Shown in pieces: positions 1 through 64,000 of a DNA stretch of 64,000 bases. Below the pieces are notes generated by a model. It made no database searches, was not told the origin of the DNA, and was given only the letters and a program-made list of their open reading frames with translations. The translations under genes were made by a program, and so were the position numbers. Position 1 is the first letter of the stretch; every line of letters begins with the position of its first letter. Origin of the DNA: Niveibacterium microcysteis (lineage in GTDB: Bacteria > Pseudomonadota > Gammaproteobacteria > Burkholderiales > Rhodocyclaceae). The stretch is from the NCBI RefSeq assembly GCF_017161445.1, contig NZ_CP071060.1:3844001-3908000 (forward strand), read 5' to 3'.

Positions 1-1
1 T

Positions 2-1684
2 ACGCTGGCCGCATGTGGCGGAGGCGGAGGCGGCAACGGAGGATCGGGCGGCGGCACAAGTGGCGGCACAACACCCACGCCGGTCGCATCGCCAACGCCA
101 GGCGAAGCCGCCCGCTTTCTGGAGCAGGCCAGCTTCGGCCCGACCCAGGCATCGATCAATGCGCTGAGCACCAGCAACTTCAGCGCCTGGCTCGACGCCG
201 AATTCGCCAAGCCACAAACCCTCCACAAGACAACCGTCGATCAGTTGCAGGCCGGGCTGGCTGCGGGCAAGTCGCTGGATCAATCGCACTTCTTCGAGAG
301 CTTCTGGAAGCAGGCCGTCACCGGCGACGACCAGCTGCGCCAACGCGTCGCCCTCGCGCTGTCCGAGATCTTCGTGGTGTCCTTCGACGGCAACCTGTCG
401 CAGAACATCCGCGGCATGGCGTCCTACTACGACATGCTGGGTCGCAACGCCTTCGGCAACTATCGCCAGCTGATCGAGGACGTGGCGATGCACCCGATGA
501 TGGGCATCTACCTCTCTCACCTGCGCAACCAGAAGGAAAACCCCGCCAAAGGTCGCGTGCCGGACGAGAACTTTGCGCGCGAGGTGATGCAGCTGTTCTC
601 GATCGGGCTCTACGAACTCAACGCCGACGGCACACAGAAGCTCGGTAGCGACGGCAAGCCGATCGAGACCTACACCAACGACGACGTGACGGGCCTCGCC
701 AAAGTCTTCACCGGCTGGAGCTGGGCCGGCCCGGACACTGGCGACGAGCGCTTCTGGGGTTGGGGCGCCGACGCCGACCCGGACCGAGAAGTGAAGTCGA
801 TGCAGGGCTACACGCAGTTTCACTCGCTGTCGGAGAAGAAATTCCTCGGTGTCACGGTCGCCGCGCAATCCAAGGCCGACCCGGCCGGCAGCCTGAAGCC
901 GGCGCTCGACCGCCTGTACAACCACGCCAACGTCGGTCCGTTCATCGGCAAGCAGCTGATTCAGCGTCTGGTCACCAGCAACCCGAGCCCGGCCTATGTC
1001 TCGCGCGTGTCGGCAGCGTTCGCGAACAACGGCCAAGGCGTGCGCGGTGACATGAAGGCGGTGATCCGCGCGGTGCTGCTGGACCCGGAAGCGCGCGACG
1101 CCAGCTACGCAGTGCGTGATGATTTCGGCAAGGTGCGCGAACCAATCGTGCGCCTCGGCCACTTCCTGCGCGCCTTCAACGCGACATCGGCCTCCGGCCG
1201 CTACCTGATCGGCAATACCGACTCGAACAGCAGCGCCCTGGGCCAGAGCCCGCTGCGCTCGCCCTCGGTCTTCAACTTCTACCGGCCGGGCTATGTCCCC
1301 CCTGGCACCGCCCTCGCCGACCGCGCGCTGGTGGCGCCCGAATTCCAGATCACGAACGAAACCTCGATCGCCGGTTACCTGAACTTCATGCAGGGTGCCG
1401 TGGCGAGTGGCGTCGGCAGCGCCACCAACAACGTACGTGACGTGCAGCCGGACTTCACCGCCGAACTGGCGCTCGCCGAAAAGCCTGACGAGTTGTTGAA
1501 CCGACTGGATCTGCTGCTGACGCACAACACCATGAGCGCGACGACCAAACAGACCATCCGTGATGCGGTCAACGCCATCGCCATTCCGACCGATGCCACC
1601 AAGGCCGATACCGCCCGCAAGAACCGGGTGCGCCTCGCGGTGTACCTCGTGCTGGCATCCAACGACTACCTGATCCAGAAGTAA
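2..1684 (+). CDS. DUF1800 family secreted lipoprotein, 5' end outside the window
   Basis: The reading frame is open from the first bases of the window, so the start codon lies upstream. The first visible residues, T-L-A-A-C followed by a Gly-rich run, look like the end of a lipoprotein signal with an L-A-A-C lipobox, so the mature protein is probably lipid-anchored. The following roughly 540 residues match the DUF1800 family: an N-terminal RFLEQASFGPT segment, then EVMQLFSIGLYELN and FTGWSW segments typical of these proteins. The family is of unknown function and is very often encoded next to a DUF1501 protein, as here (12 nt gap). Family call is from recall of these segments. Confidence 0.85.
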   Translation, partial: TLAACGGGGGGNGGSGGGTSGGTTPTPVASPTPGEAARFLEQASFGPTQASINALSTSNFSAWLDAEFAKPQTLHKTTVDQLQAGLAAGKSLDQSHFFESFWKQAVTGDDQLRQRVALALSEIFVVSFDGNLSQNIRGMASYYDMLGRNAFGNYRQLIEDVAMHPMMGIYLSHLRNQKENPAKGRVPDENFAREVMQLFSIGLYELNADGTQKLGSDGKPIETYTNDDVTGLAKVFTGWSWAGPDTGDERFWGWGADADPDREVKSMQGYTQFHSLSEKKFLGVTVAAQSKADPAGSLKPALDRLYNHANVGPFIGKQLIQRLVTSNPSPAYVSRVSAAFANNGQGVRGDMKAVIRAVLLDPEARDASYAVRDDFGKVREPIVRLGHFLRAFNATSASGRYLIGNTDSNSSALGQSPLRSPSVFNFYRPGYVPPGTALADRALVAPEFQITNETSIAGYLNFMQGAVASGVGSATNNVRDVQPDFTAELALAEKPDELLNRLDLLLTHNTMSATTKQTIRDAVNAIAIPTDATKADTARKNRVRLAVYLVLASNDYLIQK

Positions 1685-1696
1685 GCGGAGACGAAC

Positions 1697-3082
1697 ATGA
1701 GCATCAATAACGCCTCCCGCCGGGAATTCCTCAAGCGCGCCGCAGCCCTGTCGGCCCTCGGCGGCGCCGCACCGTTCGCGCTGAACCTTGCCGGCATCGG
1801 CGCCGCGGCTGCAGCGACCGACCCTGACTACAAGGCCCTTGTCTGCCTGTTCTTCTACGGCGGCAACGACCAGACGAATACGGTGATTCCGTACGACGCG
1901 ACCTCGTACAACGACTACTACGCCGCCCGCGACACCATCGCGCGAGCGCAAGCGGACCTGCTGCCGCTGACCACGCTGAGCGACCTTGGCGGACGCCAGC
2001 TTGCCCTGCCGAAGGAATTTGCACCGATCAAGACGCTGTTCGATGGCGGCAAGGCGGCGATTCTCGCCAACGTCGGCCCGCTCGTCGCGCCGATCAAGGA
2101 TGCGGCCGAATACAAGAGCGGCAAGGTGCCGGTGCCGCCGAAGCTTTTTTCGCACAACGACCAGACCGCCACCTGGCAAGCCTTCACGCCCGAAGGTGCA
2201 AAGCTCGGCTGGGGCGGGCGCTTCGGCGATCTGCTGGGTTCGATGAACAGCAATGCGGTCTTCACTGCCGTCTCGGCGGCGGGCAACACGGTCTTCCTGT
2301 CCGGCAAGAACACGTTCCAGTATCAAATCAGCTCAAGCGGCGCGGTCGGCATCAACAACATCAATGCCACCAGCCTGTTCGGCTCACCACAGGGCGCCGC
2401 CGCACTGCGTGCCGTCAGCACCGGCAATTCATCGCAGTTGTTCGAGCGCGAGCATGGTCGCATCGTGCAACGTTCGATCGATGCACAAGCGGCAGTCGCT
2501 GCGGCTCTCGCGACCTTGCCGACCACCGATGCGCGCGTTGCCCTGCCGACTGCACAAGCCAACAACAATCTTGCGCGCCAACTGCAGGTGGTCGCACGAC
2601 TCGCCGGCGTTTCGGCCGCGCTGGGCGTGAAGCGCCAGGTGTTCTTCGTCAGCATCGGCGGCTTTGACACGCACGACAACCAGCTGACGCAGCAACCCAC
2701 GCTACACACCGCAATTGCCGGTGCGGTGGATTACTTCTATAACGCCACCGTGCAACTCGGGATCGCGAACAACGTGACGCTGTTCACCGGCTCGGACTTC
2801 GGCCGCACGCTGACCAGTAACGGCGACGGGTCGGATCACGGCTGGGGCTCGCATCATTTCATCGTCGGCGGTGCGGTGAAGGGGCAGGATGTCTACGGCA
2901 GCTTCCCGGTCGTGAAACTGGGCACCGCGGAAGACGTCGGCTCCGGCCGACTGCTGCCGACGACCTCGGTCGACCAGTACGCCGCCACACTTGGCCGCTG
3001 GTTCGGCGTATCGGACAGCGACCTTGGCACCATCCTGCCCAACATCGGCCGCTTCTCGACGCGTTACCTCAACTTCATCTGA
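1697..3082 (+). CDS. DUF1501 domain protein with Tat signal
   Basis: A 461-residue protein. It starts with a twin-arginine signal (S-R-R-E-F-L-K near residues 7-13, followed by a hydrophobic Ala-rich stretch), so it is probably exported folded. The body is DUF1501-like, with GGNDQTNTVIPYD early, an SIGGFDTHDNQ segment in the middle and a late SDFGRTLTSNGDGSDHGWGS segment. These Asp/His-rich motifs resemble those of alkaline-phosphatase-fold sulfatase relatives and could bind metal. It directly follows the DUF1800 lipoprotein gene, and the two are usually co-encoded, so a joint envelope role is likely. The reaction is unknown. Confidence 0.88.
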   Translation: MSINNASRREFLKRAAALSALGGAAPFALNLAGIGAAAAATDPDYKALVCLFFYGGNDQTNTVIPYDATSYNDYYAARDTIARAQADLLPLTTLSDLGGRQLALPKEFAPIKTLFDGGKAAILANVGPLVAPIKDAAEYKSGKVPVPPKLFSHNDQTATWQAFTPEGAKLGWGGRFGDLLGSMNSNAVFTAVSAAGNTVFLSGKNTFQYQISSSGAVGINNINATSLFGSPQGAAALRAVSTGNSSQLFEREHGRIVQRSIDAQAAVAAALATLPTTDARVALPTAQANNNLARQLQVVARLAGVSAALGVKRQVFFVSIGGFDTHDNQLTQQPTLHTAIAGAVDYFYNATVQLGIANNVTLFTGSDFGRTLTSNGDGSDHGWGSHHFIVGGAVKGQDVYGSFPVVKLGTAEDVGSGRLLPTTSVDQYAATLGRWFGVSDSDLGTILPNIGRFSTRYLNFI

Positions 3083-3092
3083 GTAGGCTGCC

Positions 3093-3121
3093 CGGAGACC
3101 CGCGCCAGTCGTGGGTCTCCG
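3093..3121 (+). terminator. 9-bp hairpin after the DUF1800/DUF1501 pair
   Basis: CGGAGACCC (3093-3101) pairs perfectly with GGGTCTCCG (3113-3121) just after the DUF1501 stop codon. There is no T tract, so it may be a transcript 3' end stabiliser or part of a Rho-dependent end rather than an intrinsic terminator. Confidence 0.35.
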
Positions 3122-3129
3122 CAACGCGC

Positions 3130-3158
3130 TTCGTGGACCTCGTCGACTCGGGTAGAAT
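3130..3158 (+). promoter_or_regulatory. Candidate sigma-70 promoter for dusB-fis
   Basis: TAGAAT at 3153-3158 is a good -10 box. The -35 candidate TTCGTG at 3130-3135, 17 bp upstream, is poor. It lies 44 bp ahead of the dusB start in the only gap before this operon. Confidence 0.35.
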
Positions 3159-3201
3159 CACGCGCTTTTTCCGCGCTTTCGCACCCCCCGATTCCTGAGC
3201 G

Positions 3202-4245
3202 ATGCAGTTCGCCGGCTTCCAGCTTCGCAACAATCTGTTTGTCGCGCCCATGGCGGGCGTGACCGATCGCCCTTTCCGCCAGCTATGCAAGCGGATGGGC
3301 GCGGGTCTGGCCGTCTCGGAAATGGTGACGTCGAATGCGCTGCTGTACGCCACCAACAAGACGCGCCGCCGCACCGACCACGCAGGCGAGGTCGAGCCGA
3401 TCTCGGTGCAGATCGCCGGTGCCGACCCGGCAATGATGGCGCAAGCCGCCCGCTTCAATGCCGACAATGGCGCGCAGATCATCGACATCAACATGGGTTG
3501 CCCGGCGAAGAAGGTGTGCAATCTCGCCGCCGGCTCGGCCCTGATGCGCGACGAAGCACTGGTGGGCCGCATCCTCGAAGCGGTGGTCAAGGCCGTCCCC
3601 GACGTCCCGGTAACGCTCAAATTCCGCACCGGCTGGGATCGCGCGAACCGCAACGCGCCGCGCATTGCGCGGATCGCCGAAGCGTCAGGCATTCGCGCAA
3701 TCGCGATCCACGGTCGCACACGCGCCGACCTGTACATGGGCGAGGCGGAATACGACACGATCGCGGCGGTGAAACAGCTTGTCGGCATCCCGGTAATCGC
3801 AAACGGCGACATCGATTCGCCGCGCAAGGCCCGCCATGTGCTCGCCCACACTGGCGCCGACGGCGTCATGATCGGCCGCGCCGCACAGGGCCGGCCGTGG
3901 ATCTTCCGCGAAATCGAACACTTCATCGCGACCGGCACCGAATTGCCGTCGCCCGAAGTCGGCGAAATCCATCGCGTGTGCCGCGCGCACCTCGCTGACC
4001 TGTATGACTTCTACGGCGAGGATGCCGGCGTGCGCATCGCACGCAAGCACATCGGCTGGTACACCAAGGGCATCTTCGGTGCCCACGCATTCAGGCAGCT
4101 GATGAACCAGCAGCCGGACGTCGCGAGCCAGCTCGCGGTCGTCGACGACTTCTTCGGCCGACTTGGCGAGCACGGCGACCGGCTGTGCGACGTCGAAGTC
4201 GCCGACCACGCAGATTCACAACCTTTGCAGGAGCTCGCGGCATGA
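3202..4245 (+). CDS. dusB: tRNA-dihydrouridine synthase B
   Basis: A 347-residue FMN enzyme that reduces uridine in the D-loop of tRNA. Diagnostic segments are present: APMAGVTDRPFR near the N-terminus, the catalytic region DINMGCPAKKVC containing the conserved Cys, TLKFRTGWD, IHGRTRADLYMG and IANGDI. The length is normal for DusB. The stop codon overlaps the fis start (ATGA), the classic dusB-fis operon. The start at 3202 gives the usual MQFAGFQL N-terminus, with no better upstream start. Confidence 0.96.
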   Translation: MQFAGFQLRNNLFVAPMAGVTDRPFRQLCKRMGAGLAVSEMVTSNALLYATNKTRRRTDHAGEVEPISVQIAGADPAMMAQAARFNADNGAQIIDINMGCPAKKVCNLAAGSALMRDEALVGRILEAVVKAVPDVPVTLKFRTGWDRANRNAPRIARIAEASGIRAIAIHGRTRADLYMGEAEYDTIAAVKQLVGIPVIANGDIDSPRKARHVLAHTGADGVMIGRAAQGRPWIFREIEHFIATGTELPSPEVGEIHRVCRAHLADLYDFYGEDAGVRIARKHIGWYTKGIFGAHAFRQLMNQQPDVASQLAVVDDFFGRLGEHGDRLCDVEVADHADSQPLQELAA

Positions 4246-4478
4246 GCCGCTCCGAAGACATCGCCGATTGCGTCCGCCGCGCGCTGGAACGCTACTTCAA
4301 GGACCTGGACGGTGAGAAACCGACCGGGGTGTACGACATGGTGTTGCGCAACGTCGAGCGTCCGATGCTCGAAATCGTGCTGAAACACGCGGGCGGTAAC
4401 CAGACGGTGGCCGCCGAGATGCTGGGCATCAACCGCAACACCTTGCGACGCAAACTGACCGACCACGACCTTCTCTGA
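4242..4478 (+). CDS. fis: Fis family nucleoid/transcription factor
   Basis: A 78-residue DNA-binding protein. The C-terminal helix-turn-helix region ([20 protein letters not shown]) is the Fis signature. Fis bends DNA and modulates growth-rate-dependent transcription. The start at 4242 overlaps the dusB stop by 4 nt (ATGA), so translation is probably coupled. A longer in-frame extension upstream lies inside dusB and is not needed. purH follows after 14 nt, so Fis and purine synthesis may share a transcript. Confidence 0.95.
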
Positions 4479-4492
4479 GTCCCATACCCGCC

Positions 4493-6082
4493 ATGAACGT
4501 CACCCAAGCCCTTCTCAGCGTTTCCGACAAGCGCGGCATCGTCGAATTTGCCCGCGAACTTCACGCCCTCGGCGTGAGCCTGCTTTCCACCGGCGGCACC
4601 TCCAAGGCGCTGCGCGATGCAGGCCTGCCGGTCACCGACGTGGGTGACTACACCGGATTCCCGGAAATGCTCGACGGCCGCGTCAAGACGCTGCATCCGA
4701 AAGTGCATGGCGGCATCCTCGCGCGCCGCGACCTGCCCGAGCACCTCGAAACGCTCGCCGCGCACCAGATCCCGCGCATCGACCTGGTGGTCGTGAATCT
4801 GTATCCGTTCCAGGCGACGGTAGCCAAGGAAGGCTGCACGCTGGAAGACGCGATCGAGAACATCGACATCGGTGGCCCGACCATGGTCCGCGCAGCGGCG
4901 AAGAACCACGGCACCGAAGCCGGCGGCGTCGGCATCGTGACCGACCCGGATGACTACGCCGCAATCGTCGCCGAGCTGAAATCCAACGCCGGCACGCTGT
5001 CGTACAAGACGCGCTTCGAACTGGCCCGCAAGGCCTACACCCACACCGCCCGCTACGACAGCGCGATCGCCAACTGGCTGACCGCGGTCGATGCCGACAA
5101 GCTGGTGCCGGCCGAAGCCCCGGTGCGCGCCGAATACCCGAGCCGCATCCAGTTCGCCTTCGACAAGGTGCAGGAGATGCGCTACGGCGAGAACCCGCAC
5201 CAAAGCGCCGCCTTCTACCGCGACCCGAACGGCGCGGTGGGCGGCATCGCCGGCTACACGCAGCTGCAAGGCAAGGAGCTCTCGTACAACAACATCGCGG
5301 ATTCCGATGCTGCATGGGAGTGCGTCAAGGCGTTTGAAACCACGGCTTGCGTCATCATCAAGCACGCCAACCCGTGTGGCGTGGCGCTCGGCGTGAGCGC
5401 CGAAGAGGCCTACCGCAAGGCCTTCCAGACCGACCCGACCTCGGCCTTCGGCGGCATCATCGCCTTCAACGTCGAAGTGGATGAGGCCACCGCCAAGGCG
5501 GTCGCAGGCCAGTTCATGGAAGTGCTGATCGCGCCGTCCTACACCGCCGGCGCGCTGGCCGTGCTGGCCGCAAAACAGAACGTGCGCGTGCTGACCTGCG
5601 CGCTGGGCCCGGTCTCGCAACTCGACTTCAAGCGTGTCGGTGGCGGCCTGCTGGTGCAGACCTACGACGATGCGCGCATCACCGCGGCCGACCTGAAGGT
5701 GGTGACCAAGCGTGCGCCGACCGACAAGGAAATGGCGGACCTGCTTTTCGCGTGGCGCGTCGCGAAGTATGTGAAGTCCAACGCCATCGTCTACTGCCGC
5801 GACGGCATGACGGTCGGCGTCGGCGCCGGCCAGATGAGCCGTGTCGACTCGGCCCGTATCGCCAAGATCAAGGCCGAGAACGCGGGCCTCGCGATCCCGG
5901 GTTGCGCGGTCGCGTCCGACGCCTTCTTCCCGTTCCGCGACGGCCTCGACGTGCTGGCGCAGGCCGGCGCAACCGCGGTGATCCAGCCCGGCGGCTCGGT
6001 GCGCGATGCAGAAGTGATCGCCGCTGCCGACGAGCAGAACATCGCGATGGTGCTGACGGGCATCCGCCACTTCCGTCACTGA
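4493..6082 (+). CDS. purH: Bifunctional AICAR transformylase / IMP cyclohydrolase
   Basis: A 529-residue enzyme for the last two steps of IMP synthesis. The N-terminal MGS-like cyclohydrolase domain carries [15 protein letters not shown] and [13 protein letters not shown]. The C-terminal transformylase domain carries [17 protein letters not shown] and the terminal GIRHFRH. The length is full. It is followed after 11 nt by a PagP-like gene and then purD, so the purine genes are split by an envelope gene. The gene order departs from the ruvC-containing order often seen after purH in betaproteobacteria. Confidence 0.97.
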
Positions 6083-6093
6083 TCAGGTTCGTC

Positions 6094-6699
6094 ATGCTGC
6101 AACTCGTTTCACGGGCCCTCGCGGGCCTGCTCTGCGCGCTGGCCGTGAGTACGGCCGTGCGCGCCGAAGAACCCGCCGCCGAGGCACCGTTCTACCAGCG
6201 TTGGTGGAACACCGCGGTCGACGAGACGACCGATCTCGCGACCACCGGCGACTGGAACATCTTCCTGCCGACCAAGATCTACCACCTGCCGATGGCCTAC
6301 ACGGCCGAGCAGCGCAACCGCTACAACGAAAGCCCGATGCCGGCCTTCGGCTTCGGCCGCGGCAAGTACACCGAGAACGGCAACTGGCATGGGCTGTACG
6401 CCATGGGCTTCCGCGATTCCAACGACAAGCCGTCGTGGATGGCGGGCTACCACTACTCCTGGTTGTGGGATATGCCGCGCCTCGAAGGTGCCTACTATGG
6501 GCTGGGTGTCACCGCCTTCATCATGGGGCGTGAGGACTACGGCAACTACACCCCCTTCCCCGCTGCGCTGCCGACCTTCACGCTCGGTTTCAAGAAGGTC
6601 GCGCTCGAAACGGCCTTTGTGCCTGGCGGCAAAGGGAACGGCAATGTCTTCTTCATCTGGTTCAAGCTCAATCAAGCGGAAAGGCCCAGTCAGCCATGA
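6094..6699 (+). CDS. pagP: PagP-like lipid A palmitoyltransferase
   Basis: A 201-residue protein with a clear signal peptide (hydrophobic 5-20, cleavage near AVRA). The mature part matches PagP, the outer-membrane 8-strand barrel that moves an acyl chain from phospholipid to lipid A. KIYHLPMAY supplies the catalytic His, RYNESPMPAFGFGRG and NGNWHGLYAMGFRDS supply the Asp-Ser pair, and NGNVFFIWFK is the last strand. The start at 6094 follows the purH stop by 11 nt. An upstream in-frame extension lies in purH and was discarded. The stop overlaps the purD start (ATGA), so PagP and PurD are translationally coupled. The acyl length preference cannot be told. Confidence 0.85.
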   Translation: MLQLVSRALAGLLCALAVSTAVRAEEPAAEAPFYQRWWNTAVDETTDLATTGDWNIFLPTKIYHLPMAYTAEQRNRYNESPMPAFGFGRGKYTENGNWHGLYAMGFRDSNDKPSWMAGYHYSWLWDMPRLEGAYYGLGVTAFIMGREDYGNYTPFPAALPTFTLGFKKVALETAFVPGGKGNGNVFFIWFKLNQAERPSQP

Positions 6700-7970
6700 A
6701 ATTGCTCGTCATCGGTTCCGGTGGTCGCGAGCACGCGCTCGCATGGAAGCTCGCGCAATCGACGCGGCTGCAGAAGGTCTATGTCGCGCCGGGTAACGCC
6801 GGCACCGCACGCGAGCCCGGCCTCGAAAACGTCGCGATCACGGCGATCGACGAACTGATTGCGTTCGTGCAGAAAGAGCAGATCGGCCTCACGGTGGTCG
6901 GCCCCGAGGCACCGCTCGCCGCGGGTGTGGTGGACGCCTTCCGCGCCGCCGGGCTGCCGATCTTCGGCCCGACCAAGGCCGCCGCGCAGCTCGAAGCCTC
7001 GAAGGATTTCGCCAAGCAGTTCCTCGTCCGCCACAAGATCCCGACCGCGAAGTACCGCACCTTCTCGGACGCCGCGCAGGCCCATGCCTACATCGACGCC
7101 GAAGGCGCGCCGATCGTGATCAAGGCCGACGGCCTCGCGGCGGGCAAGGGCGTCGTTGTCGCGATGAGCCTCGACGAGGCCCACGCCGCGATCGACATGA
7201 TGCTGGTCGGCAACAAGATGGGCGATGCCGGTGCGCGCGTCGTCATCGAAGAGTTCATGCAGGGCGAAGAAGCCAGCTTCATCGTCATGGCCGACGGCAA
7301 GCATGCGCTGGCACTGGCCACCTCGCAGGACCACAAGCGCCTGAAGGACGGCGACGAAGGCCCCAACACCGGCGGCATGGGCGCCTACTCGCCCGCCCCG
7401 GTCGTCACGCCCGAGGTGCATGCCCGCGTGATGCGCGAGGTCATCAACCCGACGCTCGCCGGCATGGCCGCCGACGGCCTGCCCTACACCGGCTTCCTCT
7501 ACGCTGGCCTGATGATCGACGGCGAGGGCAAGCCCCGCGTGGTCGAATTCAACTGCCGCATGGGCGACCCGGAGACGCAGCCGATCATGGCACGCCTGAA
7601 GACCGATCTGGTCGACCTGGTGGAAGCTGCGCTTGCCGGAAAGCTCAACGAAGCCGAAACCGAGTGGGATCGCCGCGTCGCATTGGGCGTGGTGGTCGCC
7701 GCAGGGGGCTATCCGGACGACCCGAAGAAGGGCGATGTGATCAGCGGGCTCGACTACAAGACGGACGACGTCCACGTCTTCCATGCCGGCACGGCCGACA
7801 AGGATGGCCAGGTCGTCACTGCCGGTGGTCGTGTGCTGTGTGTCACAGCGCTGGGCGACTCGGTGCGTGAAGCCCAGAACCGCGCCTACGAAGCGATCAG
7901 CCAGATCAGCTTCGACGGCATGCAGTTCCGCCGCGACATCGGGCATCGCGCGGTGGCGCGCAAGGGCTGA
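6696..7970 (+). CDS. purD: Phosphoribosylamine-glycine ligase
   Basis: A 424-residue ATP-grasp enzyme making GAR in purine synthesis. GSGGREHALAWKL at the N-terminus, VVGPEAPLAAG, KADGLAAGKGVVVA (ATP-grasp loop), GGMGAYSPAPVV and EFNCRMGDPETQ are all present, and the length is normal. It begins inside the pagP stop codon. hemF follows after a hairpin. Confidence 0.97.
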   Translation: MKLLVIGSGGREHALAWKLAQSTRLQKVYVAPGNAGTAREPGLENVAITAIDELIAFVQKEQIGLTVVGPEAPLAAGVVDAFRAAGLPIFGPTKAAAQLEASKDFAKQFLVRHKIPTAKYRTFSDAAQAHAYIDAEGAPIVIKADGLAAGKGVVVAMSLDEAHAAIDMMLVGNKMGDAGARVVIEEFMQGEEASFIVMADGKHALALATSQDHKRLKDGDEGPNTGGMGAYSPAPVVTPEVHARVMREVINPTLAGMAADGLPYTGFLYAGLMIDGEGKPRVVEFNCRMGDPETQPIMARLKTDLVDLVEAALAGKLNEAETEWDRRVALGVVVAAGGYPDDPKKGDVISGLDYKTDDVHVFHAGTADKDGQVVTAGGRVLCVTALGDSVREAQNRAYEAISQISFDGMQFRRDIGHRAVARKG

Positions 7971-7997
7971 CAGCGCTCGGGTATGCTGCTGCATTGA

Positions 7998-8019
7998 AAG
8001 GGCCGGGCAACCGGCCCTT
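7998..8019 (+). terminator. Hairpin between purD and hemF
   Basis: AAGGGCCGG (7998-8006), loop GCAA, CCGGCCCTT (8011-8019): a perfect 9-bp GC-rich stem with a tetraloop. The downstream T content is low (TGTCTCAT), so termination may be partial and hemF may be partly read through. Confidence 0.5.
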
Positions 8020-8057
8020 GTCTCATGTAAATCCGGTTCTACCTCTTGAGTGCTCTG

Positions 8058-8978
8058 ATGAACGCTGACCCGATCCAGACCAAGGCCTATTTCGTCGACC
8101 TGCAGGCGCGCATCGTTGCTGCACTCGAAGCGCTCGATGGCACCGCCTTCCGTACCGACAGTTGGGAACGCCCCGCCGGCGGAGGCGGCCTGACGCGTCT
8201 GGTCGAGGAAGGCAATCTTTTCGAGCGCGGCGGCTGCAATTTCTCGCATGTGATGGGCGGCGGCATGCCGGCCTCGGCCACCGCGCATCGGCCCGAACTC
8301 GCCGGCGCGCCCTTCGAGGCGATGGGCGTGTCGCTGGTGCTGCATCCGCGCAATCCGTACGTGCCCACGGTACACATGAACGTGCGCTGCTTTATCGCCA
8401 CGCCCGAGGGCCGCGATCCGATCTGGTGGTTTGGCGGCGGCATGGACCTGACGCCCTACTACGGTTTCGAAGAAGACGCACAGCACTTCCACCGCTGCTG
8501 CCGCGACGCGCTTGCACCTTTCGGCGCCGACTACCATCCACGCTTCAAGGAATGGTGCGACCGCTACTTCTTCCTGAAGCATCGCAACGAGCCGCGCGGC
8601 ATCGGCGGTGTTTTCTTCGACGACCTTGGCGCCAACGGCGAGATCGATTTCGACAGTGCATTCGCGCTGACGCGTTCGGTCGGCGACGCATTCCTCGGCG
8701 CCTACACGCCGATCGTCGAACGCCGTCATGGTTTGCCGTTTGGCGAACGCGAACGCGACTTCCAGGCCTACCGCCGCGGCCGCTATGTTGAATTCAACCT
8801 GGTCTTCGACCGCGGCACGCTGTTCGGCCTGCAGTCCGGTGGGCGTACCGAGTCGATCCTGATGTCGATGCCGCCGATCGTGAAGTGGCGTTACGACTGG
8901 CATCCGGAGGCGGGGTCGCCTGAAGCGCGGCTGTACGACGAGTTCCTCACCGGACGCGACTGGCTCGCTGCGCTTTGA
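8058..8978 (+). CDS. hemF: Oxygen-dependent coproporphyrinogen III oxidase
   Basis: About 306 residues. It catalyses aerobic oxidative decarboxylation of coproporphyrinogen III in heme synthesis. Family signatures include a [17 protein letters not shown] region, [44 protein letters not shown] and [20 protein letters not shown] at 8058 is preferred to TTG at 8046 because it gives a normal N-terminus. Neither has a strong ribosome-binding site. Use of HemF implies heme synthesis in oxygen, in line with the cytochromes in this window. Confidence 0.96.
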
Positions 8979-9021
8979 GCCGCAACGGGCGACATCGCGC
9001 CGCCGTTGCGATCAATGCCGA

Positions 9022-10254
9022 CTAGCGATCGGTCGTCTTACGGCCGACGATCACTGCAGTCATTTCGTCCTTGTGCGCGTAGGTGATGTGGCCATCGCGA
9101 ATTTCGCCGGTCACGACCATGTCGGTCGTGATCGCCTCATGGTCGCTATGTGAATACGGTTTCTGGTAGGTCGTCACCACACCGAATACCTGTGCCTGCA
9201 GATTCTCCAGCGCGTTGCGCACGGCGGTGCCCTGCGTGGAATTGGCCTGCTTGATCGCCGCCGCGAGCAGCAGCATCGAGTCGTAGCCCTGCGCCGCAGA
9301 CACCGCAGACGGAATGCGCTCCAGCCCCGATTGCTTGCGGTACGCGATGAGGAATTCCTGGCGGCGTGAGGTGATCGGTTCGGCAATGAAGGTCTGCGTC
9401 ATCCGCGCACCGTCACCCGCCTTGCCCGCGTTCTGGATAAAGTTGTCGAGCGAGAGCGTCCAGCTGCCCAGCAGCGGCACCTTCCAGCCCTCCTTCGCGC
9501 GCGCTTTTGCAATCGCCGCCAGTTCCGGCCCGATGCCCCACACCAGCAGCGCCTGCGCCCCGGCCGCGCGGGATTGCGCGATCAGCTTCTGCATGTCGGT
9601 CTGACCAAGGTCGAAACCGCCTTCAAACACAGGTTTCAAGCCGCGGGCTTCCATCGCGCGCTTGAGGTTCTCAACCCCCTGCCGGCCGTATGGCGTGTTG
9701 TCACCCAGCAACGCGAACTTGGAGAACTTGTAGCGTTCGACGACCTCGGCGATGAGTCGCGTGGTCTGGATCGAATCGCTCGCGGCAAGCCTGAAGACGT
9801 AGCTATCCGGCACCTGAGGCGGCGCAAACTGCTGCGTGATCGGCGCACCGGCAGCCATGTTCACGATCACCGGGATCTTCGCCTGCTGGAAGTGCTTCAA
9901 CGCCACCAGGCCCACGCCGGTGTTGGCGATGCCCAGCATCGCTTCGACCTTCTCCCGCTCGACCAACTCGCGGGCAGCCGCCTCGCCCTTCTCGGGATTC
10001 GCCTCGTCGTCACGCTCGACCAGCTGAATCTGCCGCCCAAGCAGGCCCCCCTTCCAGTTGATCTCGGCAACCGCCATGCGCACGGCGTGGAGCATCGAGA
10101 TGCCCATCGGGGCCGAACCGCCCGAGTAAGGCCCGATCACGCCGATCTTGATCGGCTTGGCCGCGTCGTCCGCAGCCTGGACACTGCCGAACGCAAGCGC
10201 CATCAGCAAGCCGACGGACCAGAAGCGAAGTCTGCACACGCTCATCCCCTTCAT
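9022..10254 (-). CDS. Branched-chain amino acid type ABC transporter substrate-binding protein
   Basis: About 410 residues, a type I periplasmic binding protein of the LivK/Peripla_BP_6 kind. A signal peptide (FWSVGLLMALAFGSVQA) precedes IKIGVIGPYSGGSAPMG, the usual first strand of this family. LVERDDEANPEKGEAAARELVE and GDNTPYGRQGVENLK are further family hallmarks. No permease or ATPase gene is adjacent, so it is an orphan binding protein and could serve a transporter elsewhere. The start was set at 10254 or 10245 because the in-frame extension to 10392 precedes the signal peptide. The ligand is unknown; amino acids or aromatic acids are usual. Confidence 0.88.
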   Translation of the reverse strand: MKGMSVCRLRFWSVGLLMALAFGSVQAADDAAKPIKIGVIGPYSGGSAPMGISMLHAVRMAVAEINWKGGLLGRQIQLVERDDEANPEKGEAAARELVEREKVEAMLGIANTGVGLVALKHFQQAKIPVIVNMAAGAPITQQFAPPQVPDSYVFRLAASDSIQTTRLIAEVVERYKFSKFALLGDNTPYGRQGVENLKRAMEARGLKPVFEGGFDLGQTDMQKLIAQSRAAGAQALLVWGIGPELAAIAKARAKEGWKVPLLGSWTLSLDNFIQNAGKAGDGARMTQTFIAEPITSRRQEFLIAYRKQSGLERIPSAVSAAQGYDSMLLLAAAIKQANSTQGTAVRNALENLQAQVFGVVTTYQKPYSHSDHEAITTDMVVTGEIRDGHITYAHKDEMTAVIVGRKTTDR

Positions 10255-10366
10255 GCAAAAGGCATGATTTTCGTGATTTCCTTGGCATAAGGACAGCGAA
10301 AACCGCGCAGGCATTCCCCTACGCAAAACTACGGAGAAGGCGCACCTCACACCGCAAACAAGTGGC

Positions 10367-10396
10367 TTGACGCAACTTGTTTTGCACTGCACTATG
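10367..10396 (+). promoter_or_regulatory. Sigma-70-like promoter upstream of argD-like gene
   Basis: TTGACG (10367-10372) and CACTAT (10391-10396) are spaced 18 bp apart. They predict a transcription start near 10403, exactly at the 5' edge of the long-range stem described for the adjacent RNA. Confidence 0.5.
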
Positions 10397-10403
10397 GCGA
10401 CAT

Positions 10404-10563
10404 GCTTCTCTTGGCCCTATCCCTTCGACGCCGAACCCCCGCCGGCCGCACTCGCTGCGGCACGTCTTCGTTCGCGCGCAGGATTGCCGAAGCGTCATAG
10501 TCCAGCGAGAAGCAAGCTGGATCCCCGACCAGGCCGCGGACATCCCGCGGCCTTTTTGTTTTC
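10404..10563 (+). ncRNA. Structured RNA or leader with intrinsic terminator ahead of argD-like gene
   Basis: About 160 nt between a promoter-like pair and the argD-like start. TGCTTCTC (10404-10411) pairs with GAGAAGCA (10507-10514), extended by TTGG/CCAG (10412-10415/10502-10505) around one bulged C, so the two ends of a 111-nt element close on each other. Inside are GACGC/GCGTC and a GCCGCA/TGCGGC hairpin. TCCAGC (10501-10506) can instead pair with GCTGGA (10516-10521), which is exclusive with the closing stem. A strong terminator follows at 10531-10563. No convincing open frame starts in it. It may be a free small RNA (the end-closed rod shape recalls 6S RNA, identity unproven) or a leader controlling the downstream gene. 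Confidence 0.5.
10531..10563 (+). terminator. Intrinsic terminator in the argD-like leader
   Basis: AGGCCGCGG (10531-10539) and CCGCGGCCT (10544-10552) form a strong stem followed by TTTTTGTTTTC. It lies only 25 nt before the next start codon, so it either ends a small RNA or acts as an attenuator. Confidence 0.75.
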
Positions 10564-10587
10564 TCCGCCCACCGAAAGGAAACACCC

Positions 10588-11760
10588 ATGAACTCGCCTC
10601 ATCCCGAACACGCGCTGATGGACATCGCCGCCCGCCCCACCGCCGTCATGGTGCGCGGCAGCGGTTCCTGGCTGGAGGACGCGGAGGGGCGACGCTATCT
10701 AGACTTCGTGCAGGGCTGGGCCGTCAATTGCCTTGGCCACGCCCATCCCGCGATCGCGCAGGCGTTGGCTGAACAGGCAACGCGTCTGGTCAATCCGAGC
10801 CCGGCGTTCTTCAACGATGCATCAATACGCTTTGCCAACCGGCTCGCTGCGTGTTCCGGGCTGGACGAGGTGTTCCTCTGCAACACCGGCGCCGAGGCCA
10901 ACGAAGGCGCGATCAAGCTGGCGCGCAAGTGGGGGCGCCTGCATCGAAACGGCGCGCACGAAATCATCACCTTCACGGATGGCTTCCACGGCCGCACGAT
11001 TGCAGCCATGTCGGCCTCCGGCAAACCGGGCTGGGACACGATCTTCGCACCGCAGGTACCGGGCTTCCCGAAAGCCACGCTGAACGACCTCGCCTCGGTC
11101 GAGGCATTGATCGGGCCGCAGACCGTGGCCGTGATGCTCGAACCCATCCAGGGCGAAGCCGGCGTGCAACCCGCTACGCTGGATTTCCTGCGCGCACTGC
11201 GGGCGCTCTGCGATGCACGCGGCCTGTTGCTGATCCTTGACGAAGTGCAGACCGGCATCGGCCGCACCGGCACGCTGTTCCGCTATCAGGCGGCCGAGAT
11301 CACGCCGGACATTCTGACGCTGGCCAAGGGGATCGGCGGCGGGGTGCCGCTGGCGGCACTGCTGGCGCGCAAGTCGGCCAGTTGCTTCAGCCACGGCGAC
11401 CAGGGTGGCACCTACTGCGGCAACCCGTTGATGGCGGCGGTCGGTAATGCGGTGCTGGACATCGTGGACACGCCCGCGTTTCTCGCCGGCGTACGCGAAC
11501 GCTCGGCGCAGCTGATCGTCGGCCTGAACGAGCTCGTCACCCGTTTCGACCTGGCTGGCGTGCGGGGTGCGGGTCTCTTGCTGGCGCTGGAACTCGGCCC
11601 ACGCCATGACGCAACGGCCCTGGTGCAACGGGCTCGTGAGGCCGGGCTGCTTCTGAACGCGCCGAGGCCCCACTGCTTGCGCCTGATGCCGGCACTCAAC
11701 GTGAGCGCGGACGAAGTGACGCAGATGCTCACGATGCTTGCGGCACTGCTGCAGGACTGA
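10588..11760 (+). CDS. argD: Acetylornithine aminotransferase-like class III aminotransferase
   Basis: A 390-residue PLP enzyme. [52 protein letters not shown] and the PLP-lysine segment [16 protein letters not shown] match ArgD-type enzymes (acetylornithine to acetylglutamate semialdehyde in arginine synthesis). A clear AAAGGAA ribosome-binding site lies ahead of the start at 10588. ArgD is not reliably separable from succinylornithine or other 4-aminobutyrate-like aminotransferases by eye. The preceding leader with a terminator suggests regulation before translation. Confidence 0.85.
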
Positions 11761-11809
11761 GTGAAGTACGTTGCGGCGCCTGACGCTCGGCGCCGCAACG
11801 CAGGATGCA

Positions 11810-12985
11810 TCAGCCGGTGAGTTCGGCCGCGCTGCGGAAGTGTTTGAGCGCCAGCTCGTTCCGGTCGAGCTGTTCGGCAAGCCGCGCCAGTTCGAGGTGT
11901 GCGGCGCGCGAAGGCGCTACGGAAAGGGAAGCCTCCAGGTAGCTCTGTGCCTTACCCCACAGCTGCTGCTGCAGGCACAGGCGGCCCAGCGTCAACAACA
12001 GTCGCTCATCACGCGGCTGAGCACGCAGCCAACGCTCGGCCTGCCCGATCCGCTCGATCAGCGTGCCACCTTCGATGCGGCCGTAGAGTTCGGCCAGCGC
12101 CGAATCCCAGTTGTCGTCCAGCGCGTCACCAATTGCCTCCGCCGCAAGTTCGCCCTGGCCGGAAGCGTTCAGCAGCAAAGCCGCATCGCGCACCAAACCG
12201 CGGTCGTTGCGCTCGGGTTTAGGAATCTGGCGCCAGTAGCGCACCATGCCCTCGGGGTTGCCCTCGAGTTCGCGCAGGCTCTCAAGATGCGCGCGGCGAA
12301 CCAGCGGCGCGGCCTGTTCAGCGGTGAAGGCGCGGTGGCTCGCGAGCTGTCGCGCCAGACGCAGCACATCGCCCCACATGCCACGCGCCGCAGCCGTCTG
12401 CACCGAGAGTCGCAGCGCCGCGATATGCCGGTGACCGCCTTGCCGCAGCGCGTCGAGTCGCTCGGCAGCCACGTCGAAGCGGCGATCCGCCACCGCGAAC
12501 TCAGCCTCGGTCATCAAACGCGCCACGCGCACTTCGCGGTCGTGCTCGGCCGCACGGCGCAGCCATTCCTCACAGCGCACATGCTCACGCATTGCGTGGC
12601 TGGCTCGCGCGGCGATCAGCGCCGCAAGGCCGGGGGATTCGTTGGCGCGGTAGGCAGCATCGGCTTGCGCATGTGCGCGGCCGTAGCGGCCTTCCACCAG
12701 GAAGCGCTGCGCGTCGCGCAAAGCTTGAATCGAACGCTGCTTGCGCTGTTGCGCACGAAACGCCGCGACCGCCCCCGGCAGCGCGAGCGCCCGCGCCACC
12801 AGCCGCGTGGCCATGTAGAGCAAAGCGAACAGGCCGACCGAGAGGATCGCGAGCAGGTTCAGCGAGATATGCAGCCGCCAAGGCGGCCACACGAACAACG
12901 CGTAGGCATCGTTATAGCGGGCGACGATCGCGAGGCCGGCGGCCAGCGCGAAGATACTCAGAAGCCAGAACAGGGCGCGCATCAT
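11810..12985 (-). CDS. hemY: HemY-like inner-membrane TPR protein
   Basis: A 391-residue proteobacterial HemY (not the protoporphyrinogen oxidase of the same name). Two N-terminal membrane helices (about residues 3-25 and 40-62) precede helical TPR-like repeats (for example RFLVEGRYGRAHAQADAAYRA). It is the last gene of hemC-hemD-hemX-hemY, 11 nt after hemX. Its exact role is unknown; proposals include scaffolding heme synthesis enzymes. Confidence 0.92.
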   Translation of the reverse strand: MMRALFWLLSIFALAAGLAIVARYNDAYALFVWPPWRLHISLNLLAILSVGLFALLYMATRLVARALALPGAVAAFRAQQRKQRSIQALRDAQRFLVEGRYGRAHAQADAAYRANESPGLAALIAARASHAMREHVRCEEWLRRAAEHDREVRVARLMTEAEFAVADRRFDVAAERLDALRQGGHRHIAALRLSVQTAAARGMWGDVLRLARQLASHRAFTAEQAAPLVRRAHLESLRELEGNPEGMVRYWRQIPKPERNDRGLVRDAALLLNASGQGELAAEAIGDALDDNWDSALAELYGRIEGGTLIERIGQAERWLRAQPRDERLLLTLGRLCLQQQLWGKAQSYLEASLSVAPSRAAHLELARLAEQLDRNELALKHFRSAAELTG

Positions 12986-12996
12986 GCTCGGGGGCC

Positions 12997-14109
12997 TCAG
13001 CGCGCGCCGGCAACGCGTGCGCTGTGCAGCGAGCCAAGCGTTTCGTTCAGGTTGGGCAACTCGACCGACAGGCGCGCGCCCTGCGCCTTGCGCAGATCAG
13101 CCAGACGCATCGCGACCTCACGGTCCTCGACATCGAAGTAGCGCTCCATCCACGCAGCGGCCTGCTTGGTGTCTTCGCGGAAGACGCGACCGTCGCGCTG
13201 AAGCAGTGCGAGGCGTGCAGAGAGCAACCGCAGGCGCAGGTTCTCGCGCAGGAACACGGTTTGTGCGGGCGACAGCAGCGCCGGGTCGGGCCGGTCGAGC
13301 CGCTCGATGCGGATCAGGCCGCGCAGCTCCGTCCAGAAGTCACCGAGCAAGCGCGCATACCAGGCCGGCGGCTCGACGACGGCCGGCGCGGACTGTTCGA
13401 CCGGCTTCGCACCCTTCTTCGGTTGCGGCTTGACCACCTTCTCTTGCTTCGGCGGTGAATGTTCGAAGGCCAGCGGCAGGGTGTCGACGCGATCGATCAG
13501 GTTTTCCAGCGCGAGCCCCATGGCCGAAATATCGGCCAGCGGCAGGGCCTTCAGGCGCTCGATATCGCGTGCGATCGACTTCCGCAGCGGCAGCAGCTGC
13601 GGCCGCTCGAAGCCGGCAAGGCGAGCCTCTGCGCTCTGCAGCGCGATGAGCGCCGCCTGCACATTGCCGGCCAGCTGCAACTGCTGCTGCGCAATGTTCA
13701 GCGCCTGCTCGACTTCGGCCAGCACCCATTCATCGCGCGAGCGCGACAGATCCTGATACAGCGCTTCCAGTGCAGCCTGTTGGCCCTGCGCCTCGGCCAT
13801 GCGGGCTTCCTGCACCGCGAGGCGGTTGCCCATCGCCTGGATCGAGTCCTGGATTTCCTTCGCGCGCCCTTTGACTTCGCGGGTCGCAGCATCGGATTCG
13901 CCAAGCCGCTGCGCAACCTGCTGCTTGAGCACTTCGAGCTGCGCGCGGGTTTCGATCCATTGCCAGGCAAGCAAGGCCAGCACCACAGCGCCAGCGATCA
14001 CCAGCGGATGGCCGAGGCTGCGCCAGCCGCGGCGCCCCTGAGGCGCGGCGGGTGCGGCAGCTGGCGTGACGGGAGTGGAGGTTTCGCTACTGGTATCCAT
14101 GGGTTTCAT
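12997..14109 (-). CDS. hemX: HemX-like membrane protein
   Basis: About 370 residues: a proline/alanine-rich cytosolic N-terminus, one transmembrane helix (PLVIAGAVVLALLAW) and a long helical periplasmic part beginning with coiled coil (ETRAQLEVLKQQVAQRLGE). This is the HemX family found between hemD and hemY. It is often mislabelled uroporphyrinogen methyltransferase, although no methyltransferase motifs are seen. ATG at 14109 is chosen. The extension to 14154 would overlap hemD. Confidence 0.9.
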   Translation of the reverse strand: MKPMDTSSETSTPVTPAAAPAAPQGRRGWRSLGHPLVIAGAVVLALLAWQWIETRAQLEVLKQQVAQRLGESDAATREVKGRAKEIQDSIQAMGNRLAVQEARMAEAQGQQAALEALYQDLSRSRDEWVLAEVEQALNIAQQQLQLAGNVQAALIALQSAEARLAGFERPQLLPLRKSIARDIERLKALPLADISAMGLALENLIDRVDTLPLAFEHSPPKQEKVVKPQPKKGAKPVEQSAPAVVEPPAWYARLLGDFWTELRGLIRIERLDRPDPALLSPAQTVFLRENLRLRLLSARLALLQRDGRVFREDTKQAAAWMERYFDVEDREVAMRLADLRKAQGARLSVELPNLNETLGSLHSARVAGAR

Positions 14110-14129
14110 GATAACCCGATGCCGCGCGC

Positions 14130-14903
14130 TCAGCCTGCGGCGAAATGGGCGCAAAGCCCCGCCAGCAGGCCAGCATCGGCCGCATCGGTCAGCACAACAT
14201 GGGTAAATCCGGCTGCGCGAGCTGCATCCGCCACCCGCACATGCGGCGCGAAAACCGGCACGCGCAGCACGGATTCGCCAGCGGACTCCAGCTGCGCCGC
14301 GAGGTGGCGAACCGCTTCACTGCTGGTGAGCGTGATCGCGTCCAGCCGGCCTTGCATACTCGCCTCCGCCAGCGCGGGGACATCCACTTCGGGCGCCAGG
14401 CGGCGGTAACAGGTGAAGCAGCGCACCTGCGCGCCACGCGCCGTCAGGGCATCACCAAGCAACTCGCGCCCCCCGTCGCCACGCAGGATCAACACCCGCT
14501 TGCCCGCAATCGCAGCGGGGGCAAATTCGTCGAGTGCCAGCACGCCTTCACTGTCGAAACGCGCGCTTGGCACCAACACCTGCTCAAACCCGGCTTCGCG
14601 CAACGCGGCCGCGCTGCCAGGCCCGACGGTTACCGCCCGAGGCCCCGGCGGCCAGGCGCGATGCGCCCGCACGCCCGCGAGACCGTGGTTGACGGCGTTG
14701 GCGCTGACGAAGAAGGCGAAATCGTAATCGTCGAGCGAGCGCGCCAAGTCGGCAAACTCGGCCGCTTCTTCGATCGGCGCGATATCCAGCAGCGGCAGGC
14801 GCCAGGCCCGCCCGCCTTGAGCCTCGATCGCGGCGCAAAGAGCGTCCGCCTGCGCCGCCGGGCGCGTCACAAGAATCGTGCGGCCTGCCAGCGCAGCGGG
14901 CAT
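14130..14903 (-). CDS. hemD: Uroporphyrinogen-III synthase
   Basis: A 257-residue enzyme cyclising hydroxymethylbilane with D-ring inversion. HemD is poorly conserved; recognisable parts are the N-terminal RTILVTRPAAQADAL, FFVSANAVNHGL, the VGPGSAAALREAGFEQVLVP region and LTSSEAVRHLAAQL. Position between hemC (14 nt upstream) and hemX (20 nt downstream) confirms it. Confidence 0.93.
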   Translation of the reverse strand: MPAALAGRTILVTRPAAQADALCAAIEAQGGRAWRLPLLDIAPIEEAAEFADLARSLDDYDFAFFVSANAVNHGLAGVRAHRAWPPGPRAVTVGPGSAAALREAGFEQVLVPSARFDSEGVLALDEFAPAAIAGKRVLILRGDGGRELLGDALTARGAQVRCFTCYRRLAPEVDVPALAEASMQGRLDAITLTSSEAVRHLAAQLESAGESVLRVPVFAPHVRVADAARAAGFTHVVLTDAADAGLLAGLCAHFAAG

Positions 14904-14917
14904 CCCAGCTTGCCGGC

Positions 14918-15856
14918 TCAGTGCGTAGACAATTGCGACAGAATCTCGGCAGCGCCCTGTGCGCGCAGCGCTTCGGCCACCCGCAGGCCAATCGCTTCGG
15001 CATCGCCCGGCGCACCACGCAGCTCGGCGCGCACGAAACGGCTGCCGTCCGGCAAGGCGACGAAGCCGCGCAGGAACAACTCACCGTCGGCGATCTGCGC
15101 GTAGGCGCCAATCGGCACCTCGCAGCCGCCGCCGAGCGCCTTCGTCACCGCGCGCTCCGCCAGCACGCAGGCGGTGGCCGAGCGATCGACCAGCGGCGCG
15201 AGCCAGGCACGCACATCGGCGCGCGCGGCGATCGCCTCGATCGCTAGCGCTCCCTGCCCCGCTGCGGGCAGCGACACTTCCGCCGGCAGCGTGCCGCGGA
15301 TGCGCTCGCCAAGGCCAAGGCGCTTGAGCCCGGCCGCGGCCAGCACGATCGCGTCGTACTGCCCCTCATCGAGCTTGCGCAGGCGGGTATCAAGGTTGCC
15401 ACGCAGGGGCGTCACGCCAAGGTAAGGATACTGCGCATGGATCTGCGCCTCGCGCCGCAGGCTGGAGGTGCCAACCACCGCGCCGGGCGGCAGCTCATCG
15501 AGTGAGGCGTACTTGTTCGACACGAAGGCATCGAGCGGAATCTCGCGCTCGAGGATCGCGGCGATACAGAACGGGTCCGTCAATTCGGCCGGCACATCCT
15601 TCATCGAATGCACCGCGATGTCGGCACGGCCATCAAGCAGCGCCGTTTCCAGCTCTTTCACGAAGAGGCCCTTGCCGCCCACCTTCGACAGCGCACGGTC
15701 CAGAATCTGGTCGCCGCGCGTCGTCATGCCAAGCAGTTCCACCCGGGTTTGCGGATAGAGGCCTTCGAGCAGGGCTTTGACATGCTCGGCCTGCCACAGG
15801 GCGAGACGGCTTTCACGGGTGGCGATAACGATGCGTTCGGGTGCGGGGCTGGTCAC
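14918..15856 (-). CDS. hemC: Porphobilinogen deaminase
   Basis: About 312 residues. It polymerises four porphobilinogens into hydroxymethylbilane. [18 protein letters not shown] at the N-terminus, [45 protein letters not shown] and [12 protein letters not shown] are diagnostic. [17 protein letters not shown] holds the cofactor-binding Cys. The start is GTG at 15856, which gives the usual length. The open frame continues to 15976 but would add about 40 atypical residues. First gene of the hemCDXY operon, divergent from ppc. Confidence 0.94.
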
Positions 15857-16062
15857 GATGACAAGGGCCTTGCGGCCGGATTCGATAAGGATTGCGATGG
15901 TACCACCGCACAATTTTTGATCGGCAAACGCATACAAAGGCCTGATAAGCTTCAAAATATTGCGGTGCAATGTCAAAATTGCGACGTTTACGCACGGCCC
16001 TTGCCCCCGAACCGTACAAAGGCCGCCCGGGGATCACCCCCAATCCCACAGCAAAACCGACA

Positions 16063-18825
16063 ATGAGCGATCAGGCTAAGCAGGAAGCAGCGAAGGACCT
16101 CCCCCTCAAAGAAGATATCCGTCTTCTTGGCAGGATTCTCGGTGACACCGTCCGCGCCCAGGAGGGCGAGGCGGCATTCGATTTGATCGAGCGGGTCCGC
16201 CAGACCTCGATTCGCTTCCGTCGTGATGACGATATCGCCGCTCGCCGCGAACTCGAAGCGATGCTCGATTCGCTGTCGCGCGACCAGACGATCCATGTCG
16301 TGCGCGCCTTCAGCTACTTCTCGCATCTGTCGAACATTGCCGAAGACCAGCACCACATCCGCCGTTCGCGCATGCATGCGATCGCCGGCTCCGCCCCGCG
16401 GGAAGGCACGATGGCGCGCGCCATCGAAGCGGCCTTCGAAGCGGGCGTGACGAATGAGCAGATCGCTGACTTCTTCGAAGAAGCTTTCGTCGGGCCGGTG
16501 CTGACCGCGCACCCAACGGAGGTGTCGCGCAAGTCGATCCTCAACTGCCAGCTCAAGATCGCCCAGTTCCTCGATGCGCGCGATCGCATCCAGATGACGC
16601 CCGAGGAGATCGAGGAGAACGACGCCGCCCTGCGCCGCGCTGTGCTGACGATGTGGCAGACCCGCATGCTGCGGCCGACCAAGCTGTCGGTGCTCGACGA
16701 AGTCGACAACGGCCTCTCGTACTACAGCTACACCTTCCTGCGTGAGTTGCCGAAGCTCTACGTCGCGCTCGAAAACCTGCTCGCCAAGCATGGCGAGACC
16801 TGGAAGAACATGGAGCTGCCGGCGTTCCTTCGCATGGGCAGCTGGATCGGCGGCGACCGCGACGGCAACCCGTTCGTTACCGCGGATGTGCTGCGCGAAG
16901 CGATGCGCATGCAATCCACGGTCGCGCTCGAGTTCTACCTGCATGAACTGCACATCCTCGGTAGCGAGCTCTCGCTGGCCCAGTTGCTGGTCAGCGCATC
17001 CGACCAGCTGATCGAACTGGCCAACCTCTCGCCGGACAAGTCGCCGCACCGCAGCGATGAACCTTATCGCCGCGCGCTCGCAGGCATCTACGCCCGCATG
17101 TCGGCCACCGCAGAAAACCTGCTCGGCCACCGCGTCGGCCGCCCGCCGGTCGGGCAAGCCGAACCGTACGCCAGCGCCGACGAACTCGCGGCAGACCTCG
17201 AGACGGTGCATCGTTCGCTGCTCGCGAACGGTTCCGGCACGCTCGCGCAAGGTCGCCTGCGCCGCATTCGCCGCGCAGTGAAGGTTTTCGGCTTCCACCT
17301 TGCCGCAATCGATCTGCGTCAGAACTCGGACGTGCATGAGCGCACCGTCGCCGAGTTGCTCGCCGCGGTGCGCCCCGGTTTCGACTACCGCGCCCTCGAC
17401 GAGGAAGGCCGAATCGCCGCGCTGCTCGAAGAGCTCGCGACGCCGCGTCCGCTTGCGTCGCCCTTCGTGCAGTACTCCGACGAAACCGTCGGCGAGCTGG
17501 AGATCTTCCGTGCGGCAGCCGAAGCCCATCGCCTGTACGGACGCGATTGCATCCACAACGTCATCATCTCGAAGACGGATGGCGTGTCGGACATGCTCGA
17601 ACTCGCGCTGCTGCTGAAGGAAGTCGGTCTTCTGCGGCCGCATGAGCGCGCGATCGACGTCAACATCGTGCCGCTGTTCGAGACGATCGGCGACCTGCAA
17701 GCCGCCAGCGCAACGATGGACCGTCTGTTCGCGATTCCCGGCTACCGCGAACTCGTCGCCAGCCGCGGCGACATGCATGAAGTGATGCTCGGTTACTCGG
17801 ACTCCAACAAGGACGGCGGTTTCATGACCTCCGGCTGGGAACTCTACAAGGCCGAGATCCAGCTGATCGAGGTGTTCAAGCGCCACGGCGTGAAGATGCG
17901 TCTGTTCCACGGCCGCGGCGGCTCGGTTGGCCGCGGCGGCGGCCCCAGCTACCAGGCGATCCTGGCGCAGCCGGGCGGCGCGGTGCAAGGCAAGATCCGC
18001 CTCACCGAACAGGGCGAGGTGATCTCGTCGAAGTACGCCAACCCGGAAGTCGGTCAGCGCAACCTGGAAGTGCTCGCCGCCGCCACCTTCGAGGCGACGC
18101 TGCTGGCGCATCCGGAAGCTGCGCCGCGCGCCGAATACCTGGAAGTGATGGATCGCCTGTCGGAGCACGCGTTCAAGGCGTACCGCGGGCTGGTCTATGA
18201 AACCGAGGGCTTCGAGAAGTACTTCTGGGAATCGACGGTGATCTCCGAGATCGCGAACCTGAATATCGGCTCGCGCCCGGCGTCACGCAAGAAGACCACC
18301 GCAATCGAAGACCTCCGGGCAATTCCGTGGGTGTTCTCGTGGGCGCAGTGCCGCTTGATGTTGCCGGGCTGGTTCGGCTTCGGCGCAGCGGTGCGCGCCT
18401 TCCTCGCCGAGCGGCCGGACGGCATGCAGGTGCTGCAGTCGATGCACAAGGAATGGTCGTTCTTCGCCACCATGCTGTCGAACATGGATATGGTGCTGGC
18501 CAAGAGCGACATCGCCATCGCCTCTCGCTACGCTGCGCTGGTGCGCGACGAAGCGCTGCGCGAAGCGATCTTCCCGCGCATCCGCGCCGAACATCAGGCC
18601 ACCATCGACGCCCTGCTTGCCATCACCGGCCAGCAAGAACTGCTCGATGGCAACCCCTTGCTCAAGCGTTCGATCCGCAATCGCTTCCCGTACCTCGATC
18701 CGCTCAACCATGTGCAGGTCGAGCTGCTGCACCGCTATCGCGACGGCAACGAGGAGGAACGCATCAAGCGCGGCATCCATCTGTCGATCAACGGTATCGC
18801 GGCGGGCCTGCGCAACTCGGGTTAA
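16063..18825 (+). CDS. ppc: Phosphoenolpyruvate carboxylase
   Basis: A 920-residue anaplerotic enzyme making oxaloacetate from PEP and bicarbonate. Key motifs are VLTAHPTEV (catalytic His), [35 protein letters not shown] and [10 protein letters not shown], then [13 protein letters not shown] at the C-terminus. The last three residues are N-S-G where most family members end N-T-G, a conservative change. ATG 16063 is chosen; an in-frame ATG at 15970 would add an unrelated basic extension. It is transcribed away from hemC. Confidence 0.96.
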
Positions 18826-18849
18826 GTTGGGCCGGGGGCGCAGCCCCCG

Positions 18850-21129
18850 CTAGACCCCGGTATGCCAAGCGGCGCCCTTGCGGCGCCGTTTTTCTTCGTA
18901 CAACACGCTGTCGGCGCGCGCGAGCAGATCCTCCAGCGAAACCGGCACGCCCGGCGGCGACACTACATAGCCAAGGCTGCAAGCCAGTGGGAAGGGCAAG
19001 TCCTGGCTGGCCCGCTCGAACAAACGGTAGATCCGTTCGCGCATCGCGCTGAGTGCGTCCGGGTCGGCGTTCGCAGTCAGCACGACGAACTCGTCGCCAC
19101 CAATGCGGCCGATCAGGTCGGCCGAGCGGAAACCGCGACGCAGCACTTCGCCGGCTTGGCGGATCGCAACGTCACCGGCTGCGTGGCCATGGCGGTCATT
19201 GATCGGCTTGAGCCCATCGAGGTCGGCGAAGATCACTGCGGTCGCAAGGCCATCCGCACTCAGCATGTCCGCACGCAGGCGCGCCTCGGCGAGGAAGCCG
19301 CGTCGGTTCAGGAGCCCTGTCAATTCGTCGCGATGCGCGATGTCAGCCAGCTCACGCTGGCCCTGCCGCGCCTGTGCGAGGTCGCTGCGTAGCGCATCGC
19401 GCGCGGCGGCGAGCTCCGATACCAGCAACGACGCCTTCAAGGCCGACGACACCTCGTCACGAATCGTTTCCCACGGCCCACCCGCAACCGGGTCGACGCT
19501 GAACACGATGAAGCCGAAGTGCTCGGCGCCGTGGAAGACCGGGTAGACGATCAGCGAAGTGCTATCCGCCGCCAAGGCCCAGGCATCGGCCGGCAGCACG
19601 TCGTGCGTACGGAAGCGTTCGCCGTTCAGCGACGGGCGCTCACGCCCGCCGATGAAGGCGTAAAGCAGGCGCGCCTCACCCGGCAGGTCGAAATCGTCGA
19701 GGCTGGAAATGCGCGCCTCACCGCTGTAGAGCGCAATGCAGCAGGTATCGAGACTGAGATCCGCCAGCGCCTCCGAGAGGTGTTCCAGGAGCTTCTGCAA
19801 GTCGAAGGTGGCGATACGTGTTTTGAGCAGGTCGCGAAAAGCCAGCGCGCGTTCGCTGTGCAACCGATGGCGCGCTTGTTGTGCGACGTCCTGCAGCCCC
19901 GCCAGCGCAATCTGCGCCTGTTGCAGCCAGCGGGCAACCGCGGCCCAGGCCTCCGGCGCCAGGCCGCGCGGCTCGATCAGCCAGCGCTGCGCCGCGACCA
20001 GCAACGCCTGCAGCCCGTAGACATGGCCCTCCGCCGCAAGCACGTCGCGCGCAACGGTCTGCACCGCCGCCAGCAGCGGCTGAAAGTCCTGTTCCGCCAA
20101 GGCTCTCGCGAGGCCCTGCTCGACCAGAAGGCTCGCTGCCCGATAGTTGGCCTCGTGCTCAGGCGCCACCGCCAGTTCTTCCAGCATGCCGGCAAGCCGC
20201 ACATCCAGTTGCGCAGCGAAGGTCTCCGGTCGGGCGTAGAAGCCACCGCAGCCACAGGATTGCCGGCGCACCAGCCGTGTCGGCACACGCGTCAGCGGCG
20301 TGACCTCCGCGCCGCCGATCCGCTCGATCAGTTGCGCGACGGATGCGCGCGCCAGCGCATAGTGCGACTGGTTGATGGTCGTCAGCCCCACGCCAAGGCG
20401 GCCCGCGGCGAGGATGTCGTCGAAACCGCCGAAACGAAGCTGCTGCGGCACATGCAGGCCATGATCCACCGCGCAGGCCATCGCCCCCAAGGCCATGTCG
20501 TCATTCGCGGCGACCACCGCATCAACCGTAGCGCCGCGCTCCAGCAGTGCACTCATCGCTGCGCGCCCGCTCGCCTGCGTGAAGTTGCCCTGCAACAACA
20601 GATCGGGATCGACCTCGATCCCCGCATCCGTGCAAGCGTCACGCCAAGCAGCCAGTCGTGCCTCGGCCTCCGCTTGCCCTGCCGGGCCGGCAATCATCGC
20701 AATGCGGCGGCAGCCATGCTCCTCGATCAGGTGCGACATCAGCGCACGGAATCCACCGTGGTTGTCGTTGACGACGCTGGGCACGACCTGCGACGCAAAC
20801 CCCAGGCAAAGCGTCGGCACCTTGGGCAGAGTGGCGAGGAAGTTGTCGAGCTGCGTTGCGTTCAAGTGGTACTGCAAGGTGGTGCCGATCACCAGCAGGC
20901 CGTCGAAGGCCGTGGCGTCAGGCAAGCGGAATACCAGATTGAACTGCCGGTCGAATTCGGCCGACGCCGCCGGCGGATGCCCCGGCAGGAAGACCGTGCG
21001 CGCGCCGCGCAGGCGCGCCTCGTCGATGATGCCGGCAACCAGACGCAGCGCAACAGCGGTATCAATATCAGCCGCGAGAATGCCCAGCGTGAGCGGACGC
21101 TGTCGGGGGGTGGGGGCTTGTGCGTTCAC
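18850..21129 (-). CDS. Diguanylate cyclase with LacI-like ligand-binding and GAF-like domains
   Basis: A 759-residue cytoplasmic protein with no signal peptide. Residues about 10-290 look like the effector domain of LacI-family repressors (LTLGILAADIDTAVALRLV at the start, then GFDDILAAGRLG and TRLVRRQSCGCGG) without a DNA-binding head. About 290-430 is helical. About 430-580 is GAF-like. The C-terminus is a GGDEF domain with intact GGDEF (about 677-681) and an RxxD inhibitory site (RSAD) five residues upstream. It should make cyclic di-GMP in response to a small molecule, perhaps a sugar. It is 36 nt downstream of a LytTR two-component pair on the same strand, so co-transcription is possible. 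Confidence 0.88.
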   Translation of the reverse strand: MNAQAPTPRQRPLTLGILAADIDTAVALRLVAGIIDEARLRGARTVFLPGHPPAASAEFDRQFNLVFRLPDATAFDGLLVIGTTLQYHLNATQLDNFLATLPKVPTLCLGFASQVVPSVVNDNHGGFRALMSHLIEEHGCRRIAMIAGPAGQAEAEARLAAWRDACTDAGIEVDPDLLLQGNFTQASGRAAMSALLERGATVDAVVAANDDMALGAMACAVDHGLHVPQQLRFGGFDDILAAGRLGVGLTTINQSHYALARASVAQLIERIGGAEVTPLTRVPTRLVRRQSCGCGGFYARPETFAAQLDVRLAGMLEELAVAPEHEANYRAASLLVEQGLARALAEQDFQPLLAAVQTVARDVLAAEGHVYGLQALLVAAQRWLIEPRGLAPEAWAAVARWLQQAQIALAGLQDVAQQARHRLHSERALAFRDLLKTRIATFDLQKLLEHLSEALADLSLDTCCIALYSGEARISSLDDFDLPGEARLLYAFIGGRERPSLNGERFRTHDVLPADAWALAADSTSLIVYPVFHGAEHFGFIVFSVDPVAGGPWETIRDEVSSALKASLLVSELAAARDALRSDLAQARQGQRELADIAHRDELTGLLNRRGFLAEARLRADMLSADGLATAVIFADLDGLKPINDRHGHAAGDVAIRQAGEVLRRGFRSADLIGRIGGDEFVVLTANADPDALSAMRERIYRLFERASQDLPFPLACSLGYVVSPPGVPVSLEDLLARADSVLYEEKRRRKGAAWHTGV
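18871..18896 (+). terminator. Probable ppc terminator inside the 3' end of the convergent gene
   Basis: GGCGCC (18871-18876), loop CTTGC, GGCGCC (18882-18887), then GTTTTTCTTC. It reads as an intrinsic terminator on the plus strand but lies within the last codons of the convergent diguanylate cyclase gene. A second GC hairpin (18833-18849) without T tract lies between the two genes. Confidence 0.5.
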
Positions 21130-21165
21130 GGGGCTATCAACGGCCGCAAAGTGGGGGGCTTGAAG

Positions 21166-21948
21166 TCATGGGCGCTCATCGCCTGCGCCACCCAGCAAGG
21201 CGGCACGCACGGTTGGCCACTGGCGGCGGCTGACTGCGAGCTTTTCGTCGAGGCCGTTGATCTTCACCAGCCAGTGCTCGGCGGCTTCGTCGCGCTCGAA
21301 TCCAGCGACAGCCGCCCGCGCGATCAAGCAGTTGCGGTGGATGCGCACGAAGCGCTCCGGGAATTCCTGTTCCAGCTGCACCAGCGATTCGTCGAGCAGG
21401 TACTCGCGCTCGACGGTGCGCGCGGTGACGTATTTGAGTTCGGCCTTGAGGAACAGCACATCGGTTACAGGAATGAGCGCAATCCGGCCGCGCTCGCTCA
21501 CCGAGAAATGCCGTCGCGGTTCGGCGATGCGATCAAGTGCCTCACGCGCCACCGGCAGGCTTGCACGCACTTTCGCCAGCGCCGCCTCAAGCCGCTGCGC
21601 CCTCACCGGTTTGAGCAGGTAGTCGATCGCATTCAGATCGAAGGCGCTGACCGCGTATTGGTCGTAGGCGGTGACGAACACGATGCGCGGCGGCGACGCG
21701 AGCCTTGCCACGTGCTGCGCGAGTTCGATGCCGTCCATCCCCGGCATGCGGATATCCACCAGCAGCAGGTCAACCTGTTGCGCCGTGAGGAATCTCAGTG
21801 CCTCGTGCCCGTTGGCGGCCATGCCGACAATACGGGTGGGCTGCGTCGCGGCGACGTCACCCAGCAAATCCCGCAGGCGCTCGCGTGCAGGCGCCTCGTC
21901 ATCCACGATCAGCACGTTCAGCACCGCCAGCACTTCCTGCCCGCTCAT
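21166..21948 (-). CDS. LytTR-family response regulator (AlgR/LytR-like)
   Basis: 260 residues. The N-terminal receiver domain has LIVDDEAPARERL, the phosphoacceptor Asp in LLLVDIRMPGMDG and the DYLLKPV lysine. The C-terminal LytTR DNA-binding domain has KAELKYVTARTVEREYLLDESL and FVRIHRNCLIA. It overlaps the upstream kinase stop by 4 nt, so the pair is coupled. Resembles AlgR of Pseudomonas; targets unknown. Confidence 0.93.
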   Translation of the reverse strand: MSGQEVLAVLNVLIVDDEAPARERLRDLLGDVAATQPTRIVGMAANGHEALRFLTAQQVDLLLVDIRMPGMDGIELAQHVARLASPPRIVFVTAYDQYAVSAFDLNAIDYLLKPVRAQRLEAALAKVRASLPVAREALDRIAEPRRHFSVSERGRIALIPVTDVLFLKAELKYVTARTVEREYLLDESLVQLEQEFPERFVRIHRNCLIARAAVAGFERDEAAEHWLVKINGLDEKLAVSRRQWPTVRAALLGGAGDERP

Positions 21949-22982
21949 GCCCGCCCCTCCCTGCGCAAAGGCAGACAGATGCGGACGCGGTAACGGCCAT
22001 CCTTCACGCCACTGTCCATCTGCGCCTCGATATCGAAAAACAGCATCAATCGCTCCCGGATGTTGGCCTGAGCCATGCGATTACCTTGTTGTTGACGAGT
22101 CTCCGCCTGAACAGGGTTATCTACCTCGATCACGAGTTCCCGCCCGCGTTGCGCGATGCGCACTTGGATCTCGCCGGGCGTCGGGGACGGCTCAATGCCG
22201 TGATACACCGCGTTCTCGATCAGCGGCTGCAGCATCAGCGGCGGCACCTTGGCATCAAGTGGGCAATGCCGCAGATCCCACACCACTTTGAGGCGATCCC
22301 CCAGCCGCAGCCGTTCGAGGTCGAGGTAGCGATTCGCCAGTTCGATCTCATCGCCCACCGTCACGAGATCACGGTTCTCGCGCATCAGGCTGCGGAACAA
22401 ATCCGCCAGCGACTCCAGCGCTTGCTCAGCACGGCGCGGATCGGACCGCATCACACCCAGCACCCCGTTGAGGCTGTTGAAAAAGAAGTGCGGCCGGATG
22501 CGCGCGTTCAACGCCAGCACGCGCGCCTCGGACAGCGCAGGTGTCGCCAGCGCCGCGCGCCAGTGGAAGTACGCCATCAACAGCGCGCCACTGCCGGCCG
22601 CCCAGAGGCTCCAGCGCCACAGATCGGCACGTTCGGCGAGCGACGAAAGCAGCGGAAAGGTCGCCAGCACCGATACAACGCCGACCGCGACGAGCAACAT
22701 AGTCGCCTTGCGATAGGTCTGCGACGCAATCACTGGCGCCAGCATGTAGGCCAGCAAGAGCCCCAGCATCAGCGGCAATTCCAGCAGGCCCGCCATCGCC
22801 AACGCCTCGCGCATCAGCGCATCGCCGGGCACGCCGCGCAACGCCACCGTCACCAGCCCCATCAGGTTGACGCCCAGCAGGCCGCGCAACATCACACCGA
22901 GGTTGCGAAAATCAGGCGGCGCCACTGCGTTACCGCGTGTCGCCGGGCCGGACTGCTTGGGCTTTTGCCGTATACTTGCCAT
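21945..22982 (-). CDS. Sensor histidine kinase of the LytS/AlgZ (HisKA_5-like) family
   Basis: About 345 residues from ATG 22982. The four to five N-terminal hydrophobic segments are compact, without a large periplasmic domain. The phosphoacceptor region [19 protein letters not shown] is the hallmark of this kinase class, followed by an ATPase with [15 protein letters not shown]. It is coupled (ATGA) to the LytTR regulator. The longer open frame upstream runs over the divergent argH start and is artefactual. The stimulus is unknown. Confidence 0.9.
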
Positions 22983-23070
22983 CGTGTCCCGCGGCGCGCC
23001 GCCGCACTTTTCCCCGCCTGAGCCGCGCCACTTCCCAGCGCCGCACGGGTGCTCATGGATTCCCGCGATT

Positions 23071-24483
23071 ATGACAGAGCGTTCACAACCCTCGCACGCC
23101 GAAACCGGCGATGCCAAGGCCTGGTCTGGCCGATTCAACGAACCGGTGTCGGATCTCGTCAAGCGATTCACCGCATCGGTGTTCTTCGACTGCCGCATGG
23201 CCGAGCAGGACATCCGTGGTTCGCTCGCGCACGCGAAGATGCTCGCCAAGCAAAACATCATCGGCGCGCAGGACCTCGCCGACATCGAGCGTGGCATGGC
23301 GCAGATCCTCGACGAGATCGCCGCCGGCAAGTTCGAATGGAGCCTTGATCTCGAAGACGTTCACCTGAACATCGAGCGCCGCCTGACCACGCTGGTCGGT
23401 GACGCCGGCAAGCGACTGCACACCGGCCGTTCGCGCAACGACCAGGTGGCCACCGACATCCGCCTGTGGCTGCGCGACGCGGTCGACCAGGCCATCGAAC
23501 TGCTCGGCAACTTCCAGCGCGCGCTGTGTGATCTGGCCGAACAGCACGCCGCAACACCGATGCCCGGCTTTACGCACCTGCAAGTGGCGCAGCCAGTGAC
23601 CTTCGGCCACCACCTGATGGCCTACGTCGAAATGGCGCGCCGCGACGCCGAACGCCTGGTCGACGCCCGCCGCCGCGTCAACCGTCTGCCGTTGGGCGCC
23701 TCGGCGCTGGCCGGCACCAGCTACCCGATCGACCGCGAATTCGTCGCACGCGAGCTGGGCTTCGAGGCCGTCTGCGAGAACTCGCTCGACGCCGTGTCCG
23801 ACCGCGATTTCGCAATCGAATTCACCGCCGCCGCCGCACTGGTGATGACCCACCTGTCGCGCCTGTCGGAAGAATTGATCCTGTGGATGAGCCCGCGCGT
23901 GGGCTTCATCGATCTGGCCGACCGCTTCTGCACCGGCAGCTCGATCATGCCGCAGAAGAAGAACCCGGACGTCCCCGAACTCGTGCGCGGCAAGACCGGC
24001 CGCGTAAATGGCCACCTCGTCGGCCTGCTGACCCTGATGAAGGGCCAACCGCTGGCCTACAACAAGGACAACCAGGAAGACAAGGAGCCGCTGTTCGACA
24101 CCGCCGACACGCTGATCGACAGCCTGCGCATCTTCACCGACATGGTCTCAGGCATCCGGGTGAAGGCCGACGCGATGCGCGACGCACTCAAGCAAGGCTT
24201 TGCCACCGCCACGGAACTGGCCGACTACCTTGTCAAGCGCGGCCTGCCCTTCCGCGACGCGCACGAAGCCGTCGCCCGTGCGGTGCGCGAAGCCGAAACC
24301 CGCGGCTGCGATCTGCCCGATCTGCCGCTCGACGTGCTGCGCAGCTTCTCGAACCTGGTTGCAGAGGACGTCTACCAAGTGCTGACAGTCGAAGGTGCGC
24401 TGGCCGGCCGCAACCACATCGGCGGCACCGCCCCCGAGCAGGTTCGCGCCGCGATCGCCCGCGCGCGTAACCGCCTGGGCTGA
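23071..24483 (+). CDS. argH: Argininosuccinate lyase
   Basis: A 470-residue enzyme releasing arginine and fumarate. [20 protein letters not shown] at the N-terminus, [30 protein letters not shown] and the family signature [16 protein letters not shown] are present. ATG 23071 gives the normal length; the frame is open further upstream but across the divergent kinase promoter region. It is followed after 5 nt by a fructosamine-kinase-like gene. Confidence 0.97.
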
Positions 24484-24488
24484 CCCGC

Positions 24489-25379
24489 ATGGAGGCCTCG
24501 CTCGCCGCGGCTGTCGAAGAGGCTGCACGCGGCGCGCTCGGCACGGCGTTCCGCGTCACGAGCGCCGAACCCGCCTCCGGCGGCACACATCGGAATTGGA
24601 TCGTCGGGAGCGCGGCGCGGCGCGTCTTCGTGAAGACCGGCGCAGCGACGAACCTTGCGCTGTTTGATGCTGAGGTCGATGCGCTCTCCGCCATCGCCGC
24701 GACGGGCGCGATCCGCACGCCGGCGATAGTGGCCAGTGGCGCGAGCGAAGCGCATGCATTCCTGATTCTCGAACACCTGCCGCTGCGCCCAATGCAAGCA
24801 GCCGACGCCCCTCGCTGCGCAGCGGCACTGGCGCAGCTACACAGCACCGTCGGCGAACATTACGGCTGGCGGCGCAACAACTTCATCGGCCAATCGCCGC
24901 AAGACAATTCACCACGCGCCGACTGGCCCGCATTTTTTGCACACCAGCGCCTTGCGCCGCAGTTCGCCGAAGCCGCGCGACGCGGTTACCGTGGCGACCT
25001 TCAGAACCACGGCGAACGCATCATCGACAAGATCGGCGCATTCTTTCTGGAGCGCCGCCCCGAACCGGCACTGCTGCATGGCGACCTCTGGGCCGGCAAC
25101 ATCGCGGTAACCGCAGAGGGAGAGCCGGTCGTTTTCGACCCTGCGACCTACTTCGGCGATCGAGAAGCCGATTTTGCAATGAGCGAACTCTTCGGCGGCC
25201 TGCCCGAGCGCTTCTACCTCTCCTACATGCAAGCCGCGCCGCTCGCCGAGGGCTACCCGCAACGACGCACGCTCTACAACCTCTATCACATGCTCAACCA
25301 CCTCAACCTGTTCGGCGCGAGCTACTTGCGCCAGGCTGAGCGCATGGCGCGCGAACTGTCGGAATACCTGCGACGCTGA
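24489..25379 (+). CDS. Fructosamine kinase family protein
   Basis: 296 residues, aminoglycoside-phosphotransferase fold. The family motifs are SGGTHRNWIV, WRRNNFIGQSPQDNS, the catalytic LLHGDLWAGN, FDPATYFGDREADFAMSELFGG and YNLYHMLNHLNLFG. Bacterial homologues phosphorylate ketosamines (for example ribulosamines or fructosamines on protein), starting repair of glycated proteins. It is tightly linked to argH (5 nt), but no metabolic link is obvious. Confidence 0.93.
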   Translation: MEASLAAAVEEAARGALGTAFRVTSAEPASGGTHRNWIVGSAARRVFVKTGAATNLALFDAEVDALSAIAATGAIRTPAIVASGASEAHAFLILEHLPLRPMQAADAPRCAAALAQLHSTVGEHYGWRRNNFIGQSPQDNSPRADWPAFFAHQRLAPQFAEAARRGYRGDLQNHGERIIDKIGAFFLERRPEPALLHGDLWAGNIAVTAEGEPVVFDPATYFGDREADFAMSELFGGLPERFYLSYMQAAPLAEGYPQRRTLYNLYHMLNHLNLFGASYLRQAERMARELSEYLRR

Positions 25380-25456
25380 GTAAGGAATCGTCGGCGCATT
25401 TGACATCCTGCCGCTCCCGCTCACGGCCCGCACCACACCAGCAACGCAACGCACTG

Positions 25457-25477
25457 TTTTTTATTGGTTTTTTATTG
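25457..25477. repeat. Tandem AT-rich 10-mer, 11-bp period
   Basis: TTTTTTATTG occurs at 25457-25466 and again at 25468-25477. This is the most AT-rich patch of its neighbourhood and sits about 110 bp upstream of the HPr-rel-A-like cassette. Possible UP element or bent DNA. Confidence 0.6.
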
Positions 25478-25520
25478 AATCGCCGCCAAGCACGTTTCTT
25501 GCATGGTTAGCTGCAACCCA

Positions 25521-25586
25521 TTGCATCCTGCTGTCAGGCCGTGACCAATTTGCACGAATTGGCAGTGAGTGCCTGACAGAATGCAA
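25521..25586. repeat. Three-tier nested inverted repeat in front of the cassette
   Basis: TTGCAT (25521-25526) pairs with ATGCAA (25581-25586), CTGTCAGGC (25531-25539) with GCCTGACAG (25571-25579), and CCAATT (25545-25550) with AATTGG (25557-25562). All arms are perfect and nested. The structure ends 1 nt before an ATG at 25588 and 22 nt before the preferred start at 25609. It could be a mRNA stem-loop controlling expression or a large operator. Confidence 0.8.
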
Positions 25587-25608
25587 CATGACCTCCAGGA
25601 TCGAGACC

Positions 25609-26235
25609 ATGTCGAACCACGAAAACATGCCTAGCGCTGACCATCCCGCCCAGTCACCCGACCGTGCAGAATCGGGCGTATCTGAAGCACGGCGCCGGTT
25701 GCTGGTACGCGGCGGCATGGCCACCGGCCCGATCATCCTGACGCTGACCAGCCGGCCCGTCCTTGGCGGCCTGAACCCGGGTGAGTGCATTTCGCCCTCG
25801 CAAACGCTCTCGGGCGCGCTGAGTCACCGCGGCACCAAAGTCGGAACCTGTAACGGGCGCTCGCCCGGTTACTGGAAGAACTGCAGCGCCGGCAACTGGC
25901 CGATTCCGCAATCGACGCCCTTCCACTCGATCTTCGTTGTCGGCACGATTGCCGGCAGCCGCCTGTTCAATCCAGACGGCTCGATGATGACGATGCTTCA
26001 GGTGCTCAATCTGCTGGGCTATGAAGATCCGTACAAGGTCGCGTTCCACTGCATCGGCGCCTACCTGAACATCCTCAAGGGCCTGATCGATCCGAAGGCA
26101 CTCACCGCCGAAGGCGTGATCGCAATCTGGCGCGAATGGGCGCTCAACGGCAAGTACGTGCCCTATGCTGGCGCGACGCCGTGGACCGGCACCGACATCG
26201 TCAATTACCTCAAGAACAACTACATCTCGCCGTAA
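25609..26235 (+). CDS. Secreted hypothetical protein with SPGYWKN motif
   Basis: A 208-residue protein with no confident family function. An ARRRLLVRGG segment (27-36) followed by an uncharged stretch resembles a Tat-type export signal, though it lacks the usual Phe. The mature part has CNGRSPGYWKNC (81-92), a motif recurring in secreted bacterial proteins, and four cysteines (about 60, 81, 92, 148), so disulfides are likely. ATG 25609 is preferred because AGGA lies 8 nt upstream. ATG 25588 adds seven residues and abuts the inverted repeat. It is the first gene of a cassette with PqqD-like, HprK-like and nucleotidyltransferase genes and may be its substrate or product carrier (inference). Confidence 0.75.
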   Translation: MSNHENMPSADHPAQSPDRAESGVSEARRRLLVRGGMATGPIILTLTSRPVLGGLNPGECISPSQTLSGALSHRGTKVGTCNGRSPGYWKNCSAGNWPIPQSTPFHSIFVVGTIAGSRLFNPDGSMMTMLQVLNLLGYEDPYKVAFHCIGAYLNILKGLIDPKALTAEGVIAIWREWALNGKYVPYAGATPWTGTDIVNYLKNNYISP

Positions 26236-26248
26236 GCGCGGGCCCCGC

Positions 26249-26503
26249 ATGCAGGACGCCAGTCCACGTTGGGTCAGTCACCACTGGCCCGACGGTTCCG
26301 TTTTCTACGATCGCCAGACCGGCGCGACGCACGCGCTGTCGCCGCTCGCCGCGGAAGTGCTCGCCTTGCCAGCCGCCGCGCGCTACGATGCGGCGCAGGC
26401 AGCGGACGCCATCGCCGGTTTGCTATCGCTGCCGTGCTCGCCTGAACTCACCGACAACGTGTCTCAGGCACTTGACCAACTCCGCCGCATCGAACTGATT
26501 TGA
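26249..26503 (+). CDS. PqqD-like protein of the HPr-rel-A type system
   Basis: 84 residues. The WVSHHWPDGSVFYDRQTGAT start, LSPLAAEVLALP and the C-terminal QALDQLRRIELI resemble small PqqD-type winged-helix proteins that bind peptide substrates in RiPP pathways. Here it precedes an HprK-related kinase, the context of the PqqD-like proteins named for the HPr-rel-A system (from recall). The start at 26249 is preferred over the in-frame extension to 26165, which lies inside the previous gene. The stop overlaps the TTG start of the kinase gene. Confidence 0.75.
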   Translation: MQDASPRWVSHHWPDGSVFYDRQTGATHALSPLAAEVLALPAAARYDAAQAADAIAGLLSLPCSPELTDNVSQALDQLRRIELI

Positions 26504-27426
26504 TCGCTACGCTCCGCGTTACAGACCTGAACGAAGCAGATCTGTCGGCGCGCCTGTCCGGCGACGGTCTCTGGCTCACCAGCGGCCCCCTGACACTGCA
26601 CATCCGCAGCCGCGAGCCGGTCGTGTGCAAAGCCGTGCAGACGCTTTACGCTGATCACGCGCTGGCGCCAAACGACTTTGCAGATTTCCATGTGCAGGTG
26701 GGTCGCGTCTCCGGACTCCGCGCCTGGATACGGCCGCAGGTTCAGTTTCACCTTGACGGCCGCACACCGTTCAAACCGCTGCCACACGCGCAGAGCTTTG
26801 CGATGCTCGAGTGGGGCATCAACTGGTGCATCGCAACCTATTGCCACCAGTTTCTGGTGATCCACGCTGCGGTCGTGGAACGCAACGGCTTGGCCGCCAT
26901 CCTTCCAGCCCCCCCGGGCTCTGGCAAAAGCACGCTGACCGCTGCGCTGATCCAACGCGGCTGGCGTTTGTGCTCGGACGAACTGACCTTGCTCGACCCG
27001 GTTGATGGGCGCGTCGTCGCGCTGGCCCGCCCGGTGAATTTGAAGAACAGTTCGATCGACATCATTCAGCAGTTCGAGCCGTCGGCAAGTTTCGGCCCCG
27101 AATGCCCCGACACCCACAAAGGCCGCGTCGCGCACTTGCGGCCACCGCGCGACAGCGTTGCCCGAATGCATGAACGTGCGCTACCCCGCTGGATCATCTT
27201 CCCGCAGTGGGAGGCGGGTGCAGCGCTGACGATGAAACCCTTGCCGCGAGCGGAAGGCTTCATCCAGCTGGCGGAGAACGCCTTCAACTACAGCATGCTC
27301 GGCGAGACTGGCTTCCGCACCTTGGTCGACACGGTGGATCGAAGCGACTGCATCGCGCTGCGCTACAGCCGGCTGGACGAAGCAATTGCCGCCTTCGACC
27401 GCCTCGCTGACGAGGCCCGGCCATGA
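26500..27426 (+). CDS. HprK-related kinase (type A)
   Basis: 308 residues. Walker A APPGSGKST at about 137-145 and CSDE at 158-161 resemble the kinase core of HPr kinase/phosphorylase; the N-terminal 110 residues are distinct. No HPr gene or PTS protein is in the window, so the phosphate acceptor is unknown. The start is TTG at 26500, overlapping the PqqD-like stop (TTGA), and the stop overlaps the next gene (ATGA). This chain of overlaps argues for fixed stoichiometry. The family name is by recall of the HprK-related kinase A family. Confidence 0.8.
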   Translation: MIATLRVTDLNEADLSARLSGDGLWLTSGPLTLHIRSREPVVCKAVQTLYADHALAPNDFADFHVQVGRVSGLRAWIRPQVQFHLDGRTPFKPLPHAQSFAMLEWGINWCIATYCHQFLVIHAAVVERNGLAAILPAPPGSGKSTLTAALIQRGWRLCSDELTLLDPVDGRVVALARPVNLKNSSIDIIQQFEPSASFGPECPDTHKGRVAHLRPPRDSVARMHERALPRWIIFPQWEAGAALTMKPLPRAEGFIQLAENAFNYSMLGETGFRTLVDTVDRSDCIALRYSRLDEAIAAFDRLADEARP

Positions 27427-28547
27427 TTCGCGACGCCCTGCTGCCACTGCTGCGGGCGCCCGAATGCGCCGCGCGACTTTCGCTACGCGAGTGGGATGAC
27501 GTGATCCGCCAGGCGCGCAACGCGAACCTGAGCGCTCGCATCGCCGCCGATCTCGAAGCCCACGAGTTGCTCGACGCGGTACCGCCCGGCCCGCGCCAAC
27601 ACCTCATCGCCGCGCGTGCGGTCGGCGCTCGGCAACGCATTGCTTCCTTGGCCGAGATAGATCGGGTACGCCGCGCGTTGGACGAATGCGGCATCCGCCT
27701 GGTTTTGCTGAAGGGCGCGGCTTATCTCGCGGCCAACCTGCCGGCGTCACGCGGTCGGGTTTTCGGTGACATCGACCTGCTGGTGCCTAAAGCTGCATTG
27801 CCGGACACCGAGTCGACGCTGCTGCGCCACGGCTGGATCAGTTCGCATCTGAACGCCTATGACCAGCGCTACTACCGCCAGTGGATGCACGAGCTGCCGC
27901 CGCTTCGCCACGTCAACCGCGGCAGTTCGCTGGATGTGCATCACAACATCCTGCCGCTCACCGCACGCCATCCACCTGACCCCGCGCTGCTGCTGGATCA
28001 GGCCGTGCCGGCCGCCGCCACGCCAGGCGTCTGGGTGCTGGCACCGGCCGACATGGTGTTGCACAGCGCCTGCCACCTGTTCCATGAAGGCGAACTGGAC
28101 AACGGCATGCGCGATCTCGTGGATCTGGACGGCCTGCTGCGACACTTCGCAAGTCAGGGCGCTTTCTGGCAATCGCTGGAAACGCGCGCTATCGCGCTGA
28201 ACCTGCAACGCCCGCTGCGCTATGCCTTGCACATGTGCTCGGTGATGCTTGCCACGCCAATCCCGCCGACGACACTCGCCTTCGGTGGCCGTTGGCCCAG
28301 CGATACGCGCGAGCGCCTGCTCGAACAGCTCTACCTGCGGGGGCTGCGGCCAAACGACCCAACCGCTGGCGACGCATGGACACCACTCGCACGTCAGCTT
28401 CTATACCTGCGCGGGCACTGGCTGCGGATGCCACCGCATCTGCTGACGGCGCATCTGGCGCGCAAGGCGTGGCGCAACTGGAGCGGCCACAGTGACGATG
28501 ACGAGGCGCCAGCGCCCGACGCCATCAAACCCGATCGACAACTGTAG
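27423..28547 (+). CDS. Nucleotidyltransferase family protein (NTP_transf_5-like)
   Basis: 374 residues. VLLKGAAYLAA (94-104) and GDIDLLVPK (115-123) form the catalytic start of the uncharacterised nucleotidyltransferase family, with DVHHNILPL further on supplying the third acidic position. The remainder is mostly helical. It would transfer a nucleotide to an unknown acceptor. Last gene of the cassette, coupled by ATGA to the kinase gene and followed by a strong terminator. Confidence 0.82.
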   Translation: MIRDALLPLLRAPECAARLSLREWDDVIRQARNANLSARIAADLEAHELLDAVPPGPRQHLIAARAVGARQRIASLAEIDRVRRALDECGIRLVLLKGAAYLAANLPASRGRVFGDIDLLVPKAALPDTESTLLRHGWISSHLNAYDQRYYRQWMHELPPLRHVNRGSSLDVHHNILPLTARHPPDPALLLDQAVPAAATPGVWVLAPADMVLHSACHLFHEGELDNGMRDLVDLDGLLRHFASQGAFWQSLETRAIALNLQRPLRYALHMCSVMLATPIPPTTLAFGGRWPSDTRERLLEQLYLRGLRPNDPTAGDAWTPLARQLLYLRGHWLRMPPHLLTAHLARKAWRNWSGHSDDDEAPAPDAIKPDRQL

Positions 28548-28553
28548 GCCGCA

Positions 28554-28589
28554 AACGAAAACGGCGACCCGAAGGTCGCCGTTTTCGTT
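28554..28589. terminator. Bidirectional intrinsic terminator
   Basis: AACGAAAACGGCGACC (28554-28569), loop CGAA, GGTCGCCGTTTTCGTT (28574-28589): a perfect 16-bp stem with A-rich and T-rich sides. It serves the plus-strand cassette and the convergent grxD-side transcript. Confidence 0.9.
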
Positions 28590-28601
28590 CAGCAGCGCCA
28601 A

Positions 28602-28928
28602 TCAGGCGCTGACGATTCCCGCTTCCTGCAGCATCTGCTGAAGCTCGCCGGACTGATACATCTCTTTCATGATGTCGCAGCCACCGACGAATTCTCCCTT
28701 GATGTAGAGCTGCGGAATCGTCGGCCAGTTTGCGTATTCCTTGATGCCTTGGCGAATGTCGTCGTCGGTCAGGACGTTCACCGACGCATACTGCGTAACG
28801 CCGAGCAGCTTGAGGATCTGCGCAGCGGTCGCGGAGAAACCACACTGCGGGAACTGCGGCGTGCCCTTCATGAAGAGCACCACCGGGTTCTCGGTGACCG
28901 TCTGGTGGATGATGTCTTGCACGCTCAT
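28602..28928 (-). CDS. grxD: Monothiol glutaredoxin Grx4-type
   Basis: 108 residues. The active site C-G-F-S (29-32) in TPQFPQCGFSATAAQIL, WPTIPQLYIKGEFVGGCDI and the overall length identify a CGFS glutaredoxin, which binds a glutathione-ligated 2Fe-2S cluster and passes it on or works with BolA proteins. It stands alone with its own terminator, and a near-consensus IscR site lies 24 nt upstream, which fits its Fe-S role. Confidence 0.96.
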   Translation of the reverse strand: MSVQDIIHQTVTENPVVLFMKGTPQFPQCGFSATAAQILKLLGVTQYASVNVLTDDDIRQGIKEYANWPTIPQLYIKGEFVGGCDIMKEMYQSGELQQMLQEAGIVSA

Positions 28929-28952
28929 GTAAATTCCTTCGGCTAAGTCAGA

Positions 28953-28977
28953 ATACCTGACTGATTCAATCAGGTAT
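28953..28977 (-). promoter_or_regulatory. Type 1 IscR-like operator upstream of grxD
   Basis: ATACCTGA (28953-28960), nine bases, TCAGGTAT (28970-28977): a perfect 8-bp inverted repeat. The 25-mer fits the published type 1 IscR consensus (ATASYYGACT, RWWW, YAGTCRRSTAT) at 24 of 25 positions by my count. It lies just upstream of the grxD start, where IscR could repress when Fe-S clusters are plentiful. Confidence 0.7.
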
Positions 28978-29018
28978 GTAGTCTAGAAAAAACCGCGCAC
29001 CGGGTCAAATCAAGCCGT

Positions 29019-29846
29019 TCAAACCGGCCGTCGTCCCAGCGTCACGCGGTCGTTGTCGCCCAGATCCTTCAGCGTCACGCAATCGGTATAGCCCGCCGCC
29101 AGCATCAATGCGCGCACGGCATCGCCTTGATCGTAGCCATGCTCGAACAGCAACCAGGCGCCCGGCTTCAGGCAAGCCCAGGCTTCGGTCGTGATGATGC
29201 GGATATCGCTGAGTCCGTCCGGGCCCGAGGCCAGCGCGCCGGGCGGCTCGAAGCGCACGTCGCCCTGCGCGAGATGCGGGTCTTCGGCGGCCACGTAAGG
29301 CGGGTTGGACGCGATCAGATCGAAAACCTCGCCTTGCACCGGCGTGCACCAGGGCCCTTCAAACCAGCGTACCTGAGCGCCCAGCCGTTCCGCGTTCTCG
29401 CGCGCAACCGACAGCGCGGCAGCGGAGACATCGACTGCCGACACCTGGGCATGCGGCGCTTCCAGCGCAATCGTGATCGCAATTGCGCCGCTGCCGGTGC
29501 CGAGATCGAGCACGCGGGGGGCACCGTCCGGCAGGTGTAGCAGCGCTTGTTCGACAAGTAGCTCGGTGTCAGGGCGCGGGATCAGCACCGCCGGTGACAC
29601 ACGAAAGACGCGGCCATAGAACTCGCGTTCGCCCAGCAGATAGGCAACCGGCTCCCCGGCTTCACGCCGAGCAATCCAGTCGACAAAACACTGCGCCGCA
29701 ACGTCGCTCAGCGGACGCTCCGGAAAGCCGACGATCGTGGCTGCGCGCTCCCCGCTCGCTTCGCGCAACAGCAACCGCGCTTCGGAAGCCGGCACTCGCC
29801 CGTGCGCCAAGGCCAGCGCGTCGCCCAGCGTTACGGGAAGGCTCAT
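29019..29846 (-). CDS. prmC: Release factor glutamine methyltransferase
   Basis: About 275 residues. It methylates the GGQ glutamine of release factors. The SAM site LDLGTGSGAIAITIALE and the catalytic SNPPYVA are present, with RPDTELLVEQALLHL upstream. Its substrate RF1 (prfA) is encoded immediately upstream. The start at 29846 (MSLPVTLGDAL) is preferred over 29864. Confidence 0.95.
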   Translation of the reverse strand: MSLPVTLGDALALAHGRVPASEARLLLREASGERAATIVGFPERPLSDVAAQCFVDWIARREAGEPVAYLLGEREFYGRVFRVSPAVLIPRPDTELLVEQALLHLPDGAPRVLDLGTGSGAIAITIALEAPHAQVSAVDVSAAALSVARENAERLGAQVRWFEGPWCTPVQGEVFDLIASNPPYVAAEDPHLAQGDVRFEPPGALASGPDGLSDIRIITTEAWACLKPGAWLLFEHGYDQGDAVRALMLAAGYTDCVTLKDLGDNDRVTLGRRPV

Positions 29847-29925
29847 TGGTGGGCGCCTCGCCAATCGTATGCGCAGCGCACCGCGGGACGGTTATCGCTC
29901 GCTCGCGCTGGCCAGCCCTGCGCGC

Positions 29926-31008
29926 TCACACAACCTCGGTCAGCGCGGCCAATTGTTCGGCCTGGTGTTCGCGCGTGAGGGCGTCGATCAGTTCGTCCAG
30001 ATCGCCTTCCACCACCATGTCCAGCTTGTGCAGCGTGAGGTTGATGCGGTGGTCGGTCACGCGGCCCTGCGGGTAGTTGTAGGTGCGGATGCGTTCTGAG
30101 CGGTCGCCGCTGCCGATCAGGCTCTTGCGATGCGCAGCCTGCTTGCTCGCCTGCTCGCGGACTTGCGCGTCCTTGATCCGCGCCGCCAGCACCGACATCG
30201 CCTGAGCCTTGTTGCGATGCTGTGAGCGGTCGTCCTGACACTCGACGACGATGCCGGTCGGCAAATGGGTGATGCGCACCGCGGAATCGGTTTTGTTGAT
30301 GTGCTGGCCGCCGGCGCCGCTGGCGCGGAAGGTGTCGATACGCAGATCGGCCGGATTGATCTCGACGTCAGCAACTTCGTCGACTTCCGGCAGGATCGCG
30401 ACGGTGCACGCGGAGGTGTGGATGCGGCCCTGCGTTTCAGTGACCGGCACGCGCTGCACACGATGCCCGCCGGACTCGAACTTCAACTTCGAGTAGGCGC
30501 CGTCGCCGACGATGCGCGCGATCGCCTCCTTGTAGCCTCCGAGATCCGATTCATTCACCGACACGAGTTCGACGCGCCAGCCCTGGCGTTCCGCATAGCG
30601 GGTGTACATCCGCAACAGCACGCCGGCAAACAGCGCAGCCTCTTCGCCGCCGGTACCCGCGCGCACTTCGAGGAACAGGTTGCGGGCGTCGTTCGGGTCC
30701 TTCGGCAGCAACGCGAGTTGCAGGTCGGCATCCAGGCGCGCGATCGCGCCGCGCGCCGCATCGATCTCTTCCTGCGCAAAGGCCTTCATGTCGGGATCGC
30801 CCAGCAGATCCTGCGCGGCCCGCAGGTCGCCTTCGGCACGCAGGTAGTCGCGCCACAGCGCCACCACCGGCGAAAGTTCAGCATGCTCGCGGTTCAGGCG
30901 ACGATAGCGATCGAGGTCGCTGGTGACATCCTCGCTGCCCAGCATCTGGTCGAGTTCTTCCAGACGGTGCACGAGCTGTTCGAGTTTTTCCCGGATACTG
31001 GGTTTCAT
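29926..31008 (-). CDS. prfA: Peptide chain release factor 1
   Basis: 360 residues, full length. It recognises [25 protein letters not shown] carries the GGQ loop that triggers peptide release and is the target of Prm[21 protein letters not shown] is the adjacent family signature. It lies between hemA (39 nt upstream) and prmC in a widely conserved order. Confidence 0.97.
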
Positions 31009-31047
31009 GGTGTCTCGGCAAAGCGGCGGCGCGTGCCCCGCTCAGCG

Positions 31048-32298
31048 CTAGGAACGATCGAGATTGAACAGGCGACGCACGAACTCGGCAGCTTCGCCGA
31101 CCTGCTCGCCGTCCGCGCGGTTGAGGAATTGCGTCGGGCCATGCATCAGCTTGTTGGTGATGCCCTGCGACAGCGCTTCGAGCACGGCCTGCGGATCTTC
31201 GCCGCGCGCCAGGCGCGCCATCGCGCGCTCGAGTTCGGCCTGCCGAACTGCGTCGGCGCGGCTGCGCAGTGCGCGGATCGCCGGCACCGCATCGCGCGCC
31301 TCGACCCAGTGCAGGAAGTGGGATACCTGATCGGTGATGATCGCCTCAGCCTGCACCACGGCCTGCTGGCGCGACTCGACGCCCGCTTCGACGACCTGCG
31401 CAAGATCATCGACGGTGTAGAGGAACACATCGTCGAGCTTTGCGATTTCGGCTTCGATATCGCGCGGCACAGCCAGGTCGACCATCACCATTGGGCGATG
31501 GCGGCGTTGCTTGAGCGCACGTTCGACCATGCCCAATCCGATGATCGGCAAGGGGCTCGCGGTGCAGCTCACGACCACGTCGTAACGGCCGAGGACGTCC
31601 GGCAAGGCGTCGAGCGTAAGGGCGTCGCCCGCGAAACGCGCGGCAAGCGCCTCGGCACGGGCCGGCGTGCGGTTGGCAATGGTCAGCTGGCGCGGGCGGC
31701 AACCGGCGAAGTGCGCAGCGCAAAGCTCAACCATCTCGCCCGCGCCGACGAACAGCACGCGCTGCTCTTCAATCGTCGAGAAGATCCGCTCTGACAAACG
31801 CACCGCGGCGGCGGCCATCGACACGATGTTGGCGCCGATCGCGGTGGTCGAGCGGACTTCCTTCGCGACCGAGAAAGTGCGCTGGAAGAGCTTGTGCAGC
31901 AGCGTGCCAAGCGTGCCGGCCTCTTCGGCCAGCCGCGCTGCCTGCTTCATCTGGCCGAGGATCTGCGGCTCGCCCAGCACCATCGAATCGAGGCCGGACG
32001 CAACGCGGAACATGTGCCGCACGGCGGCGTCGTGCTGCAGCGTGAAGAGATGCGGCGAAATCTGCGACAACGCAACGCGGTGGAAATCCGCCAACCAGTC
32101 GGCCACGGCTTCGGGCGTTTCGGTCGCACAGTACAACTCGGTGCGGTTGCAGGTCGACAAGATCGCCGCCTCGCGCACCGGACGTTCGCGTACCAGGCGT
32201 GACAAAGCCTCCGACAGCCCGTCGGGCTGAAAAGCCACCTGTTCACGCAGGGTGACCGGCGCGGAATGGTGATTGAGGCCTAGCGCAAACAGTTGCAT
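31048..32298 (-). CDS. hemA: Glutamyl-tRNA reductase
   Basis: About 416 residues. First committed step of C5 heme synthesis, glutamyl-tRNA to glutamate semialdehyde. The N-terminal [30 protein letters not shown] with the catalytic Cys, [19 protein letters not shown] and an NADPH-binding [15 protein letters not shown] are present. The start at 32298 gives the canonical [14 protein letters not shown]. Together with hemF and hemCDXY this window carries most of the early and one late heme step. Confidence 0.96.
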
Positions 32299-32372
32299 CG
32301 AATCGGGCTGGGTCTGGAACCGTGTCAATTACATCACTGGGGCCCGGCGGGGGAGAAGCTCGCCCAGCCGAT

Positions 32373-32394
32373 TTGCTTGAGCCAATTCAAGCAA
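32373..32394. promoter_or_regulatory. Inverted repeat between hemA and a response regulator gene
   Basis: TTGCTTGA (32373-32380), six bases, TCAAGCAA (32387-32394), a perfect 8-bp inverted repeat. A second palindrome, GTAACGTTAC, lies at 32422-32431. Both sit in the divergent intergenic region and are candidate operators for hemA, the two-component operon or both. Confidence 0.5.
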
Positions 32395-32520
32395 CCGCCC
32401 GGGGCCATGGACCAGGATCACGTAACGTTACAGTTTACCATCCGGCACCGCATCGTCGGCATTCGGCTTACGCGGCACTATCTGCGCCGGCAGGCATCAA
32501 GGCAGGGGCTCGGGAGAACC

Positions 32521-33198
32521 ATGCGCATTCTGTTGATCGAAGACGACGAGATGGTCGCCGCGGGGATTTCCGAAGGCCTGCAACGTCACGGATTCGAGCT
32601 TGACCGCCTGGCCTCGGCCGAACACGCGATACCCGCGCTGGCCGCGGTTGCCTACGATCTGGCAATCGTCGATCTGGGCCTGCCGGGCGTCGACGGCATG
32701 GCGCTGATCCGTGAGATGCGGCGGCGTGGCCATGCGCTGCCGGTGCTTATCCTGACCGCACGCGACCGGCTCGAAGACCGTGTGGAGGGCCTCGAAGGCG
32801 GCGGCGACGACTACCTGACCAAGCCCTTCATGCTGCCGGAGCTGGTGGCGCGGGTCCGCGCGCTGATCCGCCGCAGCCGCGCATCGTCCAGCTCCGAACT
32901 GGCATTCGGCGCGTTGCAGCTGGACCTCGGTCAGCGCACCGCCGCCTGCGCGGGCCGCACGCTGGATCTGACCGGGCGTGAGTGGAATGTGCTGGAGCAG
33001 ATGATGCTGGCCGCACCGCGCGTAGTCGCAAAGCAGAAACTCGCCGACAGCCTCAGCCGCTGGGACCGCGAGATCACCGACAACGCGGTGGAGATCTACG
33101 TCTCACGCTTGCGCAGCAAGCTGGCGGATAGCGGCGTCGTGATCCGCACTGTGCGCGGCATAGGCTACCGGCTTGAAACGGAGCGCAGTGATGCATGA
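32521..33198 (+). CDS. OmpR-family response regulator
   Basis: 225 residues. Receiver domain with LLIEDDEMVAAGI, phosphoacceptor Asp in AIVDLGLPGVDGM and YLTKPFMLPELVARV. C-terminal winged helix with RTLDLTGREWNVLEQMM and AVEIYVSRLRSKL. The start at 32521 has GGAG upstream. It overlaps the kinase start by 8 nt. It is likely to control the electron-transfer genes immediately downstream (inference from position). Confidence 0.94.
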   Translation: MRILLIEDDEMVAAGISEGLQRHGFELDRLASAEHAIPALAAVAYDLAIVDLGLPGVDGMALIREMRRRGHALPVLILTARDRLEDRVEGLEGGGDDYLTKPFMLPELVARVRALIRRSRASSSSELAFGALQLDLGQRTAACAGRTLDLTGREWNVLEQMMLAAPRVVAKQKLADSLSRWDREITDNAVEIYVSRLRSKLADSGVVIRTVRGIGYRLETERSDA

Positions 33199-34582
33199 GC
33201 GTCGCGCACCACTTGCCCTGCGCGGGCGCCTCTTGGCGGTGCTGGCACTGCCGCTGCTGGTACTGATGGTGATCGGCACTGTCGCTGACTACCGACAAGC
33301 GTCGCGCGTTGCCAACGAAGCCTACGACCACTCGCTCGCCAGCACCGCGGTGGCGCTCGCCTCGCGGCTGGACGATGAAGACGGCGATGTCGACGTCGAC
33401 CTGCCGAAGCAGGCGGAAGCGGTGCTGCGAGCGGACAGCGTAGACAAGGTCTTCCTGCTGGTGGCCGATCCGCAAGGCCGCATCCGCGCCGGAGACAAGG
33501 AGTTGCTGCCGTTTGTCGCCGATGTGGAATCCCCCACACCCGCGTTCCGCACACTGCGCATCGGGCACGACAAGGTGCGCGTAGCCGCGCTGCGGCATCG
33601 CACCGGCCGCACGGTCGCAACCGTGGTGGTTGCCGAGACGCTGCTCAAGCGCGAGCGCGCCGCACGCCAGATCGTCGTCACGACGATCCTCGCCAACCTG
33701 GCGCAGACGCTCGCGGCGCTAGCGATCCTGTTCTTCGGTGTGCGCTATGCGCTGCGCCCGCTCGACGCCGTGTCTGAGCAGGTCGCCAGACGCTCGCCGG
33801 ACAAGCTTGATCCGATTCCGGACGACGACGCGCCGCGCGAAATCCGCCCGCTGCTCGCTGCGATCAATCGCCTGATGCACTCGCTGAGCGAGGCTGGCAT
33901 CGCCCAGCGCGCGTTCATCTCGAATGCCGCACATCAATTGCGAACGCCCATCACCGGTCTGCAAACGCAACTGGAGCTGGCCGCCGATTCACTGCCCGCA
34001 GAGGCCCGCCCCCGCATTGCTCGCTTGCTCGCGGCCACCTCGAAGCTGGCCCACCTGACCCACCAGCTGCTCGCGCTTGCGCGATCGGCCCCTGAAGCCA
34101 CCGACCCGGCGCGCCACCAGATCGTGGCGCTCGATCAATTGCTGGAAGAGGCGGCGACCGACTTTGTCGACCGCGCGCTCGCACACCAGATCGACCTCGG
34201 CTTCGCCCCCGCCCCCGCCGCAGTGCGGGGCTCGCAATGGCTGCTGAAGGAACTGCTCGCCAACCTGATCGACAACGCCTTGCAGTACTGCCCGCCTGGC
34301 GCGCATGTCACGGCACGCTGCGGCAGCGCCGCCGACGGCAGCGCCTGGCTGGAAGTGGAAGACGACGGACCGGGCATCCCCGAATCGCTGCGAGAGCGGA
34401 TCTTTGAACGCTTCTTCAGGCTCGCGACCGACCAGGAGCAGGGCTCCGGCCTTGGGCTCGCGATCGTCAAGGAGGTCGCACTGCGGCACGGTGCCGAGGT
34501 TCAGGTGCTGACGCCGGCGGGCGGCCAAGGCGTGTGCTTCCGCATCCGCTTTCCGCAACAGGTGCTTGCAATCGGCGGCTAA
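33191..34582 (+). CDS. Sensor histidine kinase, two membrane spans
   Basis: About 463 residues. Membrane helix near 15-38, a periplasmic segment of about 120 residues (QAEAVLRADSVDKVFLLVAD) resembling the QseC/TctE sensor loop, a second helix near 165-185, then H-box AFISNAAHQLRTPITGLQ and an ATPase ending with GSGLGLAIVKEVALRHG. ATG 33191 is preferred over upstream TTG or GTG because it has GGAG spacing and overlaps the regulator stop. Confidence 0.93.
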   Translation: MHERRAPLALRGRLLAVLALPLLVLMVIGTVADYRQASRVANEAYDHSLASTAVALASRLDDEDGDVDVDLPKQAEAVLRADSVDKVFLLVADPQGRIRAGDKELLPFVADVESPTPAFRTLRIGHDKVRVAALRHRTGRTVATVVVAETLLKRERAARQIVVTTILANLAQTLAALAILFFGVRYALRPLDAVSEQVARRSPDKLDPIPDDDAPREIRPLLAAINRLMHSLSEAGIAQRAFISNAAHQLRTPITGLQTQLELAADSLPAEARPRIARLLAATSKLAHLTHQLLALARSAPEATDPARHQIVALDQLLEEAATDFVDRALAHQIDLGFAPAPAAVRGSQWLLKELLANLIDNALQYCPPGAHVTARCGSAADGSAWLEVEDDGPGIPESLRERIFERFFRLATDQEQGSGLGLAIVKEVALRHGAEVQVLTPAGGQGVCFRIRFPQQVLAIGG

Positions 34583-34647
34583 CGCCGACAGGTTTCCGAA
34601 AGCTTGCAACCGCTAGGGTCCGGGGTGTCTCACTCTGGAGCCCCGGC

Positions 34648-35220
34648 ATGCAAGCCCAAACCTTCACGCTCGACGACGCTGGCCCCGCAACCGCCGGGCA
34701 CGCCGCGTCGATCAAGTTCTTCCACTGGGCAACCGTCATCGCAATCGTTGCCGCCGCCGCAGCGGTGCTGCTACGCGAGCTGATCGACGACAAGACCCTG
34801 CGTCTGATCCTGATCGAAACCCACCGCAGCTTCGGCGTTGTGGTGTTGATGCTGATGGCGGGCCGCCTCGTCGCGCGCCGCGTCAGCGGCCACGCCAGCG
34901 CCGCGCAGGATCTGGGCCCACTGCCGCGTATCGGCGCGGCGCTGACGCATCTGGCGCTGTACGGGCTGATGGCGGGCCTGCCACTGCTGGGCTGGGCGCT
35001 CACCAATGCGAACGGCAAGGCGGTGCGCCTGCTCGGGCTGATCGAATTGCCGCGCATCGTTGCGGCCGATCTTGACCTCGCAGACAGCCTCGCCGACTGG
35101 CACCTGCGCGCCGCCTGGGCGCTGCTGATCATGGTGCTCGCACACGCGGGCGCAGCCCTTTGGCACCACTTCTTCCGCCGCGACGCCGTACTCGTCGCGA
35201 TGCTGCCGCGGCGCCGCTGA
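34648..35220 (+). CDS. Cytochrome b561-type membrane protein
   Basis: 190 residues with four hydrophobic helices (about 28-48, 55-75, 93-113, 150-170). Histidines FFHWAT, ETHRSFG, WHLRAAW and LAHAGAALWHH lie at helix positions typical of di-heme cytochrome b561. It would exchange electrons between the quinone pool and a periplasmic carrier. TGGAG lies ahead of the start at 34648; the longer frame from 34534 lacks membrane or signal character. It is 65 nt after the kinase and 46 nt before a porin-cytochrome gene. Confidence 0.88.
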   Translation: MQAQTFTLDDAGPATAGHAASIKFFHWATVIAIVAAAAAVLLRELIDDKTLRLILIETHRSFGVVVLMLMAGRLVARRVSGHASAAQDLGPLPRIGAALTHLALYGLMAGLPLLGWALTNANGKAVRLLGLIELPRIVAADLDLADSLADWHLRAAWALLIMVLAHAGAALWHHFFRRDAVLVAMLPRRR

Positions 35221-35266
35221 GCGCAGCCCAATCACCTGTTTTCTGCAAACCCACAAGGGGATCTCG

Positions 35267-36637
35267 ATGCAAGTATTCACTTCGCTCGCCCGTGCGCTCG
35301 CCCGCCGCGGGCGTCTGTTGCGATGGCTGGCCGCCGGCACCATTGCCGCAGCCGTCGCCCAACCCGCCCTGGCCCTGCCCAGCTTTGCGCGCCAGACCGG
35401 CATGGAATGCGCCGCCTGCCACGTCGGCGCCTACGGCCCGCAACTCACGCCGGCCGGCATCCGCTTCAAGCTGAGCGGCTATACCGACAGCGACGGACAG
35501 GGCAGCAAGATTCCGCTCTCCGCGATGCTGGTCGGGGGCTTTGACCGCACGGCCAAGGATCTGACCGATCCGCCCACCGAGCACACGAAGACCAACAGCA
35601 ACGCCGTTGCACAGGAGGTCTCCGTTTTCCTCGCCGGCCGGCTCGCCGACAAGCTCGGCGCGTTCGTGCAGACGACCTATGCCGGCGCCGAACGCAAGAC
35701 CGCGATCGACAACGCCGAGCTGCGCGCGGCGGATACCTTCAGTGTCGGCGGCAAGGATCTGATCGCCGGGCTTTCGTTGAACAACAACCCGACCCTGTCC
35801 GATCCGTTCAACACCGCGCCCGCCTGGCGCTTCCCGTACATGGCGACGGAGCTCGCGCCGGCGCCAGCGTCGCCGCTGATTGCCGGTGGCCTCGGCCAAC
35901 ATGTGCTGGGGGTCTCCGCCTACGGCATGTACGACAACCACTACTACGCCGAGCTTGGCACCTACAAGGCGCTGTCGGCATCGACGCTCGACAAACTCGG
36001 GCTGCAGGATGAAGTCGGCCGTCTCACGCCCAACGCTTACTGGCGCCTCGCCTATTTCGGCGACCTGAAGAAGCAGGCCTACCACGTCGGCCTGTTCGGT
36101 CTCAACGCGGGCGTGCAGCCTGATCGTGTGCAAGGCCCGGCCAACCGCTACAACGACATCGGCGTCGATGCGTCCTACCAGTTCCTCGGCACCCGCGAGC
36201 ACATCGGCACCGTGTACGCGAGCTACATTCACGAGAAGCAGAAGCGTGATGTGGCGTACGCCAACGGCGAAGCAGAGAACCAGAGCGGCACGCTGAAGGA
36301 AATGCAGCTCAACGCGTCCTACTACTACGACCAGACCTGGGGGCTCACCGCCAGCACCTTCCGCACCAAGGGCAGCAGCGATGCGCTGCTGTACGCCCCG
36401 GCGCCGGACATGGGTAGCGCGACCGGCTCGCCCAACACCACCGGCTACATGCTGCAGGCGGACTGGACGCCGTGGGGCAAGGAATCGTCCTGGGGGTCGC
36501 CGTGGGCGAACCTGCGCCTGGGCGCCCAGTACACCTGGTACACCCGCTTCAATGGAGAGAGCAACAACTACGACGGATACGGCCGCAACGCGCGTGACAA
36601 CAACACGCTCTACCTGTTTGCCTGGACCTCGTTCTGA
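35267..36637 (+). CDS. Outer-membrane barrel with N-terminal monoheme cytochrome c (Cyc2-like layout)
   Basis: 456 residues. A signal peptide ends near ALA (about 36). One heme motif C-A-A-C-H (48-52) follows within FARQTGMECAACHVGAYG and then LTPAGIRFKLSGY. The rest (about 75-456) alternates polar and hydrophobic residues, is rich in Tyr/Trp/Gly, has repeated strand-like segments such as AYWRLAYFGDLKKQAYHVG, and ends in Phe (FAWTSF), as expected of an outer-membrane barrel. One heme fused to a barrel is the architecture of Cyc2 iron oxidases; the assignment is by architecture, not alignment. Partners on both sides are cytochromes. Confidence 0.8.
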   Translation: MQVFTSLARALARRGRLLRWLAAGTIAAAVAQPALALPSFARQTGMECAACHVGAYGPQLTPAGIRFKLSGYTDSDGQGSKIPLSAMLVGGFDRTAKDLTDPPTEHTKTNSNAVAQEVSVFLAGRLADKLGAFVQTTYAGAERKTAIDNAELRAADTFSVGGKDLIAGLSLNNNPTLSDPFNTAPAWRFPYMATELAPAPASPLIAGGLGQHVLGVSAYGMYDNHYYAELGTYKALSASTLDKLGLQDEVGRLTPNAYWRLAYFGDLKKQAYHVGLFGLNAGVQPDRVQGPANRYNDIGVDASYQFLGTREHIGTVYASYIHEKQKRDVAYANGEAENQSGTLKEMQLNASYYYDQTWGLTASTFRTKGSSDALLYAPAPDMGSATGSPNTTGYMLQADWTPWGKESSWGSPWANLRLGAQYTWYTRFNGESNNYDGYGRNARDNNTLYLFAWTSF

Positions 36638-36652
36638 GCCATGGAGCCAAAG

Positions 36653-37024
36653 ATGAAGACCACCCGTTCAATCCTCGCCGCGCTGCTGCTTGCGGTGAGT
36701 GGCGGCCATGCACTCGCGGCGGACGCCAAGCATGGCGCCGACGTGTTCGCGGAAAACTGCGCCGAGTGTCACAGCGTGAAGGAAGGCAAAAACAAGAAGG
36801 GGCCGTCGCTGTTCGGCGTGGTCGGCCGCAAGGCCGGCACCGTGCCCGACGTCGCCTACTCCGACGCGATGAAACAATCCGGCATCAGCTGGACGCCCGA
36901 CAAGATCGACGCCTACGTCACCGACCCGCGCAAGGCGGTGCCCGGCGGCAAGATGAAGTTCGACGGCCTGCCGAATGCGGCCGAGCGCGCCGACCTGATC
37001 GCTTACCTCTCCACGCTGCACTGA
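36653..37024 (+). CDS. Small periplasmic class I cytochrome c
   Basis: 123 residues: signal peptide ending near ALA (about 22), heme motif C-A-E-C-H (36-40), GPSLFGVVGRKAGTVPDVAYS as in mitochondrial-like cytochrome c2, and the axial Met in PGGKMKF (about 101). The start at 36653 has GGAG six nt upstream. It starts 15 nt after the porin-cytochrome stop and is a natural electron shuttle between the outer-membrane cytochrome and the inner-membrane cytochrome b. Confidence 0.93.
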   Translation: MKTTRSILAALLLAVSGGHALAADAKHGADVFAENCAECHSVKEGKNKKGPSLFGVVGRKAGTVPDVAYSDAMKQSGISWTPDKIDAYVTDPRKAVPGGKMKFDGLPNAAERADLIAYLSTLH

Positions 37025-37052
37025 GCTGAACCGATTGTAGCCAGACCGCGTT

Positions 37053-37077
37053 ACGCCGGGCCCCGCCCGGCGTTTTT
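37053..37077 (+). terminator. Intrinsic terminator of the cytochrome operon
   Basis: ACGCCGGGC (37053-37061), loop CCC, GCCCGGCGT (37065-37073), then a T run to 37077. Confidence 0.88.
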
Positions 37078-37106
37078 CATTGCACCACCGCTGCGACCCA
37101 GCGTGC

Positions 37107-37529
37107 TCAGCCGGCGTATTCAGCGTCGCTGACCTTCTCCATCCAGCTGACGACGCTACCCGCCTGCTGCTCCTGGATCGCGATGTGGCTCATGCCGGTG
37201 GTGGGCGCTGCGCCATGCCAGTGCTTCACGCCGGCCGGGATGCTCACCACGTCGCCAGGGCGGATCTCCTGCACCGGGCCGCCTGCCTGCTGCACGCGGC
37301 CGCAGCCGGCGGTGACGATCAGGATCTGCCCGAGCGGATGGGTGTGCCAGTCGGTTCGCGCGCCGGGCTCGAAGGTCACCAGCCCGCCCGAAGCGGCGGC
37401 CGGTGCGAGCGCCGCGAACAGCGGGTCGACGCGCACGCGGCCAGTGAACCAGTCGGCCGGCCCGGCGTAGGACGCCTGCGAGCCAGCGCGAGCTACGGTG
37501 ACGGCGGGGGGCATGTTGGTGTGTTCCAT
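37107..37529 (-). CDS. Cupin domain protein
   Basis: 140 residues. A single conserved beta-barrel cupin with metal-site motifs [10 protein letters not shown] and [13 protein letters not shown]. This small cupin type resembles annotated (R)-mandelonitrile lyase-like cupins and often travels with short-chain oxidoreductases and LysR regulators. AGGAAAAC lies ahead of the start at 37529. Last gene of the LysR-linked operon. The substrate is unknown. Confidence 0.85.
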
Positions 37530-37580
37530 GGTGTTTTCCTTTCGTGGATCACGCGTTGCGTACTGCGCCACTCAGCCGCG

Positions 37581-39026
37581 TCAGGCGGACCGGGAGGCGG
37601 GTGTCGTGGAAGTCGCCGGCGCCGAGGGCCGCGCCGGGTCGAAACAGACGTAGCGGGCCGATACCAGCAGGGCAGTCAGCAGGAAGCCTGCCGCCGCCAG
37701 CAGCGCGAGCCCGGTGCGCTGCGCCATGCCGGCTGCGTCATGGACCGGCGCCCCCCCGCCGACGTTCGCGCCCGCATACACGACCACCAGCAGAGCCAGC
37801 CCCAGCGAGGCACCAAGCTGGTGGGCCACGTTCAGCAGGCCGGACGCAGCGCCCGCATGGCGACTATCGACACCGGCGACGCCGGCCATCGTCAGCGGTG
37901 CGAGCACGCCGCCCTGCCCCAGCCCGATCAGCAGCATCGGCCCGACCACGCCGCCGAGATAGGACATCCGCTGCGCAGTAAGGCCCAGCCACAGCAGGCC
38001 GAGCACGCACAGCGACAGGCCCGCGAGCAGCAAGCGCCGCGCACCGAAGCGGCGCGACAGCACCGGCACGGAGACCGAGGACAGGAACTGCGGCAAGGTC
38101 ACTGGCATGAAGGCCAGCCCCGCCTGCATCGGGCTGAAGTGCAGCGAGCCCTGCAGATACTGCGCGGTAAAGAACCAGAAGCCCGACATGCCGGCGAGGA
38201 ACAGCAGCCGCGCGGCATAGGCGCCGTTGCGCCGCCGGTTGGTGAGCAGGCTCAGCGGCAGCAGCGGCTGCTGCGCCCGCGTCTCGATCCAGAGAAAGCT
38301 CGCCAGCAACGCAAGACCCGCTGCGATGCTGGTTTGCGTCAGCATCGAAGCCCAGCCCGCCTCAGCCGCCTCGACGATGCCGAACACCAGCGCACCCATG
38401 CCCAGGGTGGAGCTCAGCGCGCCGGCAAGATCGAAGCGCCCCGCGTGGCGCGGCGTCTCGCGGATGTGACGCAGGCTGCCGGCGATGAGTGCGGCGCCGA
38501 TCGGCAGGTTGATGAAGAAGCCCGCGCGCCAGGAGACCAGGTCGGCCAGCACGCCGCCTAGCACCAAGCCCAGCGTCGCGCCGATGCCGGCCGCGGCGGC
38601 GTACCAGGCCAGTGCGCGGGAGCGCTCATGACCTTCCTCGAAATGCGTGGCGATCAGCGCCAGTGTGGAGGGCGCCAGCACCGCGGCACCGAAGCCTTGC
38701 ACCGCGCGGAAGGCGATCATCCAGGCCGGCGATTGCGCGGCGCCGATTGCCAGCGAGGCGAGCGTGAAGATCGCGAGCCCCGCGATGAACATGCGCCGCC
38801 GTCCGAGGATATCGCCAGCGCGTGCGCCAAGCAGCAGAAAGCCCCCGAAGGCGAGCGTGTAGGCATTCTGGATCCAGGACAGGCCGGCCGGCGTGAAACC
38901 CAGCGCCGCCTGAATCTTCGGCAGACCGGTCAGCACGATCGAGATGTCGATCACGATCATCAGGTAGCTCGCCATGATGATGGCGAGCACCGCGCCGCGA
39001 CGGATGGGGTGTGCCGTGTGCGTCAT
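37581..39026 (-). CDS. MFS drug:H+ antiporter, 14-helix DHA2 family
   Basis: 481 residues with about 14 hydrophobic helices. GFTPAGLSWIQNAYTLAFGG, LLGARAGDILGRRRMF (motif A) and AFRAVQGFGAAVLAPSTLAL are the family hallmarks. It is an exporter of toxic organics, start overlapping the upstream oxidoreductase stop by 4 nt (ATGA-type). Likely cleans up the compound that induces the LysR operon. Confidence 0.92.
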   Translation of the reverse strand: MTHTAHPIRRGAVLAIIMASYLMIVIDISIVLTGLPKIQAALGFTPAGLSWIQNAYTLAFGGFLLLGARAGDILGRRRMFIAGLAIFTLASLAIGAAQSPAWMIAFRAVQGFGAAVLAPSTLALIATHFEEGHERSRALAWYAAAAGIGATLGLVLGGVLADLVSWRAGFFINLPIGAALIAGSLRHIRETPRHAGRFDLAGALSSTLGMGALVFGIVEAAEAGWASMLTQTSIAAGLALLASFLWIETRAQQPLLPLSLLTNRRRNGAYAARLLFLAGMSGFWFFTAQYLQGSLHFSPMQAGLAFMPVTLPQFLSSVSVPVLSRRFGARRLLLAGLSLCVLGLLWLGLTAQRMSYLGGVVGPMLLIGLGQGGVLAPLTMAGVAGVDSRHAGAASGLLNVAHQLGASLGLALLVVVYAGANVGGGAPVHDAAGMAQRTGLALLAAAGFLLTALLVSARYVCFDPARPSAPATSTTPASRSA

Positions 39027-39607
39027 GCCGCGCTCACACCAAGGCTACGACGCACTTCCAGGCCCGGCGTCAGCGCGAGCTTCACGATCAGATCCGAAAG
39101 ACTCGCGAGCGAAACGTCGTGGCCGCGGAAGGGCTCAGCCTTCTGCGTGATCTGGTAGCTGACGCGCGTGTCGCGGGTGAACCAGCCCGGGCGCAGGATC
39201 GTGTAGTCCAGATCCGAGGCTTCGATCAGCGCCGCGGAATCGCGGTAGGGGTCCAGCACGCCGCGGTAGCGCTCGCCCGGCACTTCGCCGTAAATGCCCA
39301 TCGAACTCACGAAGATCAGCCGTTTCAGACCCACGGCCTGCATCGCGGCGATGATGTTGCGCGCCTGAGCGGCCATGTCGCCAGCAAGGTTGGCATACAC
39401 CACGTCCTGCCCCTGCATTGCCGCTTCGAGCGCGGCGCGGTCCAGCACATCGCCTTCGACGATGCGGACCCGCGCCGGGTCCGGGTTGGCAAGCCGCGCG
39501 GCACGGCGCAGGTAGAGCGTGAGCGCCACCTGCTCGTGCCGGAGCAGCACCGGGACCGTGTTGCGCGCGAGCTGGCCGTTTGCGCCGAGAACCAGAATCC
39601 GCGTCAC
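39023..39607 (-). CDS. NAD(P)-binding SDR-like oxidoreductase
   Basis: 194 residues, atypical short-chain dehydrogenase/NmrA-like fold. The nucleotide loop ILVLGANGQLARNTV is at the N-terminus. LIFVSSMGIYGEVPG replaces the usual YxxxK region. Located between the alcohol dehydrogenase (9 nt upstream) and the exporter. Confidence 0.87.
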   Translation of the reverse strand: MTRILVLGANGQLARNTVPVLLRHEQVALTLYLRRAARLANPDPARVRIVEGDVLDRAALEAAMQGQDVVYANLAGDMAAQARNIIAAMQAVGLKRLIFVSSMGIYGEVPGERYRGVLDPYRDSAALIEASDLDYTILRPGWFTRDTRVSYQITQKAEPFRGHDVSLASLSDLIVKLALTPGLEVRRSLGVSAA

Positions 39608-39616
39608 GCCCGTTCC

Positions 39617-40765
39617 TTACAGTGCAGCCTTGAGAATCTCGGCCAGCACGTCCTGCGTGTAGATCTCTGCCAGGCCGAACCACTGCGCATTGCCCTGCAG
39701 GTTGTCGAGAATCGCGGGCAGGTCGGCTGCAGTGATGCCCAACTGCGACAGGCGCGTCGGCGTGCCGATCTTGTCGAACCACTGCTCCAGCGCGGCGATG
39801 CCCTGCTCCGCCGTGGCGAGGCCAAACACCTGCTTGGCGAAACGCTCGAACTGCGACGGGTTGCGGCCGTGGTACCACTTCATCCAGGCCGGCATCACGA
39901 CCGACAGACCGGCTCCGTGCGGCACGTTGAACAGCGCCGACAGCGAGTGCTCGATCATGTGGTTCGGGTAGCCGAAGCCCGCGGTGCCGGCATAGGTGAC
40001 ACCGTTCAGAGCCAGCGTGGCGGCCCAGGCGAATTCGGCGCGGGCGTTGTAGTCCAGCGGATCGGCGAGCAGCGCATCGGTCGTTTCGATCACGGTGTTG
40101 ATCACCGATTCGACCAGGCGCGACTGGATCTTCGGCTGCACCGTGGCGGTGAAATAGCCCTCGATCGAGTGCGCGATGATGTCGGCGGCGGAATACACGA
40201 GGTAGTCGCGCGACACGGTCTGCATCAACGCCGGGTTAACGATCGACACCTTCGGGAAGGTGTGCGGCGACTGGATCGCGAACTTTTCCTTCGTCACCTC
40301 ATTGGTGACGACGGCGCCCGCGTTCATCTCGCTGCCCGTCGCAGCCAACGTGAGCACTGCGAACACCGGCAGCGCCGCTTCCACCGGCGCCTTGCGCAGG
40401 AACAGGTCCCACACGTCACCCTGGTACAGCGTGCCGGCCGCGATCGCCTTGGAACTATCGAGCACTGAGCCGCCGCCGACCGCGAGAACGGCCTCGACCT
40501 TGTGCTCGCGCGCCACGGTGATCGCTTCACGCACCTTCGACAGCAAGGGGTTGCTGACGATGCCGCCGCACTCGACGAAAGCGATGCCGTGCTTGTCCAG
40601 ACTCTTGCTGATCGTTGCGAACAGGCCGTCGCGCTTGATCCGCTCGCTGCCGTAGGTCAGCAGCACCTTCTTGATGCCGTGCTCGGCCAGGATCTGCCCG
40701 GCGAGCTGTTCCTTGCCCTTGCCGAATTCAATGCGCGTCGGGTTGTAGAAGCTGAAGTTGTCCAT
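39617..40765 (-). CDS. Iron-containing alcohol dehydrogenase (YqhD/BDH-like)
   Basis: 382 residues. FSFYNPTRIEFGKGKEQ at the N-terminus, AVGGGSVLDSSKAIAAG (nucleotide site) and the metal-ligand histidines in DIIAHSIEGYF, NHMIEHSLSALFNVPHGAGL and WYHGRNP define group III alcohol dehydrogenases of the NADPH-dependent aldehyde reductase type. A perfect AAGGAG lies before the start at 40765. First gene of the operon, divergent from the LysR gene; probably an aldehyde detoxification enzyme. Confidence 0.93.
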   Translation of the reverse strand: MDNFSFYNPTRIEFGKGKEQLAGQILAEHGIKKVLLTYGSERIKRDGLFATISKSLDKHGIAFVECGGIVSNPLLSKVREAITVAREHKVEAVLAVGGGSVLDSSKAIAAGTLYQGDVWDLFLRKAPVEAALPVFAVLTLAATGSEMNAGAVVTNEVTKEKFAIQSPHTFPKVSIVNPALMQTVSRDYLVYSAADIIAHSIEGYFTATVQPKIQSRLVESVINTVIETTDALLADPLDYNARAEFAWAATLALNGVTYAGTAGFGYPNHMIEHSLSALFNVPHGAGLSVVMPAWMKWYHGRNPSQFERFAKQVFGLATAEQGIAALEQWFDKIGTPTRLSQLGITAADLPAILDNLQGNAQWFGLAEIYTQDVLAEILKAAL

Positions 40766-40861
40766 CGAGATCTCCTTGAGGGGGCGCACGCGGGTTGCAT
40801 GCCGATGGGACGAACTTTAGTCAGCCGATAAACATCAAACTAGACGCAAGAGCGTTGAATG

Positions 40862-40884
40862 ATTTACAACCTATAGATGTAAAT
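40862..40884. promoter_or_regulatory. LysR-type operator candidate
   Basis: ATTTACA (40862-40868), nine bases, TGTAAAT (40878-40884): a perfect inverted repeat containing a T-N11-A core, in the 139-nt gap between adh and the divergent lysR gene, 21 nt before the lysR start. Fits autorepression plus activation of adh. Confidence 0.7.
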
Positions 40885-40904
40885 GCATTGAGCGGGGGTC
40901 ACAT

Positions 40905-41873
40905 ATGTCCATCAACGAACTGCGCTCGATTACGACTTTCGTGCGCACGGCCGAGCTGGGTAGCCTGAGCCGCGCAGCCGAGGCGCAGCAGATCTCGCCG
41001 CAAGCGGCGAGCAAGGCGCTGGGGCAGCTGGAGGCCTACCTGGGCGTGCGGCTGTTCCATCGCACCACGCGCAGCATGTCGCTGACCGAGGAAGGCCAGC
41101 GTTTCCTCGAAGCTGCGCGCCCCTCGCTGATCGGCCTGCAGCAAGCCTTGTACGGCGCACGCCAGACCCGCGAGGAGATCGCCGGGCCGCTGCGCATCGT
41201 CGGCCCGCGCTCGGTGCTGCAGCCGGTGATCAGCCCGGTGCTGGAAGAATATTGCCGGCTCTACCCGGAAGTGCAGCCCGACGTGCAGCTCGACGACCGC
41301 ATCGGCAACTGGGTGGAAGACCGCGTCGATGTCGGCTTCCGCATCGGATCTTCGCCGCAGGAAGGGCTGATCGCGCGCCGCCTGTTCCCGCTGCAGCTGA
41401 TCATCTGCGCCGCGCCGACCTACCTGCGCAAGCATGGTCTGCCGGAAAGCCATCCGGCGCTCAACGGTCACCGCTGCAGTGTGTTCCGCCATCCGGGCAA
41501 CGGTCGTCTGGTGCCCTGGCACATAAAGCTCGGCGACGCAGTCCAGGAATGTCCGGTGCCGCCCTCCTTCTGCACCAACGACGAGATCCTCGAATTGCGC
41601 ACCGTGCTCGCCGGAGAAGTCATCGGCCAGCTCGCCGCGCCCACCGCCGCGCCGCATATCCGCGCCGGACGCCTGGTGCCCCTGCTGGTGGACAACGTGG
41701 CCGACGCCTACAGCCTGTTCCTTTACTACGGCAGCCGCACCGCCCAACCCGCGCGCGTGCGCCGCTTCATCGACCTGGTCGTCGATCGCCTGACCGACAG
41801 CACGGAATTCGTGCTCAGCCGCGAGGAACTCGCCAGCGCACAGACGCGATGGGTTGCCGGAAGTGTGAGATGA
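40905..41873 (+). CDS. LysR-family transcriptional regulator
   Basis: 322 residues. N-terminal HTH: ELRSITTFVRTAELGSLSRAAEAQQISPQAASKAL, typical LysR, then VRLFHRTTRSMSLTEEG. The effector domain follows. Divergent from the adh-oxidoreductase-exporter-cupin operon, which it probably controls through the palindrome in between. The inducer may be an aldehyde or aromatic compound (inference). Confidence 0.94.
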   Translation: MSINELRSITTFVRTAELGSLSRAAEAQQISPQAASKALGQLEAYLGVRLFHRTTRSMSLTEEGQRFLEAARPSLIGLQQALYGARQTREEIAGPLRIVGPRSVLQPVISPVLEEYCRLYPEVQPDVQLDDRIGNWVEDRVDVGFRIGSSPQEGLIARRLFPLQLIICAAPTYLRKHGLPESHPALNGHRCSVFRHPGNGRLVPWHIKLGDAVQECPVPPSFCTNDEILELRTVLAGEVIGQLAAPTAAPHIRAGRLVPLLVDNVADAYSLFLYYGSRTAQPARVRRFIDLVVDRLTDSTEFVLSREELASAQTRWVAGSVR

Positions 41874-41895
41874 AGGCGTTTCAGACCCAGAAATG

Positions 41896-41924
41896 AAAAC
41901 GCCCAACCGGTAAGGGTTGGGCGT
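41896..41924 (-). terminator. Terminator of tRNA-Phe
   Basis: ACGCCCAACC (41899-41908) and GGTTGGGCGT (41915-41924) form a 10-bp stem; the A run at 41896-41899 gives the T tract on the minus strand. It begins 8 nt after the tRNA. Confidence 0.85.
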
Positions 41925-41931
41925 CTGAATC

Positions 41932-42007
41932 TGGTGGCCAGAGGCGGAATCGAACCACCGACACGCGGATTTTCAATCCGCTGCTCTACCAACTGAGCTA
42001 TCTGGCC
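41932..42007 (-). tRNA. tRNA-Phe (GAA)
   Basis: 76 nt on the minus strand. It starts GGCCAGATAGCTCAG with acceptor stem GGCCAGA/TCTGGCC, anticodon stem CGGAT/ATCCG around a TTGAAAA loop (anticodon GAA), T-loop GGTTCGATTCC, and an encoded CCA end. All arms pair by eye. The gene is single, not in an array. Confidence 0.97.
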
Positions 42008-42086
42008 GAAGAGCTAAGCATTTTAGCTGAGATATTCGGAAAGTCAAACACTTCGTGATTTTGGGGCGGCCCGCCGGCTCGTGACC

Positions 42087-42113
42087 AAAAAAACGCCCCT
42101 CCGCAGAGGGGCG
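42087..42113 (-). terminator. Terminator of the actP unit
   Basis: CGCCCCTC (42094-42101), loop CGCA, GAGGGGCG (42106-42113), with a seven-A run at 42087-42093 that gives U's on the minus transcript. It lies 27 nt past the symporter stop. Confidence 0.9.
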
Positions 42114-42139
42114 AGAGATGGAGTGACACTAACTGTGTT

Positions 42140-44044
42140 CTAGTGCGCAACTGCCTTCGCGGCAAGGATGCCGGTGTTCTGGCGCACGTAGAGTTCGTCC
42201 CACATGTCCTCGGCGCGCTTGTCGCGGTAGAGCAGCGAGCCAAGAATCACAGCGAGGAAGCCGAGCGGAATCGAGATCAGGCCCGGGTTCTTCAACTCGA
42301 ACAGCGGCTTTTCGAGACCGACGATCGAGGTCTCCTGACCTTCGACTTTCTTGAGGTCGTCGTTGGCCTTCTTCACCGCCTTGTCGAGCGCAGCCGTCTG
42401 CTTCGTAGCCTTGGCGGTGGAAGCCTCGTCAGCGGCGGCGACAAGCTTGGCGATCGCCGCACGCTTCTCGGCCTCACCGTCGAGCACCTTTTGCGCAGCG
42501 GCGCGCACGGCCTTCGGGTAGGTCATGTTCGGCGAGACCATCACGAGGCCGATCGCGGTGATCGTGCCGATGATCATGCCCGCCACAATTCCGCCGGTGT
42601 TGCAGCGCTTCCAGTACAGCGTCAGCAGCACGCACGGGAAGTTGGCCGAGGCGGCCACGGCGAAGGCGAGCGCAACCAGGTGGGCAACGTTCTGGCCCTT
42701 GGCGGCGATACCGATCACGATGGCCAGTGCGCCGACGAACACGGTAGCGATGCGCGCTGCGCGCACTTGCTCTGCCTGGCTGGCGTGACCACCCTTGACG
42801 ACGCCGACGTACAAGTCATGCGCCACCGCAGAGGCCGCCGCGAGCACCAGGCCGGCAACCACCGCCACGATGGTGGCGAACGCGACCGCAGCCACAAAGG
42901 CCAGCATGAAGTTGCCGAGGAAACTGTTGCCGCCACCACCGACGAACTGCGCGAGCAGCGGTGCCGCCATGTTGCCGCCGGCATCGACCGCCTTGATGCC
43001 TTCCGGGCCAACCTTGATCGCGGAGCCCATGCCGAGGAAGATCGTCAGCACATAGAAGCCGCCGATGATCGCCATCGCCCAGATCACCGACTTGCGTGCC
43101 TCTTTCGCCGTCGGTACGGTGAAGAAGCGCATCAGGATGTGCGGCAGGCCGGCGGTACCGAAGACCAGCGCGATGCCGAGCGAGATCTGATCGATTGGCG
43201 CCTTGAAATAGAGGCCCGGCTCGAGGAAGCGTTGGCCCAGTTCAGCCGGCGACATGTTCTTCGCCGGATCGCCGAGCAGCGCGGCAACCTGCGCCTGCAC
43301 CTTCGGATCCGCTACGACGGCATCGAGGAAGCCCGGCAGGCTGAAGCCGTACGGCGCCCACACGAAGGCCACCAGCACCAGCGATGCACATACCAGCAGC
43401 ACCGCCTTGATGATCTGCACGTAGGTGGTTGCGACCATGCCGCCAAACAGCACATAGGCCAGCATCAGTACGCCAACGGTGATCACCGACACTTCGTAGT
43501 CGATACCGATCAGCGTCTTCACCAGCACACCGCCGCCGACCATCTGCGCGGTGAGGTAGAAGGTCGATACGGTGATGACCGAGATCGCGCCAACCACGCG
43601 CGTCTTCTTCGGATCGTTGCGGTAGGCGAGGATGTCAGCGAGCGTGTACTTGCCGATGTTGCGGCACGGCTCTGCGATCACCAGCAATACGGTGATGTAG
43701 GCCACCAGCCAGCCGACCGAGTACATGAAACCATCGTAGCCATAAAGGCTGATGAGACCCGCGATGCCAAGGAAGGATGCGGCGGACAGATAGTCACCGG
43801 CGATCGCCCAGCCGTTCTGCAGGCCCGAGACGCCGCCACCCGCGGTGTAGAAGTCCGACGCGGAGTGCACCCGCTTCGACGCTACGTAGGTCACGAACAT
43901 CGTCAGCGCGATGATCGCCGCGAAAACGAGGAAGGTCAGCCAGCGCCATTCAGGCGCGACAGCACCCTGCGCGAGCGCAGGGCCGGCGGCCAGGACTGCG
44001 GCGAGACCGAGCGCACCCGGTAGAAGTTTGCTGCGCAATTCCAT
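42140..44044 (-). CDS. actP: ActP-like sodium:solute symporter with internal coiled coil
   Basis: 634 residues, SSS family. After a signal-like start, VASKRVHSASDFYTAGGGVSGLQNGWAIAGDYLSAASFLG is the SSS core and about 13 helices follow. Similar to acetate/short-chain carboxylate permease ActP. Between the last helices, roughly residues 510-580 form an Ala/Lys/Glu-rich hydrophilic stretch (for example EKRAAIAKLVAAADEAST) with coiled-coil character, making it longer than E. coli ActP (about 550). Encoded 3 nt after the DUF485 gene, the usual yjcH-actP pair. Confidence 0.9.
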   Translation of the reverse strand: MELRSKLLPGALGLAAVLAAGPALAQGAVAPEWRWLTFLVFAAIIALTMFVTYVASKRVHSASDFYTAGGGVSGLQNGWAIAGDYLSAASFLGIAGLISLYGYDGFMYSVGWLVAYITVLLVIAEPCRNIGKYTLADILAYRNDPKKTRVVGAISVITVSTFYLTAQMVGGGVLVKTLIGIDYEVSVITVGVLMLAYVLFGGMVATTYVQIIKAVLLVCASLVLVAFVWAPYGFSLPGFLDAVVADPKVQAQVAALLGDPAKNMSPAELGQRFLEPGLYFKAPIDQISLGIALVFGTAGLPHILMRFFTVPTAKEARKSVIWAMAIIGGFYVLTIFLGMGSAIKVGPEGIKAVDAGGNMAAPLLAQFVGGGGNSFLGNFMLAFVAAVAFATIVAVVAGLVLAAASAVAHDLYVGVVKGGHASQAEQVRAARIATVFVGALAIVIGIAAKGQNVAHLVALAFAVAASANFPCVLLTLYWKRCNTGGIVAGMIIGTITAIGLVMVSPNMTYPKAVRAAAQKVLDGEAEKRAAIAKLVAAADEASTAKATKQTAALDKAVKKANDDLKKVEGQETSIVGLEKPLFELKNPGLISIPLGFLAVILGSLLYRDKRAEDMWDELYVRQNTGILAAKAVAH

Positions 44045-44047
44045 GGT

Positions 44048-44368
44048 TCAGCCCCCGATCCGTTCTGCTTCACGCACGAGCTCTTCCGCCATCGCGTCGA
44101 ACTCGGTGTTGGCCTTCTTCGAGTAGTAGAAGGCGATGGTCCAGGCGACGATGAATTCCGACAGCGCGAACAGCAAGCCGACGTTCACCGGCCCGAAGAC
44201 CTTGATCTTGTAGACATCCTGGAAATACGCTGCACCGATCGGCAGCAGGAAGTAGTACACGACCGAGAAGATCATCAACCCCATCAGGAATGACGTCTTT
44301 TTGGCGTGCAGTCGCTGGAACCGCGGGTCGGCGTCGATCGCCGCCCAGTTGATCGCCTTGCTGCTCAT
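44048..44368 (-). CDS. yjcH: DUF485 small membrane protein (YjcH-like)
   Basis: 106 residues, two transmembrane helices (about 28-50 and 60-85) with the DUF485 features FQRLHAKKTSFLMGLMIFS and SEFIVAWTIAFYYSKKANTEFD. It is the usual partner of ActP-type symporters, probably an accessory subunit. First gene of the unit, preceded by the four-copy 11-bp repeat. Confidence 0.92.
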   Translation of the reverse strand: MSSKAINWAAIDADPRFQRLHAKKTSFLMGLMIFSVVYYFLLPIGAAYFQDVYKIKVFGPVNVGLLFALSEFIVAWTIAFYYSKKANTEFDAMAEELVREAERIGG

Positions 44369-44428
44369 TGCCCCTCCTCCTTTTATTCGCGCTTGTCACA
44401 GCGTGATGGCGGAGGTTAGGCGCCGAGC

Positions 44429-44468
44429 CTGACTCGGCGCTGACGGAGCGCTGACGGTTCGCTTACGG
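44429..44468. repeat. Four 11-bp-spaced direct repeats upstream of the yjcH-actP unit
   Basis: CTGACTC (44429), CTGACGG (44440), CTGACGG (44451) and CTTACGG (44462) begin at exact 11-bp steps. The region is 60-100 bp upstream of the yjcH start. One-turn periodic direct repeats are the usual layout of OmpR-family regulator sites. Confidence 0.7.
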
Positions 44469-44484
44469 CGTTGCTGCCGCCGCG

Positions 44485-45879
44485 TTAGCGCGGGCGCACG
44501 ATGGTGACGCTGCAGGGGGCGTCGCTGATGACCTTGTCTGCCACCGGCGGCAGGATGTTGCGGCCGACCAGATTGGGCGGCGGCGCGCCGATCAGGATGT
44601 GGTCGACGCTGTTGCCGCGCGCGTATTCGAGCAGGCCGTCTGCGGGGTCGGCCGCTTCCAGCACATGGAAAGTGATGCGGCTCGCCGGCAAGGCGATCGG
44701 CTCCGCCCAATGGCGCAGCTGGATCAGCTGTTGAAGATGCTGGCGCGGCCCGCTGGTGGCCTCGTCGGAGGTGCCCATCACCGGCTGTGGCTTGCTCACC
44801 GTCACGCATGCCACGCGCGCGTCAGGCATCGCCAGCGCGAAGCGGCGCACCGCGTTGCGAATTGCCTGTTGATGCTTTTCGTTGGTGTAGGCAGTGGCCA
44901 CGGCCACCATGATGATCGGCGCATCGCTGGCGCGAGCCGCCGGCGCGACCGTCACGTCAGGCTCGTAGCCAAGGCCGACGATCCAGTTGCGCAACCGCTG
45001 CAGCGCACCCTGCCGTCGCGTCCAGCGGCCACGCTCGGTGACCGCGACCTGGTCCGGATGCTGCAACTCGAAGGCCAGCTGCTTTGCGCTCGCAAGCCTG
45101 CGCTCGACGTTCACCTCGAGGCATCGGTAGATCGTTTCCTGCAGCGCTTCGGACAAGGCGGGCACCCGAGCGCGCGGCGGCACCGGGCTCTCGCGCAAGC
45201 GCTTTCGCATGCCACCGGGCGAACTGGGTGCGCCAAACGGATAGCTGCCGGTGGCGAATTCGTAGAGCATCACCCCCAGCGCGAACACGTCGCTGCGCGC
45301 CTCGGTGCGGATACCCAGCACCTGTTCGGGTGCGATGTATGGCGCCGAGCCGAGCGGGCGACGAAACGCTTCCGCGAGCAGATCCGGCAGGTGGGCATGA
45401 CGCGCAAGCCCCAGGTCGATCAGTACCGCACGGCCGTCGGGGCGCAGGATGATGTTGGAGGGCTTCAGGTCGAGATGGATGACCTCTTGCTCATGCAGTT
45501 GCTGCACCGCGTTGGCAACCGCCGCGCCGATGCGGCGCACCTCGGTCTCGGCGAGCGGGCCTTGATCGAGCAGATCAGACAAGGTCAGCCCTTCAACATG
45601 CTCCATCACCAAGTACGGACTGCGCTCCAGATCGCCCACCGCGTAGAGCTTTGGCACCGGGCCGCCGTCGAGCGCTTCGAGCACCATCTGTTCGACTTCG
45701 AAGCTGACTACGGTGGCACCAGGCTCGCCTTGCCCCAGGCGCGGCACTTTCATCACGGCGGGGCCAGGCAAGTCGTGACGCGACACGCGGTAGATCACAG
45801 CCATGCCGCCCGCATGCAGGCGAGACTCAATGCGGTAGCCGTCGATCTCGTCGCCCGGCGACAGCTCGGTCGCAAGCAT
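44485..45879 (-). CDS. Ser/Thr protein kinase fused to a universal stress protein domain
   Basis: 464 residues. Hanks-type kinase at about 10-275: glycine loop LHAGGMAVIYRV, ATP Lys in AVMKVPR, catalytic HLDLKPSNIIL (135-145), metal-binding DLG (155-157) in place of DFG. The residue before the catalytic Asp is Leu, not Arg, so it is a non-RD kinase that may not need loop phosphorylation. The last 150 residues form a universal-stress-protein domain (IIMVAVATAYTNEKHQQAI, HILIGAPPP, PCSVTIVRPR). The start shares one base with the stop of the metallophosphoesterase gene. Substrates are unknown; nearby transporters and stress genes are candidates. Confidence 0.9.
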   Translation of the reverse strand: MLATELSPGDEIDGYRIESRLHAGGMAVIYRVSRHDLPGPAVMKVPRLGQGEPGATVVSFEVEQMVLEALDGGPVPKLYAVGDLERSPYLVMEHVEGLTLSDLLDQGPLAETEVRRIGAAVANAVQQLHEQEVIHLDLKPSNIILRPDGRAVLIDLGLARHAHLPDLLAEAFRRPLGSAPYIAPEQVLGIRTEARSDVFALGVMLYEFATGSYPFGAPSSPGGMRKRLRESPVPPRARVPALSEALQETIYRCLEVNVERRLASAKQLAFELQHPDQVAVTERGRWTRRQGALQRLRNWIVGLGYEPDVTVAPAARASDAPIIMVAVATAYTNEKHQQAIRNAVRRFALAMPDARVACVTVSKPQPVMGTSDEATSGPRQHLQQLIQLRHWAEPIALPASRITFHVLEAADPADGLLEYARGNSVDHILIGAPPPNLVGRNILPPVADKVISDAPCSVTIVRPR

Positions 45880-46622
45880 CAGGCGAGCCCCTCGATCTGC
45901 AGCGCAAAACGTTCGGCGAGCCCGGCCCGGCGTATCTTGGCCGCGGCACTTGCTGTGTCGTAGGGCACGCGGTGATAACTCAGGCGAGCGCGACTGCGAT
46001 CGAACATCGCGTACCAGGCGCCGGTGCGGCCGTCGCGCGGCTGGCCGCAGGACCCAACAATACCGAGCCAGCTGCGATGCCGCCCGACCGGAATGCCGAA
46101 GCCCGGTGTCGGCATGAATGGCGTCAGCCGCCCGTCGGAGCCGACGTAGTACAAGGTCGGATCATGCACATGGCCACAGAAGACATAGCGCGTACCCGCC
46201 GCCAGCAGACTGGCGCGCGCATCGGCCGCGCTTGCAACGTAAGGAAACAGCTCGGGGTATTCCGCGCTGGCGTGCACCCAGGTGACGTCGTCGTCCCTCA
46301 CCACCAGCGGCAACTGCGCGAGGAAGGCTCGCTGTTCGTCGTTGAGCTGCGGAATGGTCCATTCGATCGCGGCCTGCGCCTCGTCGTTCATCGGCTCCTG
46401 GCTGCGACCGACGGCTGCGGCATCGTGGTTGCCGAGCACGGCAACATGAAGGGATGTCCCTAGCGCGAGGATGCGGTCAATCACCGGGCCGGGATCGGCA
46501 CCATAGCCAACCAGATCGCCGAGCACCGCAAAAGCGTCCGCCCCCTCCTGCCGCGCATGCTCAAGACAGGCGTCGAGCGCCTCGATGTTGCTATGGATAT
46601 CGGCAAGCAGCGCGAGTTTCAC
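45879..46622 (-). CDS. Calcineurin-like metallophosphoesterase
   Basis: 247 residues. Metal-site motifs ADIHSN, GDLVGYGADPG, LGNHDAA and CGHVHDPT in order. Such bacterial enzymes include Ser/Thr protein phosphatases (PrpE/PP1-like) and nucleotide phosphodiesterases. Translational coupling to a Ser/Thr kinase suggests an opposing phosphatase (inference). Confidence 0.87.
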   Translation of the reverse strand: MKLALLADIHSNIEALDACLEHARQEGADAFAVLGDLVGYGADPGPVIDRILALGTSLHVAVLGNHDAAAVGRSQEPMNDEAQAAIEWTIPQLNDEQRAFLAQLPLVVRDDDVTWVHASAEYPELFPYVASAADARASLLAAGTRYVFCGHVHDPTLYYVGSDGRLTPFMPTPGFGIPVGRHRSWLGIVGSCGQPRDGRTGAWYAMFDRSRARLSYHRVPYDTASAAAKIRRAGLAERFALQIEGLA

Positions 46623-46650
46623 GACGCCCCCAGGGCAGCGCAGCCCAGGA

Positions 46651-46863
46651 TCACTTGTTCATCAGTTTGATCACCAGCCACAGCGCAAGTCCGACGAGGA
46701 CCACGCCGCCGAGCACAAGCATCAACTGGCCACCGGAGATCTCCATCTCACCCACAGCGCCGGTGCCGGAGTCGCCGCCGGATGCCAGCGCCATCATCGG
46801 CGAGCATAGCGCCATCGCGGCAGCGGTGCGTAGATTCATTGGGATACGAAGCATCCGCTTCAT
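46651..46863 (-). CDS. Small secreted or membrane protein of unknown function
   Basis: 70 residues. A hydrophobic N-terminal segment (AAAMALCSPMMALA, about 14-27) like a signal, a short Gly/Ser linker, then a C-terminal helix (LMLVLGGVVLVGLALWLVIK) ending in LMNK. ATG 46863 has GGAGAG at proper spacing. Located between a transporter terminator and the phosphoesterase gene, same strand. No family recognised. Confidence 0.65.
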   Translation of the reverse strand: MKRMLRIPMNLRTAAAMALCSPMMALASGGDSGTGAVGEMEISGGQLMLVLGGVVLVGLALWLVIKLMNK

Positions 46864-46877
46864 CGTGCGTACTCTCC

Positions 46878-46905
46878 AAAAAAACCGCCCGGCACGAGCC
46901 GGGCG
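46878..46905 (-). terminator. Terminator of the MHS transporter gene
   Basis: CGCCCGGC (46886-46893), loop ACGA, GCCGGGCG (46898-46905), with A run 46878-46884 giving the minus-strand U tract. Confidence 0.88.
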
Positions 46906-46938
46906 TTGAATCAGGGCGGGCTCGCCCGCCCCGTTGCA

Positions 46939-48612
46939 TCACGCGTGGTGAATATCGCGGTCCTTGGTTTCAGGCATGAACAGTGTGCCGATCACAGCGG
47001 TCATCACCGCGATCACGATCGGGTACCAGAGGCCGTAGTAGATATCGCCCGTGGCCGCCACCATCGCGAACGCCACCGTCGGCAGGAAGCCGCCGAACCA
47101 GCCGTTGCCGATGTGATATGGCAGCGACATCGAGGTATAGCGGATGCGCGCCGGGAACAGCTCGACGAGCCAGGCGGCAATCGGGCCGTACACCATGGTC
47201 ACGTAGATCACGAGGATCGTGAGCAGCAGCAGCACCATCGGGATGTTGGTCTTGGCCGGGTCGGCCTTGTCCGGGTAGCCGGCTGCCTTCAGGGCTGCGC
47301 CGAGTTCCTTGTCGAACGCGTCCTTCTTGGCCTTGGCTTCGTCCTTCGGCAAACCGGTGCCCTCGTAGGCGGAGATCACGGTCGAGCCGATCTTGATCTG
47401 CGCCACTGCGCCCGGGGCAGCCGCCTCGTTCGAGTACGGGATGTACTTCTTCGCCAGCGCGCCCTTGGCGATATCGCAGGAGCTGGTGAACTTGGCTTTG
47501 CCGACCGGGTCGAACTGGAATGAGCAGGCCTTGTCGTCCGCCACCACGACCACCGGGCTGGCCGCCTGTGCGGCGAAGATGTCCGGGTTGCCGTACTGGG
47601 TCAGCGCCTTGAAGATCGGGAAGTAGGTCAGCGCCGCCAGCACACAGCCGATCATGATGATCGGCTTGCGACCGATCTTGTCCGACAGACCGCCAAACAC
47701 GATGAAGAACGGCGTGCCGATCGCGAGCGAGCCGGCGATCAGCAGGTTGGCGGTCATCGGGTCGATCTTGAGCGTCTGCAACAGGAAGAACAGCGCGTAG
47801 AACTGGCCGGTGTACCAGACCACTGCCTGACCTGCGGTGCCACCAAGCAGCGAGAAGATCACCACCTTGAGGTTTTCCCAGCGCGCGAAGGACTCGGTCA
47901 GCGGCGCCTTGGAGGCCTTGCCCTCCTCCTTCATCTTCTTGAACACCGGTGACTCGTTGAGCTGCAGACGGATGTAGACCGACACGATCAGCAGCAGCAC
48001 CGAGATCAGGAACGGAATCCGCCAGCCCCAATCCTCGAACTCATCCTTGCCCAGCAGCGTGCGGCAGGTAAGGATCACCAGCAGCGACAGGAACAGGCCC
48101 AGCGTAGCCGTGGTCTGGATGAACGAGGTGAACAGGCCGCGTTTGCCTTTCGGCGCATGCTCCGCGACGTAGGTGGCCGCGCCGCCGTACTCGCCGCCGA
48201 GTGCGAGGCCTTGCAGCAGACGCAGCGAGATCAGGATCACCGGCGCCGCAACACCGATTTGCGCATAGGTGGGCAACATACCAACGATGGCCGTCGAGAT
48301 ACCCATGATCAGGATCGTCACCAGGAAGGTGTACTTGCGGCCGATCATGTCGCCGAGGCGGCCGAACACGATCGCGCCGAAGGGGCGCACCGCAAAACCG
48401 GCAGCAAACGCCAGCAAGGCGAAGATGAACGAGGTGGTCTCGTTCACGCCGGCAAAGAAGTGCTTGGCGATGATGGCCGCCAGCGAACCGTAGAGATAGA
48501 AGTCGTACCACTCGAACACCGTGCCGAGGGATGACGCAAAGATCACCTTGCGTTCCTCGGCAGTGATGCCACGAGCCTGCGGCTCGATAGCCATGCTGCC
48601 AACTTGTGCCAT
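46939..48612 (-). CDS. MFS transporter of the metabolite:H+ symporter (MHS) family
   Basis: 557 residues. SSLGTVFEWYDFYLYGSL and RPFGAIVFGRLGDMIGRKYTF are the ProP/KgtP/ShiA-type signature; LALGGEYGGAATYVAEHAP is also diagnostic. Between later helices (about residues 345-445) there is a long polar insert with two cysteines. GGAGGAGAC precedes the start at 48612. The substrate class is probably a carboxylate or osmolyte. It lies next to a TctE/TctD-like pair and behind 11-bp repeats, so is probably its target. Confidence 0.88.
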   Translation of the reverse strand: MAQVGSMAIEPQARGITAEERKVIFASSLGTVFEWYDFYLYGSLAAIIAKHFFAGVNETTSFIFALLAFAAGFAVRPFGAIVFGRLGDMIGRKYTFLVTILIMGISTAIVGMLPTYAQIGVAAPVILISLRLLQGLALGGEYGGAATYVAEHAPKGKRGLFTSFIQTTATLGLFLSLLVILTCRTLLGKDEFEDWGWRIPFLISVLLLIVSVYIRLQLNESPVFKKMKEEGKASKAPLTESFARWENLKVVIFSLLGGTAGQAVVWYTGQFYALFFLLQTLKIDPMTANLLIAGSLAIGTPFFIVFGGLSDKIGRKPIIMIGCVLAALTYFPIFKALTQYGNPDIFAAQAASPVVVVADDKACSFQFDPVGKAKFTSSCDIAKGALAKKYIPYSNEAAAPGAVAQIKIGSTVISAYEGTGLPKDEAKAKKDAFDKELGAALKAAGYPDKADPAKTNIPMVLLLLTILVIYVTMVYGPIAAWLVELFPARIRYTSMSLPYHIGNGWFGGFLPTVAFAMVAATGDIYYGLWYPIVIAVMTAVIGTLFMPETKDRDIHHA

Positions 48613-48692
48613 GTCTCCTCCAATTGGGTTGGTGCTGCAGTCGCCCCGTCTTTCTAGACGGATGTACGACGGATGCAGGCTAGGAGGGCTGA

Positions 48693-48710
48693 CTTACGGG
48701 CGACTTACGC
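48693..48710. repeat. Two 11-bp-spaced CTTACG repeats upstream of the MHS transporter
   Basis: CTTACGG at 48693 and CTTACGC at 48704, spaced exactly 11 bp, 80 nt upstream of the transporter start. Same unit as in the repeat array at 44429-44468. Confidence 0.65.
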
Positions 48711-48760
48711 TGCAATGCACCAAAAAACGAGCGCTGGTGCGGGTTTACGCAGAACGGCGG

Positions 48761-50260
48761 TCATTCGCCCATGGCTTGCGGACGCGGCCCGACAGGTTCG
48801 CCGGCGCGTGGAAATTCGATCAGGAATCGGGTGCCGACGCCGCCCGGGCCGTGTTCGAGGCGAATCGTCGCGGCGTGCAGATCGGCAATCTCGCGCACGA
48901 TCGGCAGCCCTAACCCGCTGCCTTCCACGCCGCTGCCCAACACGCGGTAGAAGCGCTCGAAGACGCGTTCGCGATCCTCCTCGGGGATGCCAACACCGTC
49001 GTCCTGCACCCCGAGCAGCGCAACACGCGGGCGCGCTGCATCGTAGGCCGAGAACACCGTGACATGGCCGCCCCGCGGCGTGTATTTGATCGCGTTGTCG
49101 ATCAGGTTCTTCAGCATCTCGCGCAGCAACACCGGCATACCGTCCACCGCAAGCGGCCAGCCGGTCGTCTCGACGCCCAGATCGACGCCCTTGTGCAGGG
49201 CGCGCGGCACGAACTCGGTTGCCACTTCGCGCACCAGCTGCTCCAGGTCGATCCGCTCGAGGCCGCTGCGGCCGTGTGAACTCGCCTCGGCGCGGGCCAG
49301 CGCGAGCAGCTGGTTGATCAAGTGCGCGGCACGCTCAGCGCCGGTGTGAATGCGTTGCAGGGAGTCGCGCAGCGCCTCGGGATCGTGTTCGGACAAGGCC
49401 AGTTCGGTCTGCATCTTCAGCCCGGCAAGCGGCGTGCGCATCTGATGTGCCGCGTCGGCCACAAAGCGTTGCTGAGCCTGCAGGTTCTCGTCGAGGCGCT
49501 GCATCATGTCGTTGAACGCGATGATCAAGGGCCGCACTTCCTCCGGCACGCTTGCAGGCTCGATCGGCGAAAGATCGGCCGGGCGGCGCCGGCGAATCAG
49601 CGCCTGCAGCCGGTTGAGCGGCGCAATCCCGCGCGTGAGGCCCAGCCACACCAGCACCACCGTCGCCGGAATCACAAGAAACTGCGGCAACAGCACGCCG
49701 GTGACGATGCGTGAGGCGAGCGCCTCGCGCTTGTTGCGCGTTTCAGCGACCTGCACAATCGCCTCGCCCTTACCGTCCGGCAGCAAAAAGCGGCGGCGCG
49801 CGATGCGCACATCCTCGCCCGCAATTTCGAGGTCGGCGAAATGAAGGGCGCGCGCGGGGTGTTCGTCGTCCTCCGCCGGCTCAGGTGGTGGCGGCGGTAG
49901 TTCGACATCCCCCACGACCAGTTCGCCGCGCGGGCCGATCACCTGGTAGTAGATCGCATCTTCTTCGTCGGCACGCAGCAGTGCGCGCGCCGGCGCCGGG
50001 AAGTTCACCGTCACCCGCCCCATCGCGTCGACCTGCATCAGCCTTGCAATGGCGGCGACGTTCGCTTCCAAGGCCCGATCGTATGGTTTGTCGGCAATGC
50101 CCTGCGCGACATGGTGGGTAGCGATGATCGAGATGGGCCACAGGAACAGCAGCGGCGCGAGCATCCAGTCGAGGATCTCGCCGAACAGGGAATACGGCGG
50201 GCGTCGCCCTCCCGCGCCGCCCTTGGACGACGCGGAGCCGGGCCATCTAGGTAGCCGCAT
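48761..50260 (-). CDS. TctE-like sensor histidine kinase
   Basis: About 499 residues. N-terminal helix (ILDWMLAPLLFLWPISII), a periplasmic 2CSK-type sensor loop (about 40-175, with PPPPPEP), second helix near 180-200, H-box RFVADAAHQMRTPLAGLKMQ and an ATPase ending GSGLGLPIVREIADLHA. ATG 50260 is chosen; TTG 50272 is possible. It overlaps its regulator's stop. TctE-type kinases sense carboxylates, which fits the neighbouring transporters. Confidence 0.92.
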   Translation of the reverse strand: MRLPRWPGSASSKGGAGGRRPPYSLFGEILDWMLAPLLFLWPISIIATHHVAQGIADKPYDRALEANVAAIARLMQVDAMGRVTVNFPAPARALLRADEEDAIYYQVIGPRGELVVGDVELPPPPPEPAEDDEHPARALHFADLEIAGEDVRIARRRFLLPDGKGEAIVQVAETRNKREALASRIVTGVLLPQFLVIPATVVLVWLGLTRGIAPLNRLQALIRRRRPADLSPIEPASVPEEVRPLIIAFNDMMQRLDENLQAQQRFVADAAHQMRTPLAGLKMQTELALSEHDPEALRDSLQRIHTGAERAAHLINQLLALARAEASSHGRSGLERIDLEQLVREVATEFVPRALHKGVDLGVETTGWPLAVDGMPVLLREMLKNLIDNAIKYTPRGGHVTVFSAYDAARPRVALLGVQDDGVGIPEEDRERVFERFYRVLGSGVEGSGLGLPIVREIADLHAATIRLEHGPGGVGTRFLIEFPRAGEPVGPRPQAMGE

Positions 50261-50921
50261 CCGGCTTTTCAAGGCAGTAACCGAGCCCGCGCACCGTGGC
50301 GATCTTCAGGCCCGACGGCTCCAGCTTCTTGCGCAGGCGATGGACGTAGACCTCGATCGCGTTGTGCGAGACCTCCTCGCCCCATCCGCACAGATGGTCG
50401 ACCAGCTGCTCCTTGCTCACCAGGCGCCCGGCGCGCAGCAACAGCGTTTCCAGCACGCCGATCTCGCGCGCGGAGAGCTCCACAACCTGGCCACCCACCA
50501 TAACGACGCGGTCCGCCTGGTCGTAGGACAGCGCCCCGAGCGTGATGCAGCGCCCCTGCCCGGTGCCCCGCCGCGTCAGCGCGCGGGCGCGCGCTTCGAG
50601 TTCGGGCAGCGCGAAGGGCTTGGTCATGTAGTCGTCAGCACCGGCATCGAGCCCGCGCACACGCTCTTCGATCGCATCCTGTGCGGTGAGAATCAGAACC
50701 GGCGTGGTCGATTTGCGCCCACGCAGGCGCTTGAGCACTTCGATGCCCGGAAGTTTTGGCAGGCCCAGGTCAAGCACCACCAGGTCGTATGACTGGCTGG
50801 CGAGCGCGGCATCGGCCTCGCTGCCGGTTGGCACATGATCGACCGCGAAGCCGCCGCGTTTGAGCGCGCGAATCAGCGCATCGGCAATGATCTCGTCGTC
50901 TTCAGCGAGCAGGATTCTCAT
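50247..50921 (-). CDS. TctD/QseB-like OmpR-family response regulator
   Basis: 224 residues. MRILLAEDDEIIADAL, phosphoacceptor Asp in LVVLDLGLPKLPGIEVLKRL, YMTKPFALPELEARARAL and C-terminal winged helix VVELSAREIGVLETLLLRAG with EVYVHRLRKKLE. The start at 50921 is the canonical one; an in-frame extension crosses a terminator. Likely binder of the 11-bp repeats upstream of both transporter units (inference). Confidence 0.93.
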   Translation of the reverse strand: MRILLAEDDEIIADALIRALKRGGFAVDHVPTGSEADAALASQSYDLVVLDLGLPKLPGIEVLKRLRGRKSTTPVLILTAQDAIEERVRGLDAGADDYMTKPFALPELEARARALTRRGTGQGRCITLGALSYDQADRVVMVGGQVVELSAREIGVLETLLLRAGRLVSKEQLVDHLCGWGEEVSHNAIEVYVHRLRKKLEPSGLKIATVRGLGYCLEKPDAAT

Positions 50922-51028
50922 GGGATGCCCCGGGAGCCGCACTGGCAGGACGCCAGCGCGCTGCGAACGGCAGTTTAGCACCCACCCCCCTTGAGGCGTC
51001 ACAGCACCTGCGGGGCGCCGGAAGGGCG

Positions 51029-51058
51029 AAAAAAAGCCCCGCACGAAACGCACGGGGC
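51029..51058 (-). terminator. Intrinsic terminator upstream of the response regulator gene
   Basis: GCCCCG (51036-51041) and CGGGGC (51053-51058) with seven A's at 51029-51035 (U tract on the minus strand). It lies 108 nt before the regulator start and about 32 nt after a predicted transcription start, so it would end a very short RNA or attenuate the operon. Confidence 0.65.
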
Positions 51059-51096
51059 CTCAGGAATGTTTGGCCACGTGAGGGCAGCCGTTTTCG

Positions 51097-51124
51097 ATAT
51101 TACTGTTGCGTGCCCGCAAATCAA
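51097..51124 (-). promoter_or_regulatory. Minus-strand sigma-70 promoter upstream of the two-component operon
   Basis: On the minus strand TTGATT (51119-51124) and TAATAT (51097-51102) are 16 bp apart, predicting a start near 51090. The first feature it meets is the terminator at 51029-51058. Confidence 0.5.
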
Positions 51125-51411
51125 GAGGCAAATCGCGGCGGGCTCCCTGCGGCTGTTTGTGCGAGCCGTTCTCATCAGCACCAAAGCCTTGTCGCGCATG
51201 GTTCAGCAACCCCGGAATTTGCAAAACGCATACCCTTCATCGATCATTGCGGCCATACGCCAGCGGATTGCATTTGTCGTATTCCCGCAACAACGCCGCG
51301 TTAAGCCGTTTCGACGCCGTCGCGGCGCGGCATTGCGCCGGGCCGCAGAAGCAAGCACAGTAAGAAAAGAAAGAGGCGCATACAACGATGTGCGCCAGCG
51401 AGAGAGACAAC
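51125..51411. other. Gap without recognised gene
   Basis: About 290 nt between the minus-strand promoter and the hypothetical gene at 51412. No coding frame with ribosome-binding site, tRNA or repeat seen. The right end is A/G-rich (AAGAAAAGAAAGAGG near 51365) and may be leader of the downstream gene. Confidence 0.4.
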
Positions 51412-51957
51412 ATGAGAGATACCGTCTTCTTCAAGACTGAGGCCGGCGCGCAGGAGATCACCGCGCGTCAGATCCGCCTGCATCCGCGCGTGCGCTCCCT
51501 GCTCGTGCTGATCGACGGCAAGCACCGTGCAGGCGAACTGCTCGATACACTGCAGACAATCGGGGTCACCGAGGACAGCTTCCGCGAACTGATCGGCCAC
51601 GGGCTGATCGCGGGTACCGGGGCCGAGGCCAACGCCCCGCCTGTTGCAATCGAAGCGTCGCCCGACGCGCCAGACACCGAAATCCCCGCCGCAGCCGGTG
51701 AAGATGTGGCGCAGGCGGCGCCCGCCGACGAGCAGGAGCAGCGCCGCGCGCTGTACGCCTATTTCAACCTGCATATCCGCGAAACGCTGGGGCTGCGCGG
51801 TTTCATGCTGCAACTGCAGGTCGAGAAGGCCGAAACGCTCGCCGACTACGCTGCGATCCGCGACCAATTCCTCGCCGCAGCGCGCAAGTCCAAAGGTGAA
51901 GTGGTGGCGGCTGCCATGCAAGCCGAACTCGATCGCCTGCTCGCACCGCCCGCCTGA
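51412..51957 (+). CDS. Conserved-type hypothetical protein
   Basis: 181 residues, cytosolic. The N-terminal third (ITARQIRLHPRVRSLLVLID, then GELLDTLQTIGVTEDSFREL and GLIAG) reads like a small winged-helix module. A Pro/Ala/Glu-rich linker follows (about 75-105), then a helical C-terminal part with LRGFMLQLQVEKAETLADYA. Function not recognised. ATG 51412 has GAGAGA upstream; ATG 51388 is an alternative. It converges on groEL across a bidirectional terminator. Confidence 0.75.
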   Translation: MRDTVFFKTEAGAQEITARQIRLHPRVRSLLVLIDGKHRAGELLDTLQTIGVTEDSFRELIGHGLIAGTGAEANAPPVAIEASPDAPDTEIPAAAGEDVAQAAPADEQEQRRALYAYFNLHIRETLGLRGFMLQLQVEKAETLADYAAIRDQFLAAARKSKGEVVAAAMQAELDRLLAPPA

Positions 51958-51985
51958 GCCCGCCGCAAACGGCGCCCCCAAAAAA

Positions 51986-52009
51986 GAAACCCCGCCGGAG
52001 CGGGGTTTC
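51986..52009. terminator. Bidirectional terminator between hypothetical gene and groEL
   Basis: GAAACCCCGC (51986-51995), loop CGGA, GCGGGGTTTC (52000-52009), flanked by A's on the left and T-rich sequence on the right; serves both convergent transcripts. Confidence 0.88.
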
Positions 52010-52040
52010 TTCATTCAGCCGTTCGGATGAACCGGGACAA

Positions 52041-53711
<1,671 letters not shown>

Positions 53712-53732
53712 TCAGACCGGGGAACGGGAGGC

Positions 53733-54023
53733 TCAGGCCTCGACCACGCCCAGGATGTCTTCTTCACGCATGACCAGGACTTCCTGGCCATCGACCTTGA
53801 CGGTCTGGCCGGCGTACTTGCCGAACAGCACGCGGTCGCCAACCTTCAGATCAACCTTGCGCACTTCACCGTTGTCCAGGAACTTGCCCGGGCCAACTGC
53901 GACGACTTCGCCCTGGTCCGGCTTCTCGCCTGCGGAATCAGGGATCACGATGCCGGATGCGGTGGTGCGCTCGGCTTCGATGCGCTTGACGATCACACGG
54001 TCGTGCAAAGGACGGATCTTCAT
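53733..54023 (-). CDS. groS: Co-chaperonin GroES
   Basis: 96 residues. [39 protein letters not shown] and the mobile-loop region are typical. The start at 54023 has GAGGAG upstream; the ORF extension to 54053 is not used. It caps the GroEL ring. Confidence 0.98.
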
Positions 54024-54119
54024 CAGGTCACTCCTCGTACGTAGTACGTTCAATGAATCGGGCCGGCGAACCGGCCCCGAAAAAACGGTAGCGGCGGGGT
54101 GCGTTTGCGCGCCATGCTG

Positions 54120-54146
54120 TTAGCACTCACCCCTGACGAGTGCTAA
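54120..54146 (-). promoter_or_regulatory. CIRCE element (HrcA operator)
   Basis: TTAGCACTC (54120-54128), nine bases, GAGTGCTAA (54138-54146), a perfect match to the CIRCE consensus, 97 nt before groES. It overlaps the groESL promoter, so HrcA should repress transcription at low temperature. hrcA is not in the window. Confidence 0.97.
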
Positions 54147-54174
54147 TAATAGGTGCGACCTCCCCCCTTTTCAA
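54146..54174 (-). promoter_or_regulatory. groESL sigma-70 promoter
   Basis: On the minus strand TTGAAA (54169-54174) and TATTAT (54146-54151) are spaced exactly 17 bp. The -10 box adjoins the CIRCE element, so transcription starts within the operator. Confidence 0.85.
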
Positions 54175-54245
54175 GTCGCGACCTTCAAAAAACCGGCGGC
54201 AACGCGCGCGCCGAGACGCACGCCAAACGCTGCCAGATGACGCGG

Positions 54246-54632
54246 CTATGCCGCCCTTGCTGGCGACAGCCTGCTGCGCGCCGCCGTCCGCACCGTGTTC
54301 GGGCGGCTTAGCCCGGCCGCCATGGACAACTCGTAGTTAGCGTTACTGCGGGCACGTGCGGCCGCGAACTTGAGCGCCTCAACCAGCTCGACCTGCTCGC
54401 CGACAGCAAGCGACCGCCCCTCGAGCGCACGTAGCCGGCGAGCAAGGCGGCGTCGGCAGTTAACACCCGCTTCGTGGATTTGATGCTCGACCTCTGCGAT
54501 GGCGCGGGTTACGTCCTCTGACGTCAAGGGCGCGCCTGAATAGCGATCACGCAGCATCCGGCCGCGGCTGCGAAATTCATTGAGAACGGTTTGATGGATT
54601 GCGCTGGCGGTCAGCGTTGAGTTGGTGCTCAT
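54246..54632 (-). CDS. Hypothetical protein, Arg/Ala-rich
   Basis: 128 residues, no signal or membrane segment. Helical throughout: TSEDVTRAIAEVEHQIHEAG, then RRRLARRLRALEGRSLAVGE and EALKFAAARARSNANYELS. AGGAG precedes ATG 54632. No family recognised. It is divergent from the kinase region to its right. Confidence 0.6.
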   Translation of the reverse strand: MSTNSTLTASAIHQTVLNEFRSRGRMLRDRYSGAPLTSEDVTRAIAEVEHQIHEAGVNCRRRLARRLRALEGRSLAVGEQVELVEALKFAAARARSNANYELSMAAGLSRPNTVRTAARSRLSPARAA

Positions 54633-54735
54633 GCAGGCTCCTGAACCAAACAGAATGACGCGATCTTCGCAGCGCTCCGCGCACGCCGCTTTACCTTGGC
54701 GGCCAATAGCCTGTCCGGCCAGCGCAGCAGAGTCC

Positions 54736-54960
54736 TTAAGACGGCGGCGCGAGCAGGCTGGTGGCGGTGAGGGGCAAGCCGACGCGGAAGGTGGGACCGC
54801 CCCCCTCGACCGATTTGGCGACGATGTCGCCCCCCAACACCGAGCTCACGACGTTGTGCACAATGTGCAGGCCGACGTGGCTGCTGCCTCGCCAGAGCTT
54901 GGTGGTGACAAACGCGTCAAAGGTCTGGGGCAAATGGCGACTTGGCATACCAACGCACTG
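54736..54960 (-). pseudogene. Remnant of a histidine kinase ATPase domain
   Basis: One minus-strand frame reads CVGMPSRHLPQTFDAFVTTK, then VGLHIVHNVVSSVLGG and FRVGLPL, the degraded end of a HATPase_c domain (compare the intact kinase at 55313, which has DNGVGM, IFEPFFTTR and GLGLYIVRNIV). No start, H-box or N-box is in frame. Residues that may be an earlier part of the same domain appear in another frame near 55000-55160, so a frameshift is likely. Left over from a decayed sensor kinase. Confidence 0.7.
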
Positions 54961-55312
54961 CCGGAACCGACGATCGGAGCCATATCGATCGATCGCCGGC
55001 GTCGCAGACGCAGGCAACCTCCGCGCGCCCCGCCAAGCCGTGCAGCGATCGGTTCTTAAGCAATGGATGCCCAAGGTGCTCGGCGAGCGTTGCAACGCAA
55101 GCATCGGCCTGAAAAGCCCCGCTCGTTTGGTGCGCGCGTTCGGGCAAACGCAGCAAGGCCGAGAAATTGTGAAATTCGTGTGTAGCGCTCAAGTCGGCGC
55201 CCCGCCGGCCGTCACATAGGCATCGAACGTCGGAACCGCCGGGGGCGGCACTTCGCCGCCCCCCGCCCACACGAGGCTTCGCCCCGCAGCGACGACAGAA
55301 CTAGAACGGACA

Positions 55313-58018
<2,706 letters not shown>

Positions 58019-58181
58019 GTCTTTCGTGACGCGCGGCCCTATCGGCCGCCCACGATTTGGGGTTCAATGCGCGCAGCATTGCCGTGCGGCCCACCGGCCC
58101 ACGACCGGCAATGCCCGTCGCTCCCTAGAACCCGCACAGCGCCCGCGCGCCGTGCTTACTGGCAGAGGCTTTGACGCAAGC

Positions 58182-58907
58182 ATGCAAACGAGTTTTTCAG
58201 ACTGGGTTTCCGGCGCCGACGAACTGAGCGCGAATTCTGCGCAGCGCCAGTTGCTCGCCATCCGCACTTCCGCCCGCAGCCGCTCGCACGCCGGGCTGCG
58301 CCTGCAGCGCCAGGGGCGCGCGTGGCTGGCAACGCTGATCGCGCTGTCGCTCGGCCTGATCCTGATCCCGCTGCTGCAGAACGCCGGCGTGCGGCTTGCA
58401 CTGGCGCCCAACGTGCTGAATCTGTTGCAGATCTTCCTCGGCGTTTCGGTGCTGGTTTGCGTGGTGCTGGTCGCTTCGGCCAACCATGCGCTGCGCGCCC
58501 GCGTGCTGCTCGAGTGTGGCGATCGCCTGCGCGAGCTGGCGCGCGAATTCGAGAAGGTGTGCGAAGACGTCGGCCCCGGCGCGATTTCGTCGCATATCCT
58601 CGATGAATTCCGGCTGCGCCATGCCGACACTCTGCGCAACCTGGAAACCCCGTCGCGCAACGATCAGCGCCTCGCGCTGCTGGACATGCCGGGCGAACAC
58701 CGCCTCGGCCGCGGCGAGCGGATGCGGCTCGCGCTGCGCGCACAGCTCACGAATGTCTCCGGCCTCGCACTGCCACTCGTCATCGTGGCGCTCGAAGCCG
58801 TGTTCGTTGCCCATGCGCTGGGCTTGCCACAGTTGGGTGGCGACCCGCTGGTGGCCAGCAGCGTCTCGGCTGGCGACGCCGAACCCTCGCTGCGGATCAG
58901 CCGCTAA
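58182..58907 (+). CDS. Membrane protein with SLATT-like two-helix layout
   Basis: 241 residues. A short N-terminal helix, two close membrane helices (WLATLIALSLGLILIPLLQ and LQIFLGVSVLVCVVLV), then a long helical cytosolic part (LLECGDRLRELAREFEKVCE) and a third hydrophobic stretch near 205-227. This layout recalls SLATT 2TM proteins of bacterial conflict systems, but the similarity is only by general pattern. ATG 58182 is chosen; upstream frame (from 58026) is not coding-like. It sits between a histidine kinase and a convergent helicase. Confidence 0.65.
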   Translation: MQTSFSDWVSGADELSANSAQRQLLAIRTSARSRSHAGLRLQRQGRAWLATLIALSLGLILIPLLQNAGVRLALAPNVLNLLQIFLGVSVLVCVVLVASANHALRARVLLECGDRLRELAREFEKVCEDVGPGAISSHILDEFRLRHADTLRNLETPSRNDQRLALLDMPGEHRLGRGERMRLALRAQLTNVSGLALPLVIVALEAVFVAHALGLPQLGGDPLVASSVSAGDAEPSLRISR

Positions 58908-58910
58908 ACC

Positions 58911-60974
58911 CTAACCCCACATGCCGCGCAGCTTCGCGGCGATATCGACCACCGCTTGCGGCGGCGGCGTAACAGCCCCCGCCGCATTGCTTCCGGCCAC
59001 TGGCCACACGGCCTGCTCGAAGTGCTCCAGCACCGAAGTCGGGATGAAGCGGGTGCGCTGGGCATACACATGACGGTCGCCGCCGCCGCTCTGCTGCGTC
59101 ACGTAGAAGCGCTGTGGCGTGAGCAGATGCAGCGCGTCCTTCGCGCGCGTCATCGCCACGTAGAGCAGGCGGCGTTCCTCTTCGATCTCTGCGCTGCTGC
59201 CGGTCGCTAGGTCTGACGGAATGCAGCCGTCCACTGTGTTGAGCAGGTAGACCGACTCCCACTCCTGCCCCTTCGCCGAATGGATCGTCGACAGGATCAG
59301 GTAATCCTCGTCAAGCAGCGGTACGCCGGATTCGTCGCTGGTCGCGTCCGGCGGATCGAGCGTCAGTTCGGTCAGGAAGCGTTCGCGATTCGGGTAGCTC
59401 GCGGCGATGCGCTCCATCTGCAGCAGATCGGCCTCGCGGATCGCAGCGTCCTCGTACTTGCGCTCCAGGTGCGGCGCATACCAGCGGCGCACACGTTCGA
59501 GATCGGCCGGCCAGGCGGCGCGCAAGCGCAGGTCGCCCAGCAGCGCGGGGAGTGCCGCCCAGGCCTCGCCCGCCGACGAGGGTGGCGCGAAATCCGCCAG
59601 CGCCGCCACCGGGTCGTTCGCCGCCTCAACCAGATCGACGATGCGTGCCGCGCTCTTCGGGCCGATGCCCGGCATCAGTTGTACGGCGCGAAAGCCCGCG
59701 ACGCGGTCGCGCGGGTTCTCGGCCCAGCGCAGCACCGCCAGCATGTCCTTCACATGCGCCGCTTCGAGGAACTTGAGGCCGCCGAACTTCACGAACGGGA
59801 TGTTGCGGCGCGTGAGTTCGATCTCGAGCGGCGCACTGTGATGCGCGGCGCGGAACAGCACCGCCTGCTTCTTCAACGCCACGCCTTCTTCGCGACGCGC
59901 CAGCACCTGGGCGGCCACGTAGCGCGCCTGGTCCGCCTCGTCGCGCACGGTGACCAGCTGCGGACGCTGGCTTGCGCTGCGCTCGCTCCACAGGTTCTTC
60001 GTGAAGCGCTCGGCGGCGAGCCCGATCACCGCGTTCGACGCAGCAAGGATCGGCTGTGTCGAGCGGTAGTTACGCTCCAGCGTCACCACCGTCGCTGGCT
60101 GCGCAAACTCGCCGGGGAAGTCGAGGATGTTGCGCACCGTTGCGCCACGGAAGGCGTAGATGGACTGCGCATCGTCCCCGACCACCGTAAGGCCACGACC
60201 ATCCGGTTTGAGCGCGCGCAGGATCGAGGCCTGCAGCCGGTTGGTGTCCTGATACTCATCCACCAGCACATGCGCGAAGCGCTGGCCAAGCTCGGCAGCG
60301 AGCGTTGGCTCCGCCGCCATGTGCGCCCAGTAGAGCAGCAGATCGTCGTAGTCGAGCACGTCCTGCCGCTGCTTGGCAGCGACGTAAGCGCCAAACAGCT
60401 TCTTCAGATCGTCTTCCCACATCGCACACCAGGGGAAGGCATCGCGCAGCACATCGGCCAGCGGAGCCCCGGTATTCACCACGCGGGAGTAGATCGCGAG
60501 GCAGGTCTGCTTGGTCGGGAAGCGCTTTTCCTTCGCCGACAGGCCCTGCTCGTGCCGCACCAGATTCATCAGATCGCCGGAGTCTTCGCGATCATGAATC
60601 GTGAAGGCGGGCCCGAGGCCGATCCTTTCCGCGTATTCGCGCAACAGGCGCGCGCCAATGCCGTGAAACGTGCCTGCCCAGCTCAAGGCCGCGCGCGCCA
60701 GCGCCGGGTCATCGCTGGCGCTACCGAGAATGCGCTCGACGCGGCGCGTCATCTCCACTGCCGCCCGCCGCGAGAAGGTGAGCAGCAGGATGCTGGCCGG
60801 GTCTGCCCCACCCAGCACCAGGTGCGCCACGCGGTGGGCCAGCGTGTTGGTCTTGCCCGAGCCGGCGCCGGCGATTACCAGCAGCGGCGCGGCGTCGGCG
60901 TACTCGACGGCCGCCTTCTGCTCGGGGTTGAGGCGCGCGGCAAACGTGGCAGGGGCTTGGGCAAGGGCTGACAT
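58911..60974 (-). CDS. UvrD/Rep-family ATP-dependent DNA helicase
   Basis: 687 residues, SF1A. Q-motif LNPEQKAAVEYAD, Walker A VIAGAGSGKTNTLAHRVA, DEYQDTNRLQ (motif II), DDAQSIYAFRGATVRNI (motif III), LERNYRSTQPILAASN and STIHSAKGQEWESVYLL late. No RecB-type nuclease is seen. ATG 60974 is preferred over TTG 60992. A palindrome with LexA-like spacing lies about 20 nt upstream. 3' end is 3 nt from the convergent membrane protein gene. Confidence 0.95.
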   Translation of the reverse strand: MSALAQAPATFAARLNPEQKAAVEYADAAPLLVIAGAGSGKTNTLAHRVAHLVLGGADPASILLLTFSRRAAVEMTRRVERILGSASDDPALARAALSWAGTFHGIGARLLREYAERIGLGPAFTIHDREDSGDLMNLVRHEQGLSAKEKRFPTKQTCLAIYSRVVNTGAPLADVLRDAFPWCAMWEDDLKKLFGAYVAAKQRQDVLDYDDLLLYWAHMAAEPTLAAELGQRFAHVLVDEYQDTNRLQASILRALKPDGRGLTVVGDDAQSIYAFRGATVRNILDFPGEFAQPATVVTLERNYRSTQPILAASNAVIGLAAERFTKNLWSERSASQRPQLVTVRDEADQARYVAAQVLARREEGVALKKQAVLFRAAHHSAPLEIELTRRNIPFVKFGGLKFLEAAHVKDMLAVLRWAENPRDRVAGFRAVQLMPGIGPKSAARIVDLVEAANDPVAALADFAPPSSAGEAWAALPALLGDLRLRAAWPADLERVRRWYAPHLERKYEDAAIREADLLQMERIAASYPNRERFLTELTLDPPDATSDESGVPLLDEDYLILSTIHSAKGQEWESVYLLNTVDGCIPSDLATGSSAEIEEERRLLYVAMTRAKDALHLLTPQRFYVTQQSGGGDRHVYAQRTRFIPTSVLEHFEQAVWPVAGSNAAGAVTPPPQAVVDIAAKLRGMWG

Positions 60975-60994
60975 GGGATGACCCGAAGGCAAAA

Positions 60995-61012
60995 GGTGTA
61001 TGAATATACACC
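60995..61012. promoter_or_regulatory. LexA-like palindrome upstream of the helicase gene
   Basis: GGTGTAT (60995-61001), four bases, ATACACC (61006-61012). The core is GTG-N10-CAC with a TAT-rich spacer, one base per half away from the LexA CTG-N10-CAG. Positioned 20 nt upstream of a UvrD-family gene start, a class often in the SOS regulon. Confidence 0.4.
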
Positions 61013-61160
61013 CTCAAAACCATCGCACCAGCCCATCGCGGCGGGCGGCAGCGCCACGCGAACGCAGCGCGCCGACGAAGCGACGACGCATCAATCGCCC
61101 GGCAAGGTAGGCCTGCGTTGTCCATACTTTGTCCACCAGTCACACAAGGTGGAGGGGGCG

Positions 61161-61595
61161 ATGCACATCATGCCGTTTGAAAACGTGACGCACGACGACG
61201 CCCGTGCGTCGCTCGACGCCGATCTGCGGCACGCCGTGCCCGGCGTTCGCAAGGCGGGCTACGACCACAGCAGCGACCCGCGGATCCACTTGAGTGCGCT
61301 CGCCGAACGCTGGCTCGCCGAGTCGCGTGACCCGAACGCCAATCTGCTCGCCGACACGTTTCCACATGTCGCGAACCAGCTCGCGCTGATCTGGCGCGAA
61401 CCGTTCACCGCGCTGGACTACCTCGACAGCCTGATCACCGATACCCGCTGCGGCCGCCAGGGTTTCCCGGAGCCGGCACTGCGCGCGCTGCTGAAACTGC
61501 ATGACCGCTGCACCGCGGCGCTACCGCCGCGCAACCCCTTCCTGCCGAACGATCCGTGGATACGGGGCAGCGACTCGGGCGAACGCCGGCACTGA
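61161..61595 (+). CDS. Hypothetical protein
   Basis: 144 residues, acidic/mixed, no signal or membrane helix. Segments DARASLDADLRHAVPGVRKA and TFPHVANQLALIWREPFTAL, then YLDSLITDTRCGRQGFPEPA suggest a mainly helical soluble protein. A strong GGAGGGGG precedes ATG 61161; the frame upstream is unlikely to be coding. Divergent from the helicase. No family recognised. Confidence 0.7.
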   Translation: MHIMPFENVTHDDARASLDADLRHAVPGVRKAGYDHSSDPRIHLSALAERWLAESRDPNANLLADTFPHVANQLALIWREPFTALDYLDSLITDTRCGRQGFPEPALRALLKLHDRCTAALPPRNPFLPNDPWIRGSDSGERRH

Positions 61596-61746
61596 CACCG
61601 GCCTGCGCTTGGGGAAGGTCGGAAGAGGTTAGCGAGACGGATGCAGCGCAAGGCGCAGCGACCAAGACATATCAAATGGATAGGCGCGGGAGCGAGCACG
61701 CCACAACGCCGCGATGCGCCGTCGCAGCCACTTATTCAGACCTTCG

Positions 61747-63264
61747 TCAGCGGATCGCGTGCCGCCACTCGTCTTCGAACGTCCGCACGAGGTTCTGGCT
61801 GTTCAGGTGATTCGGTTCCGCCGCAACGCGATCCATATCGCGCGAGAAGTTGAACATCGCGGCCAGCGTGCCCCCGTCGAGAAAACGCGTTGGCACCGGC
61901 AGCGTGGCGGGCGGCTCGTAAGGCACACGGCCGGCGAGGATGTAGCCCCACTCACCGAAGGAAGGCACCAGTGCATGGTAGGGCGCGGTCTGAAAGCCCG
62001 CCTCCTCCAGCGTCGCGACCACCGTCCAGTAGGCCTTGCGTGCGTAGAACGGGCTGGTCGCCTGGATCACCGCGCGCCCCTCGGGCACCACGTGGCGCGC
62101 GAGCAGCCGGTAGAACGCTGTGGTGTAGAGCTTGCCGACGGCGAAGTTGGACGGGTCGGGAAAATCCACCACGACGAAATCGAAACGCTCGCGTGAATCC
62201 TCCAGCCAGCGCCCGGCGTCGGTGTTGATGACCTGCACCTTGGGCGAATGGAAGGCGTTACCGTTGAGCGCCCGAAGCGCCGGGGCATCGCGGAACAGCG
62301 AAGTCATGCCCGGGTCGAGATCCACCAGCGTGACATGTTCGATCTGCGGGTACTTGAGGATCTCACGCACGGCAAGGCCGTCGCCGCCGCCCAGCACCAG
62401 CACGCGGCGCGCCCACGGCAAGCTCGCGAGGCCCGGATGCACCAGTGCCTCGTGGTAGCGGTACTCGTCCGCCGACGAGAACTGCAGGTTGTTGTTCAGA
62501 AACAGGCGCAGATCGTCCTTCCAGCGCGTCAGCACGATGCGCTGGTACGGCGTGGTGCGGGTGTAGAGGATCGGATCCTGGTACATCTGCTGTTCGGCCC
62601 AGCCGGTAAAGCGCCCGGCGAAGCCGAAGCCAGCCGCGATCACCGCCAGCGTCACCGCGCACTGCACCACGACCAGCCGAGCCTGCGGCAACTGCGCGCG
62701 GAAGACCGCTACGGCCCACAGCGCGACCGCCGCGTTGAGTAGACCGAACAGGAGTCCAGTGCGTACCAGCCCGAGGTGCGGTGCGAGCAACAGCGGAAAC
62801 GCGATCGACACCGCGAGCGCGCCCAGGTAGTCCACCGTCAGCACCTGAGACACCAGATCGCGTAAGGACAGCTCGCGCCGCAGGATGCGCATCACCAGCG
62901 GAATCTCCAGCCCCACCAGAACGCCGACCGCCAGCACCGCGCAGTAGAGCATCACGCGAAAGGGTGCTGCCTCCAGCGCGAAGATGCCGAACAAGGCTGC
63001 GGGCGTGAAACCACCGACGAGCCCCACCAGCAGTTCGAGCTGGATGAAGCGCAGCACCAGATTGCGCTCGACGTACTTCGACAGCCAGGAACCCACGCCC
63101 ATCGCGAACAGATAGGTGCCGATCACGGTGGAGAACTGCGTCACCGAATCGCCCAGCAGGTAGGAGGACAGCGCCCCGGCGACCAACTCGTAGGCCAATC
63201 CGCAGGACGCGACAATGAAGACGGAAACGAGCAGCGCGTGACGCTGTGTGCGAAGTGAGCTCAT
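61747..63264 (-). CDS. Membrane-linked polyamine aminopropyltransferase-like protein
   Basis: 505 residues. About seven hydrophobic helices (LLVSVFIVASCGLAYELVAG and others up to about residue 215) precede a spermidine-synthase-like SAM domain: TRTTPYQRIVLTRWKDDLRLFLNNNLQFSS, VLVLGGGDGLAVREILKY and VVVDFPDPSN. Similar proteins are annotated polyamine aminopropyltransferases; substrate specificity is unproven. Last of a minus-strand cluster with DUF350 and DUF4178-like genes. ATG 63264 is chosen; TTG 63285 is possible. Confidence 0.85.
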   Translation of the reverse strand: MSSLRTQRHALLVSVFIVASCGLAYELVAGALSSYLLGDSVTQFSTVIGTYLFAMGVGSWLSKYVERNLVLRFIQLELLVGLVGGFTPAALFGIFALEAAPFRVMLYCAVLAVGVLVGLEIPLVMRILRRELSLRDLVSQVLTVDYLGALAVSIAFPLLLAPHLGLVRTGLLFGLLNAAVALWAVAVFRAQLPQARLVVVQCAVTLAVIAAGFGFAGRFTGWAEQQMYQDPILYTRTTPYQRIVLTRWKDDLRLFLNNNLQFSSADEYRYHEALVHPGLASLPWARRVLVLGGGDGLAVREILKYPQIEHVTLVDLDPGMTSLFRDAPALRALNGNAFHSPKVQVINTDAGRWLEDSRERFDFVVVDFPDPSNFAVGKLYTTAFYRLLARHVVPEGRAVIQATSPFYARKAYWTVVATLEEAGFQTAPYHALVPSFGEWGYILAGRVPYEPPATLPVPTRFLDGGTLAAMFNFSRDMDRVAAEPNHLNSQNLVRTFEDEWRHAIR

Positions 63265-63370
63265 CTGAATGCGCGACGCAGCCAATCAAGCTGGCGCCCG
63301 CCAAGGGGGTCTATGACGTGGTGTGGCACTTCCGCCGCGCGAGGCGGCGGAAGCGAGGCGGTGCTCGCGA

Positions 63371-63589
63371 CTAACCGTGAATCGCCGCGGCCACGATGAT
63401 CGCAATGCCAAGGCACATCGCGGCGACGATGATCGCAAGCGGCAGGTTGCGCTCCTTCACGATCTCGCGCCACAGGTCGTAGGGCGTGATCTTGTCGACG
63501 ATGATGAAGGACACCCAGAACACCACCACGCCGAGGATCGAATAGACGATGGAGCCGAGCAGCGGCCGCGCGTTGAAGAACAGTTCCAT
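63371..63589 (-). CDS. DUF350 small membrane protein
   Basis: 72 residues with two transmembrane helices (SIVYSILGVVVFWVSFIIV and LAIIVAAMCLGIAIIVAAAI) around KITPYDLWREIVKERN, which is the DUF350 (YjfL) signature. AGGAG precedes ATG 63589. Function unknown; recurrently found with polyamine-synthase-like and DUF4178 proteins. Confidence 0.88.
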   Translation of the reverse strand: MELFFNARPLLGSIVYSILGVVVFWVSFIIVDKITPYDLWREIVKERNLPLAIIVAAMCLGIAIIVAAAIHG

Positions 63590-63604
63590 GATTGGGGCTC
63601 CTGC

Positions 63605-63745
63605 TTACTTGTGATAGAGGCGCCCGCCGCTGGAGCGGGCGCTCGAAGAGGTACCGCGCTCGTCGAACAGGCCATAGCCGCGCGAATCCATCCAGCCGAG
63701 CAGCGAAATCGCGAGCAGTGCGGTGACCGAGAAGAGCTTGATCAT
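63605..63745 (-). CDS. 46-residue membrane-anchored protein
   Basis: A short frame: MIKLFSVTALLAISLLGWM, then a polar Ser/Arg/Gly-rich tail ending in RLYHK. One membrane or signal helix. ATG 63745 shares its A with the stop (TGA) of the upstream DUF4178-like gene and the stop lies 15 nt before the DUF350 start, so it is embedded in the operon. No family known to me. Confidence 0.7.
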   Translation of the reverse strand: MIKLFSVTALLAISLLGWMDSRGYGLFDERGTSSSARSSGGRLYHK

Positions 63746-64000
63746 CAGTCGTCGTCCTCCGAACTGCTGGTCATCGGATGGTCACTCTCGCTCCAGCGCG
63801 CCACCTCGAAGCTGTAGCTACGCACGAAGGCAAACAAGGGAAAACACAGCAGCAGCAACCAGCAACTGGCGAGGTTGGAGAACGGCGGCGGCGCCACCCG
63901 CAGCGTGACCTGATCGGTCAACAACTGCGACGCATCGGCCGGCAACTCGCCGCGCACCACGAGGTGGTACTCACCCGCCGGCACTTGATAGAACACCGCG
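63745..64000 (-). CDS. DUF4178-like membrane protein, C-terminal part only
   Basis: Only the last about 84 residues are in the window; the frame is open to the edge. A beta-type segment (FYQVPAGEYHLVVRGEL), one transmembrane helix (LASCWLLLLCFPLFAFV) and the tail SYSFEVARWSESDHP, which resembles the end of DUF4178 proteins encoded beside DUF350. Start and most of the protein are outside. Confidence 0.65.
   Translation of the reverse strand, partial: AVFYQVPAGEYHLVVRGELPADASQLLTDQVTLRVAPPPFSNLASCWLLLLCFPLFAFVRSYSFEVARWSESDHPMTSSSEDDD

Follow-up and report, generated by a model that had tools for sequence, protein, structure and literature searches.

A four-gene cassette of Niveibacterium microcysteis that probably acts as a self-contained phosphoprotein-modification operon on a Tat-type leader protein

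Four close-packed genes, here called A to D, form a cassette within the stretch of the N. microcysteis genome that was analyzed as a whole (64,000 nucleotides, positions 3,844,001 to 3,908,000 of contig NZ_CP071060.1, hereafter the window), and the cassette is confirmed as a genuine unit with a strong hairpin at its end. Its features are:

25609..26235, plus strand: A, proposed substrate protein of 208 aa, ATG start, no Pfam or NCBIfam family
25690..25767, plus strand: twin-arginine (Tat-type) leader RRRLLVRGGMATGPIILTLTSRPVLG, residues 28-53 of A, read from conservation in 99 A proteins
25786..25824, plus strand: cysteine-serine ladder C60, S64, S68, S72 of A, candidate phosphosites, read from conservation in the same 99 proteins
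25861..25881, plus strand: SPGYWKN motif, residues 85-91 of A, with which the cargo domain begins; 61 of 99 A proteins have SPGYW-like letters
26249..26503, plus strand: B, PqqD-like or RRE-type peptide chaperone, TIGR04353 41.3 bits (cut-off 35)
26500..27426, plus strand: C, HprK-related kinase A, TTG start, TIGR04352 385.7 bits (cut-off 200, E 1e-115)
27423..28547, plus strand: D, nucleotidyltransferase-fold enzyme, ATG start, PF14907 193.4 bits (cut-off 31.2, E 6e-57)
28554..28589, no strand: hairpin terminator with a 16-bp stem, between D and a convergent glutaredoxin-family gene

A and B lie 13 nt apart, B and C overlap by TTGA and C and D by ATGA. An alternative in-frame ATG for A exists at 25588; the closest homologue, P0001, begins at the residue matching 25609. 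The hairpin is a terminator common to D and the convergent gene; the fold of 28545-28600 reaches -34.3 kcal/mol (z -7.4), none of 200 shuffles being equally good, and the hairpin is absent from the output of a terminator pattern scanner. A sequence-only reading of this DNA had already described a four-gene unit with these overlaps and this gap, an intact P-loop in the kinase and a strong terminator, and coordinates, family scores, the PPGSGKST of C and the fold all agree with it. The genome (4.85 Mb, 99.6% complete) contains one TIGR04352-type kinase and one A match. Niveibacterium is among the sources of named A relatives, and the nearest named relatives of the kinase include Uliginosibacterium and Niveibacterium MAGs or genomes.

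Directly upstream of A, on the same strand, lies a fructosamine-kinase family gene (24489-25379; PF03881, E 7e-90), and downstream, on the minus strand, genes of the glutaredoxin, PrmC, RF-1 and glutamyl-tRNA reductase families occupy 28602-32328. In other genomes, too, the cassette is bordered by genes of similar families, as if at a recurrent insertion site; the PrmC family is found near 26 of 100 cassettes, neighbor families being identified by one representative each. Further away, at 18850-21129, one protein combines a LacI-like periplasmic-binding domain with a GGDEF domain.

With regard to the enzymes, C and B exceed the curated cut-offs of TIGR04352 and TIGR04353 and are members of the HPr-rel-A system of NCBI, whose family entries name no substrate; the A protein, its Tat-type leader and two serine classes are additions of the present work. 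The profile of B best matches lasso B1 proteins, which makes for a weak RRE call (E 0.0025 and 0.0068), and B stays below the cut-off of Pfam PqqD (13 bits versus 23.4). Among 154 aligned relatives of C, an alignment that omits L071, L220, L236 and L272 for their ORF length, H122, the P-loop residues G140, G142, K143 and T145, as well as D160 and E161, are found in all and S144 in 153. D has an intact nucleotidyltransferase core, with D116, D118 and D171 invariant in 66 aligned sequences, and a fold comparison agrees. In true HPr kinase/phosphorylase (TIGR00679), the His, the P-loop Lys and the first catalytic Asp align with C, whereas the Asp-Asp found there is Asp-Glu in C, which with 18.2 bits is far below the cut-off of 240.

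This weak similarity to true HprK, and the presence of three HPr-domain loci elsewhere in the genome, could be taken to mean that C is an HPr kinase paralogue targeting HPr or a PTS protein. We regard this as highly improbable, since the genome possesses a separate, genuine HprK over the cut-off (316.4 bits), while the cassette carries a dedicated protein of its own; also, none of the HPr and HprK matches in the genome lies within the window, and the recurrent neighbor of the kinase is a leader protein and not HPr. The sequence-only reading had likewise judged HPr an unlikely target, arguing that no PTS genes are present. Its conclusion stands, although the reason holds only for HPr and HprK within the window and fails for the genome.

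The linkage of A to the kinase was surveyed in two samples of genomes and in a set of named loci. In the class sample, 22 of 229 genomes possess a TIGR04352 kinase over the cut-off, and in all 22 neighborhoods a protein with an A-type twin-arginine leader adjoins the kinase. A relative of A was found by blastp (E<=1e-3) at 16 of 20 class-sample loci, and at the other four, as well as at L164, the adjacent protein has the same kind of leader and a different cargo. Among named loci, which are the best 80 of 591 and thus biased to near relatives, A is present at 79. Pooling gives A in 99 of the 100 loci of this first set and D in all 100, in some cases as fragments at contig ends, D lying downstream on the same strand in 97. 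At L098, from a Nitrosospira MAG, kinase and D are kept and neither A nor B is detectable; perhaps this is a decaying or repurposed copy. In L085, L109, L113 and L129 A is located after D, and the kinases of these four loci form one clade (100/99). By genome, an A profile trained on the 80 named loci and L032-L051 matches 20 of the 22 kinase-positive genomes of the class sample and 6 of the remaining 207 (Fisher p 2e-21). Of those six, four fit the model in its cargo part alone; the other two, G101 and G184, have leader matches adjoining HprK relatives that score below the cut-off.

The phylum sample comprised 398 genomes of Pseudomonadota, 61 of which have the kinase over the cut-off. Leaving out G000 and G107, already in the set, and G391, where the match starts at a contig end, 58 new loci were tested; over 230 aa, none of their kinases has an identical counterpart among those of the earlier loci. 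The A profile, kept frozen and applied out-of-sample, finds A at 44 of the 58, and these are its only matches in 5,885 ORFs; all 44 start upstream of the kinase at a distance of no more than 1,500 bases, that of L230 on the opposite strand. With a second profile, whose training set drew in part on these phylum loci, A is found at 51 and at none of the remaining seven. Six of these seven are also without detectable B, as are six of the 51 with A.

Sub-cut-off relatives of HprK also adjoin short proteins of 56-149 aa with a similar leader of the SRRxFxKKAAYxAPVVLTL type, possibly representing a peptide-sized branch of the cassette system:

L165:4576-4749 and 6212-6391; L166:6446-6709; L175:7042-7212; L177:1964-2236; L178:2741-3190: short leader-protein sites

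The alignment of 99 distinct A proteins (98 from loci, L079 and L095 being dropped as class-sample duplicates, plus that of the window) shows which parts of A recur. In the leader, R28 (98%), R29 (100%), T45 (80%), L46 (78%), S48 (85%) and P50 (76%) are conserved. Judged from the alignment, the features of a Tat signal are present, i.e., the twin arginine, a hydrophobic stretch and a V/A-x-A/G ending, so that the leader reads as a Tat-type signal; tatC is encoded in the genome, and we infer that Tat is used. Behind the leader follows the ladder of C60 (96%), S64 (94%), S68 (95%) and S72 (89%), and further on C81 (89%), G83 (86%), P86 (81%), W89 (81%) and W97 (88%). The strict form C-x3-S-x3-S-x3-S occurs in 34 of the 99 proteins (0.3 would be expected from shuffles), a less strict ladder in 85 and C-x2-4-[ST]-x3-S behind the leader in 90, counts that, like all motif and shuffle counts here, include related sequences. 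Six of the 99 A proteins of the first set and five of the 51 from the phylum sample have no recognized serine motif. SPGYW-like letters are absent from 38 of the 99, so SPGYWKN is not the invariant part; the recurrent part is the leader together with a cysteine-linked serine motif, and SPGYWKN marks only one cargo.

Searches of A against NCBIfam and Pfam gave no family. With the 106 sequences of its alignment, the only matches were isolated ones, a single one to each of four families (E 0.001-0.01), and no solved structural relative of A was found. AlphaFold confidence is high for residues 81-208, mostly <50 for 11-50 and about 65-69 for the serine arm (51-80). The SPGYWK cargo domain is also found at the C-terminal end of large exported proteins in L154, L156, L157, L180 and L181; the stretches examined of these proteins contain neither the leader nor the serine ladder.

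The sequence-only reading had tied an SPGYWKN protein to the trio of B, C and D and had named a lack of co-conservation as the finding that would speak against this. As the A-type leader protein is co-conserved with the trio, the survey speaks for the link, whereas the SPGYWKN letters are not constant. Its proposal that the kinase pair and the nucleotidyltransferase modify the first protein is strengthened by this co-conservation and at the same time redefined, in that leader and serine motif define the partner of a putative modification; no support was found for its other suggestion, that the enzymes act on a small molecule that A carries.

Most phylum loci encode a protein with this leader and a different cargo. 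Within the last 45 residues, C-[WFYLMAHNV]-x-S-[FLIVYM] is found in 39 of 51 phylum precursors versus 0.49 expected, and the narrower [ST]-C-[WFY]-x-S-[FL] in 37; all 39 keep the two arginines of the leader, with a cysteine shortly behind it. Precursors can be assigned to class I, with the serine motif behind the leader, or class II, with the motif at the C terminus. The distribution of the two classes over the kinase tree is clustered, requiring 11 changes versus 43.5 after shuffling, with none of the 200 shuffles going this low, and a clade of 39 kinases contains 34 of class II, four without A, one unclassified and none of class I. Class II needs eight changes and thus is not a single clade on the wider kinase tree. 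For this tree, first-set class-I rows were halved, L037 (C-terminal serine without Cys) and L164 were labeled class II by hand, and L227 and L249, carrying both motifs, were also labeled class II; L236, with an ORF fused to that of D, is misaligned in it, and bootstrap values had not yet converged. In the first-set tree, the five class-II members formed one clade.

These observations bear on two other explanations. The target of C and D might not be A; an exopolysaccharide or lipid-carrier intermediate connected with the XrtA/PEP-CTERM system would be one candidate, A being a co-exported accessory or binding protein. XrtA is over the cut-off in 18 of 22 kinase-positive versus 27 of 207 other genomes, raw counts in which kinship is ignored, and EpsB_2, PrsK, PrsT and dTDP-glucose dehydratase families, identified by one representative each, lie near 12, 12, 13 and 13 of 100 loci, respectively. 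However, the ten further flanking proteins scanned in the window are housekeeping or regulatory, and leader and serine motif persist through exchanges of the cargo, as one would expect of a substrate; this leaves a non-A target unlikely. Given the co-occurrence with XrtA, one might guess that A perhaps ends up as a surface or matrix protein.

Alternatively, A is the substrate and D carries out the main modification, nucleotidylation of Ser or of some other residue, while C provides a phosphorylated donor or plays a regulatory role. Nucleotidyltransferase-fold enzymes can modify proteins directly, and the presence of D in every first-set locus (some as contig-end fragments) with an intact core would fit. 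This is rather more doubtful still, as serine class clusters on the tree of the kinase and as, in the lasso peptide pathways, the precursor itself is what the homologous kinases phosphorylate, with PsmN acting on the phosphorylated Ser.

A search of the open-access literature for HPr-rel-A found no papers. The sequence-only reading had described these families as having no assigned biochemistry; it missed that the biochemistry of related sets of kinase, RRE and transferase is published for phosphorylated lasso peptides and LPPs. Paeninodin, pseudomycoidin and SyanA-type lasso pathways share with the cassette a B1/RRE protein, an HprK-like kinase, a nucleotidyltransferase and a conserved Ser acceptor (PMC9266682, PMC8498205, PMC5067487). 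The site phosphorylated by lasso kinases is the C-terminal Ser of the still linear precursor, which the C-terminal serine of class-II precursors recalls; PsmN adds hexose (PMC9266682, PMC8498205), and PadeB1 binds its leader with nM affinity (PMC5067487). In contrast to the lasso systems, A is a long exported precursor and C has Glu at the reported second Asp of lasso kinases; neither a macrolactam cyclase nor a B2 leader peptidase was found among the cassette and flanking window proteins scanned.

LPP clusters resemble the cassette in their discrete RRE, HprK-like kinase and NTP transferase, in a precursor whose N-terminal leader is conserved and whose C terminus varies, and in precursor length (35-200 aa, A 208 aa). 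Phosphorylation takes place at Ser3 of LppA, directly behind the leader, where the candidate serines of A are likewise situated (PMC13381572). Differences concern the leader (YxxP versus twin arginine), the cargo, which is a predicted folded domain in A, and the hosts, mostly Pseudomonadota for the cassette, while LPPs and paeninodins are stated to be restricted to Bacillota; the terms Proteobacteria, Pseudomonadota, Tat, signal peptide and TIGR04352 are absent from the main text of PMC13381572. Two further components of LPP clusters, an MsbA-like exporter and a leader peptidase resembling signal peptidases (PMC13381572), were not found among A-D, the gene before A and the ten further flanking proteins. 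The [Y/W]xxP motif of lasso and LPP RRE ligands is not conserved in the A leader: the corresponding position holds P in 29% of the 99 proteins, although P is present in 76% of 39 class-II leaders, and the A of the window lacks Tyr or Trp three positions upstream of P41. Behind the leader and at the C terminus, the two serine motifs correspond in position to the published phosphosites of LppA and lasso precursors, respectively.

We favor, with a probability of about two in three, that the cassette is a self-contained phosphoprotein-modification operon applying RiPP-like logic to a protein-sized, Tat-exported substrate. B, an RRE like the lasso B1 proteins, would bind the N-terminal leader of A, which would also be its Tat signal peptide, and present A to C. 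The kinase would then phosphorylate, perhaps polyphosphorylate, at least one of S64, S68 and S72 on the flexible arm behind the leader, although the ladder could serve otherwise, e.g., in folding or in a disulfide context with C60. D might add a nucleotidyl or (phospho)sugar group to the phosphate, a step that is a guess, since deletion of lppN had no effect in the LPP study (PMC13381572), LppN being silent in a foreign host. Modified and folded, A would leave via Tat, a general signal peptidase would cut near residue 53, and a C60-C81 disulfide could form outside the cell.

Beyond this locus, we consider it possible, if tentative, that a hitherto unrecognized, phylum-wide system of protein phosphorylation for export exists, in which the leader would serve as RRE tag and Tat signal, phosphoserine motifs would sit at either end of a swappable cargo, motif position would co-evolve with the kinase, and the nucleotidyltransferase-fold enzyme would cap the phosphate with nucleotide or sugar before the capped phosphoproteins are exported via Tat. 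The same arrangement recurs in many Proteobacteria. Two named, functionally blank families and their PF14907 partner thereby gain a concrete candidate substrate, leader and residues, and, if the reading is true, the phosphorylation logic of lasso peptides and LPPs would extend from peptides of Bacillota to folded exported proteins of Pseudomonadota.
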